A stretch of DNA of 64,000 nucleotides, taken from positions 1,364,001 through 1,428,000 of the forward strand of contig NZ_CP043427.1 in the NCBI RefSeq assembly GCF_008245005.1, given 5' to 3'. Each line of letters begins with the position of its first letter. Position 1 is the stretch's first letter. The translations under genes were made by a program, and so were the position numbers. This DNA is from Campylobacter sputorum subsp. sputorum (lineage in GTDB: Bacteria > Campylobacterota > Campylobacteria > Campylobacterales > Campylobacteraceae). Below are positions 1 to 64,000 of the stretch, piece after piece. The notes under the pieces were generated by a model, which did no database searches, was not told where the DNA came from, and saw only the letters and a program-made list of their open reading frames with translations.

Positions 1-259
1 CGCTTTTATCTTTTAACATCTTAAAAGAGTTTATTTCATCATTTTCTAATCCAAACTCCATCATATCAAATTTATAATCAACATTTGCTTCAGCTAATTT
101 TGCTTCACTATCTTTTAGACCAAATACACCTAAAAATGCGTTAAAAAGCACGGACTTTCCAGCACCGCTTACGCCTGTAAAAACATTTAAACCACTACTA
201 AATTTAAGATCAACTTCATTAAATGTTAAACAATCTTTTATATACAATCTCTCAATCAT
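1..259 (-). CDS. recN: DNA repair protein RecN, N-terminal part (cut by window edge)
   Basis: The first 86 codons of an SMC-like ATPase that acts in double-strand-break repair. The reading starts MIERLYIKDCLTFNEVDL and has a Walker A site GVSGAGKS at residues 29-36, placed just after the N-terminal beta strands as in RecN, and in the related RecF and SMC proteins. The gene continues beyond base 1. Its ATG overlaps the last 8 bases of nadK, so the two are translationally coupled. The nadK-recN pair is also adjacent in C. jejuni (recollection). RecN is preferred over RecF because of this neighbour and the residues around Walker A; the coiled coil and Walker B lie outside the window. Confidence 0.85.
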   Translation of the reverse strand, partial: MIERLYIKDCLTFNEVDLKFSSGLNVFTGVSGAGKSVLFNAFLGVFGLKDSEAKLAEANVDYKFDMMEFGLENDEINSFKMLKDKS

Positions 260-1121
260 TATGACCCCATCTTAGCTTTTCTTTTAAAATGTCAAAATAA
301 TCAGCTTTAACGCTTTTTATCAAATTTACTCTTTTATCACTTAATTTTACACTAACCTCATCATAATCACTCATCTCATAAACATCTTGTCCATCTATTA
401 CAACAACGACATTATCTCTACTTTTAAACGAAATTTCTGCTTCTTTTGGAAGTATCAAAGAGCGTTGGGTTAGCGAGTGAGAACATATTGGCGTGATACT
501 AAAAACATTGCAAAGTGGATAAATTATAGATCCTCCTGCACTCATATTATAAGCAGTTGAGCCTATGGGAGAACTTACGATAACGCCATCGCCAAAATAT
601 GAATTAAAATGTTTATCGTGCAAAAAAGCATCGATTTTTGCTATAGATTTTATCTTTGAGCGAACCAAAACTACATCATTAAATGCAATTTTATTTAGAA
701 TTTTTTCATCTTTTTTTAAATTAATATCAAGTAAATATGGACGCTGAACTTCAAATTTACCATCAAAAAAATCAGCAAAAAATTCTTTTGTATTTGCCAT
801 ATTAACATCTGTTAAGAATCCTAAATTTCCAGCATAAATTCCTATAATTGGAGTATTAAAATCTACTATTTTTCTACAAACGCCAAGTAGTGTGCCATCG
901 CCACCAAGGGAGATTATCATATCGCAAGTTTTAGCTAGTTTTAATAAGCTTTGTCCTTTTAAATTTAATAATTTTGCGCTCTCGGTTTCAAGTATAGTAT
1001 TTACACCATATAAATTTAAAATTTGTGAAATATGATTTATATTTTGTTTTATATCTTCATGATTTTTTGCAACAATGCCAATATTTTTTATATTTTTATG
1101 ATTAATTTTTTCTTTTTCCAT
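252..1121 (-). CDS. nadK: NAD kinase
   Basis: Phosphorylates NAD to NADP in the cytoplasm. 289 residues, normal for the family. The catalytic GGDGT motif is at residues 73-77 in SLGGDGTLLG, and the second family signature SSPIGSTAYNMSAGG follows near residue 185. The ATG at 1121 has no clear ribosome binding site, and the N-terminal ten residues (MEKEKINHKN) look like a loose extension before the conserved NIGIVAK strand, so the start is only moderately certain. It is divergent from aspS and overlaps recN downstream by 8 bases. Confidence 0.95.
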   Translation of the reverse strand: MEKEKINHKNIKNIGIVAKNHEDIKQNINHISQILNLYGVNTILETESAKLLNLKGQSLLKLAKTCDMIISLGGDGTLLGVCRKIVDFNTPIIGIYAGNLGFLTDVNMANTKEFFADFFDGKFEVQRPYLLDINLKKDEKILNKIAFNDVVLVRSKIKSIAKIDAFLHDKHFNSYFGDGVIVSSPIGSTAYNMSAGGSIIYPLCNVFSITPICSHSLTQRSLILPKEAEISFKSRDNVVVVIDGQDVYEMSDYDEVSVKLSDKRVNLIKSVKADYFDILKEKLRWGHND

Positions 1122-1178
1122 AAAATCAATTTTAACATAAAAATTTATAAACTTATCTAAGTAAAAGCAAAGTTTTAA

Positions 1179-1184
1179 TATAAT
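1179..1184 (+). promoter_or_regulatory. -10 box for the aspS-adk-ppa operon
   Basis: A perfect TATAAT in the 94-base divergent gap between nadK and aspS. It gives a predicted start near 1191 and a leader of about 25 bases that contains AAAAAGGA as ribosome binding site. Epsilonproteobacterial sigma-70 promoters rely on this element with little -35 conservation. Predicted by eye only. Confidence 0.5.
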
Positions 1185-1215
1185 AACTAGTTTTATAAAA
1201 TAAAAAGGAATCTTA

Positions 1216-2970
1216 ATGAGAAGTCATTATTGTACCGATTTATCAAGAGATGACATCGGAAAAGAGGTCGATGTTTGCGGTTGGGTAAATTCATACCGTG
1301 ATCATGGCGGAGTTATCTTTATAGATTTAAGAGATAGAAGCGGACTTTTGCAGCTTGTTTGCGATCCAGCAGATAGTAAAGAATCTTACGAAATAGCAAA
1401 TAGTGTTAGAAATGAGTTTGTTTTAAGAGCAAAAGGAAAAGTTAGAGCAAGAGGCGAAGGGTTGGCAAATCCGAAGCTAAAAACAGGTGAAATAGAAGTT
1501 ATAGTAACTAAACTTATAGTCGAAAATCCAAGTGCGCCACTTCCGTTTGTTATAGGAGATAGCAATGTCGGAGAAGAAACAAGGCTTAAATACAGATTTT
1601 TAGATCTTAGAACGACTGAGAGTTTTAATAAATTTAAAATGCGTTCAAGTGCTGCAATAGCTGCAAGAAATTCTCTTGATAGACTTGGTTTTGTAGAAGT
1701 TGAAACACCGATATTAACTCGTGCTACGCCAGAAGGTGCGAGAGATTACCTTGTTCCAAGCAGAGTTCATCCAGGTGAGTTTTATGCACTTCCGCAAAGT
1801 CCGCAACTTTTCAAACAGCTTTTAATGTGTTCTGGGTTTGATAAATATTTTCAAATAGCAAAATGTTTTAGAGATGAGGATTTAAGGGCAGATCGTCAGC
1901 CTGAATTTACTCAAATAGACATAGAAATGAGCTTTAATACACAAGAAGATGTAATGAAAGTTGGCGAAGCTGTTTTAAAAGATATATTCAAATCATGTGG
2001 CTATGATATACAAACACCATTTAGAAAGATGACATATAAAGTTGCAACTGAAACCTATGGTAGTGATAAACCAGATCTTAGATTTGATATGCCTCTTGTT
2101 GATGTAGATGATATCTTTGAAAGATCAAATAACGAAATTTTTAGCTCTCTAGCAAAAGACAAAAAGAAAAATCGCATAAAAGCAATAAAAGTAGAAAATG
2201 GCGATAATATTTTTAGCAAAAGGCAAATGCAAGGATTTGAAGAATTTGTGCGTAAATTTGGAGCACAAGGACTAGCATTTTTCCAGGTTAAAGAAGATGG
2301 CTTAAAAGGTCCGCTTGTTAAATTCTTTGAACAAAGTGATCTTGATGAGATTATGAAAAGATGTGAACTAAAAGTTGGCGATGTAGTATTTTTTGGAGCA
2401 GGAAAGAAAAAGATAGTTCTTGATTATATGGGAAGATTTAGATTATTTTTAGCTGATCAACTTGGACTTATAGACAAAAATAAACTAGAATTTCTATGGG
2501 TTGTTGATTTCCCTATGTTTGAACAAAACGATGATGGCTCTTACTCAGCAATGCACCATCCATTTACAATGCCAAACAATGTGGATGAAGAAGATATCGA
2601 AGATATCACATCGATAGCTTATGATGTTGTATTAAATGGTATAGAACTTGGTGGCGGAAGCATAAGAATTCACAAAGCCGACATACAAGAAAAAGTATTT
2701 AATCTACTAAAAATATCACCAGATGAGCAAAAAGAGAAATTTGGCTTCTTGCTTGATGCATTAAGTTTTGGTGCTCCTCCACATGGTGGTATTGCGATAG
2801 GTTTTGATAGACTTATGATGCTTGTTACAAAATCAAATAGTATCCGTGAAGTTATAGCATTTCCTAAGACACAAAAAGCACAATGTCCTTTAACAAAAGC
2901 ACCTAGCGTAGTTACGAGCGAGCAGTTGCGTGAACTTGGATTAAAATTAAACAAAAAGGATAATAAATGA
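1216..2970 (+). CDS. aspS: Aspartate--tRNA(Asp/Asn) ligase
   Basis: Class II aminoacyl-tRNA synthetase of the long bacterial AspRS type (584 residues): N-terminal OB-fold anticodon-binding domain (about 1-110), catalytic domain with motif 2 [16 protein letters not shown], a GAD insertion in the middle, and motif 3 [12 protein letters not shown] near the C-terminus. In Helicobacter and Campylobacter this enzyme is non-discriminating and also charges tRNA-Asn, which GatCAB then amidates (family knowledge, not shown here). It starts at an ATG with AAAAAGGA upstream and overlaps adk by 4 bases (ATGA). Confidence 0.97.
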
Positions 2971-3548
2971 AAAATTTATTTTTAATCATTGGAGCACCAG
3001 GAAGCGGCAAAACAACAGATGCTAGCTTGATAGCAAAGATGAATCAAAGCGTAGAGCACTACTCAACTGGAGATCTTTTAAGAGCCGAGGTTGCAAGTGG
3101 AAGCGAACTTGGAAAAGAGATAGATGGCTATATAAGCAACGGGAATCTAGTTCCTTTAAATGTAGTTATAAACACAATAGTTTCTGCTATAAAAAAATCT
3201 CCAAAAGATTTTATCTTAATAGATGGATATCCAAGAAGCGTAGAGCAGATGAAAGAGCTTGATAAAGTTATAAAAACAGATGGGGAAATAAAACTAAATT
3301 CTGTTATAGAAGTTGAAGTTAGCGAAGAGATTGCAAAAGAAAGAGTGCTAGGAAGAGCAAGAGGTGCTGATGATAATGAAGAGGTGTTTAAAAATAGAAT
3401 GAGAGTTTATCTTGAACCTATAGACGAGATACGAGATTTTTATAAATCTCAAAGCGTTTTTTACACGGTAAATGGTGAAAGAACCATAGAAGAGATAGTT
3501 AGCGAAATAAATGAGATAATAGTATCTCAAATAATGAAAAAAATGTAA
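2967..3548 (+). CDS. adk: Adenylate kinase
   Basis: Interconverts AMP and ATP with 2 ADP. 193 residues, the short form usual in Campylobacter, with a reduced LID. Walker [10 protein letters not shown] is at residues 9-17, the AMP-binding stretch [15 protein letters not shown] follows, then the DGYPRS segment and the LID-side arginines in [11 protein letters not shown]. Its start overlaps the aspS stop by 4 bases, so it is co-translated with the synthetase; ppa follows 21 bases later. No anomalies. Confidence 0.96.
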
Positions 3549-3569
3549 ATTTAAAGGAATAAAAATAAA

Positions 3570-4079
3570 ATGGATATTTCAAAAATAAAACCAGGATCAA
3601 ATCCAGATAAGATAAATGCTGTTATAGAGATACCTTATGGTTCAAACATAAAATACGAAATAGACAAGGACAGCGGTGCAGTTTGCGTTGATAGAGTTTT
3701 ATACTCGGCTATGTTTTATCCAGCAAACTATGGCTTTGTGCCAAATACTCTAGCAGATGATGGCGATCCTGCTGATATACTTGTATTAAACGAATATCCG
3801 CTTCAAGCAGGAAGTGTGATACCTTGCCGTTTGATAGGAGTTCTTGTGATGGAAGATGAAGCGGGGATGGATGAAAAGCTTTTAGCAGTGCCTGTTAGCA
3901 AGATAGATCCAAGATATGATGATATAAAATCTATTGATGATTTACCAAAAGCGACACTAAATAAAATAAAAAATTTCTTTGAAACATATAAAATGCTTGA
4001 GCCAAACAAATGGGTTAAAGTTAAAAATTTCGAAGATGTAAAAAAAGCTGAAGAAATTTTAAACAAGGCGATGAGTTAA
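3570..4079 (+). CDS. ppa: Inorganic pyrophosphatase
   Basis: Family I soluble pyrophosphatase (169 residues) that hydrolyses the pyrophosphate released by the synthetases and by sugar-nucleotide formation. The signature DGDPAD is at residues 64-69, preceded by SAMFYPANYGFVPNT. The ATG at 3570 is preceded by AAAGGAA about 11 bases upstream. It is the last gene of the aspS-adk-ppa operon, and a GC-rich hairpin straddles its stop codon. The surface-glycan island begins right after it. Confidence 0.96.
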   Translation: MDISKIKPGSNPDKINAVIEIPYGSNIKYEIDKDSGAVCVDRVLYSAMFYPANYGFVPNTLADDGDPADILVLNEYPLQAGSVIPCRLIGVLVMEDEAGMDEKLLAVPVSKIDPRYDDIKSIDDLPKATLNKIKNFFETYKMLEPNKWVKVKNFEDVKKAEEILNKAMS

Positions 4080-4088
4080 TCTCGCCTT
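4065..4088 (+). terminator. Hairpin over the ppa stop codon, possible terminator
   Basis: AAGGCGA (4065-4071) pairs with TCGCCTT (4082-4088) across a 10-base loop containing the stop codon. Only TTT follows, so the U-tract is weak. It separates the core operon from the glycan island and may attenuate read-through rather than stop it fully. Confidence 0.4.
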
Positions 4089-4136
4089 TGCTACATTGAT
4101 AATTTTTATGAATGACTTTATAAACTAGGCTTAGTC

Positions 4137-5072
4137 TTGATAATTCTTGGAGATAAGTATAAATTTAATGAACTTGAGTTAAAAAAACTAAATAAAAAAT
4201 TCAAAGATATAAAATTTTTAAAATACTATGCTACTAGAGAAAGCTCTGCTATAACCAGAAAAGAAATTAAAAATTTATTAAAAGATAAATACTATAAATA
4301 TTTAGTCATAAATAGCGATTATGATATAGATAAAAAGATGATAAAATTTTTAACTCTATTACAATTTAGATATAGAAGAAAACCTTTACACATCATATCT
4401 ATACAAAAACTTTTAGAAAGACATTTAGAAAAATTGTACATTCCAGATGATAGTAAAAATTTGGAATTTTTAATGGATATAAAACCATATAATACATTTG
4501 AGTATAGTATAAAAAGATGTGTAGACTTGGTATGTGGTGGGATTTTATATAGTATAAATTTTTTCTTAAAATTTTATGTAAAGAAAAAAATAGAAGAAGA
4601 AAGTCCTGGAGAGATATATTTTTTGCAAGATAGGGTTGGTAAAAACTTAAAAACTTTTAAATGTTATAAATTTAGAACTATGCATAAAAACTCATACTTT
4701 GAAAAATACACTAAAGGAAATGACGATAGAATTTTTCCTTTTGGTAAGATTTTGAGAAAAACTAGAGTTGATGAAATTCCACAAGCTATAAATGTCTTAA
4801 AAGGCGATATGCACTTAATAGGCCCAAGAGCAGAATGGAGTATACTCGTAAAAGAATATGAAAAAGAAATTCCGTATTATAATGAACGCCATATAGTAAA
4901 ACCTGGTATAACTGGGTGGGCACAAGTAAATTATCCATATGGTGCAAATATTTATGATACCAAGCAAAAACTAATGTATGATTTATACTACATAAAACAC
5001 TGGTCGCTATGGCTTGAAATAAAAACTATATTTAAAACTATAGCAATTATGATAAAAAGAAAAGGGATTTAA
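4137..5072 (+). CDS. Initiating sugar-phosphate transferase (polyprenyl phosphate type)
   Basis: Transfers a sugar-1-phosphate from a UDP-sugar to undecaprenyl phosphate, the first step in making a lipid-linked glycan. The C-terminal bacterial sugar transferase domain is clear: a membrane segment at about 128-147, then QDRVGKN, CYKFRTM (176-182), RVDEIPQAINVLKGDMHLIG (210-229) and PGITGWAQVN (256-265). The first 110 residues are hydrophilic and replace the four-helix domain of WcaJ-type enzymes. The start is an uncertain TTG: no ATG lies between the in-frame stop near 4113 and the conserved region, and no good ribosome site is visible. It is the first gene of the island and is followed at once by a broken gtrB. 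Confidence 0.85.
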   Translation: MIILGDKYKFNELELKKLNKKFKDIKFLKYYATRESSAITRKEIKNLLKDKYYKYLVINSDYDIDKKMIKFLTLLQFRYRRKPLHIISIQKLLERHLEKLYIPDDSKNLEFLMDIKPYNTFEYSIKRCVDLVCGGILYSINFFLKFYVKKKIEEESPGEIYFLQDRVGKNLKTFKCYKFRTMHKNSYFEKYTKGNDDRIFPFGKILRKTRVDEIPQAINVLKGDMHLIGPRAEWSILVKEYEKEIPYYNERHIVKPGITGWAQVNYPYGANIYDTKQKLMYDLYYIKHWSLWLEIKTIFKTIAIMIKRKGI

Positions 5073-5074
5073 AT

Positions 5075-6023
5075 ATGCAAATTTATCCAATAATTCGGTA
5101 CAGTCGTCTTTTCTCTCTCGATAATCGTTCCGTGCTTTAACGAAGAAAAAAGCATATCAATTTTTTACGATGAAGTTATCAAAGTTATAAATGAAATCAA
5201 AGATAAAATAGATAAAAGTTTAACTTATGAGTTTATATTTATAGATGATGGCAGTAAAGACAGGACTAGCGAAACTGTAAAAACTCTTAGAAATTTAGAC
5301 AAAAATGTAAATTTAATCAAATTTGCTAGGAACTTTGGCAAAGAGGCTGGAATTTTAGCTGGTTTAAAAGCATCAAAAGGAAAAGCTGTAGTTTTAATGG
5401 ATGTTGATTTGCAAGACCCGCCAAATTTGATAAAAAAGATGTATCAAATTTGGTTTAATAAAGAAGCTAAAATTATTTATGCAAAGAGAAATAAAAGAAC
5501 CGATGAAAAACTAATAAAATCTCAAATTTACTATCAGATGTGAAATTAGAATCAGGCGTTAGAGATTTTAGACTTATGGATAGGGTTGTGGTTGATGAGC
5601 TAGTTAAAATGAATGAATACCATAGATTTAGCAAAATGATGTTTGAGTGGGTTGGTTTTGATAGAGTTTGCTTAGAGTATGAGTATGAAAAAAGAGCAGC
5701 TGTCGAAACTAGCTGGAGTTTTTTTAGGACTTTTTAAATACGCAGTAGAAGGAATAATTAGCTTTTCTACAAAGCCACTTAAACTTGCTTTTTGGGTTGG
5801 GCTTATTATAAGCTTGATTGCTGGAATTTATGGAATTTATATAGTTTTAGATACTTTGATAGGATATCCTTCACTTATAACTATCATGCTATTTTTAGGT
5901 GGCATTGAACTCATAGTTTTAGGAGTGGTTGGAGAGTATATAGCTAGAATTTACGAAGAAGTTAAGAAAAGACCACACTATATAATAGATGAAATTTTAG
6001 ATAATTCTAAGGATAAGAAATGA
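5075..6023 (+). pseudogene. Broken GtrB-like bactoprenol glucosyltransferase (GT2)
   Basis: Three reading frames together spell one GT2 protein of the GtrB/DPM1 type. A short frame begins at ATG 5075. A second frame runs from about 5108 with LSIIVPCFNEE, FIDDGSKDRT, RNFGKEAGILAGLKASKG and VLMDVDLQDPP, and hits a stop at 5540. A third begins KLESGVRDFRLMD, and a last frame (from about 5700) gives the two C-terminal membrane helices GIISFSTKPLKLAFW and VGEYIARIYEEVKKRP. At least three lesions are needed: near the start, a deletion around 5530 that removes the YRLLN-type segment, and a one-base shift in the T-run near 5725. The normal enzyme attaches glucose to bactoprenol phosphate for the next gene. 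Confidence 0.85.
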
Positions 6024-7552
6024 AAATAACTATTGATACAGACTATGTTGTAGCGAAATTAAAGAGCTTTAAAATAACTAAATTTTTAAAAAGTGAGTGG
6101 ATATATTTTATAACTGTTTGGCGAAATTTCTTTGGTGAAAAAGATTTTTGGAAATATTTTGGGTTTGTTTATTTTATCTATTTTTTGGGGTATTTTGGGC
6201 TGATTTTAGCTGATGTTTATTATATAGATGATTTAGGAAGAGCCCAAGATGGCTATATTGGATTTTTAAATTTTTCAAGATACTTAAGTGAAAATTTATC
6301 AAAACTTATTCATTTAAATTTACATAGAAATACAGATATTTCACCAATTACTCAGCTAATTGCAATGGCTCTTTTATCATTTGGTTCAATGGTGCTTGTA
6401 AAAATTATAAATAAAAAACAGAGTTATTTTGGCTTATTGGCCTCAATTCCACTTGGGCTTAGTCCGTTTTTCTTAGAAAATATGAGCTATAAATTTGATA
6501 GTCCATTTATGGCACTTGCTTTGATTTCGCCGATAATTCCATTTTTATTTTTAAAAAAGAAATTTACATTTTTTATAGTTTCGGTTCTATCGGTTTTAAT
6601 AACTTTAAATACCTACCAGAGTGCAAATTCTGTATATTTAATACTCTCGATGTTTGTAATTTTGATAATGTTTATAAATAAAAATAAGAAAATTAATATT
6701 GTTAAAAATAGCTTTTTATTTGCTATATCCTATGCAGTCTCTATGTTTATCTATAAATTTATAATTCTTACAGAAGTTAATGGTTATGTATCTAGTGGAG
6801 CAATAAAAGAAAACTTAATGCAAGGTTTTTTAAATAATATAAAACATAATTTATCAAGATACCAAGAAGTTATAAATGATACAACATTTGAATATATTTT
6901 TTATATTTTAGTTTTGTTTTTCTTAATATCTATCTTTAAAAAAGCAAAAATAAATAAATTTAACGCCTTAAGCTTGGGCTTTGCTTTTATAATTTTAAGT
7001 GTCTCATTAAGTCAAGGGGCTTATTTGATTTTAGAAAAGCCACTTACAGCAACAAGGGCTTATAATGGTATAGGAGTTGTGGTTGCTATTATTTTTATAT
7101 ACTCTTTAAATTTTAAATTTATAAATTTATCTAAAATTTTTGTATGCTTTAGTGCTTATTTTTTGATAATTCAGGCAAATTCATACGGTAATGCTTTAAG
7201 AGCTCAAGAAGAGTATTCTCAAATAAGAATTAAACTTATGTATAGTGATTTGAATAAACTAGCCCCGATTGATGGTAAATTTAGTGTCCAAATTATAAAA
7301 GGTGTGGGTAATTCTCCTGTAACTGAAAATAGTAAGAAAAGCTTTCCTATTATAAATTCACTCAAATTTCAAAATTTAAGACCTAGTTGGGTTTGGACAA
7401 CTATAAATAACTTTAGGATTCTTGGATTAAAAGGAAATTATTACTATAAATCTTGCTTTAATGATACAAATAAAATAGTTGATAGTATGGATACAGCTAT
7501 GCATAAAATAACCAAATATGATAATAATTGTTTTGTAATTGAATTTAAATAA
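6020..7552 (+). CDS. GtrII-like membrane glucosyltransferase
   Basis: An integral membrane protein of 510 residues with about ten hydrophobic segments and an early acidic motif YYIDDLGRAQDGY, as in the GtrII family of serotype-converting glucosyltransferases. These take glucose from bactoprenol-phosphate-glucose on the periplasmic face and add it to a surface polysaccharide. Its position between a gtrB relic (4-base overlap) and a gtrA relic (1-base overlap) supports this. The frame is intact, yet both partner genes are broken, so it may have no donor unless another GtrB/GtrA pair exists. Acceptor and linkage cannot be told. Confidence 0.75.
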   Translation: MKITIDTDYVVAKLKSFKITKFLKSEWIYFITVWRNFFGEKDFWKYFGFVYFIYFLGYFGLILADVYYIDDLGRAQDGYIGFLNFSRYLSENLSKLIHLNLHRNTDISPITQLIAMALLSFGSMVLVKIINKKQSYFGLLASIPLGLSPFFLENMSYKFDSPFMALALISPIIPFLFLKKKFTFFIVSVLSVLITLNTYQSANSVYLILSMFVILIMFINKNKKINIVKNSFLFAISYAVSMFIYKFIILTEVNGYVSSGAIKENLMQGFLNNIKHNLSRYQEVINDTTFEYIFYILVLFFLISIFKKAKINKFNALSLGFAFIILSVSLSQGAYLILEKPLTATRAYNGIGVVVAIIFIYSLNFKFINLSKIFVCFSAYFLIIQANSYGNALRAQEEYSQIRIKLMYSDLNKLAPIDGKFSVQIIKGVGNSPVTENSKKSFPIINSLKFQNLRPSWVWTTINNFRILGLKGNYYYKSCFNDTNKIVDSMDTAMHKITKYDNNCFVIEFK

Positions 7553-7944
7553 TGCTAGATACAAAATTAATTAAATACCTATTAGTTGGAGTTTTAAACA
7601 CGATTGTTGGTTTTGGTATAATTTTTGGGCTTATGTTTTTAGGTGTAAGCCCAGAGATTTCAAATTTAAGTGGGTATTTGGTTGGTATAGTTTTTTTCTT
7701 ATGTGATGAATAAAGTTTTTACTTTTAAGAGCAAATCTAAAAGCAAAGTAGAGTTTATAAAATTTATAGTCTCTATGCTTATGGCTTGCACTCTAAATTT
7801 TATAACTTTAAAAATATGCTTAAATATAGGTATAAATCCATATATTTCACAGATAATTTCAGGAGGAATTTAAAACTAAGTGGATTTGTTTTAGTAAATT
7901 TTAGGTATTTATGTAAACTATTTATTTGTTTTTTTATACTTTAA
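7552..7944 (+). pseudogene. Broken GtrA-like flippase
   Basis: Begins MLDTKLIKYLLVGVLNTIVG, the typical GtrA N-terminus (small four-helix protein that flips bactoprenol-phosphate-glucose). Near 7700 a T-run causes a frameshift to a stop; another frame continues YVMNKVFTFKSKSKSKVEFI and then MACTLNFITLKICLNIG. A second shift near 7870 ends that frame, and the third frame reads LSGFVLVNFRYL, the normal GtrA tail. Two lesions, so not functional as written. Its remnant 3' end overlaps the convergent glycosyltransferase gene. Confidence 0.8.
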
Positions 7945-8679
7945 AAAGCCATTTAAAGCATAATTTAAAAAATAATATGTGCTTGTTAATAAATTTAATT
8001 TTTCAAATTTCCTATAAATTTTCCATTGACAAATAGCCATATGAAACTTATTAGAAGAAAGTGATTTATTATATAATCTATAAGATGCTGTTATATCTAA
8101 CAAACCATTAGTATTATTTACTAATTTTAATATCTTTAACCAAGTAGCATAATCTTCTCTTTTATGAGCATCTAATGGCATATAAATTTTACTAAGTTTT
8201 TTAGTATCATATATAGCTGTTGAGCAGCCTATATCGCAAGTTTTAAGTATAGAATTGTAAGAAATTTTAGGCTTTATTGTAAACTTACCCAAATACTCAC
8301 CTTTTTCATCTATAAGGTTATAAGATGAGTAGGTAAAAACCAAATTATTATCTTGCATAAATTTTACTTGAGCTTCTAATTTATTTGATAACCATAAATC
8401 ATCGGCATCTAAAAAAGCTATGTATCTACCTTTTGCGGCTTTTATCCCTTTATTTCTAGCAATAGCCGAACCAGAATTCTTTTCTAATTTTATAAATTTT
8501 ATTTTATTATATTTTTTTATATATTCTTCTATAATCTTATTCGAATTATCTGGCGAACAATCGTCTATTATGATAAGTTCGTAATTATCATAAGTCTGAA
8601 ACAAAACTGATTTTATAGCCTCTTCTATGAATTTTTCCGAACCATAAGATGGCATAATTACTGAAACCAAATCATTCAC
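7918..8679 (-). CDS. Family 2 glycosyltransferase
   Basis: GT-A fold glycosyltransferase of 253 residues. The nucleotide-sugar fold opens with VSVIMPSYGSEKFIEEAI; ELIIIDDCSPDNS follows near residue 35; the metal-binding DADD is at 91-94 in YIAFLDADDLWL; EDYATWLKIL resembles the acceptor-side ED motif. It most resembles small LPS/capsule GT2 enzymes; donor and acceptor cannot be named. Its start overlaps the preceding glycosyltransferase by 8 bases, so it ends a four-gene minus-strand operon (wzx, GT4, GT, GT2). Confidence 0.85.
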   Translation of the reverse strand: MNDLVSVIMPSYGSEKFIEEAIKSVLFQTYDNYELIIIDDCSPDNSNKIIEEYIKKYNKIKFIKLEKNSGSAIARNKGIKAAKGRYIAFLDADDLWLSNKLEAQVKFMQDNNLVFTYSSYNLIDEKGEYLGKFTIKPKISYNSILKTCDIGCSTAIYDTKKLSKIYMPLDAHKREDYATWLKILKLVNNTNGLLDITASYRLYNKSLSSNKFHMAICQWKIYRKFEKLNLLTSTYYFLNYALNGFLKYKKTNK

Positions 8680-9469
8680 TGTCCAACTCCAAAAAATATT
8701 TTCTGCCTTTTAACATATGTTTTAAAGCTTCAAAAAATCCAATATTTTCTTTTGAATATAACTTATATTTGCGAATAGAAAATTGCAGTATTAACAAAAA
8801 AGAGTATTTTTTACTCATTCTAGTAAAAATAGCTCCGCGATTAAACAAAAAATCTCTATTATAACCATTAAACCAAGTTGATGGGCGAAAATCTGTTTTT
8901 ATTCCTAAAACTTCATCACTTCCATATATATTAGCTTTTTTATCTAAACATTCAAATAAAAGTATATTTTCCTCTCCACTTCCAAATCTGCTTCCGCTTC
9001 CAAATCTTTCATCAAATTTAATATTATTGTTCATTAAAAAATTAGTTTTAAAAGTTATTTGTGGAGTAAAAATTTTAAATGAATTAAGATAGTTTAATTT
9101 TCCGTTTAATTTTTTTAATAAATTACCTCTTTTTACGCTAAAACAAATACCGTCCAAATATTTAAATTTTGTATAAGCATTAACTATTTTCTGCTTATAG
9201 TTATCACAAAAAACAAAGTTATCATCTGCAAAATAAACTATATCAGAATCTTTAATATATTCAAAACCCAAATTTCTACTTTTGCTAAGACCTTTTTTAT
9301 TAACAGAAATAATTTTTATGTTAAAATCATCAAATTTATATTTTTCCTTTTTATCATAATTTGTTTGATTTATAATAATGCAATCAGTTTGTAAATTCAT
9401 TCTCTTTACTAATTCTTTGTAATCTTTTAAATTAATTGTAGAAATCACAACAATGATTTTAAAATGCAT
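8672..9469 (-). CDS. Family 2-like glycosyltransferase
   Basis: 265 residues if started at MHFKIIVVISTIN, which has GTGGGG about 7 bases upstream; an ATG at 9490 would add seven residues but has no ribosome site. GT-A features: GLSKSRNLGFEYIKDSD, then DIVYFADDNFVF with a DDN in place of DXD, and a GSGEENILLFECL segment typical of the acceptor side. The unusual repeat SGSRFGSG precedes it. It probably extends the same surface glycan as its neighbours. An 87-base AT-rich gap separates it from the GT4 gene upstream. Confidence 0.75.
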   Translation of the reverse strand: MHFKIIVVISTINLKDYKELVKRMNLQTDCIIINQTNYDKKEKYKFDDFNIKIISVNKKGLSKSRNLGFEYIKDSDIVYFADDNFVFCDNYKQKIVNAYTKFKYLDGICFSVKRGNLLKKLNGKLNYLNSFKIFTPQITFKTNFLMNNNIKFDERFGSGSRFGSGEENILLFECLDKKANIYGSDEVLGIKTDFRPSTWFNGYNRDFLFNRGAIFTRMSKKYSFLLILQFSIRKYKLYSKENIGFFEALKHMLKGRKYFLELDSE

Positions 9470-9577
9470 ATTTTTACCCCACTTTTTCATAAATTTTATA
9501 ATTATTTAAAATACTTCATAATTTGAATGTATTTTTAACATTATAAATTGTAACAATTATAAAAACATTGTAATTGT

Positions 9578-10666
9578 TCATTTTATCAACTCCAAATATA
9601 AATCTTGCAATCTTTTAGACTCAATGTCTATATCAAAACCTTGCTGCTTTATCTTTTCAACCGAATTCTCATATCTTTTAAATTTAGTTGTTTTATATGA
9701 AAATAATATTTTTTTAGCCCAAAATTTAGAATCGTAATTAAGCGATACAAACTCAAAACTATCTAAAATTTTAACCTCTCGTGAAACTTTATCACTTACA
9801 AAGCATTTTAAACCGTTTGTTTGAGCCTCTACTAAGACAACTGGAAAACCCTCAAAAAAGCTTGTAAGTAAAAAACAATCCATCGCACTATAATAAATTT
9901 CTGGATTTACAACATTTCCTACAAAACTTATATTCTGTATTAAATTTAACTCTTTTGCTTGTTTTTCTAAATCTTGTCTTAAAATTCCATCTCCTACTAA
10001 AAGCAAATGCGAATTTTGAATATAGTGATTTATACAATTAAAGACTTGAAGAAGAAATTTATGATTTTTTTGCTCTTCAAATCTAGCTACACATCCAAAT
10101 ACAATCATGCCGTCTAAATTTAGTTTTTTACTAATTTCATATTTTTCTTTGGCATTAAAAATAAATTTATTTATATTTATGGCGTTTTTTACATAAGTAA
10201 AGTCCTTATTTGCAAACATATCTCTGCCAGCTGCTTTACCACATGCTATATAAGTAGTTGCAAGATGATTAGTGGTATATATATTTATTTTATTTTTTAT
10301 TGTTTTATATTTATTTTCCATGAAAAGATGTGAATGAATTACTCTAACTTTTACACGACACAAAAAAGCAGCTAAAAATATAAATAAATTTGAAACATTA
10401 GAGTGAATAATATCTATATTAAGTCTTTTAAAAATTTCTATAAATGTAAAAAATGTCTTGATTTTATTTTTAAACACATCAACTACAATTATCTCTATAC
10501 CATTTTTATCTAGCCACCCATAAGGTATATCCTTGGAGTTACTTGATGTTAAAAAAGTGATACTAAATTTAGTTTTATCAAATCTTTCATAATAATTCAT
10601 CATAACACTTTCTACTCCTCCTGTATTCATAAGACCTATAACGCATAAAATATTGATTTTTTTCAT
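9578..10666 (-). CDS. Family 4 glycosyltransferase (EpsF-like)
   Basis: GT-B fold retaining glycosyltransferase of 362 residues. The N-terminal half has ILCVIGLMNTGGVESVMMNY (glycine loop) and DIIHSNVSN; the C-terminal half has VFGCVARFEEQKNH, LLVGDGILRQDLE and the E-x7-E motif EGFPVVLVE at 272-280 that contacts the nucleotide sugar. Closest in style to capsule/EPS enzymes of the EpsF group. The start overlaps the wzx stop by 4 bases, so the two are coupled. Confidence 0.87.
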   Translation of the reverse strand: MKKINILCVIGLMNTGGVESVMMNYYERFDKTKFSITFLTSSNSKDIPYGWLDKNGIEIIVVDVFKNKIKTFFTFIEIFKRLNIDIIHSNVSNLFIFLAAFLCRVKVRVIHSHLFMENKYKTIKNKINIYTTNHLATTYIACGKAAGRDMFANKDFTYVKNAININKFIFNAKEKYEISKKLNLDGMIVFGCVARFEEQKNHKFLLQVFNCINHYIQNSHLLLVGDGILRQDLEKQAKELNLIQNISFVGNVVNPEIYYSAMDCFLLTSFFEGFPVVLVEAQTNGLKCFVSDKVSREVKILDSFEFVSLNYDSKFWAKKILFSYKTTKFKRYENSVEKIKQQGFDIDIESKRLQDLYLELIK

Positions 10667-12057
10667 AAAACTCTCTTTTTATTTTTTAGTATATCTTTAT
10701 AAACATAAGCATAAAAAAGCACTAAGAAAAAGAAATTTATAGCTATAAAAACTAAATTTGAAACATAGCACGCATAAGAAGTAATTATAAATATTAAAAT
10801 ATATAAAATGTTTATAAATCTTATTTTTATTATAAATTCTTTTTTAATCAAAATTATAAGCATTGCACAAGCAACTATATATTCTAAAATAAATGCAAAA
10901 ATAATAGCAAAAATGCCTATTTTTTCTACCATAAAAGTCACAAAAATTATATTTATAAATAAATAAATAAAGCTTATTTTAGGTAGATATTTATTATAAT
11001 TAATCTTATTTATAATATTTGATATAAACTCATAAACCCCAACACAAATACAAACCATCAAACAAGCTGGGATATAGATAAAAGCCTCATAATAGCTACT
11101 ATTTACTATAAATGGAAATATAATTTTAATTGCAATTATTAAAAAACTAGAACCAAATAATAAAAATTTAATATACTCATTAATAGCTTTTGTATAATAC
11201 TTGCCCATTAAATTTTGATCTAAAATTTTTGAGAAATTTACTTCTTGCCAAGCCATTTTAAAACAATTTATCAAAAGCATTAAAAGCATAGAAAATTTTA
11301 AAGCAATAGCATAATATCCATTTTCTGTTAGGCCTATACTTTTATAAATACAAAATTTACCATAAAACTCAGCAAACCAGTAGCTAAATGCAAGAGAAAT
11401 CAAAGGAATAGAGTAATAAAACATCGGTTTTACAAAGGTAAAATCCCCAAAACCAATCCTTAACTTTAAAAAAACTTTTACATTTATTTCCATCATTAAA
11501 ATAGCAAAAATAATACTTATGATAGAAGCGTATATTAAAGAAATATAGCCTAATTTAAAATGTATTAAAAAAATTAAATTTAAAATAACCCCAATTATAG
11601 TAGACAATACTCCGCTAAATACAAATATGTAATTTAATCCATAAGCTCTACAAATATAACTATATATAGTATGAATATACATTATAATCCCTAATATAAT
11701 GAGCGAATTCATAAATTTAACATTTAAAATATTTAAAAACATATAAAAGCTAAATATATAAAAAATTAAACAAATCAAAAAAACAATAAACCCAGCAAAT
11801 AAAACTTTTTCTTTGTAATTTTTTATATTTTTATAGCTATCATCAAGCAAAAATTTCATAACTGCTATATAAATATCTATAAAACATATACCTATAAAAA
11901 GATTTACATAAACCAAGCTTAAATCATACTCACCGTAATCACTAGGACTTAGATATTTAGTATACAAAGGAAGCATAAAAAAAGCTATGAGTTTATTTAA
12001 AATACTTCCAAAAAAATAAATCGAACTTGATTTTATAAATTTTGTTAAATCTGACAA
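10663..12057 (-). CDS. Wzx-type polysaccharide flippase
   Basis: 464 residues with about 12-14 hydrophobic helices and few charged residues. It begins SDLTKFIKSSSIYFFGSILN followed by MLPLYTKYLSPSDYGEYDL, the family signature of polysaccharide biosynthesis (MOP superfamily) flippases. It would move a finished lipid-linked oligosaccharide across the inner membrane. First gene of the minus-strand glycan operon. No Wzy polymerase or ligase is seen in the window, so the final polymer type is unknown. Confidence 0.85.
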   Translation of the reverse strand: MSDLTKFIKSSSIYFFGSILNKLIAFFMLPLYTKYLSPSDYGEYDLSLVYVNLFIGICFIDIYIAVMKFLLDDSYKNIKNYKEKVLFAGFIVFLICLIFYIFSFYMFLNILNVKFMNSLIILGIIMYIHTIYSYICRAYGLNYIFVFSGVLSTIIGVILNLIFLIHFKLGYISLIYASIISIIFAILMMEINVKVFLKLRIGFGDFTFVKPMFYYSIPLISLAFSYWFAEFYGKFCIYKSIGLTENGYYAIALKFSMLLMLLINCFKMAWQEVNFSKILDQNLMGKYYTKAINEYIKFLLFGSSFLIIAIKIIFPFIVNSSYYEAFIYIPACLMVCICVGVYEFISNIINKINYNKYLPKISFIYLFINIIFVTFMVEKIGIFAIIFAFILEYIVACAMLIILIKKEFIIKIRFINILYILIFIITSYACYVSNLVFIAINFFFLVLFYAYVYKDILKNKKRVL

Positions 12058-12322
12058 TACTCCATCTTTCTTATTTGAACTATATCAAAAACCTAATTTC
12101 CTCTATACAATAAACATAGTAAAAATCCAAAATTAATTCAAACAGTTATACAAAAATTATCTTATTTTATGTCTTTAATATGAGAAATTTCATATAAACT
12201 TTATTGTATTAGATATAACATTAAAAAAATAAATAATACAATCAACTAGATATAAGATATATAAAATAAATTATAAATTACCATATATTTTACTACAAAA
12301 TATCTAGTTAAATTTTCTATTA

Positions 12323-13084
12323 TTAAACACTAAAATATAATTTTTCCTCTTTTACCCCCCCCCCGTAAGATAAATCTAAAACATTTTTTAAAGTATTTAT
12401 TGTATATGGCGAAGTTATAAAAAAATCGCCTATTTGCAAATCACGATTTATCTGATTTCTATTGCCTATGAAAAATACAATGACAAAATTCTTTTTCTTT
12501 TTATTTTCTTGCAAACTTTGATACATTTCATCGCTAATGCCGTTATAATCATCAATATAAATAAAAACTATAGCAGGTAAATATATCCTACTTTTTATAT
12601 GTTCGTTTAAAATTTCCCAATTCTCACAAGGCTTAATATCCATATGAAATTTTTCTACTTGTTTTATGATAATATTTTTTAATGTTAAATTATTACATAA
12701 CAATACAGAGCTTAAATTTTTAAATTTATCACTATAAGTTTTATTTGTATCATCATCGTTATATCCTAGTTTTAAAAACCCATTAAAACATATACTAAAA
12801 TTATTTACATTTTCACATTTAACACTCCAGCCTAGCTGATCTATATATTTATTCATTTCATAAATAAATTTAAATCTACCAATGTTTAGCATATTTTTTT
12901 TGTGAATAATAAATTTTAATTTTTCATACAAATCAATATCTAAAATAGAATTTGAAGATATCTTTAACTCAAAATTTACAGCACTAGCTCCTTGACTTAT
13001 AGGAAAAAACTCTACAATTATTGTATTTTCTTTAAATTCTTGTAAAAAAACTTTATACAAGATACAAGAGATTGTATAAAACAT
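12323..13084 (-). CDS. C-terminal half of a frameshifted membrane protein: degenerate HATPase plus degenerate receiver
   Basis: Not recognised as a named gene. Read through from the frame upstream, the region aligns by eye with a histidine-kinase ATPase domain that has lost its motifs: QSLVSCIKFF stands where LLSNAIKFT (N box) is expected, and NIGRFKFIYEMNKYIDQLGW where the GLGL...LMGG stretch is expected, with the G boxes gone. From about residue 130 a receiver-like fold follows (VLLCNNLTLKNIII, AIVFIYIDDYNG, FFITSPYTINTLKNV) in which the acidic pocket, the phospho-Asp and the conserved Lys (TSP for TKP) are missing. The 3' end holds a G10 tract. The ATG at 13084 is probably not a real start; the gene likely continues from the 13515 start after a one-base shift at the A7 tract 13044-13050. 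Confidence 0.6.
   Translation of the reverse strand: MFYTISCILYKVFLQEFKENTIIVEFFPISQGASAVNFELKISSNSILDIDLYEKLKFIIHKKNMLNIGRFKFIYEMNKYIDQLGWSVKCENVNNFSICFNGFLKLGYNDDDTNKTYSDKFKNLSSVLLCNNLTLKNIIIKQVEKFHMDIKPCENWEILNEHIKSRIYLPAIVFIYIDDYNGISDEMYQSLQENKKKKNFVIVFFIGNRNQINRDLQIGDFFITSPYTINTLKNVLDLSYGGGVKEEKLYFSV
12355..12364 (-). repeat. G10 homopolymer, candidate phase-variation tract
   Basis: Ten consecutive C on the plus strand (G10 in the gene), the only G/C run of this length in the window. It encodes GGG before the last residues VKEEKLYFSV. At 9 G the protein would end directly after GGG; at 11 G it would end in KRGKIIF. Poly-G tracts of 8 or more vary in length at high frequency in Campylobacter contingency genes. 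Here the change would affect only the tail. Confidence 0.75.
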
Positions 13085-13515
13085 TGTGAATTAACATTGT
13101 ATTTTTTATCAAGACTATCATCAAAATCAAAGATTACAACAGATCTGTTTTTAAAAGAACAATCAAAAATAGCCCTAGAAGCGTGACTTAATCTTGAGAA
13201 TATATTTATGTTTGATACTGTTTTATTTATGGCATATTTTCTTTGTTGAAAATTTAAATTAAAAATATTTTCATTATTAGATGCTAAAAAATTCTCATTT
13301 TTTATGCTGGAATTTGTTTTATTTTCTGCTTTAATATCATTTATTTTTTTAAATTCATTTTTTAAAAATTTAACCATAAATACAAGGACAATGAAGCAAA
13401 ATGTCATAAAAACTAGATAAAAAATATCTATATAATTATCTACAATTTGCAAAGATACATTTTCTTCGCTAAAAAGCATAACAAAACTTGTAAATAATAC
13501 AAACACATAACGCAT
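13018..13515 (-). CDS. N-terminal half of the same frameshifted membrane protein
   Basis: Starts at MRYVFVLFTSFVMLF, with AGGAG 8 bases upstream; an ATG ten codons earlier has no ribosome site and overlaps queA. It has a signal-peptide-like first helix, a short periplasmic stretch, a strong membrane helix (IFYLVFMTFCFIVLVFMV), a charged linker, and then a segment FSRLSHASRAIF...NRSVVIFDFDDSLDKK that matches the stretch just before the N box in hybrid sensor kinases. The frame ends at 13018. One extra base in the T7 run (A7 on the plus strand, 13044-13050) would join CIKFF to LQEFKENTIIVEFF of the next frame. No histidine phospho-acceptor (DHp) helix is convincing. It sits 11 bases after queA on the same strand. 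Confidence 0.6.
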   Translation of the reverse strand: MRYVFVLFTSFVMLFSEENVSLQIVDNYIDIFYLVFMTFCFIVLVFMVKFLKNEFKKINDIKAENKTNSSIKNENFLASNNENIFNLNFQQRKYAINKTVSNINIFSRLSHASRAIFDCSFKNRSVVIFDFDDSLDKKYNVNSQCFIQSLVSCIKFFYKNLKKIQ

Positions 13516-13526
13516 CTTACTTGCTC

Positions 13527-14546
13527 CTATAAAACTAACATACAATCACCATAAGAATAAAATCTATAGTTATTTTTTATGGCTATATCATAAATTTCCA
13601 TAGTTTTTTCAAACCCTATAAAACTACAAACCAGCATTATAAGAGTTGATTTTGGAAGGTGGAAATTTGTAAGAAGATAATCTTGTCTAATTGGTTTATT
13701 AAAAGGATTTAAAAATAACTCACAAACCCCACTACTCCTACCATTTCTAGCAAAATCCTCAATCACCCTAGTAACAGTTGTTCCAATGCCTAAAATTTTA
13801 TCCGTTGAGTTTATCAAATTTATAGTATTTTGCGGAAGATGATACCACTCTTCGTGCATTTTATGTTTTGTTATATCCTCGCTTTCTATACCCTTAAAAG
13901 TTCCTGCTCCAACATGTAAAGTAAGTGTGTAAATATCGTAGTTTATTTTAAGCTTATCAACAAGCTCACTACTAAAATGCAAAGATGCAGTTGGAGCCGC
14001 AACAGCACCTTGGTATTTTGCAAAAATACTTTGATACCAAATTTCGTCATTTTTATTATCATCTCTTTTGATGTATGGAGGGATAGGCACATGCCCTATA
14101 CAATCCATCTCATTAAAAACTTCAGTTGTATTTAATTTTTTATCTTTCAAATAAAACTCAACTTCTCTCAAACCATCATCAAAAAGTGATTTAACTATAA
14201 ATTTAAAGCTATCGCTTAATGCAATCTCACTACCAACTTTTACCCTACCTTTGATATACGCACCAAAATTTCCATTTATAAGCGGTGCATTAAGAAGTAT
14301 TTCTACTTTTCCGCCGCTACTTTTTACACCATAAGCCCTTGCTTTTACAACCTTTGTATCATTAAAAACAATAGAACACTCTGGCAAAATTTCTGGCAAA
14401 TCCTTTACATGTTTATGCAAAATAGTGTCTTTTTTTCTATCATAAACAAGCATTTTCGCATTTTCTCTTGGTAAAACTGGCTCTTTTGCTATAAACTCTT
14501 GTGGCAAAAAATAATCATAACTAGATGTTTTTAATAAATCAATCAT
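13527..14546 (-). CDS. queA: S-adenosylmethionine:tRNA ribosyltransferase-isomerase
   Basis: Penultimate enzyme of queuosine synthesis; moves the ribosyl part of SAM onto preQ1 at the tRNA wobble base. 339 residues, full length. Family landmarks: YDYFLPQEFIAKEPVLPREN at the start, VFNDTKVVKARAYG, GAVAAPTASLHFS, LTLHVGAGTFKGI and YLLTNFHLPKSTLIML. The start overlaps tatC by 8 bases; tatB-tatC-queA form an operon, the same order as in C. jejuni (recollection). Confidence 0.96.
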   Translation of the reverse strand: MIDLLKTSSYDYFLPQEFIAKEPVLPRENAKMLVYDRKKDTILHKHVKDLPEILPECSIVFNDTKVVKARAYGVKSSGGKVEILLNAPLINGNFGAYIKGRVKVGSEIALSDSFKFIVKSLFDDGLREVEFYLKDKKLNTTEVFNEMDCIGHVPIPPYIKRDDNKNDEIWYQSIFAKYQGAVAAPTASLHFSSELVDKLKINYDIYTLTLHVGAGTFKGIESEDITKHKMHEEWYHLPQNTINLINSTDKILGIGTTVTRVIEDFARNGRSSGVCELFLNPFNKPIRQDYLLTNFHLPKSTLIMLVCSFIGFEKTMEIYDIAIKNNYRFYSYGDCMLVL

Positions 14547-15300
14547 CTAAATTTTCACCATCTTTTTGTTCATCATCAGCAGTCTCGTTTTGAGTAGTTT
14601 TACATGTCCATTTTACAACAAGTATAGAAAGAACATACAATAAAACAAGCGGTAGAGCCATAAGAATTTGACTTATAACATCTGGCGGTGTAACAATAGC
14701 TGCAAAAACAAATATTATAATAATTGCATATCTAAAAAATCCAAGCAAAGCTTTATAATCAACAAGACCAATTTTTGCTAAGAAAAATGTAACAACAGGC
14801 AGTTCAAAAGATATCCCAAATGCAACAATTAGTTTTGTAAAAAATCCGACATATTCGCCAATGCTAGGAAGTGCTGTAAAAAGTTGTCCGCCAAAATTTA
14901 TAAGAAATTTAAACCCTATCGGTATTACCACATAGTAACAAAAACTAGATCCTGCTATAAAGAAAAACGTAGCAAAAAAAACAAATGGCAAGACATATTT
15001 TTTCTCATTATCATAAAGACCAGGGGATACAAAAAGCCAAAATTGCCAAAAAATTATAGGCATAGAAACTACAAGTCCTGCAAAAAACGAAACTTTCATA
15101 GCTGTAAAAAACGGCTCTTGAACCTGAGTAAATATAATATCACTGCCTTGGGGCAAAATTTTAACTAATGGCGCAGTCATCCAAGAAAGGATCGGGTTCC
15201 AAAACGAAAAACATACAAAAAACATTACAAAAATGGACGAACAGCTTATAAACAATCTTTTTCTAAGTTCTATTAAATGAGGTTTAAGATCTTCAAACAT
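14539..15300 (-). CDS. tatC: Sec-independent translocase subunit TatC
   Basis: Inner-membrane receptor for twin-arginine signal peptides. 253 residues with six membrane helices. The N-terminus FEDLKPHLIELRKRLF is the conserved signal-binding cap, and QVQEPFFTAMKVSFFAG and FELPVVTFFLAKIGLV are typical. The tail is acidic (TADDEQKDGENLDD). It starts 2 bases after tatB and overlaps queA. TatA is not in the window. Confidence 0.97.
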   Translation of the reverse strand: MFEDLKPHLIELRKRLFISCSSIFVMFFVCFSFWNPILSWMTAPLVKILPQGSDIIFTQVQEPFFTAMKVSFFAGLVVSMPIIFWQFWLFVSPGLYDNEKKYVLPFVFFATFFFIAGSSFCYYVVIPIGFKFLINFGGQLFTALPSIGEYVGFFTKLIVAFGISFELPVVTFFLAKIGLVDYKALLGFFRYAIIIIFVFAAIVTPPDVISQILMALPLVLLYVLSILVVKWTCKTTQNETADDEQKDGENLDD

Positions 15301-15302
15301 AC

Positions 15303-15701
15303 TTAATCCTCTTTTTTATCTTGTGATTTTAAATTTGTCGTATTTTCTTGTAAATTTGATAAATTTGCAACATTTTCATTTACTATATTTTTAGCACTAT
15401 TAAATTCATCAGATATATCTTTTACGCCGTTTTTCAACTCTTCAAGCTCTTCAAATGTAAGTTTTTTTCTAACTTTGTTTTTTGCGTCATTTAAGCTGTC
15501 TTTATATTTTTGTGCATCAGCTTTTAACTCAGCTATCTTAATCTCTTGATCAAAACTAGCTTTTGCATCATTTATACTCTTTTTAAAAAATTTTAAAAAT
15601 TTAGCTATCTCTACCATTGCTTTTGGTAACTTATCTGGTCCTAAAACCAAAACGGCAATCAAAGCTATAACTAAAATTTCAGAAAAACTCATTCCAAGCA
15701 T
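15303..15701 (-). CDS. tatB: Sec-independent translocase subunit TatB
   Basis: 132 residues: short N-terminal membrane helix (SFSEILVIALIAVLVLGPDK) with the conserved glycine-proline turn, then an amphipathic helix (AMVEIAKFLKFFKK) and a charged coiled tail. TatB docks with TatC. The start at 15701 (MLGMSFSE) is chosen over the internal ATG because AGGAAAG stands 4 bases upstream. The tail is longer than in TatA, which favours TatB. Confidence 0.92.
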   Translation of the reverse strand: MLGMSFSEILVIALIAVLVLGPDKLPKAMVEIAKFLKFFKKSINDAKASFDQEIKIAELKADAQKYKDSLNDAKNKVRKKLTFEELEELKNGVKDISDEFNSAKNIVNENVANLSNLQENTTNLKSQDKKED

Positions 15702-15755
15702 ATAACTTTCCTAAATAGATAATGTTGTTTATTTTACATAAAATTTGCTCAATTT

Positions 15756-15761
15756 AGTATA
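15756..15761 (-). promoter_or_regulatory. -10 box for tatB-tatC-queA
   Basis: TATACT on the minus strand, about 55 bases before the tatB start, in the divergent gap with the nitroreductase gene. The -35 region is not recognisable, as usual in this group. Confidence 0.4.
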
Positions 15762-15790
15762 AAACGGCTTCTTTTTATTGTTTTATTTAT

Positions 15791-15798
15791 GATAAAAT
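15791..15798 (+). promoter_or_regulatory. -10 box for the nitroreductase gene
   Basis: GATAAAAT fits the Campylobacter extended form gnTAnaAT and lies 30 bases before the ATG, leaving a short leader with AAAAAGGA as ribosome site. Confidence 0.45.
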
Positions 15799-15828
15799 TA
15801 CAAAAACAATAATAAAAAAGGATATTAA

Positions 15829-16437
15829 ATGACTATAGATGAAATCATTCAACAAAGATATTCTTGTAGAGTTTTTGAAAAAAGAAAAATAGACGATAAG
15901 CTAATAAACGAAATTTTAGATCTTACAAGACTATCTCCAAGCTCTCTTGGTTTAGAGCCGTGGCATTTTATGGTAGTTAGCAAACAAGATGATATACTTG
16001 AGCTAGGAAAAATCGCAAAAGATCAAGAGCATGTGAAAAATTCCTCCCATATCATTGCAATAGTTTCAAGAAACGATATTAAGCAAAAAGATGAGTATTT
16101 GCAAAATATAATAGCTAGAAAACAGCAAGATAAAGAAAAATTTAAAAAAGTTTTGGATATTTTTGGACAAAGATTTCATACTATGAGCAAAGAAGAGATA
16201 AATCATTACTCAGCACTTCAATGCTATTTAGCTTGTGCAAATTTAGTAAATATCGCTTATTCTAAAGGCGTTCAAAGTTGCATTATAGGCGGATTTGATG
16301 TCAAAAAAGCAAATGAGTTTTTTAAATTTAACGATACTTTTAACACTGTTTTATTAATTGCCCTTGGATACGGTAGCCCAACAAGCGATAAACCAAAACT
16401 AAGAAAAAATCTAAACGAAGTTGTAACTTGGATTTAA
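15829..16437 (+). CDS. RdxA/FrxA-like NAD(P)H nitroreductase
   Basis: FMN-dependent oxidoreductase of 202 residues. The flavin-binding start QRYSCRVFEKRKID, LTRLSPSSLGLEPWHFMVV, QCYLACANLVNIAYSKGVQS, CIIGGFD and the tail VVTWI closely follow Helicobacter pylori RdxA, whose loss gives metronidazole resistance. The physiological substrate is unknown. It has its own promoter, is transcribed alone, and ends in a terminator shared with the convergent radical-SAM gene. An ordinary NfsB-type nitroreductase is the alternative. Confidence 0.85.
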   Translation: MTIDEIIQQRYSCRVFEKRKIDDKLINEILDLTRLSPSSLGLEPWHFMVVSKQDDILELGKIAKDQEHVKNSSHIIAIVSRNDIKQKDEYLQNIIARKQQDKEKFKKVLDIFGQRFHTMSKEEINHYSALQCYLACANLVNIAYSKGVQSCIIGGFDVKKANEFFKFNDTFNTVLLIALGYGSPTSDKPKLRKNLNEVVTWI

Positions 16438-16467
16438 AAATGTCGCATTAAACATTTGCGACATTTT
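16437..16467. terminator. Bidirectional terminator between nitroreductase and radical-SAM genes
   Basis: An 11-base perfect stem, AAAATGTCGCA (16437-16447) with TGCGACATTTT (16457-16467), with a 9-base loop. A-tract on one side and T-tract on the other let it work on both strands. The stop codon and last codons (NVANV) of the minus-strand gene lie inside it. Confidence 0.8.
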
Positions 16468-17785
16468 GTATAGGAGCGTCAGCTTGTTCCATTATCCTTA
16501 GAGTTTTTACATTTTTTATTTTATTGTTATCTTTAAAAGTTGCTCTAACTTTATCCATACCGGTATAAAATTCTTTCATTAAAACCAAACATAAGTAACT
16601 TCCAAATTCTGTAACATAAATCATTCCATCTTTTTCATATATAGCATTTACAAGTTTTAAAAGAAATAACTCCATAAAAAGCTCTTTTGTTAAGAAAGTA
16701 TCGTTTGCTTTGTTAAATTTACTTATATTTATACTTCCATCAAACAGCTCTGTTAAAAACAGATATCTTATCTTATCTTTTTTATTAAAACTGCATTTTG
16801 CTATAACCGGCTGAGTATTTGAGTTTATAAAATTACCATAATCATTTAAATCAAAAGCATTTATCAAAAGTTCTCCGTTTAAAAAACTAAAAGCACCGCT
16901 GCCAATACCCACATACTCGTGGTTTGAACCAACATATTCATCATTCATATCATATTTTTGTTTTGAAAACGCCCATGCATTGCTTTTGTGCAAATCTTTA
17001 AATTCCTCACAAATAATCTTATAAAACTTATACTCATTATCTTCATTGCTAACACCAAGTGTTTTTGCGATGGAATCTCTAGTAAGGGGCGATTTCATAA
17101 GTGGATAAAATGTAAATTGCTCTGGATTTATGCTTTTTACAATCCTTATATCTTCTCTTAAAATTTCCTCAGTTTGAAAAGGTAAATTAAATATCAAATC
17201 TATGCTAAGAATCGGCAAAATTCCAACTGCCTTATTTAGCTTTTCAATCAAAACATCTTTTGAGCCAAATTTTTCATATCTTGCGACTTTTTTTAATATT
17301 TCATTATCAAAACTCTGCACTCCAACACTAAGTCTATCTATGATACCTACAAATTTTTGCAAACTTTGTGGCGAAATATGGCTTGGATCGCTCTCGCAAG
17401 AAACTGTTTTTATGTTAAAAAGTTGTTTAGCCATTTCAAGAGTTTTTAAAAGCTCATCTTCATTTATAAGAGTAGTTCCGCCACCAACATACAAAGAGCT
17501 AAAATCAAAACCTTTATCTTTTATAGTTTGCATCTCTTTTCTTAAATTTATAAAATACTTTTTTGATACTTCTTCATCATAGCGATATTTGTGAAAAGAG
17601 CAATATGGACAAAATGTGTGACAAAATGGCACATGCATATAAAGCATATAATTAATATTTTCTTTTGGAGTCTTTTGTAAAGGTTTGTCTAGCATATCGA
17701 TATTTAGCCCATTATAAAGTGCTTTTTGCATTTTATTGTGAGCATAATTTATAGCAAACTCTTTACCTATATTCATAAATCCCAT
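16448..17785 (-). CDS. Radical SAM protein, HemN/HemW-HutW-like
   Basis: 445 residues with the radical-SAM cluster CHTFCPYC (C55, C59, C62) in MHVPFCHTFCPYCSFHKY, followed by LYVGGGTTL and RLSVGVQSFDNEIL, as in the coproporphyrinogen III dehydrogenase superfamily. C. jejuni has a similar gene after tatB (Cj0580c, recollection). True HemN, the tRNA-unrelated HemW haem chaperone and HutW/ChuW haem-opening enzymes share this core; nothing here settles which. The start MGFMNIGKEF has GAAGGTAAAG upstream. It converges on the nitroreductase gene. Confidence 0.8.
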   Translation of the reverse strand: MGFMNIGKEFAINYAHNKMQKALYNGLNIDMLDKPLQKTPKENINYMLYMHVPFCHTFCPYCSFHKYRYDEEVSKKYFINLRKEMQTIKDKGFDFSSLYVGGGTTLINEDELLKTLEMAKQLFNIKTVSCESDPSHISPQSLQKFVGIIDRLSVGVQSFDNEILKKVARYEKFGSKDVLIEKLNKAVGILPILSIDLIFNLPFQTEEILREDIRIVKSINPEQFTFYPLMKSPLTRDSIAKTLGVSNEDNEYKFYKIICEEFKDLHKSNAWAFSKQKYDMNDEYVGSNHEYVGIGSGAFSFLNGELLINAFDLNDYGNFINSNTQPVIAKCSFNKKDKIRYLFLTELFDGSINISKFNKANDTFLTKELFMELFLLKLVNAIYEKDGMIYVTEFGSYLCLVLMKEFYTGMDKVRATFKDNNKIKNVKTLRIMEQADAPIQNVANV

Positions 17786-17816
17786 TCTTTACCTTCTAAA
17801 TTTTTAAAATAATTTT

Positions 17817-17862
17817 AGATGTATTTTAATATTTTATTATAAATTTAAACTAAAATACATCT
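17817..17862. repeat. 12-base inverted repeat between yajQ and the radical-SAM gene
   Basis: AGATGTATTTTA (17817-17828) and its exact complement TAAAATACATCT (17851-17862), spacer 22 bases. It lies after the yajQ stop and before the radical-SAM start, on the same strand. It could be a weak terminator for yajQ or an operator for the gene below. Confidence 0.5.
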
Positions 17863-17885
17863 TTAATAAGAGTATAAAACTAAAG

Positions 17886-18383
17886 CTATTTAAGATTTTT
17901 AAAACTTATAGGAAGTTCTAAATTTAGCGAGCGAATCAATCTTATACACTCTTGCAAATCATCTATAGATTTCCCAACAACGCGTATTTCATCGCCCCTT
18001 ATAGATGAATTTACTTTAAGTTTAGAATCTTTTATAACTTTTGTGATTTTTTTAGCATTTTCTTGATCTATAGTATCATTTATAGACATAACTAAACGAA
18101 CATTTGAACCACTTGCACTCTCTTTTTTACCATCTTTTAATGCACTTGATGGTATATCTCTTTTTATGAGTTTTGATATCAAAATATCTTTAAGAGCGTC
18201 TATTTTATTGTCACTTGATGTTAAAAGAGTTATGGTTTTATCTTTTTCATTTAAATTTATCTCAGCTACAACTCCCTTAAAATCATACCTAGAAGCAATC
18301 TCTTTTTTAGATATCTCTATAGCATTTTTAACTTCCATCATATCAACACTAGCACTCACATCAAAACTATGTTCGCTTGCCAT
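17886..18383 (-). CDS. YajQ family nucleotide-binding protein
   Basis: 165 residues, full length for the family: [32 protein letters not shown] and the C-terminal [20 protein letters not shown]. YajQ proteins bind cyclic di-GMP and other nucleotides in some species and act as effectors; the role in Campylobacter is unknown. It follows the 2-hydroxyacid dehydrogenase by 1 base, the last gene of a three-gene operon that is also present in C. jejuni (Cj0372-0374, recollection). Confidence 0.93.
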
Positions 18384-18384
18384 T

Positions 18385-19311
18385 TTATGCCTTTAAAAAA
18401 TCTTGTATATTTTTATAAACTAAATCCATAAGTTTTACTCTAGCATCATAAGTAGCCCAAGCTATGTGCGGAGTTATCACAAATCTATCTCTATTTTTTA
18501 CTTTTATAAATGGATTATCTGCACTCATCGGCTCTTTTTCTAATACATCTAGTGCTGCATAAATTTCTCTTTCATCTAGTATTTTAGATAAAGCTGTTTC
18601 ATTTACGATACCGCCTCTTCCAAAATTCATTATAATAGCACCATCTTTTAACTTTTCTAACTCATTTGTATCTATTAAATTTTTGGTTTTATCATTTAAT
18701 GCACAATGTATAGAAACTATATCGCAAGTTTTTAAAAGTGCGTCTAAACTAACACTAGGAAACTCAGTAGAGTTGTTTTTGCCGCTAGTTGAATAATACA
18801 CAACATCGCAACCAAAAGCTTTTGCAATCCTAGCAACTTGCAAACCAATAGTTCCAAGACCTATAACACCAAATCTTTTTGGATTGATCTCATAAATATT
18901 TTTAGAAACATTTGTAAAAATCGGACTTTTTATCCATTCGCCTGATTTTACCCAATCATCATAATATCTCATTTTATTTGTTAGATAAAAAAGCGAAGCA
19001 AATACTTGCTGAACGACTGCATTTGTAGAGTATCCTGCTACATTTTTTACAGCTATGCCTTTAGTTTTTGCATACTCCATATCAATATTGTTTGTTCCGG
19101 TTGCAGTAACACAAATAAGTTTTAAGTTAGTATTATCCATTATATATTTATCGATAATAACTTTATTTGTCAAAACAATATCAGCATCTTTTAATCTTTC
19201 TAGCCTTTGGCTATCAGATGTTATGCCATATGTAACAAATTCACCAAAATCATTAAATTTACTCAAGTCAATATCACCAAGAGTATCAGCGTCTAAACAT
19301 ACTATCTTCAT
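18385..19311 (-). CDS. D-2-hydroxyacid dehydrogenase
   Basis: NAD(P)-dependent oxidoreductase of 308 residues. Rossmann motif [13 protein letters not shown] near residue 148; catalytic Arg in [10 protein letters not shown], Glu in the DVLEKEP stretch and His in ITPHIAWAT. The family covers D-lactate, glycerate/hydroxypyruvate and phosphoglycerate dehydrogenases; the substrate cannot be set by eye. It lies 2 bases after the glutathionylspermidine-synthase-like gene. Confidence 0.92.
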
Positions 19312-19313
19312 CT

Positions 19314-20492
19314 TTACTCCTTTATAAAATGTCCTACAAATTTTGAGTAATTATCTATGATATTACCACCTCTTCTAAAACCAAGCCCACACCCCTCATA
19401 AGCGAAAAACAGACCGGCTTGATAGTTTTGATCTTTTTCATCTTTATTTAACTCATAAAATTCTTGATAAATTTTGTTTTGATTAGCATAATCCCCATCT
19501 TTACTTTCTATAACTTTAGCATTTTCATCTAAAATGCTTATATTTGCACCCTCTCTGCCTAAAAATGGCTTTGCTACTTGTTTTTTGTTTAGTGGCTCAA
19601 AAGATGTTTCAAGTAAAAGTGGATGATTAGGATACAAATCCCACAAAATCTTCATCATAGCCTTACTTTGAAAAAGTAAAGTATAAGCAGGATTTAAAAT
19701 GATAGCTTTTTGATTTTTTATAATATTTTTTAGTATGAGTGCAAGTTCTCCTTCATTTATCGCTATTTCTTCCCAAGGAATTAATTTAAACCAATACTCA
19801 AACCCCTCATCTCCTAAAAATATGCCTTCTTCATCGCTAAATCCAACCTCATCAACATAAGCAAATTTAGTATGAAATCCAGCCTCATCGGCCATATTTT
19901 GTAGCAACTTCACGGTCTGTTCATCTTCATTGCTTCCAGCAATTGAGCTAAAAAGTATTTTCCATCCATCATAATATTTGCTAAATTCGCTCGTATCATC
20001 ACTAAGAGTTATTAATCTTTTAAAATTCTCTTTTATAGCCTCGTAAATGTCGTTAAACTGCTCCATTTCATTCATACTATTATATTTTAACATTGCCCAT
20101 TGAATAATAGTAGTTTCAAAAAGTGAAGTTGGAGTATCTGCGTTAAATTCGAGTAGTTTTATTGGCTTTCCATCAAGTCCCCCAGCAAAGTCAAATCTAC
20201 CATATAAATGCCAATGAACATCATTACTCCAGCTATCTTTTATGATGTCTATAAGATTAAATGGAATTCCTAACTCATGAAAAAGATTATTTTCTATGAC
20301 ATATTCTGCACCGGCTACAAACATATCATAAAGCTCATTTGCAGCTTCATAGTAAGCATTTGCTTCACTCTGGCTAACTCCAACAATCTCATCACTTATA
20401 TATGGTGTGTTATCTGGGTCTGTATGCCAAGTAAAATTTGAATCTTCTAAAAACTTTTTAGTAAGTGGTTTTATTTTTTGTAAGCTTAACAT
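19314..20492 (-). CDS. Glutathionylspermidine synthase-like ATP-grasp enzyme
   Basis: 392 residues corresponding to the C-terminal ligase domain of Gsp; the N-terminal amidase domain is absent. Landmarks: SWSNDVHWHLYGRFDFAGG, LLEFNADTPTSLFET, GSNEDEQT, KPFLGREGANISI and the tail CGLGFRRGGNII. ATP-grasp enzymes of this group join a carboxylate to an amine; whether this one makes glutathionylspermidine is doubtful, since such solo domains are common in bacteria without that compound. First gene of the operon. Confidence 0.87.
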   Translation of the reverse strand: MLSLQKIKPLTKKFLEDSNFTWHTDPDNTPYISDEIVGVSQSEANAYYEAANELYDMFVAGAEYVIENNLFHELGIPFNLIDIIKDSWSNDVHWHLYGRFDFAGGLDGKPIKLLEFNADTPTSLFETTIIQWAMLKYNSMNEMEQFNDIYEAIKENFKRLITLSDDTSEFSKYYDGWKILFSSIAGSNEDEQTVKLLQNMADEAGFHTKFAYVDEVGFSDEEGIFLGDEGFEYWFKLIPWEEIAINEGELALILKNIIKNQKAIILNPAYTLLFQSKAMMKILWDLYPNHPLLLETSFEPLNKKQVAKPFLGREGANISILDENAKVIESKDGDYANQNKIYQEFYELNKDEKDQNYQAGLFFAYEGCGLGFRRGGNIIDNYSKFVGHFIKE

Positions 20493-20733
20493 CTTATCCT
20501 CATTACTTAATGATATTTATTATATTAAATTAGCCCTTAAAAATTGATAATCAAAATACAATAATATTATAAAATTAGATTTTAAACTCATGGTAATTTA
20601 GATATATTTATAATTATAGCTTTTTATAAAATTAAATATTTATAAATTTGAAACTATAAATACTATATAAAATAAAATGTTTATTATAATTTTATTAAAA
20701 TTATGTTTTAAAATATAGTTATTAAGGGGACTT

Positions 20734-22146
20734 ATGATTGAAATTCTTAAATTGGTTGTAGATACAATAAATGCATATATATGGACTATACTTGTATATG
20801 TCTTGCTTGGAGCGGGAATTTATTTTACACTAAAAACTAAATTTGTTCAATTTCGACATTTTAAAGAAAGTATGATTAGAATGAAAGTTGGCAAAAGGGC
20901 ATCAGATGATGCTATTAGCCCATTTCAAGCCTTTGCCACAGGACTAGCTAGTAGAGTTGGTACTGGAAATATAGCAGGCGTTGCCATAGCTTTAGTTATA
21001 GGCGGTCCTGGGGCTATTTTTTGGATGTGGATAACCGCATTAATCGGAATGAGTTCCGCATTTATAGAATCAAGCCTAGGTCAGCTTTACAAAGTTCAAA
21101 ATAAAGATGGTAGTTACCGCGGTGGACCGGCATATTACATAACAATTGGGCTTGGACAAAAATGGCTTGGTATTGTATTTGCACTAAGTTTAATCTTGGC
21201 ATTTGGCTTTGTTTTCAATGCAGTTCAATCAAATACAATGGTTGCAGCTACACATAAAGCATGGGGATGGAATGCGCAGTATGTTGGCATAGGATTAGTT
21301 TTGATAGTTGCACCTATCATATTTGGTGGAATAAAAAGAGTTGCCAAAGTTGCAGAGAAAATCGTTCCCATAATGGCTATTTTATATCTTTTAGCAGTTA
21401 TTTATATGATTATAACAAATATAACTATGGTTCCAAAAGTTATCTATCTTATAGTATCAGAAGCATTTAATTTTAAAGCTGCTGGCGGAGGAGCTATTGG
21501 CGTATTTACGGTTTCTATGATGCAAGGAATTAAAAGAGGTCTTTTTTCAAATGAAGCTGGTATGGGCTCTGTTCCAAATGCCGCAGCAGCAAGCGATGCT
21601 TATCATCCTGCAAATCAAGGGTTAATACAAATGCTTGGAGTATTTGTAGATACTATAATAATTTGTTCATGCACCGCATTTATCATACTTCTAAGTGGTG
21701 TTTATGGAACAACAGACGCAACAGGAGCGGAGCTTACACAAATGGCGTTAGAAGCTGGGATAGGAAGTTATGGTTCTTCTTTTTTAGCCATTATAATACT
21801 TCTATTTTGTTTTTCATCAATTGTCGGAAATTATGCGTATGCTGAAAGCAATGTTCAATTCATAAAAAATAATAAATTTATAATGATATCATTTAGAATA
21901 TTGGTTTTAGCTATGGTTTATTTTGGCTCTATACAAGAACTACCGCTAGTATGGAATATGGCTGATGCTTCTATGGGAATTATGGCATTTACGAACTTAA
22001 TTAGTATTTTGCTTCTCTCTCCTGCTGCATTTTTGCTTTTAAAAGACTTTGAAGAGCAGGTAAAAGCTGGTAAGAATCCGGAATTTGATATAAATAAATA
22101 TCCAAATTTAAAAGAAAAAATAAAAACTGGAATTTGGGAAAAATAA
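20734..22146 (+). CDS. Sodium:alanine/glycine symporter, AGCS family
   Basis: 470 residues with about ten membrane helices. Signature SPFQAFATGLASRVGTGNIA near residue 68; GGPGAIFWMWITALIGMSSA, RGGPAYYI and GLFSNEAGMGSVPNAAA also mark the family. Imports alanine or glycine with sodium. It begins after a 241-base AT-rich gap with AAGGGGAC as ribosome site and ends in a clear terminator, so it is monocistronic. Confidence 0.93.
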   Translation: MIEILKLVVDTINAYIWTILVYVLLGAGIYFTLKTKFVQFRHFKESMIRMKVGKRASDDAISPFQAFATGLASRVGTGNIAGVAIALVIGGPGAIFWMWITALIGMSSAFIESSLGQLYKVQNKDGSYRGGPAYYITIGLGQKWLGIVFALSLILAFGFVFNAVQSNTMVAATHKAWGWNAQYVGIGLVLIVAPIIFGGIKRVAKVAEKIVPIMAILYLLAVIYMIITNITMVPKVIYLIVSEAFNFKAAGGGAIGVFTVSMMQGIKRGLFSNEAGMGSVPNAAAASDAYHPANQGLIQMLGVFVDTIIICSCTAFIILLSGVYGTTDATGAELTQMALEAGIGSYGSSFLAIIILLFCFSSIVGNYAYAESNVQFIKNNKFIMISFRILVLAMVYFGSIQELPLVWNMADASMGIMAFTNLISILLLSPAAFLLLKDFEEQVKAGKNPEFDINKYPNLKEKIKTGIWEK

Positions 22147-22156
22147 ATTTAGTTTT

Positions 22157-22181
22157 ATGGTGCATTATTTGCACCATTTTT
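22157..22181 (+). terminator. Terminator of the AGCS symporter gene
   Basis: ATGGTGCA (22157-22164) and TGCACCAT (22170-22177) with a 5-base loop, followed by a T-run. Classic intrinsic terminator 11 bases after the stop codon. Confidence 0.8.
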
Positions 22182-22254
22182 GTCCAAATTTAAAAGAAAA
22201 AATAATAAATTTTTATTAATGTCTTAAAAAGTTTCCAAGCTTTAATATAAATTT

Positions 22255-22262
22255 GTTAAAAT
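22255..22262 (+). promoter_or_regulatory. -10 box for carboxynorspermidine dehydrogenase
   Basis: GTTAAAAT, preceded by TT, fits gnTAnaAT. An ATG at 22261 that would open a longer frame falls inside this box, which supports the later start at 22288. Confidence 0.5.
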
Positions 22263-22287
22263 GCTTTTTAAATTTAAAGGAGTTAAA

Positions 22288-23502
22288 ATGTCAAATTTAC
22301 TAATAATCGGAGCTGGTGGAGTTAGCAGAGTTGCAACCATAAAAGCTGCGATGAATAAAGAAACTTTTACTAAAATCACCCTAGCAAGTAGAACAAAAAG
22401 CAAGTGCGATGAGATAGCTAAATTTATAAAAGAGCGTTTAGGAGTTATGATAGATACAGCTGCGATTGACGCTGATGATACAAACGCTGTTGTAGAACTC
22501 ATAAAAAAAACAGGTGCCGAAATTTTGCTAAATGTAGCACTTCCATATCAAGATTTAACACTAATGGATGCGTGTATAAAAGCTAAAATTCACTATATAG
22601 ATACAGCAAACTACGAGCATCCTGATGAGGCTAAATTTGAGTACAAATTACAATGGGCAAAAGATGATGAGTTTAAAAAAGCTGGCATTATGGGATTACT
22701 TGGAAGCGGTTTTGATCCAGGGGTAACAAATGTTTTTTGTGCTTATGCATCACAATACCTTTTTGATGAAATCAACTACATTGATATCTTAGACTGCAAC
22801 GCAGGAGACCATGGATACGCATTTGCAACAAACTTTAATCCAGAGATAAATTTACGCGAAGTTTCAGCAAATGGACGCTACTGGCAAAAAGAAAAAGGCT
22901 GGGTTGAGACAAAACCTATGGAGATAATGTTTAAATGGGATTATCCTAAAGTTGGCGTGAAAGATAGTTATTTACTTTATCACGAAGAGCTAGAAAGCCT
23001 TAGCAAAAACATAAAAGGACTTAAACAAATCCGCTTTTTTATGACATTTGGGCAAAGTTATTTAACGCATATGAAATGCCTTGAAAATGTAGGAATGCTT
23101 AGAATTGACGAAGTTGAGCACAATGGCATGAAAATAGTTCCGATTCAGTTTTTAAAGACACTTTTACCAGATCCTGCAAGCCTAGGAGCAAGAACAAAAG
23201 GTAAAACTAACATAGGCTGCGTAATTCGTGGTATAAAAGATGGCAAAGAAAGACAAGTTTATATCTATAATGTCTGCGACCACCAAGAGTGTTACGCTGA
23301 AACTGGAGCTCAAGGAGTTAGTTATACAACAGGAGTTCCTGCTATGATAGGAGCTAAAATGATAGCTACAAAAAAATGGAGCGGTAAAGGTGTGTTTAAT
23401 ATGGAAGAATTTGATGCAAAACCATTTATGGATGAGCTAATGATACAAGGCTTACCTTGGGAAATGATAGAGATGAAGCCTGGCGAAAGATATGAGGTTT
23501 AA
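22288..23502 (+). CDS. Carboxynorspermidine (carboxyspermidine) dehydrogenase
   Basis: Saccharopine-dehydrogenase-like enzyme of 404 residues that condenses aspartate semialdehyde with putrescine or diaminopropane and reduces the product, the first step of the alternative spermidine pathway found in Campylobacter and Vibrio. The NAD(P) fold opens with LLIIGAGGVSRVATIKA; MGLLGSGFDPGVTNVFCAYA and NVCDHQECYAETGAQGVSY are typical. Start chosen at the second ATG, with AAAGGAG 6 bases upstream. The partner decarboxylase nspC is not in the window. Closed by a strong hairpin. Confidence 0.88.
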   Translation: MSNLLIIGAGGVSRVATIKAAMNKETFTKITLASRTKSKCDEIAKFIKERLGVMIDTAAIDADDTNAVVELIKKTGAEILLNVALPYQDLTLMDACIKAKIHYIDTANYEHPDEAKFEYKLQWAKDDEFKKAGIMGLLGSGFDPGVTNVFCAYASQYLFDEINYIDILDCNAGDHGYAFATNFNPEINLREVSANGRYWQKEKGWVETKPMEIMFKWDYPKVGVKDSYLLYHEELESLSKNIKGLKQIRFFMTFGQSYLTHMKCLENVGMLRIDEVEHNGMKIVPIQFLKTLLPDPASLGARTKGKTNIGCVIRGIKDGKERQVYIYNVCDHQECYAETGAQGVSYTTGVPAMIGAKMIATKKWSGKGVFNMEEFDAKPFMDELMIQGLPWEMIEMKPGERYEV

Positions 23503-23524
23503 ATTAGGCGGAATACGCCTAATT
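23502..23524 (+). terminator. Terminator after carboxynorspermidine dehydrogenase
   Basis: AATTAGGCG (23502-23510) and CGCCTAATT (23516-23524) with a 5-base loop, directly after the stop codon. Only a short T-stretch follows. Confidence 0.7.
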
Positions 23525-23567
23525 ATTATGAAAATTTACATTTGAAATATATAAAATAAAACTGCAA

Positions 23568-23573
23568 TATAAT
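23568..23573 (+). promoter_or_regulatory. -10 box for the orphan gene at 23597
   Basis: Perfect TATAAT; the predicted start near 23580 leaves a leader of about 17 bases with TTAAGGAAAA as ribosome site. Confidence 0.5.
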
Positions 23574-23596
23574 TTTAATATATTTAAGGAAAACAA

Positions 23597-24268
23597 ATGA
23601 TAGTAGTAAAAAAAGATTTTGTGCCAGAATATACAAAATCATATCACTATGGCAAAAAATTAACTTCAGGGAAAGCATACTATTTAAAAGATGATAATGG
23701 AAATACATATTATGCAAGTAAATATTACGTAGATAAATATTTAAATGTGGATTTATCTAAAATACCAGATCTTACAACATCTTTAATATCTATGACTGCA
23801 AATGAAAATTCTATAAATAAAACTCACACTGGAAATAGAAATAAATTTAACCATGATAAATCAAATGCTATTACATATATAATTCTTAGGCAAGAAAAAC
23901 TTATTGAATATAACCTATCTTATGAACCACTCAAAAAATATTATGATAAATATATAAGAGATGGCAATCTTGATGATAAAGATATAAATCACATAATAAA
24001 CATAGAAAAAAGAGCTAAACAAAGAAACAGCAAACTGTCCTTATATAATCTAAGAACATGTTATGCTTATGAGTTTATATTAAAACGAACGCTAAACTAT
24101 TTAGAGCAAAATCAAAAGACAAATGGAGTTAAATTTATTACTAGCTTAATATCTTATTTAAGAAAAAATTACACATTAAGCGAAAATCAAATTAAAGGAT
24201 TAGAAAATTGGTTGGATTATTTACCAAAAGATTTAAAAGAGTCAAAATTAATGAATTTTCAAAATTAA
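23597..24268 (+). CDS. Unknown protein with an internal helical repeat
   Basis: 223 residues, not recognised. No membrane helix or signal peptide. The first 50 residues are aromatic-rich and beta-like (TSGKAYYLKDDNGNTYYASK), similar in shape to small phage and replication-associated domains that carry a GSxC motif, but without cysteines. Two copies of one pattern follow: YIRDGNLDDKDINHIINIEK (from 119) and YLRKNYTLSENQIKGLENWL (from 187), each at the end of a helical unit. Good ribosome site (AAGGAAA) and its own promoter. Monocistronic, converging on another unknown gene. Likely accessory. Confidence 0.75.
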   Translation: MIVVKKDFVPEYTKSYHYGKKLTSGKAYYLKDDNGNTYYASKYYVDKYLNVDLSKIPDLTTSLISMTANENSINKTHTGNRNKFNHDKSNAITYIILRQEKLIEYNLSYEPLKKYYDKYIRDGNLDDKDINHIINIEKRAKQRNSKLSLYNLRTCYAYEFILKRTLNYLEQNQKTNGVKFITSLISYLRKNYTLSENQIKGLENWLDYLPKDLKESKLMNFQN

Positions 24269-24290
24269 TTAGAAAAGTTTTAAAAAATAT

Positions 24291-24746
24291 TCATACAAAC
24301 TCTCTAAATTTATCTCTTAAAATTTTCTCAATCTCATAAAATGATTTTTCATATATGTTTGGTAAAGTCGCTTCTTTGTCATTATAAAACCTTAAAAAGC
24401 TAAATTTATCCTCTATCTTATAATTTTTATTAAAAACAAAATTTAAAACCTGTATATTTTTATTTTTTTCTATTGTTTTTATGCCTATTTTTTCTATATC
24501 TTTGAAGTTAAATTTCTGCTCTTTTTTGCCATTTTTTATAAAAAATCCATCTTCATCAACTCTCAAAAAATTATTACTAAACAGCATTTTCTTGGCACAA
24601 AAAAATACACCAACTAAACCAACTAAAAACACAAATAAGCCTATGTTTCCATACTCCAATATAAAAACCACTAAACCAACAACACTAAGAACAATATTCA
24701 TAAAAAGTGCATTGCGAACTTTTTTCTTATCTTCTTTTATTATCAA
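24291..24746 (-). CDS. Small membrane protein, PH-like cytoplasmic domain
   Basis: 151 residues. Two helices at about 10-50 (FMNIVLSVVGLVVFILEYGN, then LFVFLVGLVGVFFCAKK), then FLRVDEDGFFIKNGKKEQKF and FNFKDIEKIGI, the pattern of bacterial PH-like domains in which an early beta strand reads out a residue-type motif. Function unknown. It begins 11 bases after thiD and is probably co-transcribed with it. Confidence 0.7.
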   Translation of the reverse strand: MIIKEDKKKVRNALFMNIVLSVVGLVVFILEYGNIGLFVFLVGLVGVFFCAKKMLFSNNFLRVDEDGFFIKNGKKEQKFNFKDIEKIGIKTIEKNKNIQVLNFVFNKNYKIEDKFSFLRFYNDKEATLPNIYEKSFYEIEKILRDKFREFV

Positions 24747-24757
24747 ACTTGTATCCT

Positions 24758-25579
24758 TTATAAATTTTCAACTTTTATTTCAGTGTTTTTTTGTCCATTT
24801 TTAACATAAGCAAAGTGATTTGTGGGCCCATGTCCACTACCTAAATGCAAATCATTTTTTATAGCTTCATACACAAAAGCTTTTGCTCTAATGGCACTTT
24901 TTAGCATATTCAAACCATCAGCCAAACTCGCAGTTATAGCAGCTGAGTAAGTACAACCAGTTCCATGGGTATTTTTTGTATCTATTCTTGGCGATGTTAA
25001 TTTATAAATTTTATCTTCATCTATTAAGATATCAAAAGCATCATTGCTACTTAAATGACCGCCTTTCATCAACACACTTTTAACGCCAATTTTTTGGATA
25101 TTTAATCCAGCTTTTATCATATCTTTTTCATCTGTTATTTTAAAATTTGAAATAATTTCAGCCTCAGGGATATTTGGCGTGATTAGCTCACAAATCGGTA
25201 TAAGCTTAGAAATCAAAGCACTTATAGCATAGTCTTTTAAAAGCTTCGCTCCACCTTTTGCCACCATTACACAATCACAAACAAGCGGGATATTTTGATT
25301 TTTTAAATTCTCATAAACTAAATTTATAATATTACTATCAAAAAGCATTCCAGTTTTTATGGCATTTGGCCTTAAATCCGATAAAACAGCTTTTAGCTGC
25401 TCTTCTATACTTTGCAAACTTACCTCATAAATATGACTTACTCCAAGTGTATTTTGTGCCGTAATTGCCGTTATAACACTCGTTCCAAAAACTCCAAGTT
25501 CCTCAAAAGTTTTTAAATCAGCTTGAATACCAGCACCACCGCCACTATCAGATCCTGCGATACTTAATGCTATTTTCAT
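24758..25579 (-). CDS. thiD: Hydroxymethylpyrimidine/phosphomethylpyrimidine kinase
   Basis: Thiamine pathway kinase that phosphorylates HMP twice. 273 residues from the second ATG, which has better spacing to AAAGGAAA. Landmarks: ALSIAGSDSGGGAGIQADLK at the N-terminus, SVLMKGGHL, and NTHGTGCTYSAAITASLADG near the C-terminus (anion hole and catalytic region). It follows tupC by 9 bases on the same strand. Confidence 0.95.
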   Translation of the reverse strand: MKIALSIAGSDSGGGAGIQADLKTFEELGVFGTSVITAITAQNTLGVSHIYEVSLQSIEEQLKAVLSDLRPNAIKTGMLFDSNIINLVYENLKNQNIPLVCDCVMVAKGGAKLLKDYAISALISKLIPICELITPNIPEAEIISNFKITDEKDMIKAGLNIQKIGVKSVLMKGGHLSSNDAFDILIDEDKIYKLTSPRIDTKNTHGTGCTYSAAITASLADGLNMLKSAIRAKAFVYEAIKNDLHLGSGHGPTNHFAYVKNGQKNTEIKVENL

Positions 25580-25588
25580 CATTTTCCT

Positions 25589-26521
25589 TTATTCTAGTGC
25601 CAAAAAGCCACTTTTATCTATATAAAAATTAATTTTATCACCAACTTTTAAATTTGGAAAGTCTTGTATTTTTACAACCGTTTTTAAAAGATAATCTCCA
25701 AATTTTATCTTTATTAAAAATCTTTTATTGCTTATAACAGAAAGCGAGTGCAAAAAACCTTCATAAGACAAATTATCCTTAGTTATGATTATTTTAGCAG
25801 GATTTAGTGCGACTTTTGATGCATTTTTAAAATCATCTGGTAAAGTTATATTTAAATTTGAACCAAAATTTATAAGAGAATTTTCGCAATTAAAAATATT
25901 TTTAAGCTCAAATTTACTAACACTTCCTTTATACAAAAACACATTTTCATCGCAAATTTCACTAAGCCATTTTTCATCGTGACTTGCTATTACAAATCCA
26001 CATCCATAATCTTTATTTAATGTTTTTATAGATTTTGCAAAAAGCTTAGAAGACATAAGATCTATGCTGTTTGTCGGTTCATCTAAAAGCATAAATTTAC
26101 GCCTTGTAGCGATAAGAATCGCAAAAGCAAGTCTTGTTGTCTGTCCGCTGCTTAACTCATAATGTTTTTTGTTTAAAAAGCTAGAATCAAGTCCAACCAT
26201 ACTAAGAGCCATAGAAATTCTCTCATCATAGCTATCTTTGATGTCATCATAAGCTTTTAGTGCAAAAATGAAATTTTGTTTTACGCTTCTTTTTAAAAGC
26301 ATCGGCTCTGGCAAAAGAATGGATATATCTTTTTTATCAAGGTTACTTTTTATTTCGCCACTAACTGGATTTTCTATGTGCGAAAGTATGCGTAAAAGTG
26401 TGCTTTTGCCACTTCCATTTGAACCAAGAAGTCCGGTAATATTGCTTTCATTTATATTTAAATTTGAAATATTTAAAACTTTTTGATTTTTATAAATTTG
26501 AGTTATATTTTTTAGTATCAT
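25589..26521 (-). CDS. tupC: Tungstate ABC transporter ATP-binding protein
   Basis: 310 residues: ABC domain with Walker A GSNGSGKST, signature LSSGQTTRLA and Walker B FMLLDEPTNSID, then a C-terminal extension of about 100 residues (from 210) with a molybdate/oligo-binding look (NLSYEGFLHSLSVISNKRF). Powers uptake of tungstate, used by Campylobacter formate dehydrogenase. Its start overlaps tupB by 4 bases. Assignment rests on the adjacent tupB and tupA. Confidence 0.9.
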   Translation of the reverse strand: MILKNITQIYKNQKVLNISNLNINESNITGLLGSNGSGKSTLLRILSHIENPVSGEIKSNLDKKDISILLPEPMLLKRSVKQNFIFALKAYDDIKDSYDERISMALSMVGLDSSFLNKKHYELSSGQTTRLAFAILIATRRKFMLLDEPTNSIDLMSSKLFAKSIKTLNKDYGCGFVIASHDEKWLSEICDENVFLYKGSVSKFELKNIFNCENSLINFGSNLNITLPDDFKNASKVALNPAKIIITKDNLSYEGFLHSLSVISNKRFLIKIKFGDYLLKTVVKIQDFPNLKVGDKINFYIDKSGFLALE

Positions 26522-27210
26522 TTATCAAATCTTTTAAAAGCATGTATGGCTAAATTTACACCAAAAGCCATAGCGATAAGCACCATACTAAGAGCTATTC
26601 CCATAGCAAACTCGCCTTTATTTGTCTCTAGTGAAACTGCTGTTGTTATGGTTCTTGTAAACCATTTAATGTTTCCACCAACCATCATAGCTACACCAAC
26701 TTCAGCTACTATTCTGCCATAAGCAGTAGCAACTACAACCATCAAAGAGTATCTAAGTTCGTAAAGCACGGTTAAAACTTGCTTAAAAGAACTTAATTGA
26801 TAACTTTTTATGGTTAATAGATGCTTTTTATCCATATTTTCTACAACACTTGCAGTTAGCGAAATGATAATTGGTAAAGATAAGAAAATTTGCCCCAAAA
26901 TTACAGCTTTTAGTGTAAATAAAAGACCCATAAAACCAAAAGGACCTCTACTTGATATAAAAGCATATAAGATAAGCCCGATAGCAACTGTTGGCATAGC
27001 TAGAGCTGTATCACTAAGAAGTTTTAAAGTTTTAGCACCTTTAAATTTGTAAAATCCCAAACAAAAGCCTATTGGCATACCTATAAGCAATGAAAAAACT
27101 ATAGAGATACTAGAAGTTATAAGAGTTGCATTTATGGCCGAATATGTCTCTTCGTTTCCACTATAAAGCAAAACAAAAGCCTGCACGATACCATCTAATA
27201 TAAAACCCAA
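26518..27210 (-). CDS. tupB: Tungstate ABC transporter permease
   Basis: 230 residues, five to six membrane helices. The EAA-like loop YGRIVAEVGVAMMVGGN sits near residue 165, and SSISIVFSLLIGMPIGF is typical of the family. Start is TTG at 27210, with TAAGGCA upstream; there is no ATG. Pairs with tupC. It is divergent from tupA across a 117-base gap, unlike the single-strand operon order in C. jejuni. Confidence 0.9.
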   Translation of the reverse strand: MGFILDGIVQAFVLLYSGNEETYSAINATLITSSISIVFSLLIGMPIGFCLGFYKFKGAKTLKLLSDTALAMPTVAIGLILYAFISSRGPFGFMGLLFTLKAVILGQIFLSLPIIISLTASVVENMDKKHLLTIKSYQLSSFKQVLTVLYELRYSLMVVVATAYGRIVAEVGVAMMVGGNIKWFTRTITTAVSLETNKGEFAMGIALSMVLIAMAFGVNLAIHAFKRFDK

Positions 27211-27292
27211 AATACTGCCTTAATTTTTATTTTAAGTTTAACAAAAATATGCTTAAAATACATATTTGTTGTCTATGCATTTATAAGCAAAT

Positions 27293-27300
27293 GATACAAT
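27293..27300 (+). promoter_or_regulatory. -10 box for tupA
   Basis: GATACAAT fits gnTAnaAT and lies 27 bases before the chosen ATG. In C. jejuni a ModE-like repressor controls tup genes; no clear ModE palindrome was recognised here. Confidence 0.45.
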
Positions 27301-27327
27301 TTTAAAAATTTTATTAAAAGGATGTAT

Positions 27328-28155
27328 ATGAAAAGTAAAATTTTAACATTTGGTATCGCTATGCTTATGGCTGGTTCGCTCTATGCAAAAGATAATAATC
27401 TAGTTATGGCAACCACAACAAGCACAGATGACACAGGTTTGCTAGATGCTTTGTATCCTATCTATAAAGCAAAAACAGGTGTTGATTTAAAATGGACAGC
27501 AGTTGGCACAGGAAAAGCTCTTGAAATGGGTAAAAACTGCGATGTTGATGTGCTTTTTGTTCATTCGCCAAAATTAGAAAAAGAGTTTGTAAAAGATGGC
27601 TATGGTGTTGATAGAAAACCGGTTATGTATAATGATTATGTGCTAATAGGCGATAAATCTTTAGTAGATAAATTTAAAGGCAAAAGCTTAAAAGAGGTTT
27701 TTGAAATTATACAAAAAGATAAAATTCCTTTTTATAGCAGAGGCGATAAGAGCGGAACACACAATAAAGAGCTAGATATATGGAAAAAATCTATATCAAA
27801 TGTCCCAGAAAAAGAGTCTTGGTATAAACAAACCGGTCAAGGTATGCTCGCAACTATAAATATAGCAGCAGAACAAAAGGGTGTAACATTAACAGATCGT
27901 GGAACTTTCATAAAATACGAAGCACAACATAAAGGAAATCCACCACTTGTACTTCTAAACGAAGGCGATAATAATCTTAAAAATTTCTACTCAGTTATAA
28001 ATGTAAATCCGGAAAAATGTCCTAAAGCCGACGAGGAAAATGCAAAAGAATTTGCAAATTGGATAACAAGCGATGAGGGACAAAAATTTATAAATGACTT
28101 TAAACTTATGGATAAACAGCTATTTACAGCTGATGCAAAAGATAGAAAAGAGTAA
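27328..28155 (+). CDS. tupA: Tungstate-binding periplasmic protein
   Basis: 275 residues after starting at the second ATG, which is 6 bases from AAAGG; the first (27322) is too close. A signal peptide (SKILTFGIAMLMAGSLYA) is followed by LVMATTTSTDDTGLLDALYP, the TTTS oxyanion-binding motif of TupA/ModA-like proteins. WYKQTGQGMLATINIAAEQ and TDRGTFIKY form the second lobe. Delivers tungstate to TupB. The IMPACT-family gene follows 8 bases later. Confidence 0.93.
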   Translation: MKSKILTFGIAMLMAGSLYAKDNNLVMATTTSTDDTGLLDALYPIYKAKTGVDLKWTAVGTGKALEMGKNCDVDVLFVHSPKLEKEFVKDGYGVDRKPVMYNDYVLIGDKSLVDKFKGKSLKEVFEIIQKDKIPFYSRGDKSGTHNKELDIWKKSISNVPEKESWYKQTGQGMLATINIAAEQKGVTLTDRGTFIKYEAQHKGNPPLVLLNEGDNNLKNFYSVINVNPEKCPKADEENAKEFANWITSDEGQKFINDFKLMDKQLFTADAKDRKE

Positions 28156-28163
28156 AATCGTAT

Positions 28164-28790
28164 TTGCAATCCATAAATGAAATTTTCACAGCAAAGCAGG
28201 AGATAAAAAAATCCACTTTTATCTCCTATCTATGCCCGTTTGATGAATTTAAAACACTCCATGAAAAACTAAAATTAGAACATCCAAAAGCCGTTCATAT
28301 AGTTTGGGCATATAGACATTATAATGAATTTTTTCAAATCGTAGAAAATCAAAGTGATGATGGTGAGCCAAAAGGAACAAGTGGCCCACCTAGCCTAAAT
28401 GCTTTGCGTGGAGCAAATTTAATAAACTGCGGTGTTTTTGTAGTAAGATATTTTGGCGGTATAAAGCTTGGAACTGGCGGTTTAGTAAGAGCATATTCAA
28501 CAAGTGTAAATTTGGCTATAAATGGTGCAAATTTGATACCTTTTGAGATAAAAGATGATTGTATATTTTTCATACCATTTATTCTAACACGCAAATTTGA
28601 GTATTTTTTTGAGAAAGAAAATTTACAAATTACAAACAAAACTTTCAACCAAAACGGCTGTGTAGTGGAGTGCAAGCTCACACAAAACGCATTTGCAAGC
28701 TTGCTTGAATTTAGCACAAATTTAGAAAATCAAGGTTTTAACTTTCTAGCTCTGCCACTTTTTGCAAAAGATTTTATCCGTTTTTCCTAG
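28164..28790 (+). CDS. IMPACT/YigZ family protein
   Basis: 208 residues. The core signature is full: [47 protein letters not shown] ferredoxin-like C-terminal part follows. The family is linked to translation control in eukaryotes; the bacterial role is unclear. Start is TTG at 28164, without a strong ribosome site, 8 bases after tupA. The 3' end overlaps the convergent serC by 17 bases. Confidence 0.88.
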
Positions 28791-29844
28791 CAAACTCATC
28801 CATAAATGAAACTAGAGCTTTTACATCTTCTAAACTAACAGCATTATATATAGACGCTCTTATGCCGCCTAAACTCCTATGACCTTTTAAGCCTATCATA
28901 TTTTCTTTTTGAGACATCTCTACAAATCTTTTTTCTAACTCTTCACTTTTTAGATTAAATGTAACATTCATTAAAGATCTAGAATTTTTTCTTGCAAAAG
29001 GCTTGTAAAAATCGCTATTTGCGTCTATAAATTCATACAATACACTTGCTTTTTTAACATTATACTCATTTATTTTTGCCAAACCGCCCTGTTTTTTAAT
29101 CCACTTTGTAACAAGATCAAACATATAAATTCCAAATGTATTTGGCGTATTGTAAAGTGAATTATTTTTAATATGAGTTAAGTAGCGAAGCATAGTTGGA
29201 ACACTAGATTTTACGCGATCTGCTAAATCTTTTCTAATTATAACAAGAGTTACGCCAGATGGTCCTGCATTTTTTTGAGCTCCTCCAAAAAAAAGCCCGA
29301 TATTGCTAAAATCAACATCCCTGCTTAAAAGATCGCTTGAACTATCCACAACTAGCGGACACTTTGTCTTTGGAAGTTCTTGGTATTGTGTTCCATGAAT
29401 TGTATTATTTGAGCAAATATACGCATAATCAGCATTGTCGCTAAAACTAAATTTTGGAATATAGTTAAATTTAGCATCCTCGCTAGTTGCTACAACTTCG
29501 CAGTTTATGCCTTGAATTTGTGCTTCTTTTATAGCTTTACTAGTCCAAGTGCCAGTATCTACATACTGGGCAACACCGCCATTATATAAATTCATAGGAA
29601 CTTGTGCAAACTGCAAACTACCACCACCTTGTAAAAATAACACAGCAAAATCATCACTTATATTATAAAGCTCTTTTACATTTGATATGGCTGAGTCTAA
29701 AACTTGCTCAAATGTTTTGCTTCTATGGCTAAGTTCCATTATAGAACTGCCACATCCATTAAAATCGCTAAATTCATTTTTCGCATATTCTAAAACTTCT
29801 AAGGGAATACAACTTGGTCCTGCATTAAAATTTAAAGCCCTCAT
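28774..29844 (-). CDS. serC: Phosphoserine aminotransferase
   Basis: PLP enzyme of serine and pyridoxine synthesis, 356 residues. Starts [37 protein letters not shown] and [17 protein letters not shown] (PLP lysine in AQK) are diagnostic; the tail has [15 protein letters not shown]. The ATG at 29844 is 7 bases from GGAGG; the TTG two codons before is too close. Operon with xseA upstream. Confidence 0.96.
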
Positions 29845-29860
29845 AATCAATCCTCCAAAT

Positions 29861-31027
29861 TTAATTTATTATTTTTGCATCTTTTGAGAAATTTTGCGAA
29901 TAAATAGTTATAATGTCATCTTTTTTAAGTTCTTCTAAAGACATAAGTTCGCCGTTTTTTCGTATTTCTACTAAATTTTTTGTTTTAGCAAAAAAATTCT
30001 CTTTTTCTTTAAAAATATTTTGTAAATTTTCAATCTTATTTAATGAATTAGAAATATTCATATTTATAAAATTTTTCAGCTTAAATTTAATATGTTCTAA
30101 ATTTTGATTATATATAGATAGTTTTTGTTTTAAATTTGAGTTTAAAAATAAGCTTTTTTTTAGATTAAGTAGCGAAATGGCATTTTGCAATTTATAATTT
30201 ATAAGATTTTCTAACACATCCTCTTTTTTATCAAGTAGTTGCATAATTTCATCAATACTTGGAAGCAGATCCATCATAGCAGCACTTGGCGTTGGACTTC
30301 TATGATCGCTTACAAAATCGCTTATGCTAAAATCAATCTCATGTCCGATAGCACTTATAATAGGTGTTTTTAGTGCATAAATACACCTTGCTAAGCCCTC
30401 ATCATTAAAACACCAAAGATCCTCTCTACTCCCACCACCTCTTGCAATTATAAGAGTATCATATCCTATACTATCAGCTTTCATGAGAGCTTTTATGAGA
30501 TCATTTGGTGCATTTTCGCCCTGAGTTAAAGAATCAAATACGCTTATTTTTACGAATTGCCATCTACTTTTTGCAATTTTTAGCATATCTTGAAGTGCAG
30601 CACTTGTTTTTGATGTTATTATCGCTATTTTCTTTGGATATTTTGGAAGTGGTTTTTTATGAGAAATATCAAATAAACCCTCTTTTTCTAGTTTATCTTT
30701 TAGCTGTTTAAAAGCAAGTTCTAACTCACCCTCGCCGCTTGGACGCATAGATTTTAAATTTATTTGATATGTGCCGCTTGGCGAAAACAGCGTAATCTTA
30801 CCACTAGCTACAATTTTTATACCCTCAATTGGAGTAAATTTTACTTTTACATTATCAAATTTAAACATCGTTGCAGAAATGCTGGCTTTTTCGTCTTTTA
30901 GAGTAAAATACCAATGACCTGATGAGTGTCTTGTTAGTCTTGAAATTTCGCCCTCAACTTCTATAGATGAAAAGTTGGTTTCAAGAAGCGATTTTGCCTG
31001 CTCGTTTAACTCGCTAACGCTAAGCAT
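29861..31027 (-). CDS. xseA: Exodeoxyribonuclease VII large subunit
   Basis: 388 residues. N-terminal OB-fold ([20 protein letters not shown]) and catalytic core ([55 protein letters not shown]), then a helical coiled region. Degrades single-stranded DNA with XseB, which is not in the window. Start is 1 base after ubiE. Confidence 0.95.
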
Positions 31028-31028
31028 T

Positions 31029-31745
31029 TTATATATCTTTTATCTTTTTAGCAACAAAAAGAGTGCAAACATCAAAACTATACCCTTTTGTAAGCTCTAA
31101 CTCAAAACCAGCCTCACTAAGCTCATCTTTGAAGCTCTCTTTATCTAAAAAATTGCTGATTGAATTTGGAAGATACTCATATGCTTTTTTATTTTTAGAT
31201 ATCATTCCACCAAGCGTAGGCAAAATATTTGCTATATAAAAATCTCTAAAAAATGGTATCAAACCACCATGTTTTCTTTTAGTAAATTCCAAAACTACAA
31301 GATAGCCGCCACTTTTTAAAACTCTATTAAACTCGCTTAAAGCTTCTTTTCTTTGAACTACATTTCTTATACCATAACTTATGCTTAAAATATCTCCAAA
31401 ATTTGAATCAAGTGTAGTATCATCGGCTTTTGCTGTTATAAATTTATAATTTGGAAATTTATTTTTTGCTACATTAAGCATTCCAACACTTGGATCAATG
31501 CCAATCATATCGTTTATTTTAATACCAAATTTCTTAGAAATATCTTCCCAGATACCCATCATATCGCCAGTTCCACAAGCAACATCTATGATATTTATAT
31601 CTTTTTTATCTATTTTTTTTAACACTATCTTACACGCATTTTTACGCCAACTTGTATCTATACCAAAACTTATGACTCTATTTGCTTTATCATAAGTTGG
31701 TGCTATTTCATTAAACATTTCAACGATTTCTTTTTGCTTTTCCAT
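31029..31745 (-). CDS. ubiE: Demethylmenaquinone methyltransferase UbiE/MenG
   Basis: SAM-dependent C-methyltransferase of 238 residues that makes menaquinone, the quinone of Campylobacter. Motif I is NIIDVACGTGDM; RVISFGIDTSWRK before it and SYGIRNVVQRKEALSEFNRV after it are family-specific. Between the CYTH-CHAD gene and xseA. Confidence 0.95.
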   Translation of the reverse strand: MEKQKEIVEMFNEIAPTYDKANRVISFGIDTSWRKNACKIVLKKIDKKDINIIDVACGTGDMMGIWEDISKKFGIKINDMIGIDPSVGMLNVAKNKFPNYKFITAKADDTTLDSNFGDILSISYGIRNVVQRKEALSEFNRVLKSGGYLVVLEFTKRKHGGLIPFFRDFYIANILPTLGGMISKNKKAYEYLPNSISNFLDKESFKDELSEAGFELELTKGYSFDVCTLFVAKKIKDI

Positions 31746-31754
31746 TAACTTTCT

Positions 31755-33170
31755 TTATGTGTAAATTTTAATTATCTTTGAACTTTTTAAAAATCTTTTT
31801 CTAAGTTTGTCTTTTTTTCTAAGTATTTCATCTCTTAAATTTATAATATCTTTTTTAAATTTAGATTTTAACTCAGATAAATCGTTATTATCGTGATTTT
31901 CTAATTCGTCTATCATCGATAACCAAACATCTCTATCTTGAAGATTTCCAAAAAGCTCTTGTGCTTCTTTTGATTTTAAAATACAATTTAATAACTTCTC
32001 ATCCTTATAAAAACTCTTATACATATCAGCTAAATATCTGAATTTCTTAAATTCTATTCTAATTTTATGAAAATACGAATTTTTGCAATCGCTATTAAGA
32101 TTAAATAGTCTTTTTTGCAACTTCACCATTTGAATTCTAAGAGCTTTTGATACAAGTTTTTTTAGTTTTTTATCGTGATTTATACCTTTATAAAAATCAC
32201 TATTTTCTCTTAGCAGCATACTCCACTCTTCAAATAAAATTTCACTATCTTCTAAAATTTGTTTAAACTGGGTAATTTGCCTATTTTTACTATTTCTCAA
32301 AATGGCCTTATGGGTCTCATATTCATCTGAATTATCTATAAAATTTAAAAAAACATCGATATCTCTAATCTTATTTGTAGAATTTGCTAGTTTTTTAAAC
32401 TCATCGCAAAAATGCTTAGTAATATCTTGATCAAAAACAGAGCCTATAAGCTTTAAAAGTGATCTACTTTTTCTTAAATTTACTCTAAATTGATGCATTG
32501 ATTCATCATTAAATGTTTTTAAATAATCATTTTTATAATGCTGTATCAATTTAAAAAGATAATAAAAACTAACTCTTACACCATCCATTGCATTAATACT
32601 GTCTGGAAAAACTAAATTTTGAAGAAGTGGGCTTACTTTATCTAAAATATCCATACTTTTTTCTACATCAAAACCAGCATCAGGATTTCCAAAAAGAGCT
32701 AAATTTTTATTTTTATACTCATCTTCATAAGTAATCTCTTTTAAAATATGTTTTTGTAAAAAATTTGGAATTTTAAAATTATTAGCGTCATCTATAGTAA
32801 GAAACTCTATTTCCAAAACAATAAGCCCTGATAAATCGCCACTATAAATGTCTATATTGCAAGGTAAATTATTTATTTTAAAAAGATATCTATCTTTACT
32901 AATAAGGCTTCCAAGCATAAGCTCTTTTGCTCGTTTAAACTCTTTTTTGGTTATTTCATGTTCGTTTTCAACTCTTGAAATACCTTTGCCTTTTTTGTAT
33001 GTAAAAAAGTAACTCTTAGAGCTTTTTCGATATCTTCTTTCATCAAATTTAGTTATTTGCGTGTAGAATTGCTCAACTTTTAAAAGTTGAAAATTTATAT
33101 CATCAAGCGTAAACTCATCTAAAATAATTTCGCTATCTATAAGAAATTTACGCTCTATTTCTAGAACCAC
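31755..33170 (-). CDS. CYTH-CHAD domain protein
   Basis: 471 residues: an N-terminal CYTH domain (about 1-175) opening with the ExExK-like EIERKFLID, and a C-terminal CHAD domain (about 205-460) with DGVRVSFYYLFKLI, MHQFRVNLRKSRSLLKL and conserved histidines and arginines. CYTH enzymes hydrolyse inorganic or thiamine triphosphate; CHAD domains bind polyphosphate granules. So a polyphosphate-linked triphosphatase is plausible. The start is GTG at 33170, with AAGGA 7 bases upstream. It takes the place of a different gene in C. jejuni (recollection). Confidence 0.88.
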   Translation of the reverse strand: MVLEIERKFLIDSEIILDEFTLDDINFQLLKVEQFYTQITKFDERRYRKSSKSYFFTYKKGKGISRVENEHEITKKEFKRAKELMLGSLISKDRYLFKINNLPCNIDIYSGDLSGLIVLEIEFLTIDDANNFKIPNFLQKHILKEITYEDEYKNKNLALFGNPDAGFDVEKSMDILDKVSPLLQNLVFPDSINAMDGVRVSFYYLFKLIQHYKNDYLKTFNDESMHQFRVNLRKSRSLLKLIGSVFDQDITKHFCDEFKKLANSTNKIRDIDVFLNFIDNSDEYETHKAILRNSKNRQITQFKQILEDSEILFEEWSMLLRENSDFYKGINHDKKLKKLVSKALRIQMVKLQKRLFNLNSDCKNSYFHKIRIEFKKFRYLADMYKSFYKDEKLLNCILKSKEAQELFGNLQDRDVWLSMIDELENHDNNDLSELKSKFKKDIINLRDEILRKKDKLRKRFLKSSKIIKIYT

Positions 33171-33228
33171 AGCACTATCCTTGCAAAATTTTGATTAATT
33201 TTAGCAAAATAGTGCTTAAAATATCAAA

Positions 33229-33639
33229 TCAAGAACAATGTTTGCAAGTTTTTACACTAGCTACTACATTAAACTTTTCTACAAAATTTGAAAGCTTTTG
33301 CTCCAAATTTTTTTGAAAATTTTCCATTGATCCATCTTCAAAAATCATATCTTCAACATGACCGCAATTTTCACAAACTATATGAATATGCGGATATTCA
33401 TAGATATCATATTTTGTTTTTTGATTTGGCATATTAACCTCAACTACCAAGCCTTTATCCATAAGTGTTGCTAAATTTTTATAAACAGTTGCCAAAGATA
33501 TAGATGGATAATAGTTTTTAATGCTTTCATAAAGCTCATCTATATTTGGGTGTTTATGCTCACTTAAAACACTCAAAACACAAAGTCTTTGTGGTGTTGC
33601 CTTTAAATCAAATTTTTTCAATAATGAAATGTGATCCAT
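33229..33639 (-). CDS. perR: Peroxide-responsive repressor PerR (Fur family)
   Basis: 136 residues, the same length as C. jejuni PerR as I recall it. Winged-helix N-terminus (ATPQRLCVLSVLSEHKHPNI, PSISLATVYKNLATLMDKGL) and a metal-binding C-terminus with HIHIVCENCGHVED and the second CxxC, CKHCS. It senses peroxide and iron and represses katA, ahpC and others in C. jejuni. It sits between CYTH-CHAD and dxs, as perR does in C. jejuni. Fur itself is the alternative, but size and neighbours favour PerR. Confidence 0.9.
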   Translation of the reverse strand: MDHISLLKKFDLKATPQRLCVLSVLSEHKHPNIDELYESIKNYYPSISLATVYKNLATLMDKGLVVEVNMPNQKTKYDIYEYPHIHIVCENCGHVEDMIFEDGSMENFQKNLEQKLSNFVEKFNVVASVKTCKHCS

Positions 33640-33693
33640 AGCATCTCCTTAAATTTTTTGAAATTATTATATATTATTTTATTTAAAAGAAGT

Positions 33694-35535
33694 TTATATT
33701 AGTTGATATTTTTTTTCTTTTAGAATTTTTGTAGACAGTGACTCCACATCTATTTGCAATGATTTTTCCACTAAATTTGTATTGCCATGAGTTATAAATT
33801 TATCATCATACTCAAAACTAACTATACAGACATCTTTTATTTCATTTTCTTGTAAAAATGTTGCCAAAATTGAGCCGATACCTCCACTTTTTGCACTATC
33901 GCTAAAAATATACCAAATTTTATGATTTTGTGCTAAATTTACCAAAAGCTCTTTATCAAGAGGCTTTGCAAAAACAAGATCTACTAGCGTTGGTTTAAAT
34001 TCGTTTTTTAAATTTTGTGCTACCTTGTAAGCTTTTCCAACACCATTACCATAGCCTATAAAAGCTACATTTGAATTTCCGTTGCATAAAATTTCGCCTT
34101 TGGCATACTGTATCTTTTTAGGCTCAAATTCATCTTGCAAAATAAAAGCTCCACGCGGATATCTAAACGCACAAACGCCTTTATGCTCATATGAATAATC
34201 AATAACAAATTTAAAGCTTTTTTCATCTCTTGGTGCAAAAATCGTTATATTTGGGATAGCATTTAGATAGCTTATATCAAAAGCACCTTGATGAGTTTCG
34301 CCATCTTCTCCGACAATTCCAGCTCTGTCTATTGCAAAAACAACATTTGTATTTAAAATAGCACAATCATGTATAATCTGATCATAAGCACGCTGCAAAA
34401 ATGTAGAATATATCGTGATATATGGCTTAAAACCTTCTTTTGCCATAGCTGACATTGAAGTTACTGCGTGTTGCTCTGCTATGGCTACATCCCAAAATCT
34501 ATCAGGAAATCTCTGTATCAAAGGCTCAAGCCCAGTTCCTGTTGGCATAGCAGCGGTAACTCCTACTACATTATCATGTTTTAAGGCAAGATCCATCAAA
34601 TTTTCACTATAAATTTTTGTTGCATTTTTATTTGATTCTTTTTTTATAAACTCACCGCTTTGTATATCAAAAGGTCCGACACCATGCCAATTTTCATAAT
34701 GCCCCTCGGCTTTTTCGTATCCTTTGCCTTTTAAAGTTTGAGCATGAACTATAACTGGCTTATTCATACTTTTAGCAACTTCTAGGGCAGAAATCAAATC
34801 TTTTAGATTATGTCCATCAACTGGTCCGATGTATTCAAGTCCAAGTTCTTCAAAAAACATACCAGGAGTTATAAGCCTAAAACCCTCTTCAAATTTCTTA
34901 GCCATATAAGCAGCACCTTGCGGCACATAGCTTAAAAGCTGATTTATGCGACCTTTAAATTTCTGATAAAACTGCCCTGCCATCATCTGAGAAAGATATT
35001 TACTAAGTGCTCCTATTGGCTTACTTATACTCATTTCGTTATCATTTAGTATAATAACACAGGGATATTTTCTATCTCCTAGCTCATTTAATGCCTCATA
35101 AGCCATGCCGCCACTTAAAGCACCATCTCCTATGAGTGCTATTGGGAGTTTAAATTCTTTTTTTAGTTTTATTGCTTTACAGACTCCAACAACTAAAGAT
35201 ATAGAAGTTGAACTATGACCTGCTATGAAATAGTCTTTATTACTTTCACTTGGTTTTGTGTAGCCGCTAATGCCGCCAAATTGTCTTAATGTTTCAAACT
35301 CACTCCAATTTCTAGTAAGAAGTTTATGTGTATAACTTTGATGACTTACATCAAAAATAAAAGGATTTATACTTGGATCAAAAACATAATGCATTGCCAA
35401 AGTAAGTTCTACAGCACCCAAATTTGAGCTTAGATGACCACCATTTTTACTAACTACTTCAACTATTTTTTTTCTTATATCAAATGCTAATTCTTCTAAC
35501 TCTTCTGTGTTTAAATTTTTAAAATTTTCTATCAT
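33694..35535 (-). CDS. dxs: 1-deoxy-D-xylulose-5-phosphate synthase
   Basis: Thiamine-diphosphate enzyme that starts the MEP isoprenoid pathway. 613 residues. N-terminal VSKNGGHLSSNLGAVELTLA and FDVSHQSYTHKLLT; cofactor motif IGDGALSGGMAYEALNELGD with NDNEMSIS; pyrimidine domain with AIAEQHAVTSMSAMAKEGFK and GIVGEDGETHQGAFD. The start is 2 bases after the fliH stop, so it is co-transcribed with flagellar genes. dxr (58937) encodes the next step. Confidence 0.97.
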   Translation of the reverse strand: MIENFKNLNTEELEELAFDIRKKIVEVVSKNGGHLSSNLGAVELTLAMHYVFDPSINPFIFDVSHQSYTHKLLTRNWSEFETLRQFGGISGYTKPSESNKDYFIAGHSSTSISLVVGVCKAIKLKKEFKLPIALIGDGALSGGMAYEALNELGDRKYPCVIILNDNEMSISKPIGALSKYLSQMMAGQFYQKFKGRINQLLSYVPQGAAYMAKKFEEGFRLITPGMFFEELGLEYIGPVDGHNLKDLISALEVAKSMNKPVIVHAQTLKGKGYEKAEGHYENWHGVGPFDIQSGEFIKKESNKNATKIYSENLMDLALKHDNVVGVTAAMPTGTGLEPLIQRFPDRFWDVAIAEQHAVTSMSAMAKEGFKPYITIYSTFLQRAYDQIIHDCAILNTNVVFAIDRAGIVGEDGETHQGAFDISYLNAIPNITIFAPRDEKSFKFVIDYSYEHKGVCAFRYPRGAFILQDEFEPKKIQYAKGEILCNGNSNVAFIGYGNGVGKAYKVAQNLKNEFKPTLVDLVFAKPLDKELLVNLAQNHKIWYIFSDSAKSGGIGSILATFLQENEIKDVCIVSFEYDDKFITHGNTNLVEKSLQIDVESLSTKILKEKKYQLI

Positions 35536-35537
35536 AA

Positions 35538-36368
35538 CTAATCACCAATTATCTTTTTTACATTCATTAATCTATTTTGAAGCGTAGCATCTAAATTTCC
35601 AACATCGCTTAAAAGGACAACTCCGCCGGGACTAATCGCATCATCTGAAGTTATTTTTATCTTCGCATCTTCTTTGGCTAAATTTTGCATTAACTCAAAA
35701 TCTTTTGGATTTACCTTTAACTCTATATGAGTAGCATCTTTTATATCTTTCATAAGAGCTTTTGCAAGATTTTGTGCGACTACAGATGAGTTTGCATTTA
35801 CCTCTTTTTGTATAACTTCTTTTGCTATGTCAATAGCAGCTAAGCTTAGTTCATTTTCATTTGTAGTCAAAAAATTTTGTAAATTTTGACATTCGCTTTC
35901 AAGTTTTGAGATAGAACTTAGATATTTTGCATTAAGTTCATCAAATTTAATGTCAAATTCTGATTTTGCTTTTTCATAACCTTCTTTTTGTGCATCTTCT
36001 TTAGCCCTTGAAATTTCACTATCAAGTCTTTTTTCAAATTCTTTTTCTTGATTTTCTATTTGCATTTGAAGTTTTATAATATTTCCACTAAGCTCATCTG
36101 TTCTCTTCAAAAGCTCTTCTATAAAGCTACTATGAGCTTCTTCTAATGGGTTTTGTTTTGGCGTATTTTCTGTTTGAGAACTAACTTCTACAATCTCTTC
36201 ATTTTGTATAGTTTTGCTCTCTATTGGGGCTATATTTTCACTATTTTCTTCTTTTTTGTTACTTGTTTTTTGCTCTTCTTCTAAATTTGATCCAATAACT
36301 TTAAATCTATATGATTCGATATTATGCGATGGTGCAACTGAATTTGAAATTACTGTATTTGATATCAT
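35538..36368 (-). CDS. fliH: Flagellar assembly protein FliH
   Basis: 276 residues. FliH regulates the FliI export ATPase. The N-terminal 75 residues are low-complexity and acidic; the middle (85-160) is a long coiled coil (QMQIENQEKEFEKRLDSE); the C-terminal part (170-276) is the V-ATPase E-like stretch with ATHIELKVNPKDFELMQNL. Overlaps fliG by 4 bases. Variable N-termini are normal. Confidence 0.88.
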   Translation of the reverse strand: MISNTVISNSVAPSHNIESYRFKVIGSNLEEEQKTSNKKEENSENIAPIESKTIQNEEIVEVSSQTENTPKQNPLEEAHSSFIEELLKRTDELSGNIIKLQMQIENQEKEFEKRLDSEISRAKEDAQKEGYEKAKSEFDIKFDELNAKYLSSISKLESECQNLQNFLTTNENELSLAAIDIAKEVIQKEVNANSSVVAQNLAKALMKDIKDATHIELKVNPKDFELMQNLAKEDAKIKITSDDAISPGGVVLLSDVGNLDATLQNRLMNVKKIIGD

Positions 36369-37393
36369 TCTATCATCTCATCTTGTTCGCCTATTTGGAA
36401 CACACCTTGAGAAGCTAAAACTTGAACTTGTTCTACAACTTTTCTTTGAGCTTCTTCAACATCTTTAAGTCTAACTGCACCTAAAAATCCCATCTCTTCA
36501 AGAAACGCTTCACTTGCTCTTTGACTCATATTTTGAAGGAATTTTTCTTTTAAAGCTTCACCAGAACCTTTAAGCCCTATCATTAAAATTTTCTTATCAA
36601 CAACTTTTAAAATTTCTCTTATAGCATTTGCATTAAGATTTGTAATATCTTCAAATGTAAACATAAGATCTTTGATGGTTGAAGCAAGTTCTGTATCTGC
36701 TTGCTCAATCTTTTCAATAGTAGTTTTGCTTGCTTTTTGTCCAAGTCTATTTAATACCTCAGCAACAGCTCTTGGACCACCAACTTCAACTTTATAAGAT
36801 GTAAGAGAGGCTAGTTTGCTTTCTAATACAGTTGAAACTCTTTTTATCACAGATGGGCTGATATCGCCTAAATTTGCCATTCTTAAAACCACCTCGCCTC
36901 TTAATTCATCATCAAAATAATTAAGCGTCTCAGCAGCACTTGTTACATCCATATGAGCCAAAATTAAAGCTATCGTTTGAGGATGTTCTTTTGTGATAAA
37001 ATCAGCAATTTGCTGTGGTTTAATCTTTTCAAGATATGAAAATGATTTCGTTGATTCCATGCTTTTAGAAAGTTTATCAAGAATTTTTTGTGCTATTTCA
37101 GGACCAAAGGTTTTATAAAGTATCTCTTTTGCATACTCTATACCGCCTGTTTTCATATATTGATTTGATTGCATTAAAGCATAAAATTCCTCTAAAACAG
37201 CCGCAGCTATTTGCCTATCAATACTTTTAGAAGTTGCTATATATCTAGAAATTTCAGTTATAGTTTCTATTTCCATATGTGAAAAAATAAGAGCAGTTGG
37301 CTCCTCGCCAAGTTGAATTAATAAAATCGCTATTTTTTCAGCCATAGAAAGGTCATTATACAAAGCCTTTTGTTGTTCAGTGAGTTTTACCAT
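36365..37393 (-). CDS. fliG: Flagellar motor switch protein FliG
   Basis: 342 residues from ATG 37393, with AAGGA 6 bases upstream (a TTG one codon earlier is less likely). The rotor protein of the C-ring that binds FliF and the stator. Middle-domain EHPQTIALILAHM is the family's EHPQ motif; the C-terminal torque helix region contains FTFEDITNLNANAIREILK. The ATG overlaps the fliF stop. Confidence 0.96.
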   Translation of the reverse strand: MVKLTEQQKALYNDLSMAEKIAILLIQLGEEPTALIFSHMEIETITEISRYIATSKSIDRQIAAAVLEEFYALMQSNQYMKTGGIEYAKEILYKTFGPEIAQKILDKLSKSMESTKSFSYLEKIKPQQIADFITKEHPQTIALILAHMDVTSAAETLNYFDDELRGEVVLRMANLGDISPSVIKRVSTVLESKLASLTSYKVEVGGPRAVAEVLNRLGQKASKTTIEKIEQADTELASTIKDLMFTFEDITNLNANAIREILKVVDKKILMIGLKGSGEALKEKFLQNMSQRASEAFLEEMGFLGAVRLKDVEEAQRKVVEQVQVLASQGVFQIGEQDEMIE

Positions 37394-39114
37394 CAAGTAT
37401 CCTTACTTATAGAAGACATGATTTCCCCATCATTATTTACCAACTCTTGAAGCAATGTAGCAATCTCTTCGGATTTAGAGCTTACAATAGTTTGCATTTT
37501 CTCAAGAAGTATATCATATTTTAGCTCCTCTTCGTTAAGATTTCCATCTCTTAATCCAAGTTGTTCTTCAACTTTTTGTTTTGCAGCTTTAAACTTCTCT
37601 AAAGTATCTTCTGTGTCTTCTTGTATATCCATTAGACCCAAATCTTCTTTGGTAGGCTCATATTCTTCAATCTGTTCTTCAAGCATTTTTTCGGAAAATG
37701 GAACAATAATTTTTTTGTAAAAAATATAAAGAACTAAAGCAGCCAATAGATATTTTACAAGCGCAGTAAAAGGACTTAAGTATAACTCATAAAATCTAGC
37801 GATTGTATTTGCCGGCGTTTTAGTTGTAGTTGGCTCTTTAAACTGAAAATTACTAACTGTAACCTCATCTCCTCTTTCTTGATTATAACCAACTGCTTGT
37901 TTTACTATATTATTTATAGCAGTTAGTTCATTTTGAGGTAAAGAAACATATTCTATTTCTTTGGTTGGATTTCCATTTTCATCTTTTTTATACTCATATT
38001 TTCCATCAACAACAACAGCTACACTTACTCTTTTTATAGTGGCAAATTCTCCTAAAACTTTAGTAATTTTTTTAGAAATTTCATAATTTGTAGTAGCTGA
38101 ACTCTTTGTATAAAGTTCTGTTTTTTGATTGTCTTCCAAACCTTCTACTGGACCTATATTACTAACTGCTCCTGGAACTCCTCCAACTTCTTTTGGTGCT
38201 TTTCCCTCTCTTTTTTCTTCTATATTTTGCTCACTTCTAGCAACTGAGTTTGGATCATAAACTTCACTTTGAGAATCTTCTCTAGCAAAATCAAAATCGA
38301 TTGTAACTTTTGCTACGACTTTATTATCTCCACCAACTATGGGGGATAAAACATTTATTATTTTTCTCTCATAAGAACTTTCAAAATCTTTTTTATATTT
38401 TATTTGTTTAGAAATAAGTTCATCGTCTATTACCCCTTCTTCAATACCAAGAGGGGTTCCATCTTGATCTACAAGCTTAACATTTTCTGCATTTAAATTT
38501 GGAACCGAAGCTGCGATTAAATTTTTTATACCAGATATCTGTTTGCTGGTAAGTTTTGAATTTTGTCTTACATTTAAAAGCACAGAAGCTGATGGTTGAA
38601 CTTGACGCTTAGTAAAAACACTATCTTTTGGCAAAGCTATATGAACAGTTGCTGCTTCTATGGGTGCTAAACCTTCAATAGTCCTTGCAAGTTCGCCTTC
38701 TAATGCCCTTTGATATTTTACTCTTTGCTCTTCATCTGTTGCACCAAATTGTTGTTTATCAAAAATTTCAAAACCAACCTTACTATCTTTTGGGATACCA
38801 AGACTAGCAATTGCTATTCTTTCTTGATAAACTTTATCATTAGGAACTAAAATAGTGCTTTCATTATGAAGTTTATATGGAACTTTGTCTGCATTTAACT
38901 GCTGAAGAATAAGTGCAGAATCACTTGGAGAAATATTTTCAAATAAAACACTATATCCATCATAAGTATTACTACTTTGAGATGATTTGTATATACTTAA
39001 AAATACCAAAAATCCTATAACTACAACGATAGAGCCTGCAGCTACTATTCTTTGTCTTAAAGTAAGATTTTGATATAATTTTCCAATCTGATTTACAATA
39101 GCTTTAAAATCCAT
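37393..39114 (-). CDS. fliF: Flagellar MS-ring protein FliF
   Basis: 573 residues. Two membrane helices (about 22-44 and 445-465) frame a periplasmic ring domain with NISPSDSALILQQLNADKVP, KVGFEIFDKQQFGATDEEQR, YQRALEGELARTIEGLAPIE; the C-terminal cytoplasmic tail binds FliG. A Glu/Pro-rich stretch around 290-330 is family-typical. First of the fli genes, 13 bases after hisC. Confidence 0.97.
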   Translation of the reverse strand: MDFKAIVNQIGKLYQNLTLRQRIVAAGSIVVVIGFLVFLSIYKSSQSSNTYDGYSVLFENISPSDSALILQQLNADKVPYKLHNESTILVPNDKVYQERIAIASLGIPKDSKVGFEIFDKQQFGATDEEQRVKYQRALEGELARTIEGLAPIEAATVHIALPKDSVFTKRQVQPSASVLLNVRQNSKLTSKQISGIKNLIAASVPNLNAENVKLVDQDGTPLGIEEGVIDDELISKQIKYKKDFESSYERKIINVLSPIVGGDNKVVAKVTIDFDFAREDSQSEVYDPNSVARSEQNIEEKREGKAPKEVGGVPGAVSNIGPVEGLEDNQKTELYTKSSATTNYEISKKITKVLGEFATIKRVSVAVVVDGKYEYKKDENGNPTKEIEYVSLPQNELTAINNIVKQAVGYNQERGDEVTVSNFQFKEPTTTKTPANTIARFYELYLSPFTALVKYLLAALVLYIFYKKIIVPFSEKMLEEQIEEYEPTKEDLGLMDIQEDTEDTLEKFKAAKQKVEEQLGLRDGNLNEEELKYDILLEKMQTIVSSKSEEIATLLQELVNNDGEIMSSISKDT

Positions 39115-39127
39115 ATATACGCTTTAC

Positions 39128-40225
39128 TTAAATTAATTTTTCTAATTCTTTAAAAACTCTAATATTATCTTTTGGTTTGCCAATAGTAATTCTAATAGCA
39201 TTCATTCCATAATTTTTTAAATCTCTTAAAATTATACCTTTTTTTAACAAGTTTTGTGAAATTTCTGTAGCATTTTTGTCTTTGAAAATATAAGTTATAA
39301 AATTTGTGTAACTTTTTATATAATCAATCCCGTGTTTGAGTGCAAATTTCTCAAATTTTTTCATTTGAGAAAAATTATTTTTAAGAGTCTTTTGTATAAA
39401 TTTATCATCGTCCAATGCCACAATTGCAGCTTTTAAACTAAGCGTAGTTATGTTAAAAGGAACTCTTAATTTAGATAACTCTTTTATAATACTTTGTGAA
39501 GACACGGCATATCCAACCCTCATTCCACCAAGTCCATATGCTTTTGAAAAAGTTCCCATATACATTGTATTTTTAAAATCATTTATGAGTTTTTTTACAT
39601 TTATGTGTTTATTGCTATCTTTAAAACTAGCAAACTCCTGATAAGCTCCATCAATAACAACCAAGGTATCTTCGTCTATTTTAGATATAAAATCATAAAC
39701 ATCTTTAGCATCCAAACACTCTCCAAGCGGATTGTTTGGAATGCAAAGAAATATTATAGAAATTTCTTCTTTATGTTTATTATAAAGCTCTTCGAACTCA
39801 GCTAAATTATGATTTTTAGAGTTTGTTTTATAGACTTTCGCACCAACATGAGAAGCATAAATTTCATACATTGCAAAAGTTGTTCCTGCAACTAAAATAG
39901 CACTATTTTCATTTGCTTTAGCATGCATTGCAAACTCAATAGTCTGATCACTTCCTGAGCCTATTATGATATTTTGGGTTTTAACTTCATATTTTTTGGC
40001 AAGTTTTTCTTTTAGTTCAAACATACTATCATCAGGATAAAGACTTGCATTTTTAGCACAATCTTTGATAGCTCTTTGAACTTTTTTGGAACATCCTAAA
40101 GGATTTTCATTACTAGCTAATTTTAAAACATCGTCATTTTTTACGCCAAATTCCCTTACAACAAGTTCTATTGGTTTTCCTGCTTCATAGTTTGATATAT
40201 TTTGCAAATGTTTATTAAATTTCAC
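39128..40225 (-). CDS. hisC: Histidinol-phosphate aminotransferase
   Basis: PLP class I/II enzyme, 365 residues from GTG 40225 ([20 protein letters not shown]), with GGAGA 5 bases upstream and a 4-base overlap with pheA. A longer frame opening at 40258 lies inside pheA and is unlikely. [48 protein letters not shown] and the PLP lysine in [17 protein letters not shown] are visible. Histidine synthesis, and possibly aromatic transamination. Confidence 0.93.
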
Positions 40226-41301
40226 TGTATTTCTCCATTTATATAACTTCCAAGCCACTTAATGTCATGACCCCTTTTTAATGCAAGATCAAAAGCACTT
40301 TGAACCCTATCATCATCTATATATCCCTCAAAATCTATAAAAAATATAGTTTTAAAATCTTTATTTTTCATAGGTCTACTTTCAAGTTTTGTTAAATTTA
40401 TATCCTCGTTTCTAAATATCGAAAGCAAATCAACAAGTCCGCCTGGTCTATGATCTGCATTAACTAAAATAGAAGTTTTATTGTGTTCACCGCGAAGTGC
40501 CTTAAAATCGCTTAAAATTAAAAATCTAGTTTTGTTTGCACAATTATCTTCTATGGTCTCAAAAATAGCTGGGATATTGTAAATTTTAGCTGCTATTTTT
40601 GAGCAAATTGCCGCACTATTTTCATCTTCTAAAGCCATCTTTGCTGCCATTGCAGTAGATTTTGAAGGGATAAATTCTACATCGCTTAGATTATGGCTTT
40701 CTAAAAATTTTAAACATTGATTATAAGCTTGTGGGTGAGAATAAATTTTATTTATTTTTTTAAAATTTTCATTTAAACTAACAAAAGAGTGGTGGATATC
40801 CATATAAAGTTCTGATACTATTTTTATAGTATCAAATTTACCCAAACAATCAAGAGTAAGCCCAACTGCACCTTCTGTATTGTTTTCAACTGGAACAACT
40901 CCGTATTTTGCTTCTTTGTTGATAATCTCTGTAAAAACAGCATCAATCGTAGCAAGTGGCGTATAAGAACTCATTGCACCAAACCTACTTTCAGCAGCTT
41001 GATGTGAATATGTTCCATCAGGACCCAAAAAAGCAACCCTTTGAGGCATTTCTAAATTTCTAGAAACACCAAAAATTTCAAAATAAATTGCTTCAATTGC
41101 TTCTTTGTTTAAAGGACCGCTATTTTGATTATACAAACGGCTTAAAATTGCTTTTTCGCGTTCTGGTCTATATATATTTGTTCCGCTTGATTTTTTTAAC
41201 TCGCCAATTTTTTTAACATGGGTCATTCTTTGATTTAAACATTCTAATATTTGATCATCTAATTTATCAATTTGTGAGCGTAAATCATCAATATTTTGCA
41301 T
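40222..41301 (-). CDS. pheA: Chorismate mutase/prephenate dehydratase
   Basis: 359 residues: AroQ chorismate mutase (1-85; [20 protein letters not shown]), prephenate dehydratase (about 92-270; [34 protein letters not shown]), and a C-terminal ACT domain with the ESRP regulatory motif. Makes phenylpyruvate; phenylalanine probably inhibits it. lysA lies upstream by 9 bases. Confidence 0.96.
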
Positions 41302-41310
41302 TTTTTCCTT

Positions 41311-42519
41311 CTATAAACACTCTTTTTCTAATGCTATTTGATACTCAAAACTCTCTCTTTTTCTTATGAGCTTATCTTTGCCATTATAAATTCCAACTTC
41401 TGCTGCCCTGTTTCTAGTATTATAATTACTCGACATACTAAATCCATATGCACCAGCTGAACTAAAAACAAGCAAATCGCCTCTATTTGTTTTGCTAATT
41501 TCTACACTCTTAGCAAGAAAATCTCCGCTTTCGCAAATTGGTCCAACTATATCACAAACACTCTTCTCTTCATTTTTATTTTCTAAAGATATGTGAGTAA
41601 CTTTGTGATAAGCATTATACAAACTAGGTCTTACAAGATCATTCATAGCACCATCAACTATAATAAATCTCTTTGTTTTATTTACTTTTTCATACAATAC
41701 AGAACTTACAAAATATCCACTTTCTCCAACGATATATCGTCCAGGCTCACACACCACAGTAACATCAAGTCCACTAAGTGTGCTAAGTATGGCTTGTGCG
41801 TAATCATAAGGTTTTATGGTAATTTCATTATCATAAACTATGCCTATGCCACCACCTACATCAAAAAATCTTATGTCTATTTCAAGTGCTATTAACTCCC
41901 TTAAAAGCTTTGAAACAACATTACAAGCATCATAAATTGGCTTAATATCGGTTAATTGTGAACCGATATGAAAATGAATCCCAATTGGCTCTATAAAAGG
42001 CGAAGATTTAGCTTTTAGATATATCTTTTTTGCAACTTCTATCTCAACACCAAATTTATTTTCATTTAATCCAGTTGAAATATAAGGATGAGTTTTTGGA
42101 TCTATATTTGGATTTACTCTAACTGAAATTCTAGCCTTTTTACCAAGTTCTTGGGCTATTTTTTCAACTCTATAAAACTCAGCTTCACTTTCTAAATTTA
42201 ACATAAGTATGTCTAAATTTAGTGCTTCTTTTATTTCATCATCATTTTTTCCAACGCCACTAAAAATTATCTGATAGTTTTTTGCACCAGCTAATAATGC
42301 TCTTTTTACCTCACCTATAGAAACACAATCAAATCCAGCTCCAAGATTAGCCAAAAATTTAAGCACACTTAAATTTGAATTTGCTTTTACAGCATAACAA
42401 AGTAACGACTTTCTAGCACTAAAAGAGTTTTTTAAAGAAAGATACTTTTGCTCAATCATATCAAAATCATAGACATAAAGCGGTGTTTTGTAAACTTTTG
42501 CTAAATTTATAAAATCCAT
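41311..42519 (-). CDS. lysA: Diaminopimelate decarboxylase
   Basis: Last step of lysine synthesis. 402 residues; alanine-racemase-like barrel with PLP lysine in LLCYAVKANSN (about 48), FDCVSIGEVKRALLAGA, HFHIGSQLTD and the C-terminal DIVGPICESGDFLAK (active-site Cys). Start ATG with AAAGGGTAA. First gene of the lysA-pheA-hisC-fli run. Confidence 0.96.
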   Translation of the reverse strand: MDFINLAKVYKTPLYVYDFDMIEQKYLSLKNSFSARKSLLCYAVKANSNLSVLKFLANLGAGFDCVSIGEVKRALLAGAKNYQIIFSGVGKNDDEIKEALNLDILMLNLESEAEFYRVEKIAQELGKKARISVRVNPNIDPKTHPYISTGLNENKFGVEIEVAKKIYLKAKSSPFIEPIGIHFHIGSQLTDIKPIYDACNVVSKLLRELIALEIDIRFFDVGGGIGIVYDNEITIKPYDYAQAILSTLSGLDVTVVCEPGRYIVGESGYFVSSVLYEKVNKTKRFIIVDGAMNDLVRPSLYNAYHKVTHISLENKNEEKSVCDIVGPICESGDFLAKSVEISKTNRGDLLVFSSAGAYGFSMSSNYNTRNRAAEVGIYNGKDKLIRKRESFEYQIALEKECL

Positions 42520-42572
42520 AATTACCCTTTTTAAATTTAGAGATTATACTTAATTTTATATAAAAAAGAGTT

Positions 42573-43640
42573 TTAACGATTTGAAAAATAAAGTTTTATG
42601 GCAAATAAAAATAGTAAAAATATAGGTAAAACTACGCCTAGTTCTGCAAGTATAACGCCATTTTGAGAAAATCTAATCAAAACATACAATACTCCCCAAC
42701 AACAAAGCGTTGCAACAACAAAAATAAAACCAAGCAAAGCAAGATTGAAAAACCTATATGTAGATGGTAAAAAGTAGTAAAATATAAGCACCATTATAGG
42801 TGCAAAAAGAGGAAAAAATATGGAATTATACAAAGAAACTTTGAGTGAGTTTATATTTATACCTTCATTTTTAAATGTTTTTATCGCATCTAGTGCGTCA
42901 TTTATGGAATACGGTGTGTCGCTTTCATAAATATTTTCTATAGTTTTTGGTCTAAATTTTTTAAGTGTTTCTAAATTTTCTAAATGTTGCACTTCAAAAC
43001 CTTTTGCCATAAATTCTAAATTTGATGGTAAATTTGTTATATTTACATCCTCTAAATTCCATATTTTTCCATCAAATTTACCGCTACTAGCAGAAACTAT
43101 GCTTAAAAGCTTTGTATCATTTACATCAAAAATATTAATAATCTTAGCATCATTAGTTATAGGATTTAACCTACTTATATAAATATATTTTCCATCATAC
43201 TTTACAAATTTTTCATCTAAATTTTGAGGCATAAAAGATGATGATGCGATGTTTTTTCTATACTCTTTTATGTAGGTAAAATTTGTAAAATTTAAAGCTA
43301 TATAGCTACAAGTAACAATCAATGCTACTAAAAAAGTAGGCATGATAACCCTATTTTTATCTATACCAAGAGCATAAAAACTTACAAGTTCATTATTTCT
43401 TATCATATTAAAATATGTAGCAATAAAAGCAAAAACAAGACTAAGTGGTAAAATATAATTTAGGGCAATCAAAGTTGTAAGAAAAAAGTATATAAGCTGT
43501 AAATTTGCACTTTCTGGAAATCTTTTTAAATTTGTTAAAATATCTATACCGGCATAAAATAGCTCTAAAGCTATAAATATAATCAAAAAATATTTAAAAT
43601 ATACATAAGCTATATGTTTAGCATAAATTTTCAATCGCAA
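42573..43640 (-). CDS. LptF/LptG family LPS export permease
   Basis: 355 residues. Six membrane helices in the 3 + periplasmic domain + 3 layout, with LIFYFFLPSTYRFFNL-like C-terminal helices. The beginning KIYAKHIAYVYFKYFLIIF is typical. Part of the LptB2FG machine that pulls lipooligosaccharide from the inner membrane. Start is TTG at 43640 (a second TTG is at 43634), overlapping the pth stop. LptG is likelier than LptF from neighbours, but not certain. Confidence 0.85.
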   Translation of the reverse strand: MRLKIYAKHIAYVYFKYFLIIFIALELFYAGIDILTNLKRFPESANLQLIYFFLTTLIALNYILPLSLVFAFIATYFNMIRNNELVSFYALGIDKNRVIMPTFLVALIVTCSYIALNFTNFTYIKEYRKNIASSSFMPQNLDEKFVKYDGKYIYISRLNPITNDAKIINIFDVNDTKLLSIVSASSGKFDGKIWNLEDVNITNLPSNLEFMAKGFEVQHLENLETLKKFRPKTIENIYESDTPYSINDALDAIKTFKNEGININSLKVSLYNSIFFPLFAPIMVLIFYYFLPSTYRFFNLALLGFIFVVATLCCWGVLYVLIRFSQNGVILAELGVVLPIFLLFLFAIKLYFSNR

Positions 43641-44188
43641 AAGCCTTTTTTTGAAGAGTATTTTTGAGATATTTTATCTATATCTTGATTAACAAACTCT
43701 AAAACGGCATCTTTTGTTATGGAAATAATCTTTTTTACACACTCTTGTTCTTTTTGAGAAAATTTTCCCAAAACAAAATCTATTGTGTCTTTTTTAAGCT
43801 CACTTCCTATTCCAACTCTAATCCTATCGTAATTTATTCCTATGGATGTGTCTATTGATTTAATGCCGTTGTGTCCACCACTGCTTCCACCATTTTTAAA
43901 TTTAAGCCTTCCAAGCTTAAGATCCAAATCATCATGTATAACAATTACTCTATCTATTTTATAAAAATTTTTAACAGCACTTACGCTTTGCCCAGAAAGG
44001 TTCATAAAAGTCATAGGTTTTAAAAAAAGAAGCGAACCTTTTTTATAAAGTTCGCCTTTAAATTTTGTATTTGATATCTTTTCGCAATCTAATTCATCTA
44101 AAATAGCATCTATTACCATAAATCCTATATTATGCCTTGTATTAGCATACTCAATACCCGGATTTCCAAGTCCTGCTATTAAGATCAA
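43631..44188 (-). CDS. pth: Peptidyl-tRNA hydrolase
   Basis: 185 residues. Frees stalled peptidyl-tRNA. LIAGLGNPGIEYANTRHNIG holds catalytic His and Asn; FLKPMTFMNLSG and DDLDLKLGRLKFKNGGSSGG complete the site. 9 bases after rplY and overlapping the Lpt gene. Confidence 0.97.
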   Translation of the reverse strand: MILIAGLGNPGIEYANTRHNIGFMVIDAILDELDCEKISNTKFKGELYKKGSLLFLKPMTFMNLSGQSVSAVKNFYKIDRVIVIHDDLDLKLGRLKFKNGGSSGGHNGIKSIDTSIGINYDRIRVGIGSELKKDTIDFVLGKFSQKEQECVKKIISITKDAVLEFVNQDIDKISQKYSSKKGFCD

Positions 44189-44197
44189 AATTTATCC

Positions 44198-44737
44198 TTA
44201 ATTAGCTGTTGTTACTCCAACTATTGCGATATTAGCACTTTCTAGCATAGTAACACCATCAGGAATTTTAACATCTTTAACTAAAATATTATCATTAACA
44301 TCAAGATCACTTACATCTAAATCAAATGAATTTGGTAAATTTTCACCAACACATTTAACAGCTAGTTTTCTTTTATAATTTACCAAAACACCTTTATTTT
44401 TAAGACCTATCGGTGTTCCTGAAATTTTTATAGGTATTAAGTATTTTGACTCAACGCCGTCTAAAACAACTTTTAAATCAACATGTTTAAGCTCATTAGT
44501 AACTGGATGTTTTTGATAATCAACAACAACAACTTTCAAAGTTTTAGAGCCAACTTTTACTTCAAAGGCAAGCTTATCTTTAGAACGAAGCTCTTTTATA
44601 AAATCATTTACTTTAAAAGCCGCGTTAATATTTTCTAATCCCTTGCCATAAATATTGGCAATTAGATAACCATCTCTTCTTAAAGTCTTAGTAGACTTTT
44701 TATCGATACTCTCTCTAACAATACCTTCTAACATCAT
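44198..44737 (-). CDS. rplY: Ribosomal protein bL25 (Ctc form)
   Basis: 179 residues, so the long Ctc-type: N-terminal 5S-rRNA-binding domain ([20 protein letters not shown]) and C-terminal beta domain ([40 protein letters not shown]). Start ATG at 44737 after AAGGAAAA. Directly upstream of pth. Confidence 0.95.
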
Positions 44738-44810
44738 TTTTCCTTGATATAAAATAAAAATAAACTATGATTCTATCTAAAAAACATTTAATATTTTATA
44801 AATTTAATTT

Positions 44811-46028
44811 TTAATCATCAGAAGTTGATTTTATTTTAGGAAGAGAATATCCAGCTTTTTCATAAGCTTCTTTAATAGATTCTTTATCATTCGTATATAA
44901 ATTAGAACTAACTTTAGCAAGTTTTGCATTTTTAAGTAAAATTTTAAGATTATCTCTTTTTGTAGAATTTTCTAAAGCTGATTCTTCTGTTATAACTCCA
45001 GCGTTAAACAGATCAAGTAAATGCTGATCAAAAGTTTGCATTCCAAGAGTATTTTTGCTTTCTTTTATAACATCATAAATTTCTTGATCTTTTTTATCAA
45101 GAATTTTTTCTTTTACACGATGATTATTTATAAGAATTTCAACAGCGGCAACTCTTTTAGAGTCTTTTGTTGGTATAAGTCTTTGTGATATTATAGCCCC
45201 TAAAACCGAAGCAAAGCTCATTCTTATTCTTTCTTGTTCTTCTATAGGAAACATCGATATAACACGATTTATAGTTTCTTTTGCGTCCAAAGTATGAAGC
45301 GTTGATAAAACAAGATGACCGGTTTCAGCTGCATTTATAGCTATTTCTATTGTTTCTAAATCTCTCATCTCGCCAACCAAAATAACATCTGGATCTTCTC
45401 TTAGTGCAGCCCTTAGCGCATCTTTAAAACTCGTAGCATCTTGACCTATTGAGCGTTGATTTACTATACACTTATCATCTTTATAAACAAATTCTATTGG
45501 ATCTTCAATTGTAATTATATGCGAACTATCTTGCTTATTTATTCTATTGATAATACTAGCCAAAGTTGTTGTTTTGCCGCTTCCCGTAGCTCCAGTAACT
45601 AGTATGATTCCTCTTTTTATATTATCGCAAATGTCTTTTACAACAGGCGGCAAATCCAATTTTTCTATAGTTGGTAGAATTTTTGGTATAGTTCTAAAAA
45701 CAGCTGACACTCCATCCATTTGAAAAAATATATTTACACGAAACCTATAATCTTCATTTATCGTATACGTAAAATCCACACTTTTTTTTTCAACAAGTTC
45801 GTCAAAACGGGTTCTAAGCAGTTCTTTGGCAAGCGTTAATCCATCTTTTTGTGAAAAAATTTCATCTGACATTGGTTTAATTTTTCCATTAAATCTCCCT
45901 CTTACAACCGAACCTGATTTAAAATGAAGATCACTTCCATTGTCACTAACTAATTTTTTCAAATAAACATTAAGCCTATCTCTTTGTTTATAATCTAGTT
46001 CATTTATATCAACAAATTTACTGCTCAT
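44811..46028 (-). CDS. PilT-type twitching-motility ATPase (orphan)
   Basis: 405 residues. SDNGSDLHFKSG near 30; Walker A VTGATGSGKTTTLASI near 145; Asp-box IEDPIEFV; Walker B DPDVILVGEMRDLETIEIA; GHLVLSTLHTLDA. These are hallmarks of PilT/PilU retraction ATPases. The C-terminal tail is longer than in PilT, closer to PilU. No pilin, secretin or pilus platform gene is nearby. Type IV pili are absent in C. jejuni but partial sets exist in other Campylobacter. Role uncertain; it may serve a pseudopilus. Confidence 0.87.
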   Translation of the reverse strand: MSSKFVDINELDYKQRDRLNVYLKKLVSDNGSDLHFKSGSVVRGRFNGKIKPMSDEIFSQKDGLTLAKELLRTRFDELVEKKSVDFTYTINEDYRFRVNIFFQMDGVSAVFRTIPKILPTIEKLDLPPVVKDICDNIKRGIILVTGATGSGKTTTLASIINRINKQDSSHIITIEDPIEFVYKDDKCIVNQRSIGQDATSFKDALRAALREDPDVILVGEMRDLETIEIAINAAETGHLVLSTLHTLDAKETINRVISMFPIEEQERIRMSFASVLGAIISQRLIPTKDSKRVAAVEILINNHRVKEKILDKKDQEIYDVIKESKNTLGMQTFDQHLLDLFNAGVITEESALENSTKRDNLKILLKNAKLAKVSSNLYTNDKESIKEAYEKAGYSLPKIKSTSDD

Positions 46029-46035
46029 TGCTAGC

Positions 46036-47046
46036 CTATATTTTTTTCTTTAAATCACTCATAATATCTTCAAATGATTTTACAAAAGATGATATGCCAT
46101 CGTTTAAAAGATCTTTATAAACTTTAGTCATATCTATATCAGCTTTTTTTACAACATCAAAAAATTTATCTATACTATCATCACTCAATGGGCTTTTTTC
46201 TTCAAAATGAACATCTCCAAAAGCTTTGATAGTTTCAAGAGGTGCTGTATTTATTGAATTTTTATACAAAAGTTCTTTTACATAATAAGCCTTATGCAAA
46301 CTATCTCCTTTTACACCTGTGCTTGCAAAAAGTGTTTTAACATTTGGTAAATTTTTCTTTTGTATTGTATTGTAAATTTTTGATGCGTTCATTATGCCTA
46401 TTTGAGAAGTTGGCAGTGATTTTTCACTCATTTTAGTATCTAAAAGCCTATCAAATCTACTTACAAAAACACTTATAACAGCTTGTGGAAGATTGGCTTT
46501 GGGAAATCTTTTTATAAACTCGTTAGTTGCATTTTCAAAAGAATCCAAACAATCCAGTGCTTGTTGTGGCGAAAATACAAGAGTTGCATTTATATTTATT
46601 CCTTTTTTCATAAGTTCATTCATAGCCTCAAATCCGGCTTTTGTGGCTGGAATTTTAATCATAACATTTGGCATACCTATTGTAGAATATAAATTTTTAC
46701 CCTCTTTAAAGCTACCCTCGGCATCATCGTATAGACAAGGATCGACTTCTATACTAACAAATCCATCATCATTATTTGCATAATTTTTCAGCAATTTTTC
46801 TGCAGCAAGTCTTATATCTTGTGTGGCTAAAATCTCATAAACAGTTTTTGGGTGTTTAAATTTGCAACTTTTTATGACATTTTCATAATCACTAGAATTG
46901 CAAAAAGCATTTTTAAATATCGTAGGATTACTAGTAGCACCATTTATAGTGTCTGAAGATATAAGTTCTTTAAACTCACCATTTATAAAATCTCTTTGCA
47001 AAAAATCGCACCATAGTGAAAAATTGATATTGTTATTTTTATACAC
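46036..47046 (-). CDS. tal: Transaldolase
   Basis: 336 residues. Non-oxidative pentose phosphate enzyme; Schiff-base lysine in NVMIKIPATKAGFEAM. LWCDFLQRDFINGEFKEL and GATSNPTIFKNAF at the N-terminus are typical of the long TalB-like form of epsilonproteobacteria. Start is GTG at 47046, with AAAAGG upstream. Order serB-tal as in C. jejuni. Confidence 0.94.
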   Translation of the reverse strand: MYKNNNINFSLWCDFLQRDFINGEFKELISSDTINGATSNPTIFKNAFCNSSDYENVIKSCKFKHPKTVYEILATQDIRLAAEKLLKNYANNDDGFVSIEVDPCLYDDAEGSFKEGKNLYSTIGMPNVMIKIPATKAGFEAMNELMKKGININATLVFSPQQALDCLDSFENATNEFIKRFPKANLPQAVISVFVSRFDRLLDTKMSEKSLPTSQIGIMNASKIYNTIQKKNLPNVKTLFASTGVKGDSLHKAYYVKELLYKNSINTAPLETIKAFGDVHFEEKSPLSDDSIDKFFDVVKKADIDMTKVYKDLLNDGISSFVKSFEDIMSDLKKKI

Positions 47047-47056
47047 AAAATACCTT

Positions 47057-47683
47057 TTATTTAATAAATTTAATGATTTCTCGCAAATCTTTTATATCAA
47101 TGCAATGCGTTGCTTCTTTTCTTAAAATTTCATTCGCACAAAAAGCAAATGTAAGCCCAGCTTCTTTAAACATAGATAAATCATTTGCACCATCTCCAAC
47201 ACACATAACTTCATCTTTTTGTAAATTCATCAAAGATTTAAGCTCTTTTAACATGACACCTTTTGAGTATCCAAACATCATTTCTCCGCCAGCTTTTCCG
47301 GTAATAATGCCATCTTTTACTTGAAGATAGTTTGCAAAACTTGCATCAAAACCTAATTTTTCTTTGGCTATATCTGTAGCTAAATGATACCCGCCACTAA
47401 AAACTACAACCTTTATACCTTTTGATTTTAGATACGAGATAAGTTCTCTTGCTCCTGTTATGAAAGGAAGATTTGAAGCTATTTTTTTTGCCTCATCTTC
47501 CTTCATACCTTTCAAAAAAGAAGCTCTTTTTGTAAAACTTTCATAAAAGTCTATTTTACCAGCCATTGCTTCTTTTGTAATATCTCCAACTTCCTTACTA
47601 GCTCCAACAGCTTGTGCAAAATATGTTATTGTTTCCCCATCCATTAATGTAGAATCAAAATCACATACACAAAGCTTTATCAT
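47057..47683 (-). CDS. serB: Phosphoserine phosphatase
   Basis: HAD-family enzyme of 208 residues. Catalytic Asp in MIKLCVCDFDSTLMDGETI, SGGYHLATDIAKEKLGFDAS and GDGANDLSMFKEAGL (Mg-binding). The ATG at 47683 starts 1 base after the cheW stop; a GTG at 47695 would overlap cheW. Last step of serine synthesis; serC is elsewhere (28774). Confidence 0.93.
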   Translation of the reverse strand: MIKLCVCDFDSTLMDGETITYFAQAVGASKEVGDITKEAMAGKIDFYESFTKRASFLKGMKEDEAKKIASNLPFITGARELISYLKSKGIKVVVFSGGYHLATDIAKEKLGFDASFANYLQVKDGIITGKAGGEMMFGYSKGVMLKELKSLMNLQKDEVMCVGDGANDLSMFKEAGLTFAFCANEILRKEATHCIDIKDLREIIKFIK

Positions 47684-47684
47684 A

Positions 47685-48188
47685 CTAAAACTCACGCTTT
47701 AAAAGTGAATCAACTTTTAATATCGTTAAGATATTATTATCTCTTTTTCCTATTCCATATATCATTCCACCTTTTTCTTTTAAAAGAGTTTCTGGTGGGG
47801 TATCTATTCTATTTTTTTTAATTCTTATAGCTTGAGTTAAACTATCTATCAAAAAGCCAGCCATATCTTCTTCATTTTTCATAATGATAAAACGAGTATG
47901 ATCAGTAGCTTTTGTAGGTGGTAAATTAAATTTAATTCTTAAATCTATAAGAGGAATTACGGTTCCTCTAAGATTAAAAACTCCTAAAATATAATCTGGC
48001 ACACTTGGAACTCTGGTATAATCAAGAGGTTTTATAATTTCTTTTATATCTAATATAGGAACAGCATACTCTTCTTGCCCAACTATAAAGCCAACTAATT
48101 GTATAACCTCATCTTCTCTGTCTATTTGAGCAGGATCAGTTATTTGTTTCTTTTGTTTCTGTAAAACTTGATTTAATTTATCACTCAT
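47685..48188 (-). CDS. cheW: Chemotaxis coupling protein CheW
   Basis: 167 residues. Single CheW domain: EEYAVPILDIKEIIKP, DYILGVFNLRGTVIPLIDLR, and GFLIDSLTQAIRIKKN. Links receptors to CheA. Follows cheA by 4 bases. Confidence 0.96.
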   Translation of the reverse strand: MSDKLNQVLQKQKKQITDPAQIDREDEVIQLVGFIVGQEEYAVPILDIKEIIKPLDYTRVPSVPDYILGVFNLRGTVIPLIDLRIKFNLPPTKATDHTRFIIMKNEEDMAGFLIDSLTQAIRIKKNRIDTPPETLLKEKGGMIYGIGKRDNNILTILKVDSLLKREF

Positions 48189-48192
48189 AGCT

Positions 48193-50499
48193 CTACTCCA
48201 TATTTAAGTTTTTTCTAACAACATTTTCTAAATATTCAGAAGAATATGGCTTTGTTATATACTCAGTCATGCCAACCTCAACACCTCTTAGTCTATCGGT
48301 TTTACTTGTTCTTGAAGTAACAGCAATAAGAGGTAAGAATTTGTATTTAGAATATTTTCTAATCTCACCAGCAAGAGTATAACCATCCATTCTAGGCATC
48401 TCAATATCTATAAGCACAGCATCAATAACTTTTTCACTAGTCTTTATAATATTTAATGCATCAACTCCGTTTGCCGCTTCTATAATGCTAACACCAATTG
48501 GTTCAAGTGATTTTTTCATAATATTTCTATCCATCTTAGAATCATCTACTACTAAAACAACATAATCACTTGGTTTTTCTTTTTTAGAAGCTTCAGAGCT
48601 ACTTTCAATATCAGCTTTTATGTCTATTTTAATATCTTTAGCCATATCCATTATAGTTCCAACATCCACAATAAGAGTTACCTTACCATCACCTCTAATG
48701 GTTGCCCCTGCTATTCCTTTGATATTTTGTAAATAGTTACCTAAAGACTTAATAACAACCTCTTCTTGTCCTATTAAATTATCTACAATGATACCTATCT
48801 TACTCTCCACTACACCTATGACAACTACATAGGTTTGCTCTCCGCCATCAAATACTTTTTTAACATTAAATAAATCAGAAAGTCTAACAAGAGATATAAC
48901 CTCATCTCTAAGTCTTAAAACATTTTTACCCTCAATTGTATAAATATCGTCAAGAGGTACACGAACTGTTTCTAAAACACTAGCCAAAGGAAGTGCATAT
49001 GTTTCTTCTTGTGAACCAACAAGTAATGATTGAATAATCGCTAAAGTAAGAGGAATTTTTAGTTTTAAAACAGTTCCTCGCCCAAATTCACTATCTATAT
49101 CTATGATACCGTTTAATTTCTCGATGTTGGTTTTAACAACATCCATTCCAACGCCTCTTCCTGAAACATTAGTAACTTGCGCTGCTGTTGAAAATCCTGG
49201 CTTAAAGATAAGACCAAATGCTTCTTTGTTACTCATAGCATCGGCTTCTCTTTCTGTAATCAATCCTTTTTCCATACATTTTGCTTTTAATACATCAGGA
49301 TCCATTCCTTTACCATCATCGGCTATTTCTACAACTATATTATTGCCTTCGCTATAAGCTTTTAACTGAATGACACCTTTTTCTGGTTTACCAGCTGCCA
49401 AACGAGCTTCTGGGCTTTCTATACCGTGATCGCAAGAATTTCTAATTATGTGAACTAAAGGATCGCCAATAACTTCAACTATTGATTTATCAAGCTCTGT
49501 TTCTTCGCCGCTTATTTCTAAATCTATTTGTTTATTCAAATCCCTGCTTAAATCCCTTACCATTCTAGGGAATTTATTAAATACTTTTGCTATAGGAAGC
49601 ATTCTTGTTTTCATAACAGCAAGCTGAATATCAGTTGTTACTATAGAAAGTGCCGCAACTACTTGGTTTAACTCCTCTAAAAATTGCTCTCCGTCATATC
49701 TTTCACTTACATCTTCATAAATCTTAATAAGTCTATTTTTGCCTAATACAAGCTCCCCAATAAGACTCATTAGATTATCTAGTCTTTTAACTTCAACTCT
49801 AATTGTTTGTTCCATTTGAGTAGAACTACTTGCTGCTACAGCTTTTGAATCAGAGTCTTTATTCTCTGGCTTAGGAGCTGGTTTTGGCTTAGGAGCTGGA
49901 GCAGGATTATCCTTTTTCTGAGCTCTTCTAGCTTTATCTTCTTCCTTTCTAACTTTAAGAAGTCTTTCTATCTCGGCTTCAACTTCAGATTCACTAAGAG
50001 AATTTACATCCACTTCTTCTTCTGGCTCCTCTTTTGCAGGCTCTTCTACCTTTTCTTCTTCTTTTGGTTTTTCTTCCTCTTTTTTAGGAGACACTGGAGC
50101 AGAACCATCTCCACCCGAAATTTGATCCAATCTAGAGCAAACATCAGTTATATCAAGTCCTATTGCAGTATCATTTCCATTATCTCTAATAGATCCTAAA
50201 AGATTTTTCATATCATCAACTGATTCTAAAACAACATCCATAACATCTGGAGTTATTTTTAACTCGCCTCTTCTAGCTTTATTTAAAACATCCTCCATAT
50301 GATGAGTAAGTCTTGTTAATATATCAAAATTTAAAAAAGACGAACTACCTTTTACTGTATGCGCAACTCGGAAAATTCTATTTAAAAGCTCTAAATCCTC
50401 AGGATTAGCCTCAAGCTCTACAAGATCGTGATCTATTTGTTCAACTAGCTCAAATGCTTCAACGAGAAAATCTTCTAATATTTCTTGCATATCATCCAT
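48193..50499 (-). CDS. cheA: Chemotaxis histidine kinase CheA with C-terminal receiver
   Basis: 768 residues. HPt domain with phospho-His 47 in RVAHTVKGSSSF; a Pro/Glu/Lys-rich linker (140-220); dimerisation domain; ATPase domain with RNSCDHGIESP, ADDGKGMDP, GVGMDVVKTNIEKL; CheW-like domain; and a receiver at about 645-768 with phospho-Asp in DAVLIDIEMPRMDG and Lys in YITKPYS. This CheA-REC fusion is normal in Campylobacter and Helicobacter. Confidence 0.97.
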   Translation of the reverse strand: MDDMQEILEDFLVEAFELVEQIDHDLVELEANPEDLELLNRIFRVAHTVKGSSSFLNFDILTRLTHHMEDVLNKARRGELKITPDVMDVVLESVDDMKNLLGSIRDNGNDTAIGLDITDVCSRLDQISGGDGSAPVSPKKEEEKPKEEEKVEEPAKEEPEEEVDVNSLSESEVEAEIERLLKVRKEEDKARRAQKKDNPAPAPKPKPAPKPENKDSDSKAVAASSSTQMEQTIRVEVKRLDNLMSLIGELVLGKNRLIKIYEDVSERYDGEQFLEELNQVVAALSIVTTDIQLAVMKTRMLPIAKVFNKFPRMVRDLSRDLNKQIDLEISGEETELDKSIVEVIGDPLVHIIRNSCDHGIESPEARLAAGKPEKGVIQLKAYSEGNNIVVEIADDGKGMDPDVLKAKCMEKGLITEREADAMSNKEAFGLIFKPGFSTAAQVTNVSGRGVGMDVVKTNIEKLNGIIDIDSEFGRGTVLKLKIPLTLAIIQSLLVGSQEETYALPLASVLETVRVPLDDIYTIEGKNVLRLRDEVISLVRLSDLFNVKKVFDGGEQTYVVVIGVVESKIGIIVDNLIGQEEVVIKSLGNYLQNIKGIAGATIRGDGKVTLIVDVGTIMDMAKDIKIDIKADIESSSEASKKEKPSDYVVLVVDDSKMDRNIMKKSLEPIGVSIIEAANGVDALNIIKTSEKVIDAVLIDIEMPRMDGYTLAGEIRKYSKYKFLPLIAVTSRTSKTDRLRGVEVGMTEYITKPYSSEYLENVVRKNLNME

Positions 50500-50508
50500 T
50501 GTTTTCTC

Positions 50509-51456
50509 CTATTTAGCAGTATTTTTATGTTTATTTACTACTCTTAAAACTTCTTTACAAAGAATAGTAGCATCAAATTTAGTCAAATAAGCATCAGCAC
50601 CGGCTTGCTCACCTTGAGCAATACTTTGCTCATTATTTAATGAAGAGTTAAAAATAATTGGTATATTTTTAAACTTATCGTTATTTTTTAATTTTGAAGC
50701 AAAATGATATCCATCCATTAAAGGCATCTCTATATCACTAACTATGATTTTGAGATTTTTTTCTAAATCATCCCCATAAGCCTCATAAAGATCTTCCATC
50801 TTTTGTATACCATCTACGCCATCTTTAGCTTCAATTACTTTAAGACCCATTTTTTCAAGTGAATCTCTTAAAAGTTTTCTAGCAGTTGAACTATCATCTA
50901 AAATTAAGCACAATCCATCCAGCATATCTCTTTTTTCTATATTAAAGTTCATTTTTGGAGAATATATGCCAAGCTCTTCAACTATGCTTTCAAGGTCTAG
51001 TATAAGCAAAACTTCATCATTTTCTATCTTGGTAACACCTGTAATCTTACCTTTTTCAAAAGCACCGCCTTCTGATGAAAAACTTGCAGGTTCTATATTT
51101 TCCCAACTAATTCTACGAATTCTCTTAGCTTCATGAACTATAAAACCTATAAGAATATCACTAAATTCAGTGATAATTACTCTTGGTTTTATCTTGAGAT
51201 CATCTGGAACTTTTACATTCATCCATTTTGAAAGGTTTACAACAGGTATAACAACACCTCTTAGATCAAAAATTCCATCTATATATTCTGGAACTCCAGG
51301 TAACTCGGTGAGATTTGGCATCTTTATGATTTCACGAACTTTGGCTACATTAACGCCATAAATTCCCTCATAAGGACCTTTTTCGCCTTGTTTCATGATT
51401 CGAAAATCAACAAGCTCCATCTCACTAGAGCCCATTTTAGAACTATTATCAAACAT
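50509..51456 (-). CDS. cheV: Chemotaxis protein CheV
   Basis: 315 residues. CheW-like N-terminal half (VREIIKMPNLTELPG, YIDGIFDLRGVVIPVVNLSK) and receiver C-terminal half with phospho-Asp in IIVSDIEMPLMDGYHFA and Lys in YLTKFDA. An adaptor and phosphate sink. Upstream overlap of 8 bases with the phosphoesterase gene. Confidence 0.95.
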   Translation of the reverse strand: MFDNSSKMGSSEMELVDFRIMKQGEKGPYEGIYGVNVAKVREIIKMPNLTELPGVPEYIDGIFDLRGVVIPVVNLSKWMNVKVPDDLKIKPRVIITEFSDILIGFIVHEAKRIRRISWENIEPASFSSEGGAFEKGKITGVTKIENDEVLLILDLESIVEELGIYSPKMNFNIEKRDMLDGLCLILDDSSTARKLLRDSLEKMGLKVIEAKDGVDGIQKMEDLYEAYGDDLEKNLKIIVSDIEMPLMDGYHFASKLKNNDKFKNIPIIFNSSLNNEQSIAQGEQAGADAYLTKFDATILCKEVLRVVNKHKNTAK

Positions 51457-52171
51457 TATGGCCCCTTAGATTTAATTGTTTGTTTGAGTCGTATTCTACT
51501 ATAAAGTATCTTTGGTCACACGCAAAACTAGATAAATTTATATATCTTTTATTTTCAATAATCAGTTCTTCGCCTTGATGATAGTGTCCTTCGATAATTA
51601 AATTTGCATTATAATGATGAATTTTAGGTATTAAAACGGATTTAAAATCATTAATTTTATATGCTAAATTTTTACTATTTTGACTTTTTAAAATAGATTT
51701 TGATATCTTAAATTTAATCTTTCTATCAATAAAATTTAAAAAAGTCAAAAAATATTTATTTCTAAGAATTAAAAGCAAATAAGCACTTACAAATGGTAAA
51801 AACTTATCACCATGCGCAATCAAAACATCGTTTTTATTGATATCTTTAAACTTTACAGGCTGAGAATATATATCAAAAACTACAACATTTGGAAATATTC
51901 TTTTAAGATTAAAATCATGATTTCCTTCGAAAAAAAATATTTGAGTAGTTTTTGAAATTTCATTTATCAAATTTATCTCATAAACATAAAAACTCTGGGT
52001 AAAATCGGCATAATCGGAAAGAAAATCAAAAATATCTCCAAGCAAAAAAAGCTGTTTAGTCTTTATCTTGCCACTATAAATATCTTCTAAAACACGGATA
52101 AATTCCTTTCTTGAACTATTTATGTGAACATCTGCTACAAAAATAGCTCCATCTTTTATCTCATAATCCAT
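51449..52171 (-). CDS. Metallophosphoesterase, LpxH-like
   Basis: 240 residues from MDYEIKDGAIFVADVH, overlapping the argC stop by 11 bases; a start at 52210 overlaps much more. Calcineurin-like motifs: AIFVADVHIN (D-x-H), LFLLGDIFD, FFEGNHDFN, LIAHGDKF and IEGHYHQGE. lpxB lies nearby in the same run, so a UDP-diacylglucosamine hydrolase role in lipid A synthesis is the best guess. Confidence 0.82.
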   Translation of the reverse strand: MDYEIKDGAIFVADVHINSSRKEFIRVLEDIYSGKIKTKQLFLLGDIFDFLSDYADFTQSFYVYEINLINEISKTTQIFFFEGNHDFNLKRIFPNVVVFDIYSQPVKFKDINKNDVLIAHGDKFLPFVSAYLLLILRNKYFLTFLNFIDRKIKFKISKSILKSQNSKNLAYKINDFKSVLIPKIHHYNANLIIEGHYHQGEELIIENKRYINLSSFACDQRYFIVEYDSNKQLNLRGHNV

Positions 52172-53171
52172 ATGCGATTTTTGGAAGTCCAAGACTTTCA
52201 TCAAATCCAAACATTAAATTTGCATTAGCAATAGCTTGAGAGCTTGCACCTTTTAGTAAATTATCTATGGCTGAGTTTATAAAAAGTAAATTTTCATGTT
52301 TTTGTGCAAAAATATCGCAAAAATGCGTTCCAACTACATTTTTTACGACAACTGGTTCATTTTTTACCCTAATAAATGGTGCGTTTTTATAAAACTCTCT
52401 TAAAATTTCTTTTTCGTCTATGTCTTGTTTTAAATTCACATAAACACTTACAAGCATTCCCCTTGTAATCGGGACAAGATGGGGGATGAAATGAAGCGAA
52501 ATTTGAGAATTTAAAAGCATTTCAATACGCTCTTTTATCTCATCTGCATGTCTATGTTTAAAAGGATTATAGGCATTGATATTTTCATTAACAGAGCAAA
52601 AATGACTTGTAGTTTTAAGGCTTTTTCCAGCCCCACTTACGCCGCTTTTTGCATCTATTATAACTCCAAATTTAGTATCTATAAAATTTATAAAAGGTGC
52701 TATGGCTAAAAGCGAAGCAATAGGATAACAACCAGGATTTGCAACTATTCTAGCAGTTTTTATCTTTTCTTTATTTAATTCAACCAAACCATAAACCGCT
52801 TGTTTTAAGCCATCTTTATCAATGTGAGCTGTATAATTTTTCTCATAAAGCTCTAAACTAAGCCTATAATCAGCCGATAAATCCACAACTTTTACATCTT
52901 TAAAAGATAAAAGCTCTTTGGTAAAATACATAGATTTTTCGTGCGGAAGAGCTAAAAAAACTATATCACATTTTTTTGCAACTATCTTTGGATCTGCTAC
53001 TTCTATATCCATATCTAAAATGCCATCAAGTAGTGGAAAAATTTCATCTGTTTTACTAGCACTAGAAGCAGCCAAATAAGAAATTTCAAAATTTGGATGA
53101 TTTAGCAAAATTTTAATAAGCTCTAATCCAGTATAACCACTAACTCCGATAATACCAGCTCTAAATTTCAT
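52161..53171 (-). CDS. argC: N-acetyl-gamma-glutamyl-phosphate reductase
   Basis: 336 residues. NADP fold AGIIGVSGYTGLELIKILLN and catalytic Cys in ANPGCYPIASLLA; HVSHF-like ending replaced by THFCDIFAQ. Arginine synthesis. 2 bases after greA. The order phosphoesterase-argC-greA differs from C. jejuni, where argC is elsewhere (recollection). Confidence 0.95.
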   Translation of the reverse strand: MKFRAGIIGVSGYTGLELIKILLNHPNFEISYLAASSASKTDEIFPLLDGILDMDIEVADPKIVAKKCDIVFLALPHEKSMYFTKELLSFKDVKVVDLSADYRLSLELYEKNYTAHIDKDGLKQAVYGLVELNKEKIKTARIVANPGCYPIASLLAIAPFINFIDTKFGVIIDAKSGVSGAGKSLKTTSHFCSVNENINAYNPFKHRHADEIKERIEMLLNSQISLHFIPHLVPITRGMLVSVYVNLKQDIDEKEILREFYKNAPFIRVKNEPVVVKNVVGTHFCDIFAQKHENLLFINSAIDNLLKGASSQAIANANLMFGFDESLGLPKIAYGL

Positions 53172-53173
53172 TT

Positions 53174-53662
53174 TTAATCCTCAAATTTTATAGGCTTATA
53201 ACAAACTTCTAAAATCTCTACATCGCTTGTTCCATTTGGCAAATGAAGTGTTATCTCATCGCCTTCTTTTTTACCAATTAGCTGTTTTGCTAAAGGAGTA
53301 TTTATGGATATCAATCCTTTAGAAATATCACTTTCACTAATGCCAACTATCGTATAATGTTTTTCAAGCTCAGTTTCTACATCCAAAATTCTAACACTTG
53401 AGCCAAATTTAATGCTATCATGTGAATACGTGCTAGGATCTATAACATTTGCTCTACTTATAATGTCGCTAAGTTCTGCAATCTTTGCATCTATAAAAGC
53501 TTGTTTTTCTTTTGCTGCATGATATTCTGCATTTTCTTTTAAATCGCCGTGGCTTCTTGCTATGTCTATTTCTTTTACAATTTGTGGTCTTTGAACATTT
53601 TTTAAATCTTTAAGTTCTGCTGTAATTTTCTCATAACCATATGCAGTCATTGGTTCTGTCAT
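53174..53662 (-). CDS. greA: Transcript cleavage factor GreA
   Basis: 162 residues. Coiled-coil N-terminal half ([40 protein letters not shown] with the acidic tip) and FKBP-like C-terminal half ([20 protein letters not shown]). Rescues stalled RNA polymerase. Good ribosome site AAGGAAAAA at 53662. Confidence 0.97.
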
Positions 53663-53707
53663 AATTTTTCCTTTTTTAGTTTTATTATATCATTTGATTT
53701 TAAAATT

Positions 53708-54736
53708 TTAAGTATTTATCAAATTTGCTACATTTTTTGCACTTCCATTTTGCAAATATTCCCTTAATTCTTTAGATGCTGTTATAAATTTATCTAAATT
53801 GTAATTTTTATAAGAATTTAATAAATTTCTAGCATTTACTTCATCTTGGATAAACTCGTCATTTAGCTGCTCTTTTCCCATAAAATCAAAAAATATATTT
53901 GCAAGCCCAATGTGATTTAGCTTTACAAAAAGTTTTGCTATAAAAACGTCTATAGATTTTGCTTTGTAGCACAACACAAAAGGAGTGCCTATGAGTGCTG
54001 ATTCAAGCGTTGCTGTTCCAGAGCAAATAAATGCAAAATCGCTATTTTTCAAAATCTCAGTAGTGCCACTTTGGACACTAAACTCGCTCACATCGCCATA
54101 AATTTCATCAACTTTATTTTCGTAAAAATGCGGCACACAAAGAACTTTTTTAGACTTTATACTTTTTGCACACTCTTTAAAAATAGGCATTAAACGCTTT
54201 ATTTCAGATCTTCTAGAACCCGGTAAAAATGCTATTTGATTACAATGTTTATCTTTATCTTTAAACACATTTATCTCATCTAAAAGCGGATGTCCCACAT
54301 AAATACTGCGAGTATAAAACTGATTGTCAAAAGGTAAAATAGAAGCCAAGTTATCGCAATATGCTTCAACTTTTTTAACTCTTTTTGGCTTCCATGCCCA
54401 AACTTGTGGCAAAATGTAGTATGTTATTTTAGTTTTTATTTCGGCTTCTTTTATAGCTTTTGCTAAAGGAATATTAAAAGCAGGCGAATCAATTAACAAC
54501 ACATGATCACATTCTTTAGCAAGCTTTACCATCTCTTTGATAGCTTTTTTTGCTTTAAAGATAAGCGGCACAATTTCTACAAAACCCATTGCCGAAAACT
54601 CTTCACTTCTCATATAAGGATTTCCAAATTTAGGGTCAAAAATACCTTTTAATTCATAATTTTCTAAATACTTCAAAACCTCTTTAAAATGCAAATTTGC
54701 AGAAGGCTCTAAGCACGATACTAATAGCTTTTTCAT
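53708..54736 (-). CDS. lpxB: Lipid-A-disaccharide synthase
   Basis: 342 residues from [20 protein letters not shown]; an upstream ATG at 54751 adds five residues. Family 19 glycosyltransferase that joins two acylated glucosamines. [12 protein letters not shown]..., [24 protein letters not shown] and [18 protein letters not shown] are diagnostic. Divergent from the Fur-box operon. Confidence 0.94.
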
Positions 54737-54803
54737 AAAAATATCATCCAAATTTTTATTTTGATTATATCACATTTAGGCAAATAGCTATAATTTAGTT
54801 ATT

Positions 54804-54818
54804 TGATATTTATTATCA
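54804..54818. promoter_or_regulatory. Fur-box-like palindrome 1
   Basis: TGATATTTATTATCA matches the 7-1-7 consensus TGATAATNATTATCA at 13 of 14 informative positions. It lies in the 145-base divergent region between lpxB and the DUF2325 gene. Confidence 0.6.
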
Positions 54819-54847
54819 GTTTAATTATAAATTTAGTTTTTGTATTT

Positions 54848-54853
54848 TATAAT
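54848..54853 (+). promoter_or_regulatory. -10 box of the DUF2325-flavodoxin operon
   Basis: Perfect TATAAT; a transcript from about 54860 would have a 22-base leader with AAAGGAG. It is overlapped by the second Fur-like box. Confidence 0.55.
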
Positions 54854-54864
54854 AACGATTATCA
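54850..54864. promoter_or_regulatory. Fur-box-like palindrome 2, over the -10 box
   Basis: TAATAACGATTATCA fits the same consensus at 12 of 14 positions, with a perfect right half. A repressor here would block the promoter at 54848. Confidence 0.55.
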
Positions 54865-54881
54865 AATACAAAGGAGATAAA

Positions 54882-55196
54882 ATGTCAGTTTTGGTAGTTG
54901 GTGCAGACGAAATAACGCCAATAAAAGCTGTTTTAAACAACTTAGGAGCAGATAAGATAGAACACTGGGATGCAAGAAATGAAAACAGAGTAAATAGAAA
55001 ACCAATTCCAACTAAAACAGATTGTGTGGTAATGCTTACGAGTTTTTTAAATCATAACACTATGAAAAAAATAAAATCTGAAGCAAAAAAACGCAAAATT
55101 CCAGTAGTTTGTGCAAAAAGAAGCGTAAGTCATGTTTATTGCGAATATTGTAAAATCTTTGGTTTAAACAAAGAATGCGAGAACTGCAATGAGTGA
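54882..55196 (+). CDS. DUF2325 family protein
   Basis: 104 residues. SVLVVGADEITPIKAVLNNL and DCVVMLTSFLNHNTMKKIKS are the DUF2325 core; a cysteine set CEYCKIFGLNKECENC at the C-terminus may bind metal. Function unknown. The ATG at 54882 has AAAGGAG 6 bases upstream; an ATG at 54840 lies ahead of the promoter. Overlaps the next gene by 8 bases. A homologue starts the same trio in C. jejuni (Cj1384c, recollection). Confidence 0.9.
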   Translation: MSVLVVGADEITPIKAVLNNLGADKIEHWDARNENRVNRKPIPTKTDCVVMLTSFLNHNTMKKIKSEAKKRKIPVVCAKRSVSHVYCEYCKIFGLNKECENCNE

Positions 55197-55821
55197 TAAA
55201 CTTTTTTTGTATAATTATGCCACACAAAGCAAAGTGCCGGCTTATTATACAAAATTTGCAACCTTAAAGGAAAGTTTGGAGCATTACGCCAATGATCTTT
55301 TGTATCCAAAAAATCTAAAATTTACGCAAGCAAAAGATATATGCTTGCAATCAAATTTGATAATACAAGCATATAAAACCAAAAATTTCAAAAAATTAAA
55401 AAATACAATTGGTTTACCAAAATTAAAAGCTGCACAAATTTACTCAGAACTTATACACAATGAATATAATTTCGATTTAATATTTAGAGATTTTGTTCAT
55501 GGAAAAATTGTATCAAAAAATGCAGATAAAAAAGTGTATTGCAAAAATTCTTTGATAATTATAGAAAATGGAGATGAAAAATTAGGCATAATGACAAATT
55601 ATAAAAAAGTTGATATAAATAATTTAAATTCTTTAAAATGTGATATTGCCAAGGCTTTGGATATAAAAAAAGATCAGAATTTACAAAATTTATATATAGT
55701 TTGTCCGCGAAATTTAAGTTTTAGAAAACATATAGAAATAAAAGCACAAAATAGTGATTATATGGGCGTAAAAATAGTGCCATATACACTTACAAATCTT
55801 AAAATAAAGGAAAAAAGATGA
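55189..55821 (+). CDS. Unknown protein, conserved beside flavodoxin
   Basis: 210 residues, no known domain. Soluble and basic, with LYNYATQSKVPAYYTKFATL at the start, a helical middle (KLKAAQIYSELIHNE) and a beta-rich end (NLYIVCPRNLSFRKHIEIK). It overlaps both neighbours (8 and 4 bases), so it is translated with them. The same position is filled in C. jejuni (Cj1383c). Iron-responsive role inferred from the operon only. Confidence 0.75.
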   Translation: MSDKLFLYNYATQSKVPAYYTKFATLKESLEHYANDLLYPKNLKFTQAKDICLQSNLIIQAYKTKNFKKLKNTIGLPKLKAAQIYSELIHNEYNFDLIFRDFVHGKIVSKNADKKVYCKNSLIIIENGDEKLGIMTNYKKVDINNLNSLKCDIAKALDIKKDQNLQNLYIVCPRNLSFRKHIEIKAQNSDYMGVKIVPYTLTNLKIKEKR

Positions 55822-56309
55822 TAGGAATAATTTATGGCTCAACTCTTGGTAATACAGAAGATGTTGCAAACAAAATCGCAAATGAACTAGGGCTTGAATG
55901 CAAAGTAGTAAATGTAAGCGATATCAAGCCTAGTGATATAAATGCTTTTGATAAATTGATAATTGGCTCATCAACCTGGAATGACGGGGAACTTCAAGAT
56001 GATTGGGAGAGTTTTGATTTTGATAGCCTAGAGATTAATGGTAAAACAACAGCCTTTTTTGGCACTGGAGATTCACAAAGCTATAGTGATACATTTTGCA
56101 ATGCAATGGGAATATTATATGAAACTTTTAAAGAAAAAGGAGCAAATATAGTTGGGCAAACCGATACTAGCGAATATAATTTTGATGAAAGCAGTGCTGT
56201 TATAGATAATAAATTTATAGGACTTGCACTAGATATAGATAATGAAAACGATAAAACAGATGAAAGAATAGCTAATTGGGTAAATTTAATAAAACCAAAT
56301 TTTGAGTAA
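55818..56309 (+). CDS. fldA: Flavodoxin
   Basis: 163 residues. FMN phosphate loop GIIYGSTLGNTEDVANKIAN; LIIGSSTWNDGELQDDW; FFGTGDSQSYSDTFCNAMG. Electron carrier, essential in Campylobacter as the acceptor of pyruvate and 2-oxoglutarate oxidoreductases and Complex I. Usual ferredoxin-sparing logic under low iron fits the Fur-like boxes. Confidence 0.95.
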   Translation: MIGIIYGSTLGNTEDVANKIANELGLECKVVNVSDIKPSDINAFDKLIIGSSTWNDGELQDDWESFDFDSLEINGKTTAFFGTGDSQSYSDTFCNAMGILYETFKEKGANIVGQTDTSEYNFDESSAVIDNKFIGLALDIDNENDKTDERIANWVNLIKPNFE

Positions 56310-56325
56310 TTTAAATTTGGTTTTA
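56290..56325 (+). terminator. Hairpin over the fldA stop
   Basis: A 13-base stem TAAAACCAAATTT / AAATTTGGTTTTA (56290-56302 and 56313-56325) with a 10-base loop holding the stop codon. No long T-run follows, so termination strength is uncertain. Confidence 0.55.
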
Positions 56326-56857
56326 AATGTATATTAAAATAAAATTAGAGAAAATAGTAGCGAAAATGTCCGCTGTCTTTTGGTTATTTTAATATACTTA
56401 ATTTTGGTTTATGCAAAAGATTTTGGCATGTAAATTTAAAATATACTATTTTGCGTTTTTAGATATTGTTATTAAAAATAGCTTTTTAAATTTAAGCCTA
56501 TCTTTTGCTATTTTATAAAATTTAATGCCTAATTTTTTATCTATAAATTTAGTATGATTTTGAAATTTTAGCAAAGACTAGATGGTTAATTTCGACAATC
56601 TCTCGCAAAATTTCCAGCTTGTGGCATTTAGTTTTATCAAAAAAGCTATTTTTACAAAGTATGACAAAAATTTAGAGAATTTTTTAAAATTTAATTTGTG
56701 TTTGCAGTAAATACTGTGTCATTGCGAGATTTGCAAAGTAAAATCAAAACAATCCATATAAAATTTTGTAAAGTTTATAAATAAATTTTTGTTAAAGATA
56801 TGGATTATCACTAAAATTTGCCTAGAAAATTTTCTCGCAATGAGGGGATTTTAAAAT
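56310..56857. other. Gene-poor gap with short relic frames and an inverted repeat
   Basis: 548 bases without a credible gene. It holds a 41-codon frame at 56582-56707 (plus) and about 36 codons on the minus strand in 56450-56580 (FIDKKLGIKFYKIAKDRLKF), neither with a ribosome site. Its last part is the inverted repeat 56720-56842. Probably the debris of lost genes. Confidence 0.6.
56720..56842. repeat. Two-step inverted repeat with CATTGCGAGA ends
   Basis: Outer arms CATTGCGAGA (56720-56729) and TCTCGCAATG (56833-56842); inner arms AATCCATAT (56751-56759) and ATATGGATT (56798-56806). All pairs perfect. The combination CATTGCGAG...AATCC is known as a dispersed palindromic repeat in many bacteria; this is likely a degraded member. 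Confidence 0.65.
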
Positions 56858-57448
56858 TTAGTTAATTTCAAATTTTGCATTTTTGATTTCAAAAAATCCT
56901 AACATTGCATTTAAGATTGCGAATTTATCAGCCTTTAAAAGCTCGCTTATGCCGAAATCTAGTTCCTTTAAAAAGCCGATTTGCAAAAGTCTCTCGCGAG
57001 TTGTGCCTTTTAAAAGTGGCGATTTTGGTGTTATCCAAATGCCATGCAAAAAAATTGCGATATTTGCTATTGAAGTGTCCGTTAAAACACCATTTTTATC
57101 CACAATAATATCACTACAATCGCCTTTTTGCAAGAAAAGTTCATTAATCTCGCTTCGATCTAAAAATTTTCTCTCGTAAGAAATTTTGCTTTTTAAAACC
57201 TTGAAACTACTAAAATTTCTAGCTTTGTAGCTAAAATTTTCACTACTTATAAAATTCCCAAGCTCATCATAGATAATTTTTGTTCTAAAAAGTCCATTAT
57301 TAGGCACTTTTATCACTTCATTAAAGTCAAATTTCAAGTTTTCGCGAACTGAGTTTTGAGCTCTTTTTATGTGAAATTCCAAATTTTTAGCCTCAAAATT
57401 TTGCACTTTTATTGTCTCAAAAAGTAAAATAGGCTTTTTTGATAAGCT
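56858..57448 (-). CDS. pabC: Aminodeoxychorismate lyase (class IV aminotransferase)
   Basis: 196 residues from MSLSKKPILLFETIKVQNFE; a frame opening at 57496 lies in pabB. PLP lysine in NFSYKARNFSSFKVLK-like region, SDIIVDKNGVLTDTSIANIA, TPKSPLLKGTTRERLLQIG. Gives 4-aminobenzoate for folate. Overlaps pabB by 32 bases. Short for the family but with motifs present. Confidence 0.82.
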   Translation of the reverse strand, partial: SLSKKPILLFETIKVQNFEAKNLEFHIKRAQNSVRENLKFDFNEVIKVPNNGLFRTKIIYDELGNFISSENFSYKARNFSSFKVLKSKISYERKFLDRSEINELFLQKGDCSDIIVDKNGVLTDTSIANIAIFLHGIWITPKSPLLKGTTRERLLQIGFLKELDFGISELLKADKFAILNAMLGFFEIKNAKFEIN

Positions 57449-58367
57449 CATCAAACTCCTTTCTTGCGGTGCTTTCAAGTGTAATTCCACCGCCACTAAA
57501 AAATTTCAAACCACTTGGCGAAATTTCAACAAATCTAATCAAAACAAAACTTCGCAAAACTCGTCCATCAAAATGCACAAAAACACCAGTATAAAAACCT
57601 CTTTTTTCACACTCAACTTCGCGTAAAATCTCGCAAACTCGCATTTTTGGGGCACCAGTAATAGAGCCAGCTGGTAAAATTTTCTCAAACAAATCACCAA
57701 AATTTTGTGAAAAATGCTCACTTAGACGCCCTGAAATTTTAGTGCTTGTTTGTAAAATTTCGCCTCGTTTTGTTTTAATCTTGCTAAAATAGCGAAATTT
57801 TTCCACTTGCACTGCACTAGAGACCATATTTAAGTCATTTCGCATAAGATCAGTTATCATTGCTTGCTCAGACAACTCTTTTTTGTCATTTAGCAAAATT
57901 TCGCGTGCCATTGGGATTTTGGCGTCAATTGTGCCTTTCATCGGATAGGTTGAAATTTTGCGATTTTTGATTTTGACAAAAAGCTCTGGAGTAAAGCAAA
58001 TAAAGCGGTTTTTTAACATAATTTTAAGCGGAGCGGTCGAGTGTTTATAGATTGTTTTAGGGCTTAAATTTGTGTGAAATGGCGTTGCAAAGCACAAATT
58101 AGCAAGATAGCAATGCCCTAAACGCATATATTTTTGCACCTTGTTAAAGGCAGTTTTGTAAGCTTTAAATTTCAACGAGAATTTTTTCATTTTATATGAA
58201 ATTGTTCGCTTTTTTTTGGCGTTAAATTTAAATTTCACGCCAAAATTTTTAGCCTCACTAAGTTTGCAAACTATATCATTTTCAGGCTCATCGTAGCTCA
58301 AAAGTGCGATAAATGGTGTTTTATTTTGACTAAAATTATTCATTTTAGCAATATTTTCTTGTGTCAA
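57417..58367 (-). CDS. pabB: Aminodeoxychorismate synthase component I
   Basis: 316 residues; chorismate-binding fold, missing the long N-terminal part of PabB/TrpE. MKGTIDAKIP, TDLMRNDLNMVSSAVQVEKF, LPAGSITGAPKMRVCEILRE and FFSGGGITLESTARKEFDEL are typical. Start is TTG at 58367, with AAGGAG 5 bases upstream. No pabA is in the window. Contains more CpG and TTTCGC-type words than its neighbours. Confidence 0.88.
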   Translation of the reverse strand: MTQENIAKMNNFSQNKTPFIALLSYDEPENDIVCKLSEAKNFGVKFKFNAKKKRTISYKMKKFSLKFKAYKTAFNKVQKYMRLGHCYLANLCFATPFHTNLSPKTIYKHSTAPLKIMLKNRFICFTPELFVKIKNRKISTYPMKGTIDAKIPMAREILLNDKKELSEQAMITDLMRNDLNMVSSAVQVEKFRYFSKIKTKRGEILQTSTKISGRLSEHFSQNFGDLFEKILPAGSITGAPKMRVCEILREVECEKRGFYTGVFVHFDGRVLRSFVLIRFVEISPSGLKFFSGGGITLESTARKEFDELIKKAYFTF

Positions 58368-58936
58368 AATTCTCCTTTTAAAATATTATAAAGCTAGTTT
58401 TTAACTATTTATAAAAATTTTCATTTTAAATTTAAACTTACTCACGCCAATTATACAACTTTAAGATAATTAATTTAAATATGTGTGAATTTTAATAATT
58501 AAATGCATAAATATCGTTGAAAATAAAAATAATACTTTTACAAGAAATTTAGTATCAAAGATGAGCGTATTACTTGTAAGATAATTTAGATATTTAAAAT
58601 AGAAATTTTAAACTAGAAATGATGGATTTTACACTAATGCGTAAGTGTGGATAAAAATAAAGATTTAATTTAACCAAACTTTGACCTACTTTCATAGACA
58701 CTCAGTCTTGAAATTTTAAAATAGAATATTAAAAAAATTAATTAAAAATATCTTAGAAAATAATCAACAAAATTTAGAATTTGCTAAAACGATATTTAAA
58801 AGCGATGATTTAAAAACACTAACTAATAAGAAAATTTAAAAATAAATTACTTATCCCTATCAAGCATTGCGATACCATAATACCAATAAACGATCAAAGC
58901 AAGACTTTTTTGCAAAACCTAGCGAAAATTACAATA
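58368..58936. other. Gene-free AT-rich gap upstream of pabB
   Basis: 569 bases. It holds a 33-codon minus frame (around 58600-58705, opening MKVGQSLVKLNLYF) next to GACTGAGTGTCTATG on that strand, and a 36-codon plus frame (58720-58840; KNILENNQQNLEFAKTIFKS) without a start. These might be eroded mobile-element or gene ends, but no match is clear. Confidence 0.5.
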
Positions 58937-60022
58937 TCATCTTTTTTGTAAGTTTTCTTTCGCAAATTTTCTAACTTCACTGTCTAAAAAAACCACATCT
59001 TCTATATTGTTTGTTTTAATATTTGTAAATTTATCAAGCGAATTAAAAATAACCTTTGAAATATCCAAAAAAGAACATTTTTTATCCAAAAATGCATAAA
59101 CACCGATTTCATTTGCCCCATTTATAATAACACCTAAATCTGGATTTTTTAAAACCTCATCTTTTAGCGAAAATATTGGATATTTTTTAAAATTTATTTT
59201 TTTAAATTTAATGCTTTTTAGTTTTAGCAAATCAACATTTTCTAAAACTTGCGGAACTTTATCTTCAAAAATAGCATGAGCTATGGCTAAAATCATATCT
59301 GTTTTTGATATATGAGCTGTAGTTGAGCCATCTTTAAAATTAACTAGGGCGTGGATAATAGAATTTGGCTCTATTATGGCATTTATATTTTTTATGCCAA
59401 AAAGCCAAAAAGCTTCCATAACTTCAAAAAGTTTATTTGCCATAGTTGCACTATCTATAGTTATCTTAGCACCCATATCCCAGTTTGGATGTTTTAGTGC
59501 GTCACTTGGCGTAACATTTTTTAAAGCTTTTAATGGAGTTTTATAAAACGCACCTCCGCTTGCAGTTATGACAAGTTCTTTTATCTTATGTGGACAACTA
59601 AGCAAAAATTTAAGTCCAAAATGTTCGCTATCTATAGGATTTATAGCTAATGCATCTAAAAATTTACCGCCGGCTACTAAGCTTTCTTTATTTGCTAGTG
59701 CTAGTTTTTTACCACTTTTTTGCAAAGTATAACTTGGCATAAGTCCTGCAAAACCAACTATAGAATTTATAGCTATATCATCATCACATTCATTTATCAT
59801 ATCCAGTAAGCCATCTTTGCCACAAAAAACTTTATCATGATTAACGAAAGATTTTAAATTTTTATCTTCTATGCAGACAAATTTGGGCTTAAATTCATCT
59901 ATTTGCTTATTTAGAATTTTATAATTTTTAGCACAACTTAAGGCTGAAATTTTTATATTATGTTTTCTTGCTAAATTTAAAGCATTTGTGCCTATGCTTC
60001 CAGTTGAACCAAGTATAATCAT
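58937..60022 (-). CDS. dxr: 1-deoxy-D-xylulose-5-phosphate reductoisomerase
   Basis: 361 residues, second step of the MEP pathway. MIILGSTGSIGTNALNLARK; ALANKESLVAGG; ASGGAFYKTPL; HPNWDMGAKITIDSATMANK with metal ligands. Overlaps cdsA by 4 bases. The pair cdsA-dxr is conserved in C. jejuni. Confidence 0.97.
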   Translation of the reverse strand: MIILGSTGSIGTNALNLARKHNIKISALSCAKNYKILNKQIDEFKPKFVCIEDKNLKSFVNHDKVFCGKDGLLDMINECDDDIAINSIVGFAGLMPSYTLQKSGKKLALANKESLVAGGKFLDALAINPIDSEHFGLKFLLSCPHKIKELVITASGGAFYKTPLKALKNVTPSDALKHPNWDMGAKITIDSATMANKLFEVMEAFWLFGIKNINAIIEPNSIIHALVNFKDGSTTAHISKTDMILAIAHAIFEDKVPQVLENVDLLKLKSIKFKKINFKKYPIFSLKDEVLKNPDLGVIINGANEIGVYAFLDKKCSFLDISKVIFNSLDKFTNIKTNNIEDVVFLDSEVRKFAKENLQKR

Positions 60023-60774
60023 ACTAAAACCAAATACATTGCAACACTAGCAAACAAATACGCATCAATCCTATCTAACATTCCACCATGACCTGGGAAA
60101 ATATCCCCACTATCTTTTACACCAGCAATCCGCTTTATATAACTTTCAAAAAGATCGCCAAATACTCCAAAAATGGCTATTAAAAAACTAACCAAAATGG
60201 CTTTAATAAACACAAAATCAAACAAATTATATGAAATCAAAGCTCCACCAATACTAGCAAGAACAACTCCGCCCATAACGCCTTCTAAGGTTTTATTTGG
60301 AGAGCTCTTAGAAAAAGATGTTTTACCAAATTTTTTACCTACAAAATACGCACCACTATCGCATACAATAGCTGTAAATAGCATATAAAATATATAATTT
60401 ATACCAAAGGAAATATATATATCAAACATTATAAGAAATGGTGCAAGTGGATATAAAAATGGATATAGTATTTTTAAATTTTCCACCTTAAAATAAGCCA
60501 CAAACGAAGCTAAAACTAGCATATAACAACCAATTAGTTTTGGAGATATAAAATTTACTTCATCATTTGAGCTAAAAATAAAGACAAAAAGATAAAAAGC
60601 TAATGCCAAATAGACTAAATTTCTGTTTTTAATATCAAAAAGTTTTAAAGATTCTAAAAAAGCAAAGTAAATAACTACACCAAACAATAAAAAATTTATA
60701 ATAAAAATATCTAAAACGCATACTAAAATCAGTAAAGCAAAAAGAATGATTCCTGTGTAAATTTTACTATTCAT
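60019..60774 (-). CDS. cdsA: Phosphatidate cytidylyltransferase
   Basis: 251 residues, about eight helices. Makes CDP-diacylglycerol. Signature SGDIFPGHGGMLDRIDAYLF at the end and CDSGAYFVGKKFGKTSFS before it. ATG with AAAAGGAGAG upstream. Confidence 0.96.
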   Translation of the reverse strand: MNSKIYTGIILFALLILVCVLDIFIINFLLFGVVIYFAFLESLKLFDIKNRNLVYLALAFYLFVFIFSSNDEVNFISPKLIGCYMLVLASFVAYFKVENLKILYPFLYPLAPFLIMFDIYISFGINYIFYMLFTAIVCDSGAYFVGKKFGKTSFSKSSPNKTLEGVMGGVVLASIGGALISYNLFDFVFIKAILVSFLIAIFGVFGDLFESYIKRIAGVKDSGDIFPGHGGMLDRIDAYLFASVAMYLVLV

Positions 60775-60809
60775 AACTCTCCTTTTTGTAAATTATAGCT
60801 AAAATTTAC

Positions 60810-61151
60810 TTATATTTTTATATCTAAAATTTGTCCTTCTATAGAATCATCTAACTCTTCTTCTAGGTCGTTTTCTTCTTTATTTTCATCCTTATTTTGA
60901 GTTTTTTGTGCCTCTTCTTGAGCTTCTTCTTGTGCATCAGCGTGTTTTTTTTCATGCTCACGCTCTGGATCTATTTTATATATCTCTTCAGCGGGTCTAA
61001 CTTCTTCAACTTCTTTTTTATCTTTATTTGTTGCTTCAAGCATAGCTAAATTTTGTGCATCAAGTCTTGCTTGAAAATCGTTTTGAGTTGAAGCTGCAAC
61101 TCCCATATTTTGATTTACATATATTGTGCTTCCTATCGCTGATACAGGCAT
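60810..61151 (-). CDS. Small acidic coiled-coil protein
   Basis: 113 residues, highly charged; N-terminus PVSAIGSTIYVNQNMGVAAS is conserved-looking, then a long Glu/Lys/Gln-rich helix with EEAQEEAQK repeats. Not recognised by domain; the same place in C. jejuni holds a predicted coiled-coil protein (Cj1348c, recollection). Good ribosome site AAAGGAG. Confidence 0.75.
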   Translation of the reverse strand: MPVSAIGSTIYVNQNMGVAASTQNDFQARLDAQNLAMLEATNKDKKEVEEVRPAEEIYKIDPEREHEKKHADAQEEAQEEAQKTQNKDENKEENDLEEELDDSIEGQILDIKI

Positions 61152-61169
61152 TTTAACTCCTTTATAAAA

Positions 61170-62486
61170 CTACTCCTTATTTATGTATATCGTCTTATAA
61201 TTGATATAATTTACATGAGAATCTTTGATGATTTTTACATTTTCTCTTTTTGTATAATCAACTTGATAATTTCCTGGATTTTTAGTGCTAAAATTTACAC
61301 ATATCTGACCAGCAAAATATATAACTTCATCGCTCATTATTTTTTTGTTTGTTTTTACTATAACATGGGCACTTGGAATATCTTTTAAATGAAACCAAAA
61401 ATCATTTTTTGATGCATTTTTTAGTAAATTCGCATTGCCTTTTTGATTTTTACCAACACTTATTTTAAACTCATCGATATAGAAATTTTGCACATCTAAA
61501 GACATTGTATCAACTTTTTTTACATTTTTTGCTTTTGGATAAATTATCTCAAGCTCTACTACTGATTTTGCTGAGTTTATAAGCGAAAGCAAATTTTCAT
61601 AAAAAGCTATTTTTTCATTTAAATTTTTTCTTTCTATATCAATGCCCTGGGCTTTTTGCTTTAGCTTTTTTGATCTGTTCCAAAATGAATTTGCACTATT
61701 TTTTGGACTTTCTTCTAAATTTAAGGATACAACCTTGCCATTAAAATCTATTAAATTTATATTTCTATCATAATCATTTAACATACTTAAATTTGCCAAA
61801 AGAAGTGTAGCGTTTTTGCTATAAATTTCACTTTGAGCCAACAAATCATCTTTATTTTCCAGCTCATTTAAACTACCAAGTAAATTTTCTATCTTTTTAC
61901 TAATCTGAGAAATTTTTATCTGCTTAATTTGACTAAATTTATTATCAACTATTTTGGAAAACTCGTTTTTAAAAAAATCATCGAAATTCTCTATCTTTTC
62001 ACATGATTTTTCTTTTATCAAAAATGGTTCAAGTGGTAGCAATTTTTTACCAACTTTTATTGATCTAAAATCATTTTCATGGTGCCTTAATGCTTCTAAA
62101 ATAATATCATTTTCATCAGTTATTATGACATTTGTAAAGCGACCTGTAAATTCCATAACAAGATAGCTTTTTAATGCTTTATATGAACCGCTATAAATTG
62201 TTTTAAAAACTAAAATTCTATTATTTTTTGGCACAAAAATATCTACTATATCAGCCCCGGTAAAACGCTTTTTCAAAATAGTATCAAAAGGAGCTTTGTA
62301 TTCTTTTTGAAAGATTAAATTTGGATTTTGATATATACTAGAAATATCTTTACTTAAATCAAAAATGAGTTCAAAATTATTATCAAATCTGATAAATATA
62401 ATATTATCTTGAATTCTTTTTATCTTTGTTATTTTTTTAAATTTAGTAAGAAAACTTGCAATCTGTGTTAAATTTGAATACTTCAT
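61170..62486 (-). CDS. RqcH/NFACT-like protein
   Basis: 438 residues from MKYSNLTQIASFLTKFKKI. NFACT-N like start, a central coiled coil (about 165-300), and the NFACT-R domain with DFWFHLKDIPSAHVIVKTNK near residue 375 and NPGNYQVDYTKRENVKII. RqcH adds alanine tails on split 60S/50S; here the key DR of the family reads NR in PKNNRILVFKT. Also annotated as fibronectin-binding protein. Shorter than B. subtilis RqcH. Confidence 0.85.
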   Translation of the reverse strand: MKYSNLTQIASFLTKFKKITKIKRIQDNIIFIRFDNNFELIFDLSKDISSIYQNPNLIFQKEYKAPFDTILKKRFTGADIVDIFVPKNNRILVFKTIYSGSYKALKSYLVMEFTGRFTNVIITDENDIILEALRHHENDFRSIKVGKKLLPLEPFLIKEKSCEKIENFDDFFKNEFSKIVDNKFSQIKQIKISQISKKIENLLGSLNELENKDDLLAQSEIYSKNATLLLANLSMLNDYDRNINLIDFNGKVVSLNLEESPKNSANSFWNRSKKLKQKAQGIDIERKNLNEKIAFYENLLSLINSAKSVVELEIIYPKAKNVKKVDTMSLDVQNFYIDEFKISVGKNQKGNANLLKNASKNDFWFHLKDIPSAHVIVKTNKKIMSDEVIYFAGQICVNFSTKNPGNYQVDYTKRENVKIIKDSHVNYINYKTIYINKE

Positions 62487-62493
62487 AACATTC

Positions 62494-62499
62494 ATTATA
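62494..62499 (-). promoter_or_regulatory. Extended -10 box at the RqcH-like gene
   Basis: TGCTATAAT on the minus strand (TATAAT at 62499-62494). The start would fall at or one base before the ATG 62486, suggesting a leaderless mRNA. Confidence 0.4.
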
Positions 62500-62518
62500 G
62501 CAAATTTAGCCGTTTTTT

Positions 62519-62526
62519 GATACAAT
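62519..62526 (+). promoter_or_regulatory. -10 box for leuC
   Basis: GATACAAT fits gnTAnaAT, 27 bases before the leuC ATG, same form as before tupA. Confidence 0.45.
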
Positions 62527-62552
62527 CTTATTAAAATTTACAAGGAAATGCT

Positions 62553-63818
62553 ATGCCACAAACAATCACAGAAAAAATATTTTCAGATCATGTAGGTTAT
62601 GAAGTTTATGCGGGACAAATCATAGAATGCCCCATAGATATGGTTATAGGAAACGATATAACAACGCCAATTTCAATAAAAGCTTTTGAAAAAAGCGGTG
62701 CAAAAAAACTTGCAAACCCAGATGGTTTTAGCATAGTATTAGACCACTTCATACCGCCAAAAGATATAGCCTCAGCAAATCAAGCAAAAATAAATAGAGA
62801 CTTTGCTTACAAACACAATCTTAAAAACTTTTTTGATGAAAAAGATATGGGTATTGAACACGCTCTTTTGCCACAAAAAGGTTTAGTTGTGCCAGGAGAT
62901 GTTATAATAGGAGCCGATTCACACACCTGTACGCACGGTGCACTTGGTGCATTTTCAACAGGCATGGGCTCAACCGACATTGCATTTGCAATGATTAGTG
63001 GTAAAAATTGGTTTAGAATTCCATCTAGTATAAAAGTTATTTTTAGCGCAAAGTTACCAAAATTCGTTTATGGAAAAGATCTCATACTTGAAGTTATAAG
63101 ACAAATTGGCGTTGATGGGGCACTTTATAAAACATTAGAGTTTTGTGGCGATAGTATAAAAGAGCTAAGTATGGATGATAGATTTTCGCTTTGCAATATG
63201 GCTATAGAAGCTGGAGCAAAAAATGGAATTATCGCAGCTGATAATATAACAAAAGAATTTTTAAAAGATAAAAATTTAGCAAGAGAGCCAAAATTTTTCT
63301 ACTCGGATAAAGACGCCGTATACGAAAAAATTTTAAACATAGATGTAAGCAAACTTGAACCAATAGTAGCATATCCGCATTTGCCAAGCAATGGCAAAAG
63401 CATAAGCGTTGCAAAAAAAGATAATCTAAGTGTAGATCAAGTTTTCATTGGAAGCTGTACAAATGGTCGCTTAAGCGATTTAAGGATAGCCGCACAAATC
63501 TTAAAAGGAAAAAAAGTCGCACAAAAAACAAGACTTATCATAACTCCAGCAACACAACAAATCGCAAGAGAAGCAGAAAAAGAAGGGCTAATAGAAATTT
63601 TTATAAACGCTGGAGCATTAGTAAGCAATCCAACATGTGGAGCATGTCTTGGTGGGTATATGGGTATTTTAGCTAAAAATGAACGCTGCGTTGCTACAAC
63701 AAACAGAAATTTCATAGGTAGAATGGGCGATAGAACTAGCGAAATTTACCTTGCAAACTCAGCAGTTGCCGCAGCTTCTGCAATAGCAGGGAAAATAGCA
63801 GATCCAAGAGATTTGTAA
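62553..63818 (+). CDS. leuC: 3-isopropylmalate dehydratase large subunit
   Basis: 421 residues, the hyperthermophile-like short LeuC. Iron-sulfur cysteines in GADSHTCTHGALGAF, VFIGSCTNGRLSDL and SNPTCGACLGGYMG. IGRMGDRTSEIYLANSAVAA at the end. AAGGAAATGCT before ATG. mobA follows 2 bases later, an unusual partner; leuA, leuB and leuD are not in the window. Confidence 0.96.
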   Translation: MPQTITEKIFSDHVGYEVYAGQIIECPIDMVIGNDITTPISIKAFEKSGAKKLANPDGFSIVLDHFIPPKDIASANQAKINRDFAYKHNLKNFFDEKDMGIEHALLPQKGLVVPGDVIIGADSHTCTHGALGAFSTGMGSTDIAFAMISGKNWFRIPSSIKVIFSAKLPKFVYGKDLILEVIRQIGVDGALYKTLEFCGDSIKELSMDDRFSLCNMAIEAGAKNGIIAADNITKEFLKDKNLAREPKFFYSDKDAVYEKILNIDVSKLEPIVAYPHLPSNGKSISVAKKDNLSVDQVFIGSCTNGRLSDLRIAAQILKGKKVAQKTRLIITPATQQIAREAEKEGLIEIFINAGALVSNPTCGACLGGYMGILAKNERCVATTNRNFIGRMGDRTSEIYLANSAVAAASAIAGKIADPRDL

Positions 63819-63820
63819 AA

Positions 63821-64000
63821 ATGTTTAAACATTGCGTTATATTAGCAGGTGGAAAAAGCTCAAGAATGGGAAGCGATAAAACAAAGCTTCCTTTTGGGGA
63901 ATTTGAAACTTTAGTTGATTTTGAAGTAAGCAAATTTGATAAAATTTTTCAAAACATTTATATCAGCTCAAAAAACCATAAATTTTCAGATAAATTTAAA
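63821..64000 (+). CDS. mobA: Molybdenum cofactor guanylyltransferase, N-terminal part
   Basis: 60 codons until the window edge. CVILAGGKSSRMGSDKTKLP is the nucleotide-binding signature of MobA. It follows leuC by 2 bases, as in C. jejuni (Cj1350 next to the NFACT gene, recollection). Confidence 0.88.
   Translation, partial: MFKHCVILAGGKSSRMGSDKTKLPFGEFETLVDFEVSKFDKIFQNIYISSKNHKFSDKFK

Follow-up and report, generated by a model that had tools for sequence, protein, structure and literature searches.

A queA-linked relative of hybrid histidine kinases, split in one Campylobacter genome and ending in a poly-G tract

The broken gene that follows queA in the 64-kb stretch of DNA analysed here (the window) is, as judged from sequence comparison, a degraded hybrid histidine kinase on which constraint at the protein level persists. 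The explanation that was favoured, with some reserve, is that a queA-linked family derived from hybrid kinases now encodes non-catalytic binding proteins, with switching of the protein tail, or to an OFF state, by the means proposed below. The features on which the argument depends are as follows, the family profile being that of 32 intact homologues.

13527..14546, minus strand: queA, the ORF immediately preceding the split gene, whose ATG follows after 11 bases
13018..13515, minus strand: first piece, 165 aa, with a hydrophobic start, transmembrane (TM) helix, linker and first half of a HATPase-like domain (E 3.8e-16 with the family profile)
13375..13431, minus strand: TM helix, position transferred from the sister protein, hydropathy 2.77
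13040..13060, minus strand: site of frame loss, in or beside a T run
12323..13084, minus strand: second piece, 253 aa, with the second half of the HATPase-like domain and a receiver-like domain (E 6.1e-36 with the family profile)
12370..12720, minus strand: receiver-like domain (approximate), lacking the phospho-Asp and Lys, from profile-profile alignment and a motif check
12355..12364, minus strand: G10 tract close to the gene's 3' end, from a run scan

The two minus-strand ORFs represent one gene that a frameshift has cut in two. The first, 13018-13545, encodes 175 aa from a TTG or 165 aa (13515-13018) from the ATG at 13515, which is preceded by AGGAG at 13528-13524; the second, 13084-12323, overlaps it in a different frame. 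In the sister genome, G001, the only other genome of the genus that was compared, a single frame of 408 aa occupies the equivalent place, and the window pieces align with its halves at 87% and 91% identity, as expected from the original prediction that one gene had been divided by a frameshift. Frame loss occurred around 13050, within or next to a T run. The window contains 88 A or T runs of at least 7, so a T run at the break is ordinary, and programmed frameshifting at this run is not needed because the sister gene is in one frame. With the frame lost, only truncated pieces would be made in the window's genome. The split may represent an OFF state, a young pseudogene or a sequencing error. 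It is possible, though doubtful, that the split alone is an error of sequencing or assembly and that the gene is intact in the strain. The location of the break in or beside a T run, the unbroken sister gene and a dN/dS near 0.3 in both pieces are all consistent with an error, but in C. jejuni frameshifts in A/T runs genuinely turn flgR ON and OFF, and flgS also varies (PMC3930126).

When the second piece alone was used as the query, matches were found in 31 of the 153 genomes of the taxonomic family, and a 26-row profile, one row of which was the window piece, gave matches in 71. The match in one of these, G132, was a 767-aa ORF (L127) with no queA in the stretch read; it was taken for a kinase and left out of the family count, and the other 70 genomes were counted as carriers. 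By genome group, the gene was present in 2/2 genomes of g1, 15/16 of g2, 47/48 of g3, which includes C. showae (intact gene at L033:5001-6020), 5/14 of g4, one of g6 and none of g5, which was inferred to be the C. jejuni group. The one g2 and the one g3 genome without a match have assemblies that consist of about 160 and 320 contigs. At E 1e-3 no family gene was detected in the 30 g5 loci around queA, and it was found in five of the 14 g4 loci; the contigs of L160, L164 and L174 stop shortly after queA.

The neighbourhood of the gene is nearly constant. queA lay on the same strand in 89 of the 90 loci with a family gene, a count in which some loci are the same gene taken twice; in L122 no queA is in view, the contig ending 139 bases upstream of the gene. 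Apart from two loci scored by the window's second piece alone, the family gene overlaps queA or begins at most 12 bases after it, and tatC precedes queA wherever the locus extends that far. Since the family gene follows queA so closely, the two are probably translated together, and co-translation would be the most likely mode of expression in the proposed mechanism. Intact one-frame homologues, which the original prediction had called for beside queA, are present in other genomes, the distinct full-length genes being single frames, and the two halves were not found as consistently separate, unrelated genes among the family loci. The constant place behind queA, with tatC ahead of it, could also mean that Tat export or queuosine synthesis is the process on which the co-transcribed product acts. 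This is the least probable of the functional alternatives, because queA is found without the gene in the 30 g5 loci and in 9/14 g4 loci (a few contigs end soon after queA) and no pointer to tRNA or export was seen in the sequence.

Identity between genera is about 20%. The 32 family members formed one group in a 45-row tree with support of 100/100; several branches in the tree, L002 and L120 included, are long. The members scanned had no match above chance in Pfam or NCBIfam, and no chain among the PDB sequences matched the family profile beyond chance. As far as the literature and searches of Pfam, NCBIfam, PADLOC, PHROGs and PDB reach, and no further, the family is undescribed. A defence or phage origin found no support, since PADLOC and PHROGs returned chance-level matches only. 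Downstream of the gene, glycosyltransferase- and flippase-like ORFs were recognised by eye at 7918-12057 of the window and a Wzz-like ORF in the sister at L002:144-1064; by this inspection, the two genomes differ in the surface-polysaccharide locus that follows the gene.

Between window and sister, the first and second pieces gave dN/dS values of 0.305 and 0.291, calculated from 13 and 10 synonymous changes, compared with 0.109 for both queA and tatC, so that the ratio for the window copy is nearly three times that of queA. For eight pairs of intact family genes the range was 0.127-0.309 versus 0.090-0.142 for queA, and the family gene had the higher value in all eight. The excess over queA is one of several observations that would be expected of a functionless relic heading for loss, others being the broken copy in the window, the fast divergence between genera and the absence of the gene from g5 and from 9/14 g4 genomes. 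Such decay is nevertheless improbable in view of several facts: 1) the gene has been kept in 70 of the 153 genomes, including nearly all of g3, 2) the distinct full-length genes that were read are single frames, 3) dN/dS is well below 1 and 4) certain residues are near-invariant across genera. Decay and a helper function in the queA operon are the weaker rivals. The missing gene in g5 and in nine g4 genomes, because of which the gene must be regarded as dispensable, also counts against the explanation preferred here, as do the dN/dS excess over queA, the failure of Pfam and NCBIfam to recognise either domain in the members scanned and the lack of a 3' run in most family genes. In three of the eight pairs, dS of the family gene was less than half that of the adjacent queA (L024/L025, 0.107 versus 0.557; L025/L026, 0.052 versus 0.277; L029/L031, 0.102 versus 0.251), a difference that could reflect recombination or faulty queA frames.

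The kinship with hybrid kinases emerged from profile searches. In 398 genomes of the order, the best match of the profile outside the family was L061 in G487 (E 1.9e-21, profile positions 68-332 of 336), a protein of 651 aa that matches HATPase_c (5e-15), Response_reg (8.5e-6), HisKA (2.6e-4) and SPOR (0.03), the last three under their cut-offs. Profile-profile alignment of the 32 members gave 99.1% with L061-type proteins (E 6.2e-19, 276 columns), 98.7% with eight SPOR-type or related hybrid kinases (4.7e-16) and 97.1% with the canonical hybrid kinase L062 (7.7e-11). The control set aligned to the same profile consisted of 127 proteins, namely four kinases and 123 mechanical ORFs of at least 150 aa taken from the window and from seven loci. 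Thirteen scored under 1e-5: six full-length members, which are profile rows or near-identical to one, both window pieces and five kinase entries, with L061 entered twice. The next score, 3.4e-4, was that of the window protein at 48193-50499, which has both HATPase_c and Response_reg matches in its frame and is inferred to be CheA-like, and the remaining 113 proteins were at 0.011 or worse. The L061 type stood apart from other kinases in the 45-row tree.

The profile and profile-profile matches, which extend through both domains, support common descent of the CA domain with kinases of the HisKA and HATPase_c type. The Pfam model PF02518 finds neither the scanned members nor the window gene, and PF00072 does not recognise the receiver-like domain in either; the homology of this domain to receivers is visible by profile-profile alignment only. 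The family receiver matched the inserted pseudo-receiver of tripartite kinases, cut without its first strand, at E 1.5e-7 and the true receiver of these kinases at E 5.4e-5, a lean towards the former that was given no weight because of the cut. The HATPase-like and receiver-like assignments made earlier for the split gene are supported by the alignment of the family profile to hybrid kinases from the HATPase through the receiver, and homology to both folds was found by sequence profiles.

Most of the catalytic residues are missing. In the alignment of the 32 members, which are distant sequences, the first N-box Asn is retained in six and the second in none, the first G-box Asp is absent from all, and the second G box is a gap in all 32; the ATP lid is gone from the family. 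In the receiver-like domain the Lys is found in none, the phospho-Asp in 3/32, and Asp or Glu occupies the first acidic pocket position in 16/32. The predicted loss of the N and G boxes, acidic pocket, phospho-Asp and Lys holds for the window copy and is less complete across the family. No member scanned had a HisKA match and nothing aligns to DHp between the TM helix and the CA-like domain, which agrees with the earlier description of a degenerate HATPase and receiver lacking DHp. The membrane anchor that had been proposed was also recovered, by transfer from the sister protein; a TM segment was seen by hydropathy in 23 of the 32 members, and the nine without one make up a single branch (100/99). 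Four residues of the receiver-like part are near-invariant: Pro (32/32), His (31/32), Phe (30/32) and Tyr (30/32). The distant g6 and g4 members L120, L126 and L129 have Asp at the phospho-Asp position and have lost the Lys, and were read as stages of decay within the family.

The family would thus comprise inner-membrane proteins, soluble in one branch, descended from a hybrid histidine kinase of SPOR-TM-DHp-CA-receiver architecture; SPOR, the DHp helices, the ATP lid and the catalytic motifs appear to have been discarded and the CA-like and pseudo-receiver domains kept. The homology and the absences are observations, while the parts lost from the ancestor and the order of their loss are a reconstruction. 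Because catalysis is not expected but residues are conserved, a binding protein is the simplest reading, and a putative non-catalytic binding role is the most likely one on sequence grounds. The protein may bind another protein or a small ligand, possibly through the conserved K-x-H-I-x-D before beta3 and P-Y-T after beta5 of the pseudo-receiver, and the few near-invariant residues point at a surface that can be tested. In known cases pseudo-receivers bind c-di-GMP, quinones or proteins (PMC12632262; PMC7010744); the first of these sources, a 2025 perspective, terms their working a mystery.

One candidate role, which seems rather unlikely, is that of a two-component accessory, which would attach to a histidine kinase or response regulator in its own cell and either inhibit it or serve it as a scaffold. 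The domains of the family derive from such a system, potential partners exist in the host (17 matches to HATPase_c and 19 to Response_reg, of which 18 exceed the cut-off), and known pseudo-kinases, such as DivL (PMC9430884), and pseudo-receivers (PMC12632262) work in this way. On the other hand, no two-component gene lay beside the family gene in loci whose ORFs were read by eye, there is no DHp through which heterodimers could form, and the family gene does not co-occur with the host's HisKA-type hybrid kinase. That 1011-aa protein lies outside the window (L206:2806-5841; G000:C1:1027305-1030340) and has HATPase_c, a sub-cut-off HisKA match in which H-E-I is retained, and two stretches that match receivers weakly. 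A partnership with it was examined through co-occurrence and is unsupported: at a threshold of E 1e-35, with five candidates scored per genome, relatives were found in 38 of the 153 genomes and in none of g3, though 47/48 g3 genomes carry the family gene.

The preferred reading of a non-catalytic binding protein is joined by a possible switch, the G10 tract at the 3' end of the gene, which was no part of the original prediction. It is the sole G or C run of at least 7 in the window and falls inside the last 45 bases of the gene. The sister gene has G9. Tracts of G8 to G10 were found in the last 50 bases of 8 of the 55 distinct family genes (a set that includes the window piece and one gene cut by a contig end), and none of the 55 has a run of at least 7 elsewhere in the gene. 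The eight include two pairs of close relatives, and the other 47 genes have no such run at the 3' end. Reading on past the tract in each of the three frames adds 0 to 20 residues in the seven genes examined. Tracts of G8 or more number 16 in the genome of the window and 20 in the sister. Fourteen of the other tracts, seven per genome, were inspected; none was located within the 3' end of an ORF of at least 80 aa, and three lie 27, 36 and 48 bases beyond one. Poly-G tracts were also seen within, or a short way upstream of, ORFs that begin like chemoreceptors by eye (L188, L192 and L200 in G001, L181 in G000), which suggests that chemotaxis is phase-variable in this genus.

In an intact gene, slippage in the 3' poly-G would swap one set of C-terminal residues for another. 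The arrangement, a 3' homopolymer with frames that alter the tail only, is that of the C-terminal phase-variable genes of Helicobacter canadensis, in which tail switching through a 3' poly-G was described with sequencing-read data (PMC2823697). In that species the length variation within a population was seen in the reads, whereas here lengths of G8 to G10 differ between genomes. The recurrent poly-G tail is a possible genetic switch on a pseudokinase. The fuller proposal, a contingency-controlled pseudokinase in which a queA-coupled, mostly membrane-anchored binding module has its tail, and in the window lineage perhaps its whole expression, switched by homopolymer slippage, is put forward only tentatively.

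Among known systems, the closest are the SPOR-TM-HisKA-HATPase-REC proteins L061, L068 and L069 from another family of the order, whose homology to the queA-linked family begins where the HATPase begins and runs through the whole receiver. They are degenerate as well, the DHp His, second N-box Asn and phospho-Asp having been replaced, and are likely pseudokinases themselves. Unlike the queA-linked family, however, they have retained SPOR, DHp, the receiver Lys and the first G box, and L061 adjoins a dGTPase-like gene rather than queA. A natural series is thereby seen, with L061, a near-complete hybrid kinase, at one end and at the other a small protein devoid of DHp and catalysis that occupies one place in many species. 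L061 resembles RetS (6dk8, E 6.8e-20), 7z8n (7e-28) and 6qrj (1.1e-11), the last of which is presumably ShkA. RetS-, GacS- and ShkA-like kinases with inserted pseudo-receivers have both DHp and CA, in contrast to the queA-linked family, which lacks DHp. Sequestration by RetS depends on DHp-mediated pairing with the partner kinase, and the DHp contact helices that serve it were not found in the members scanned or aligned. The pseudo-receiver of ShkA is a ligand site (PMC7010744). The family also resembles the pseudo-receiver (PsR) proteins in having a receiver-like domain without the Lys and mostly without the phospho-Asp, but differs from them in that this domain is fused to a dead CA domain and has diverged beyond PF00072.
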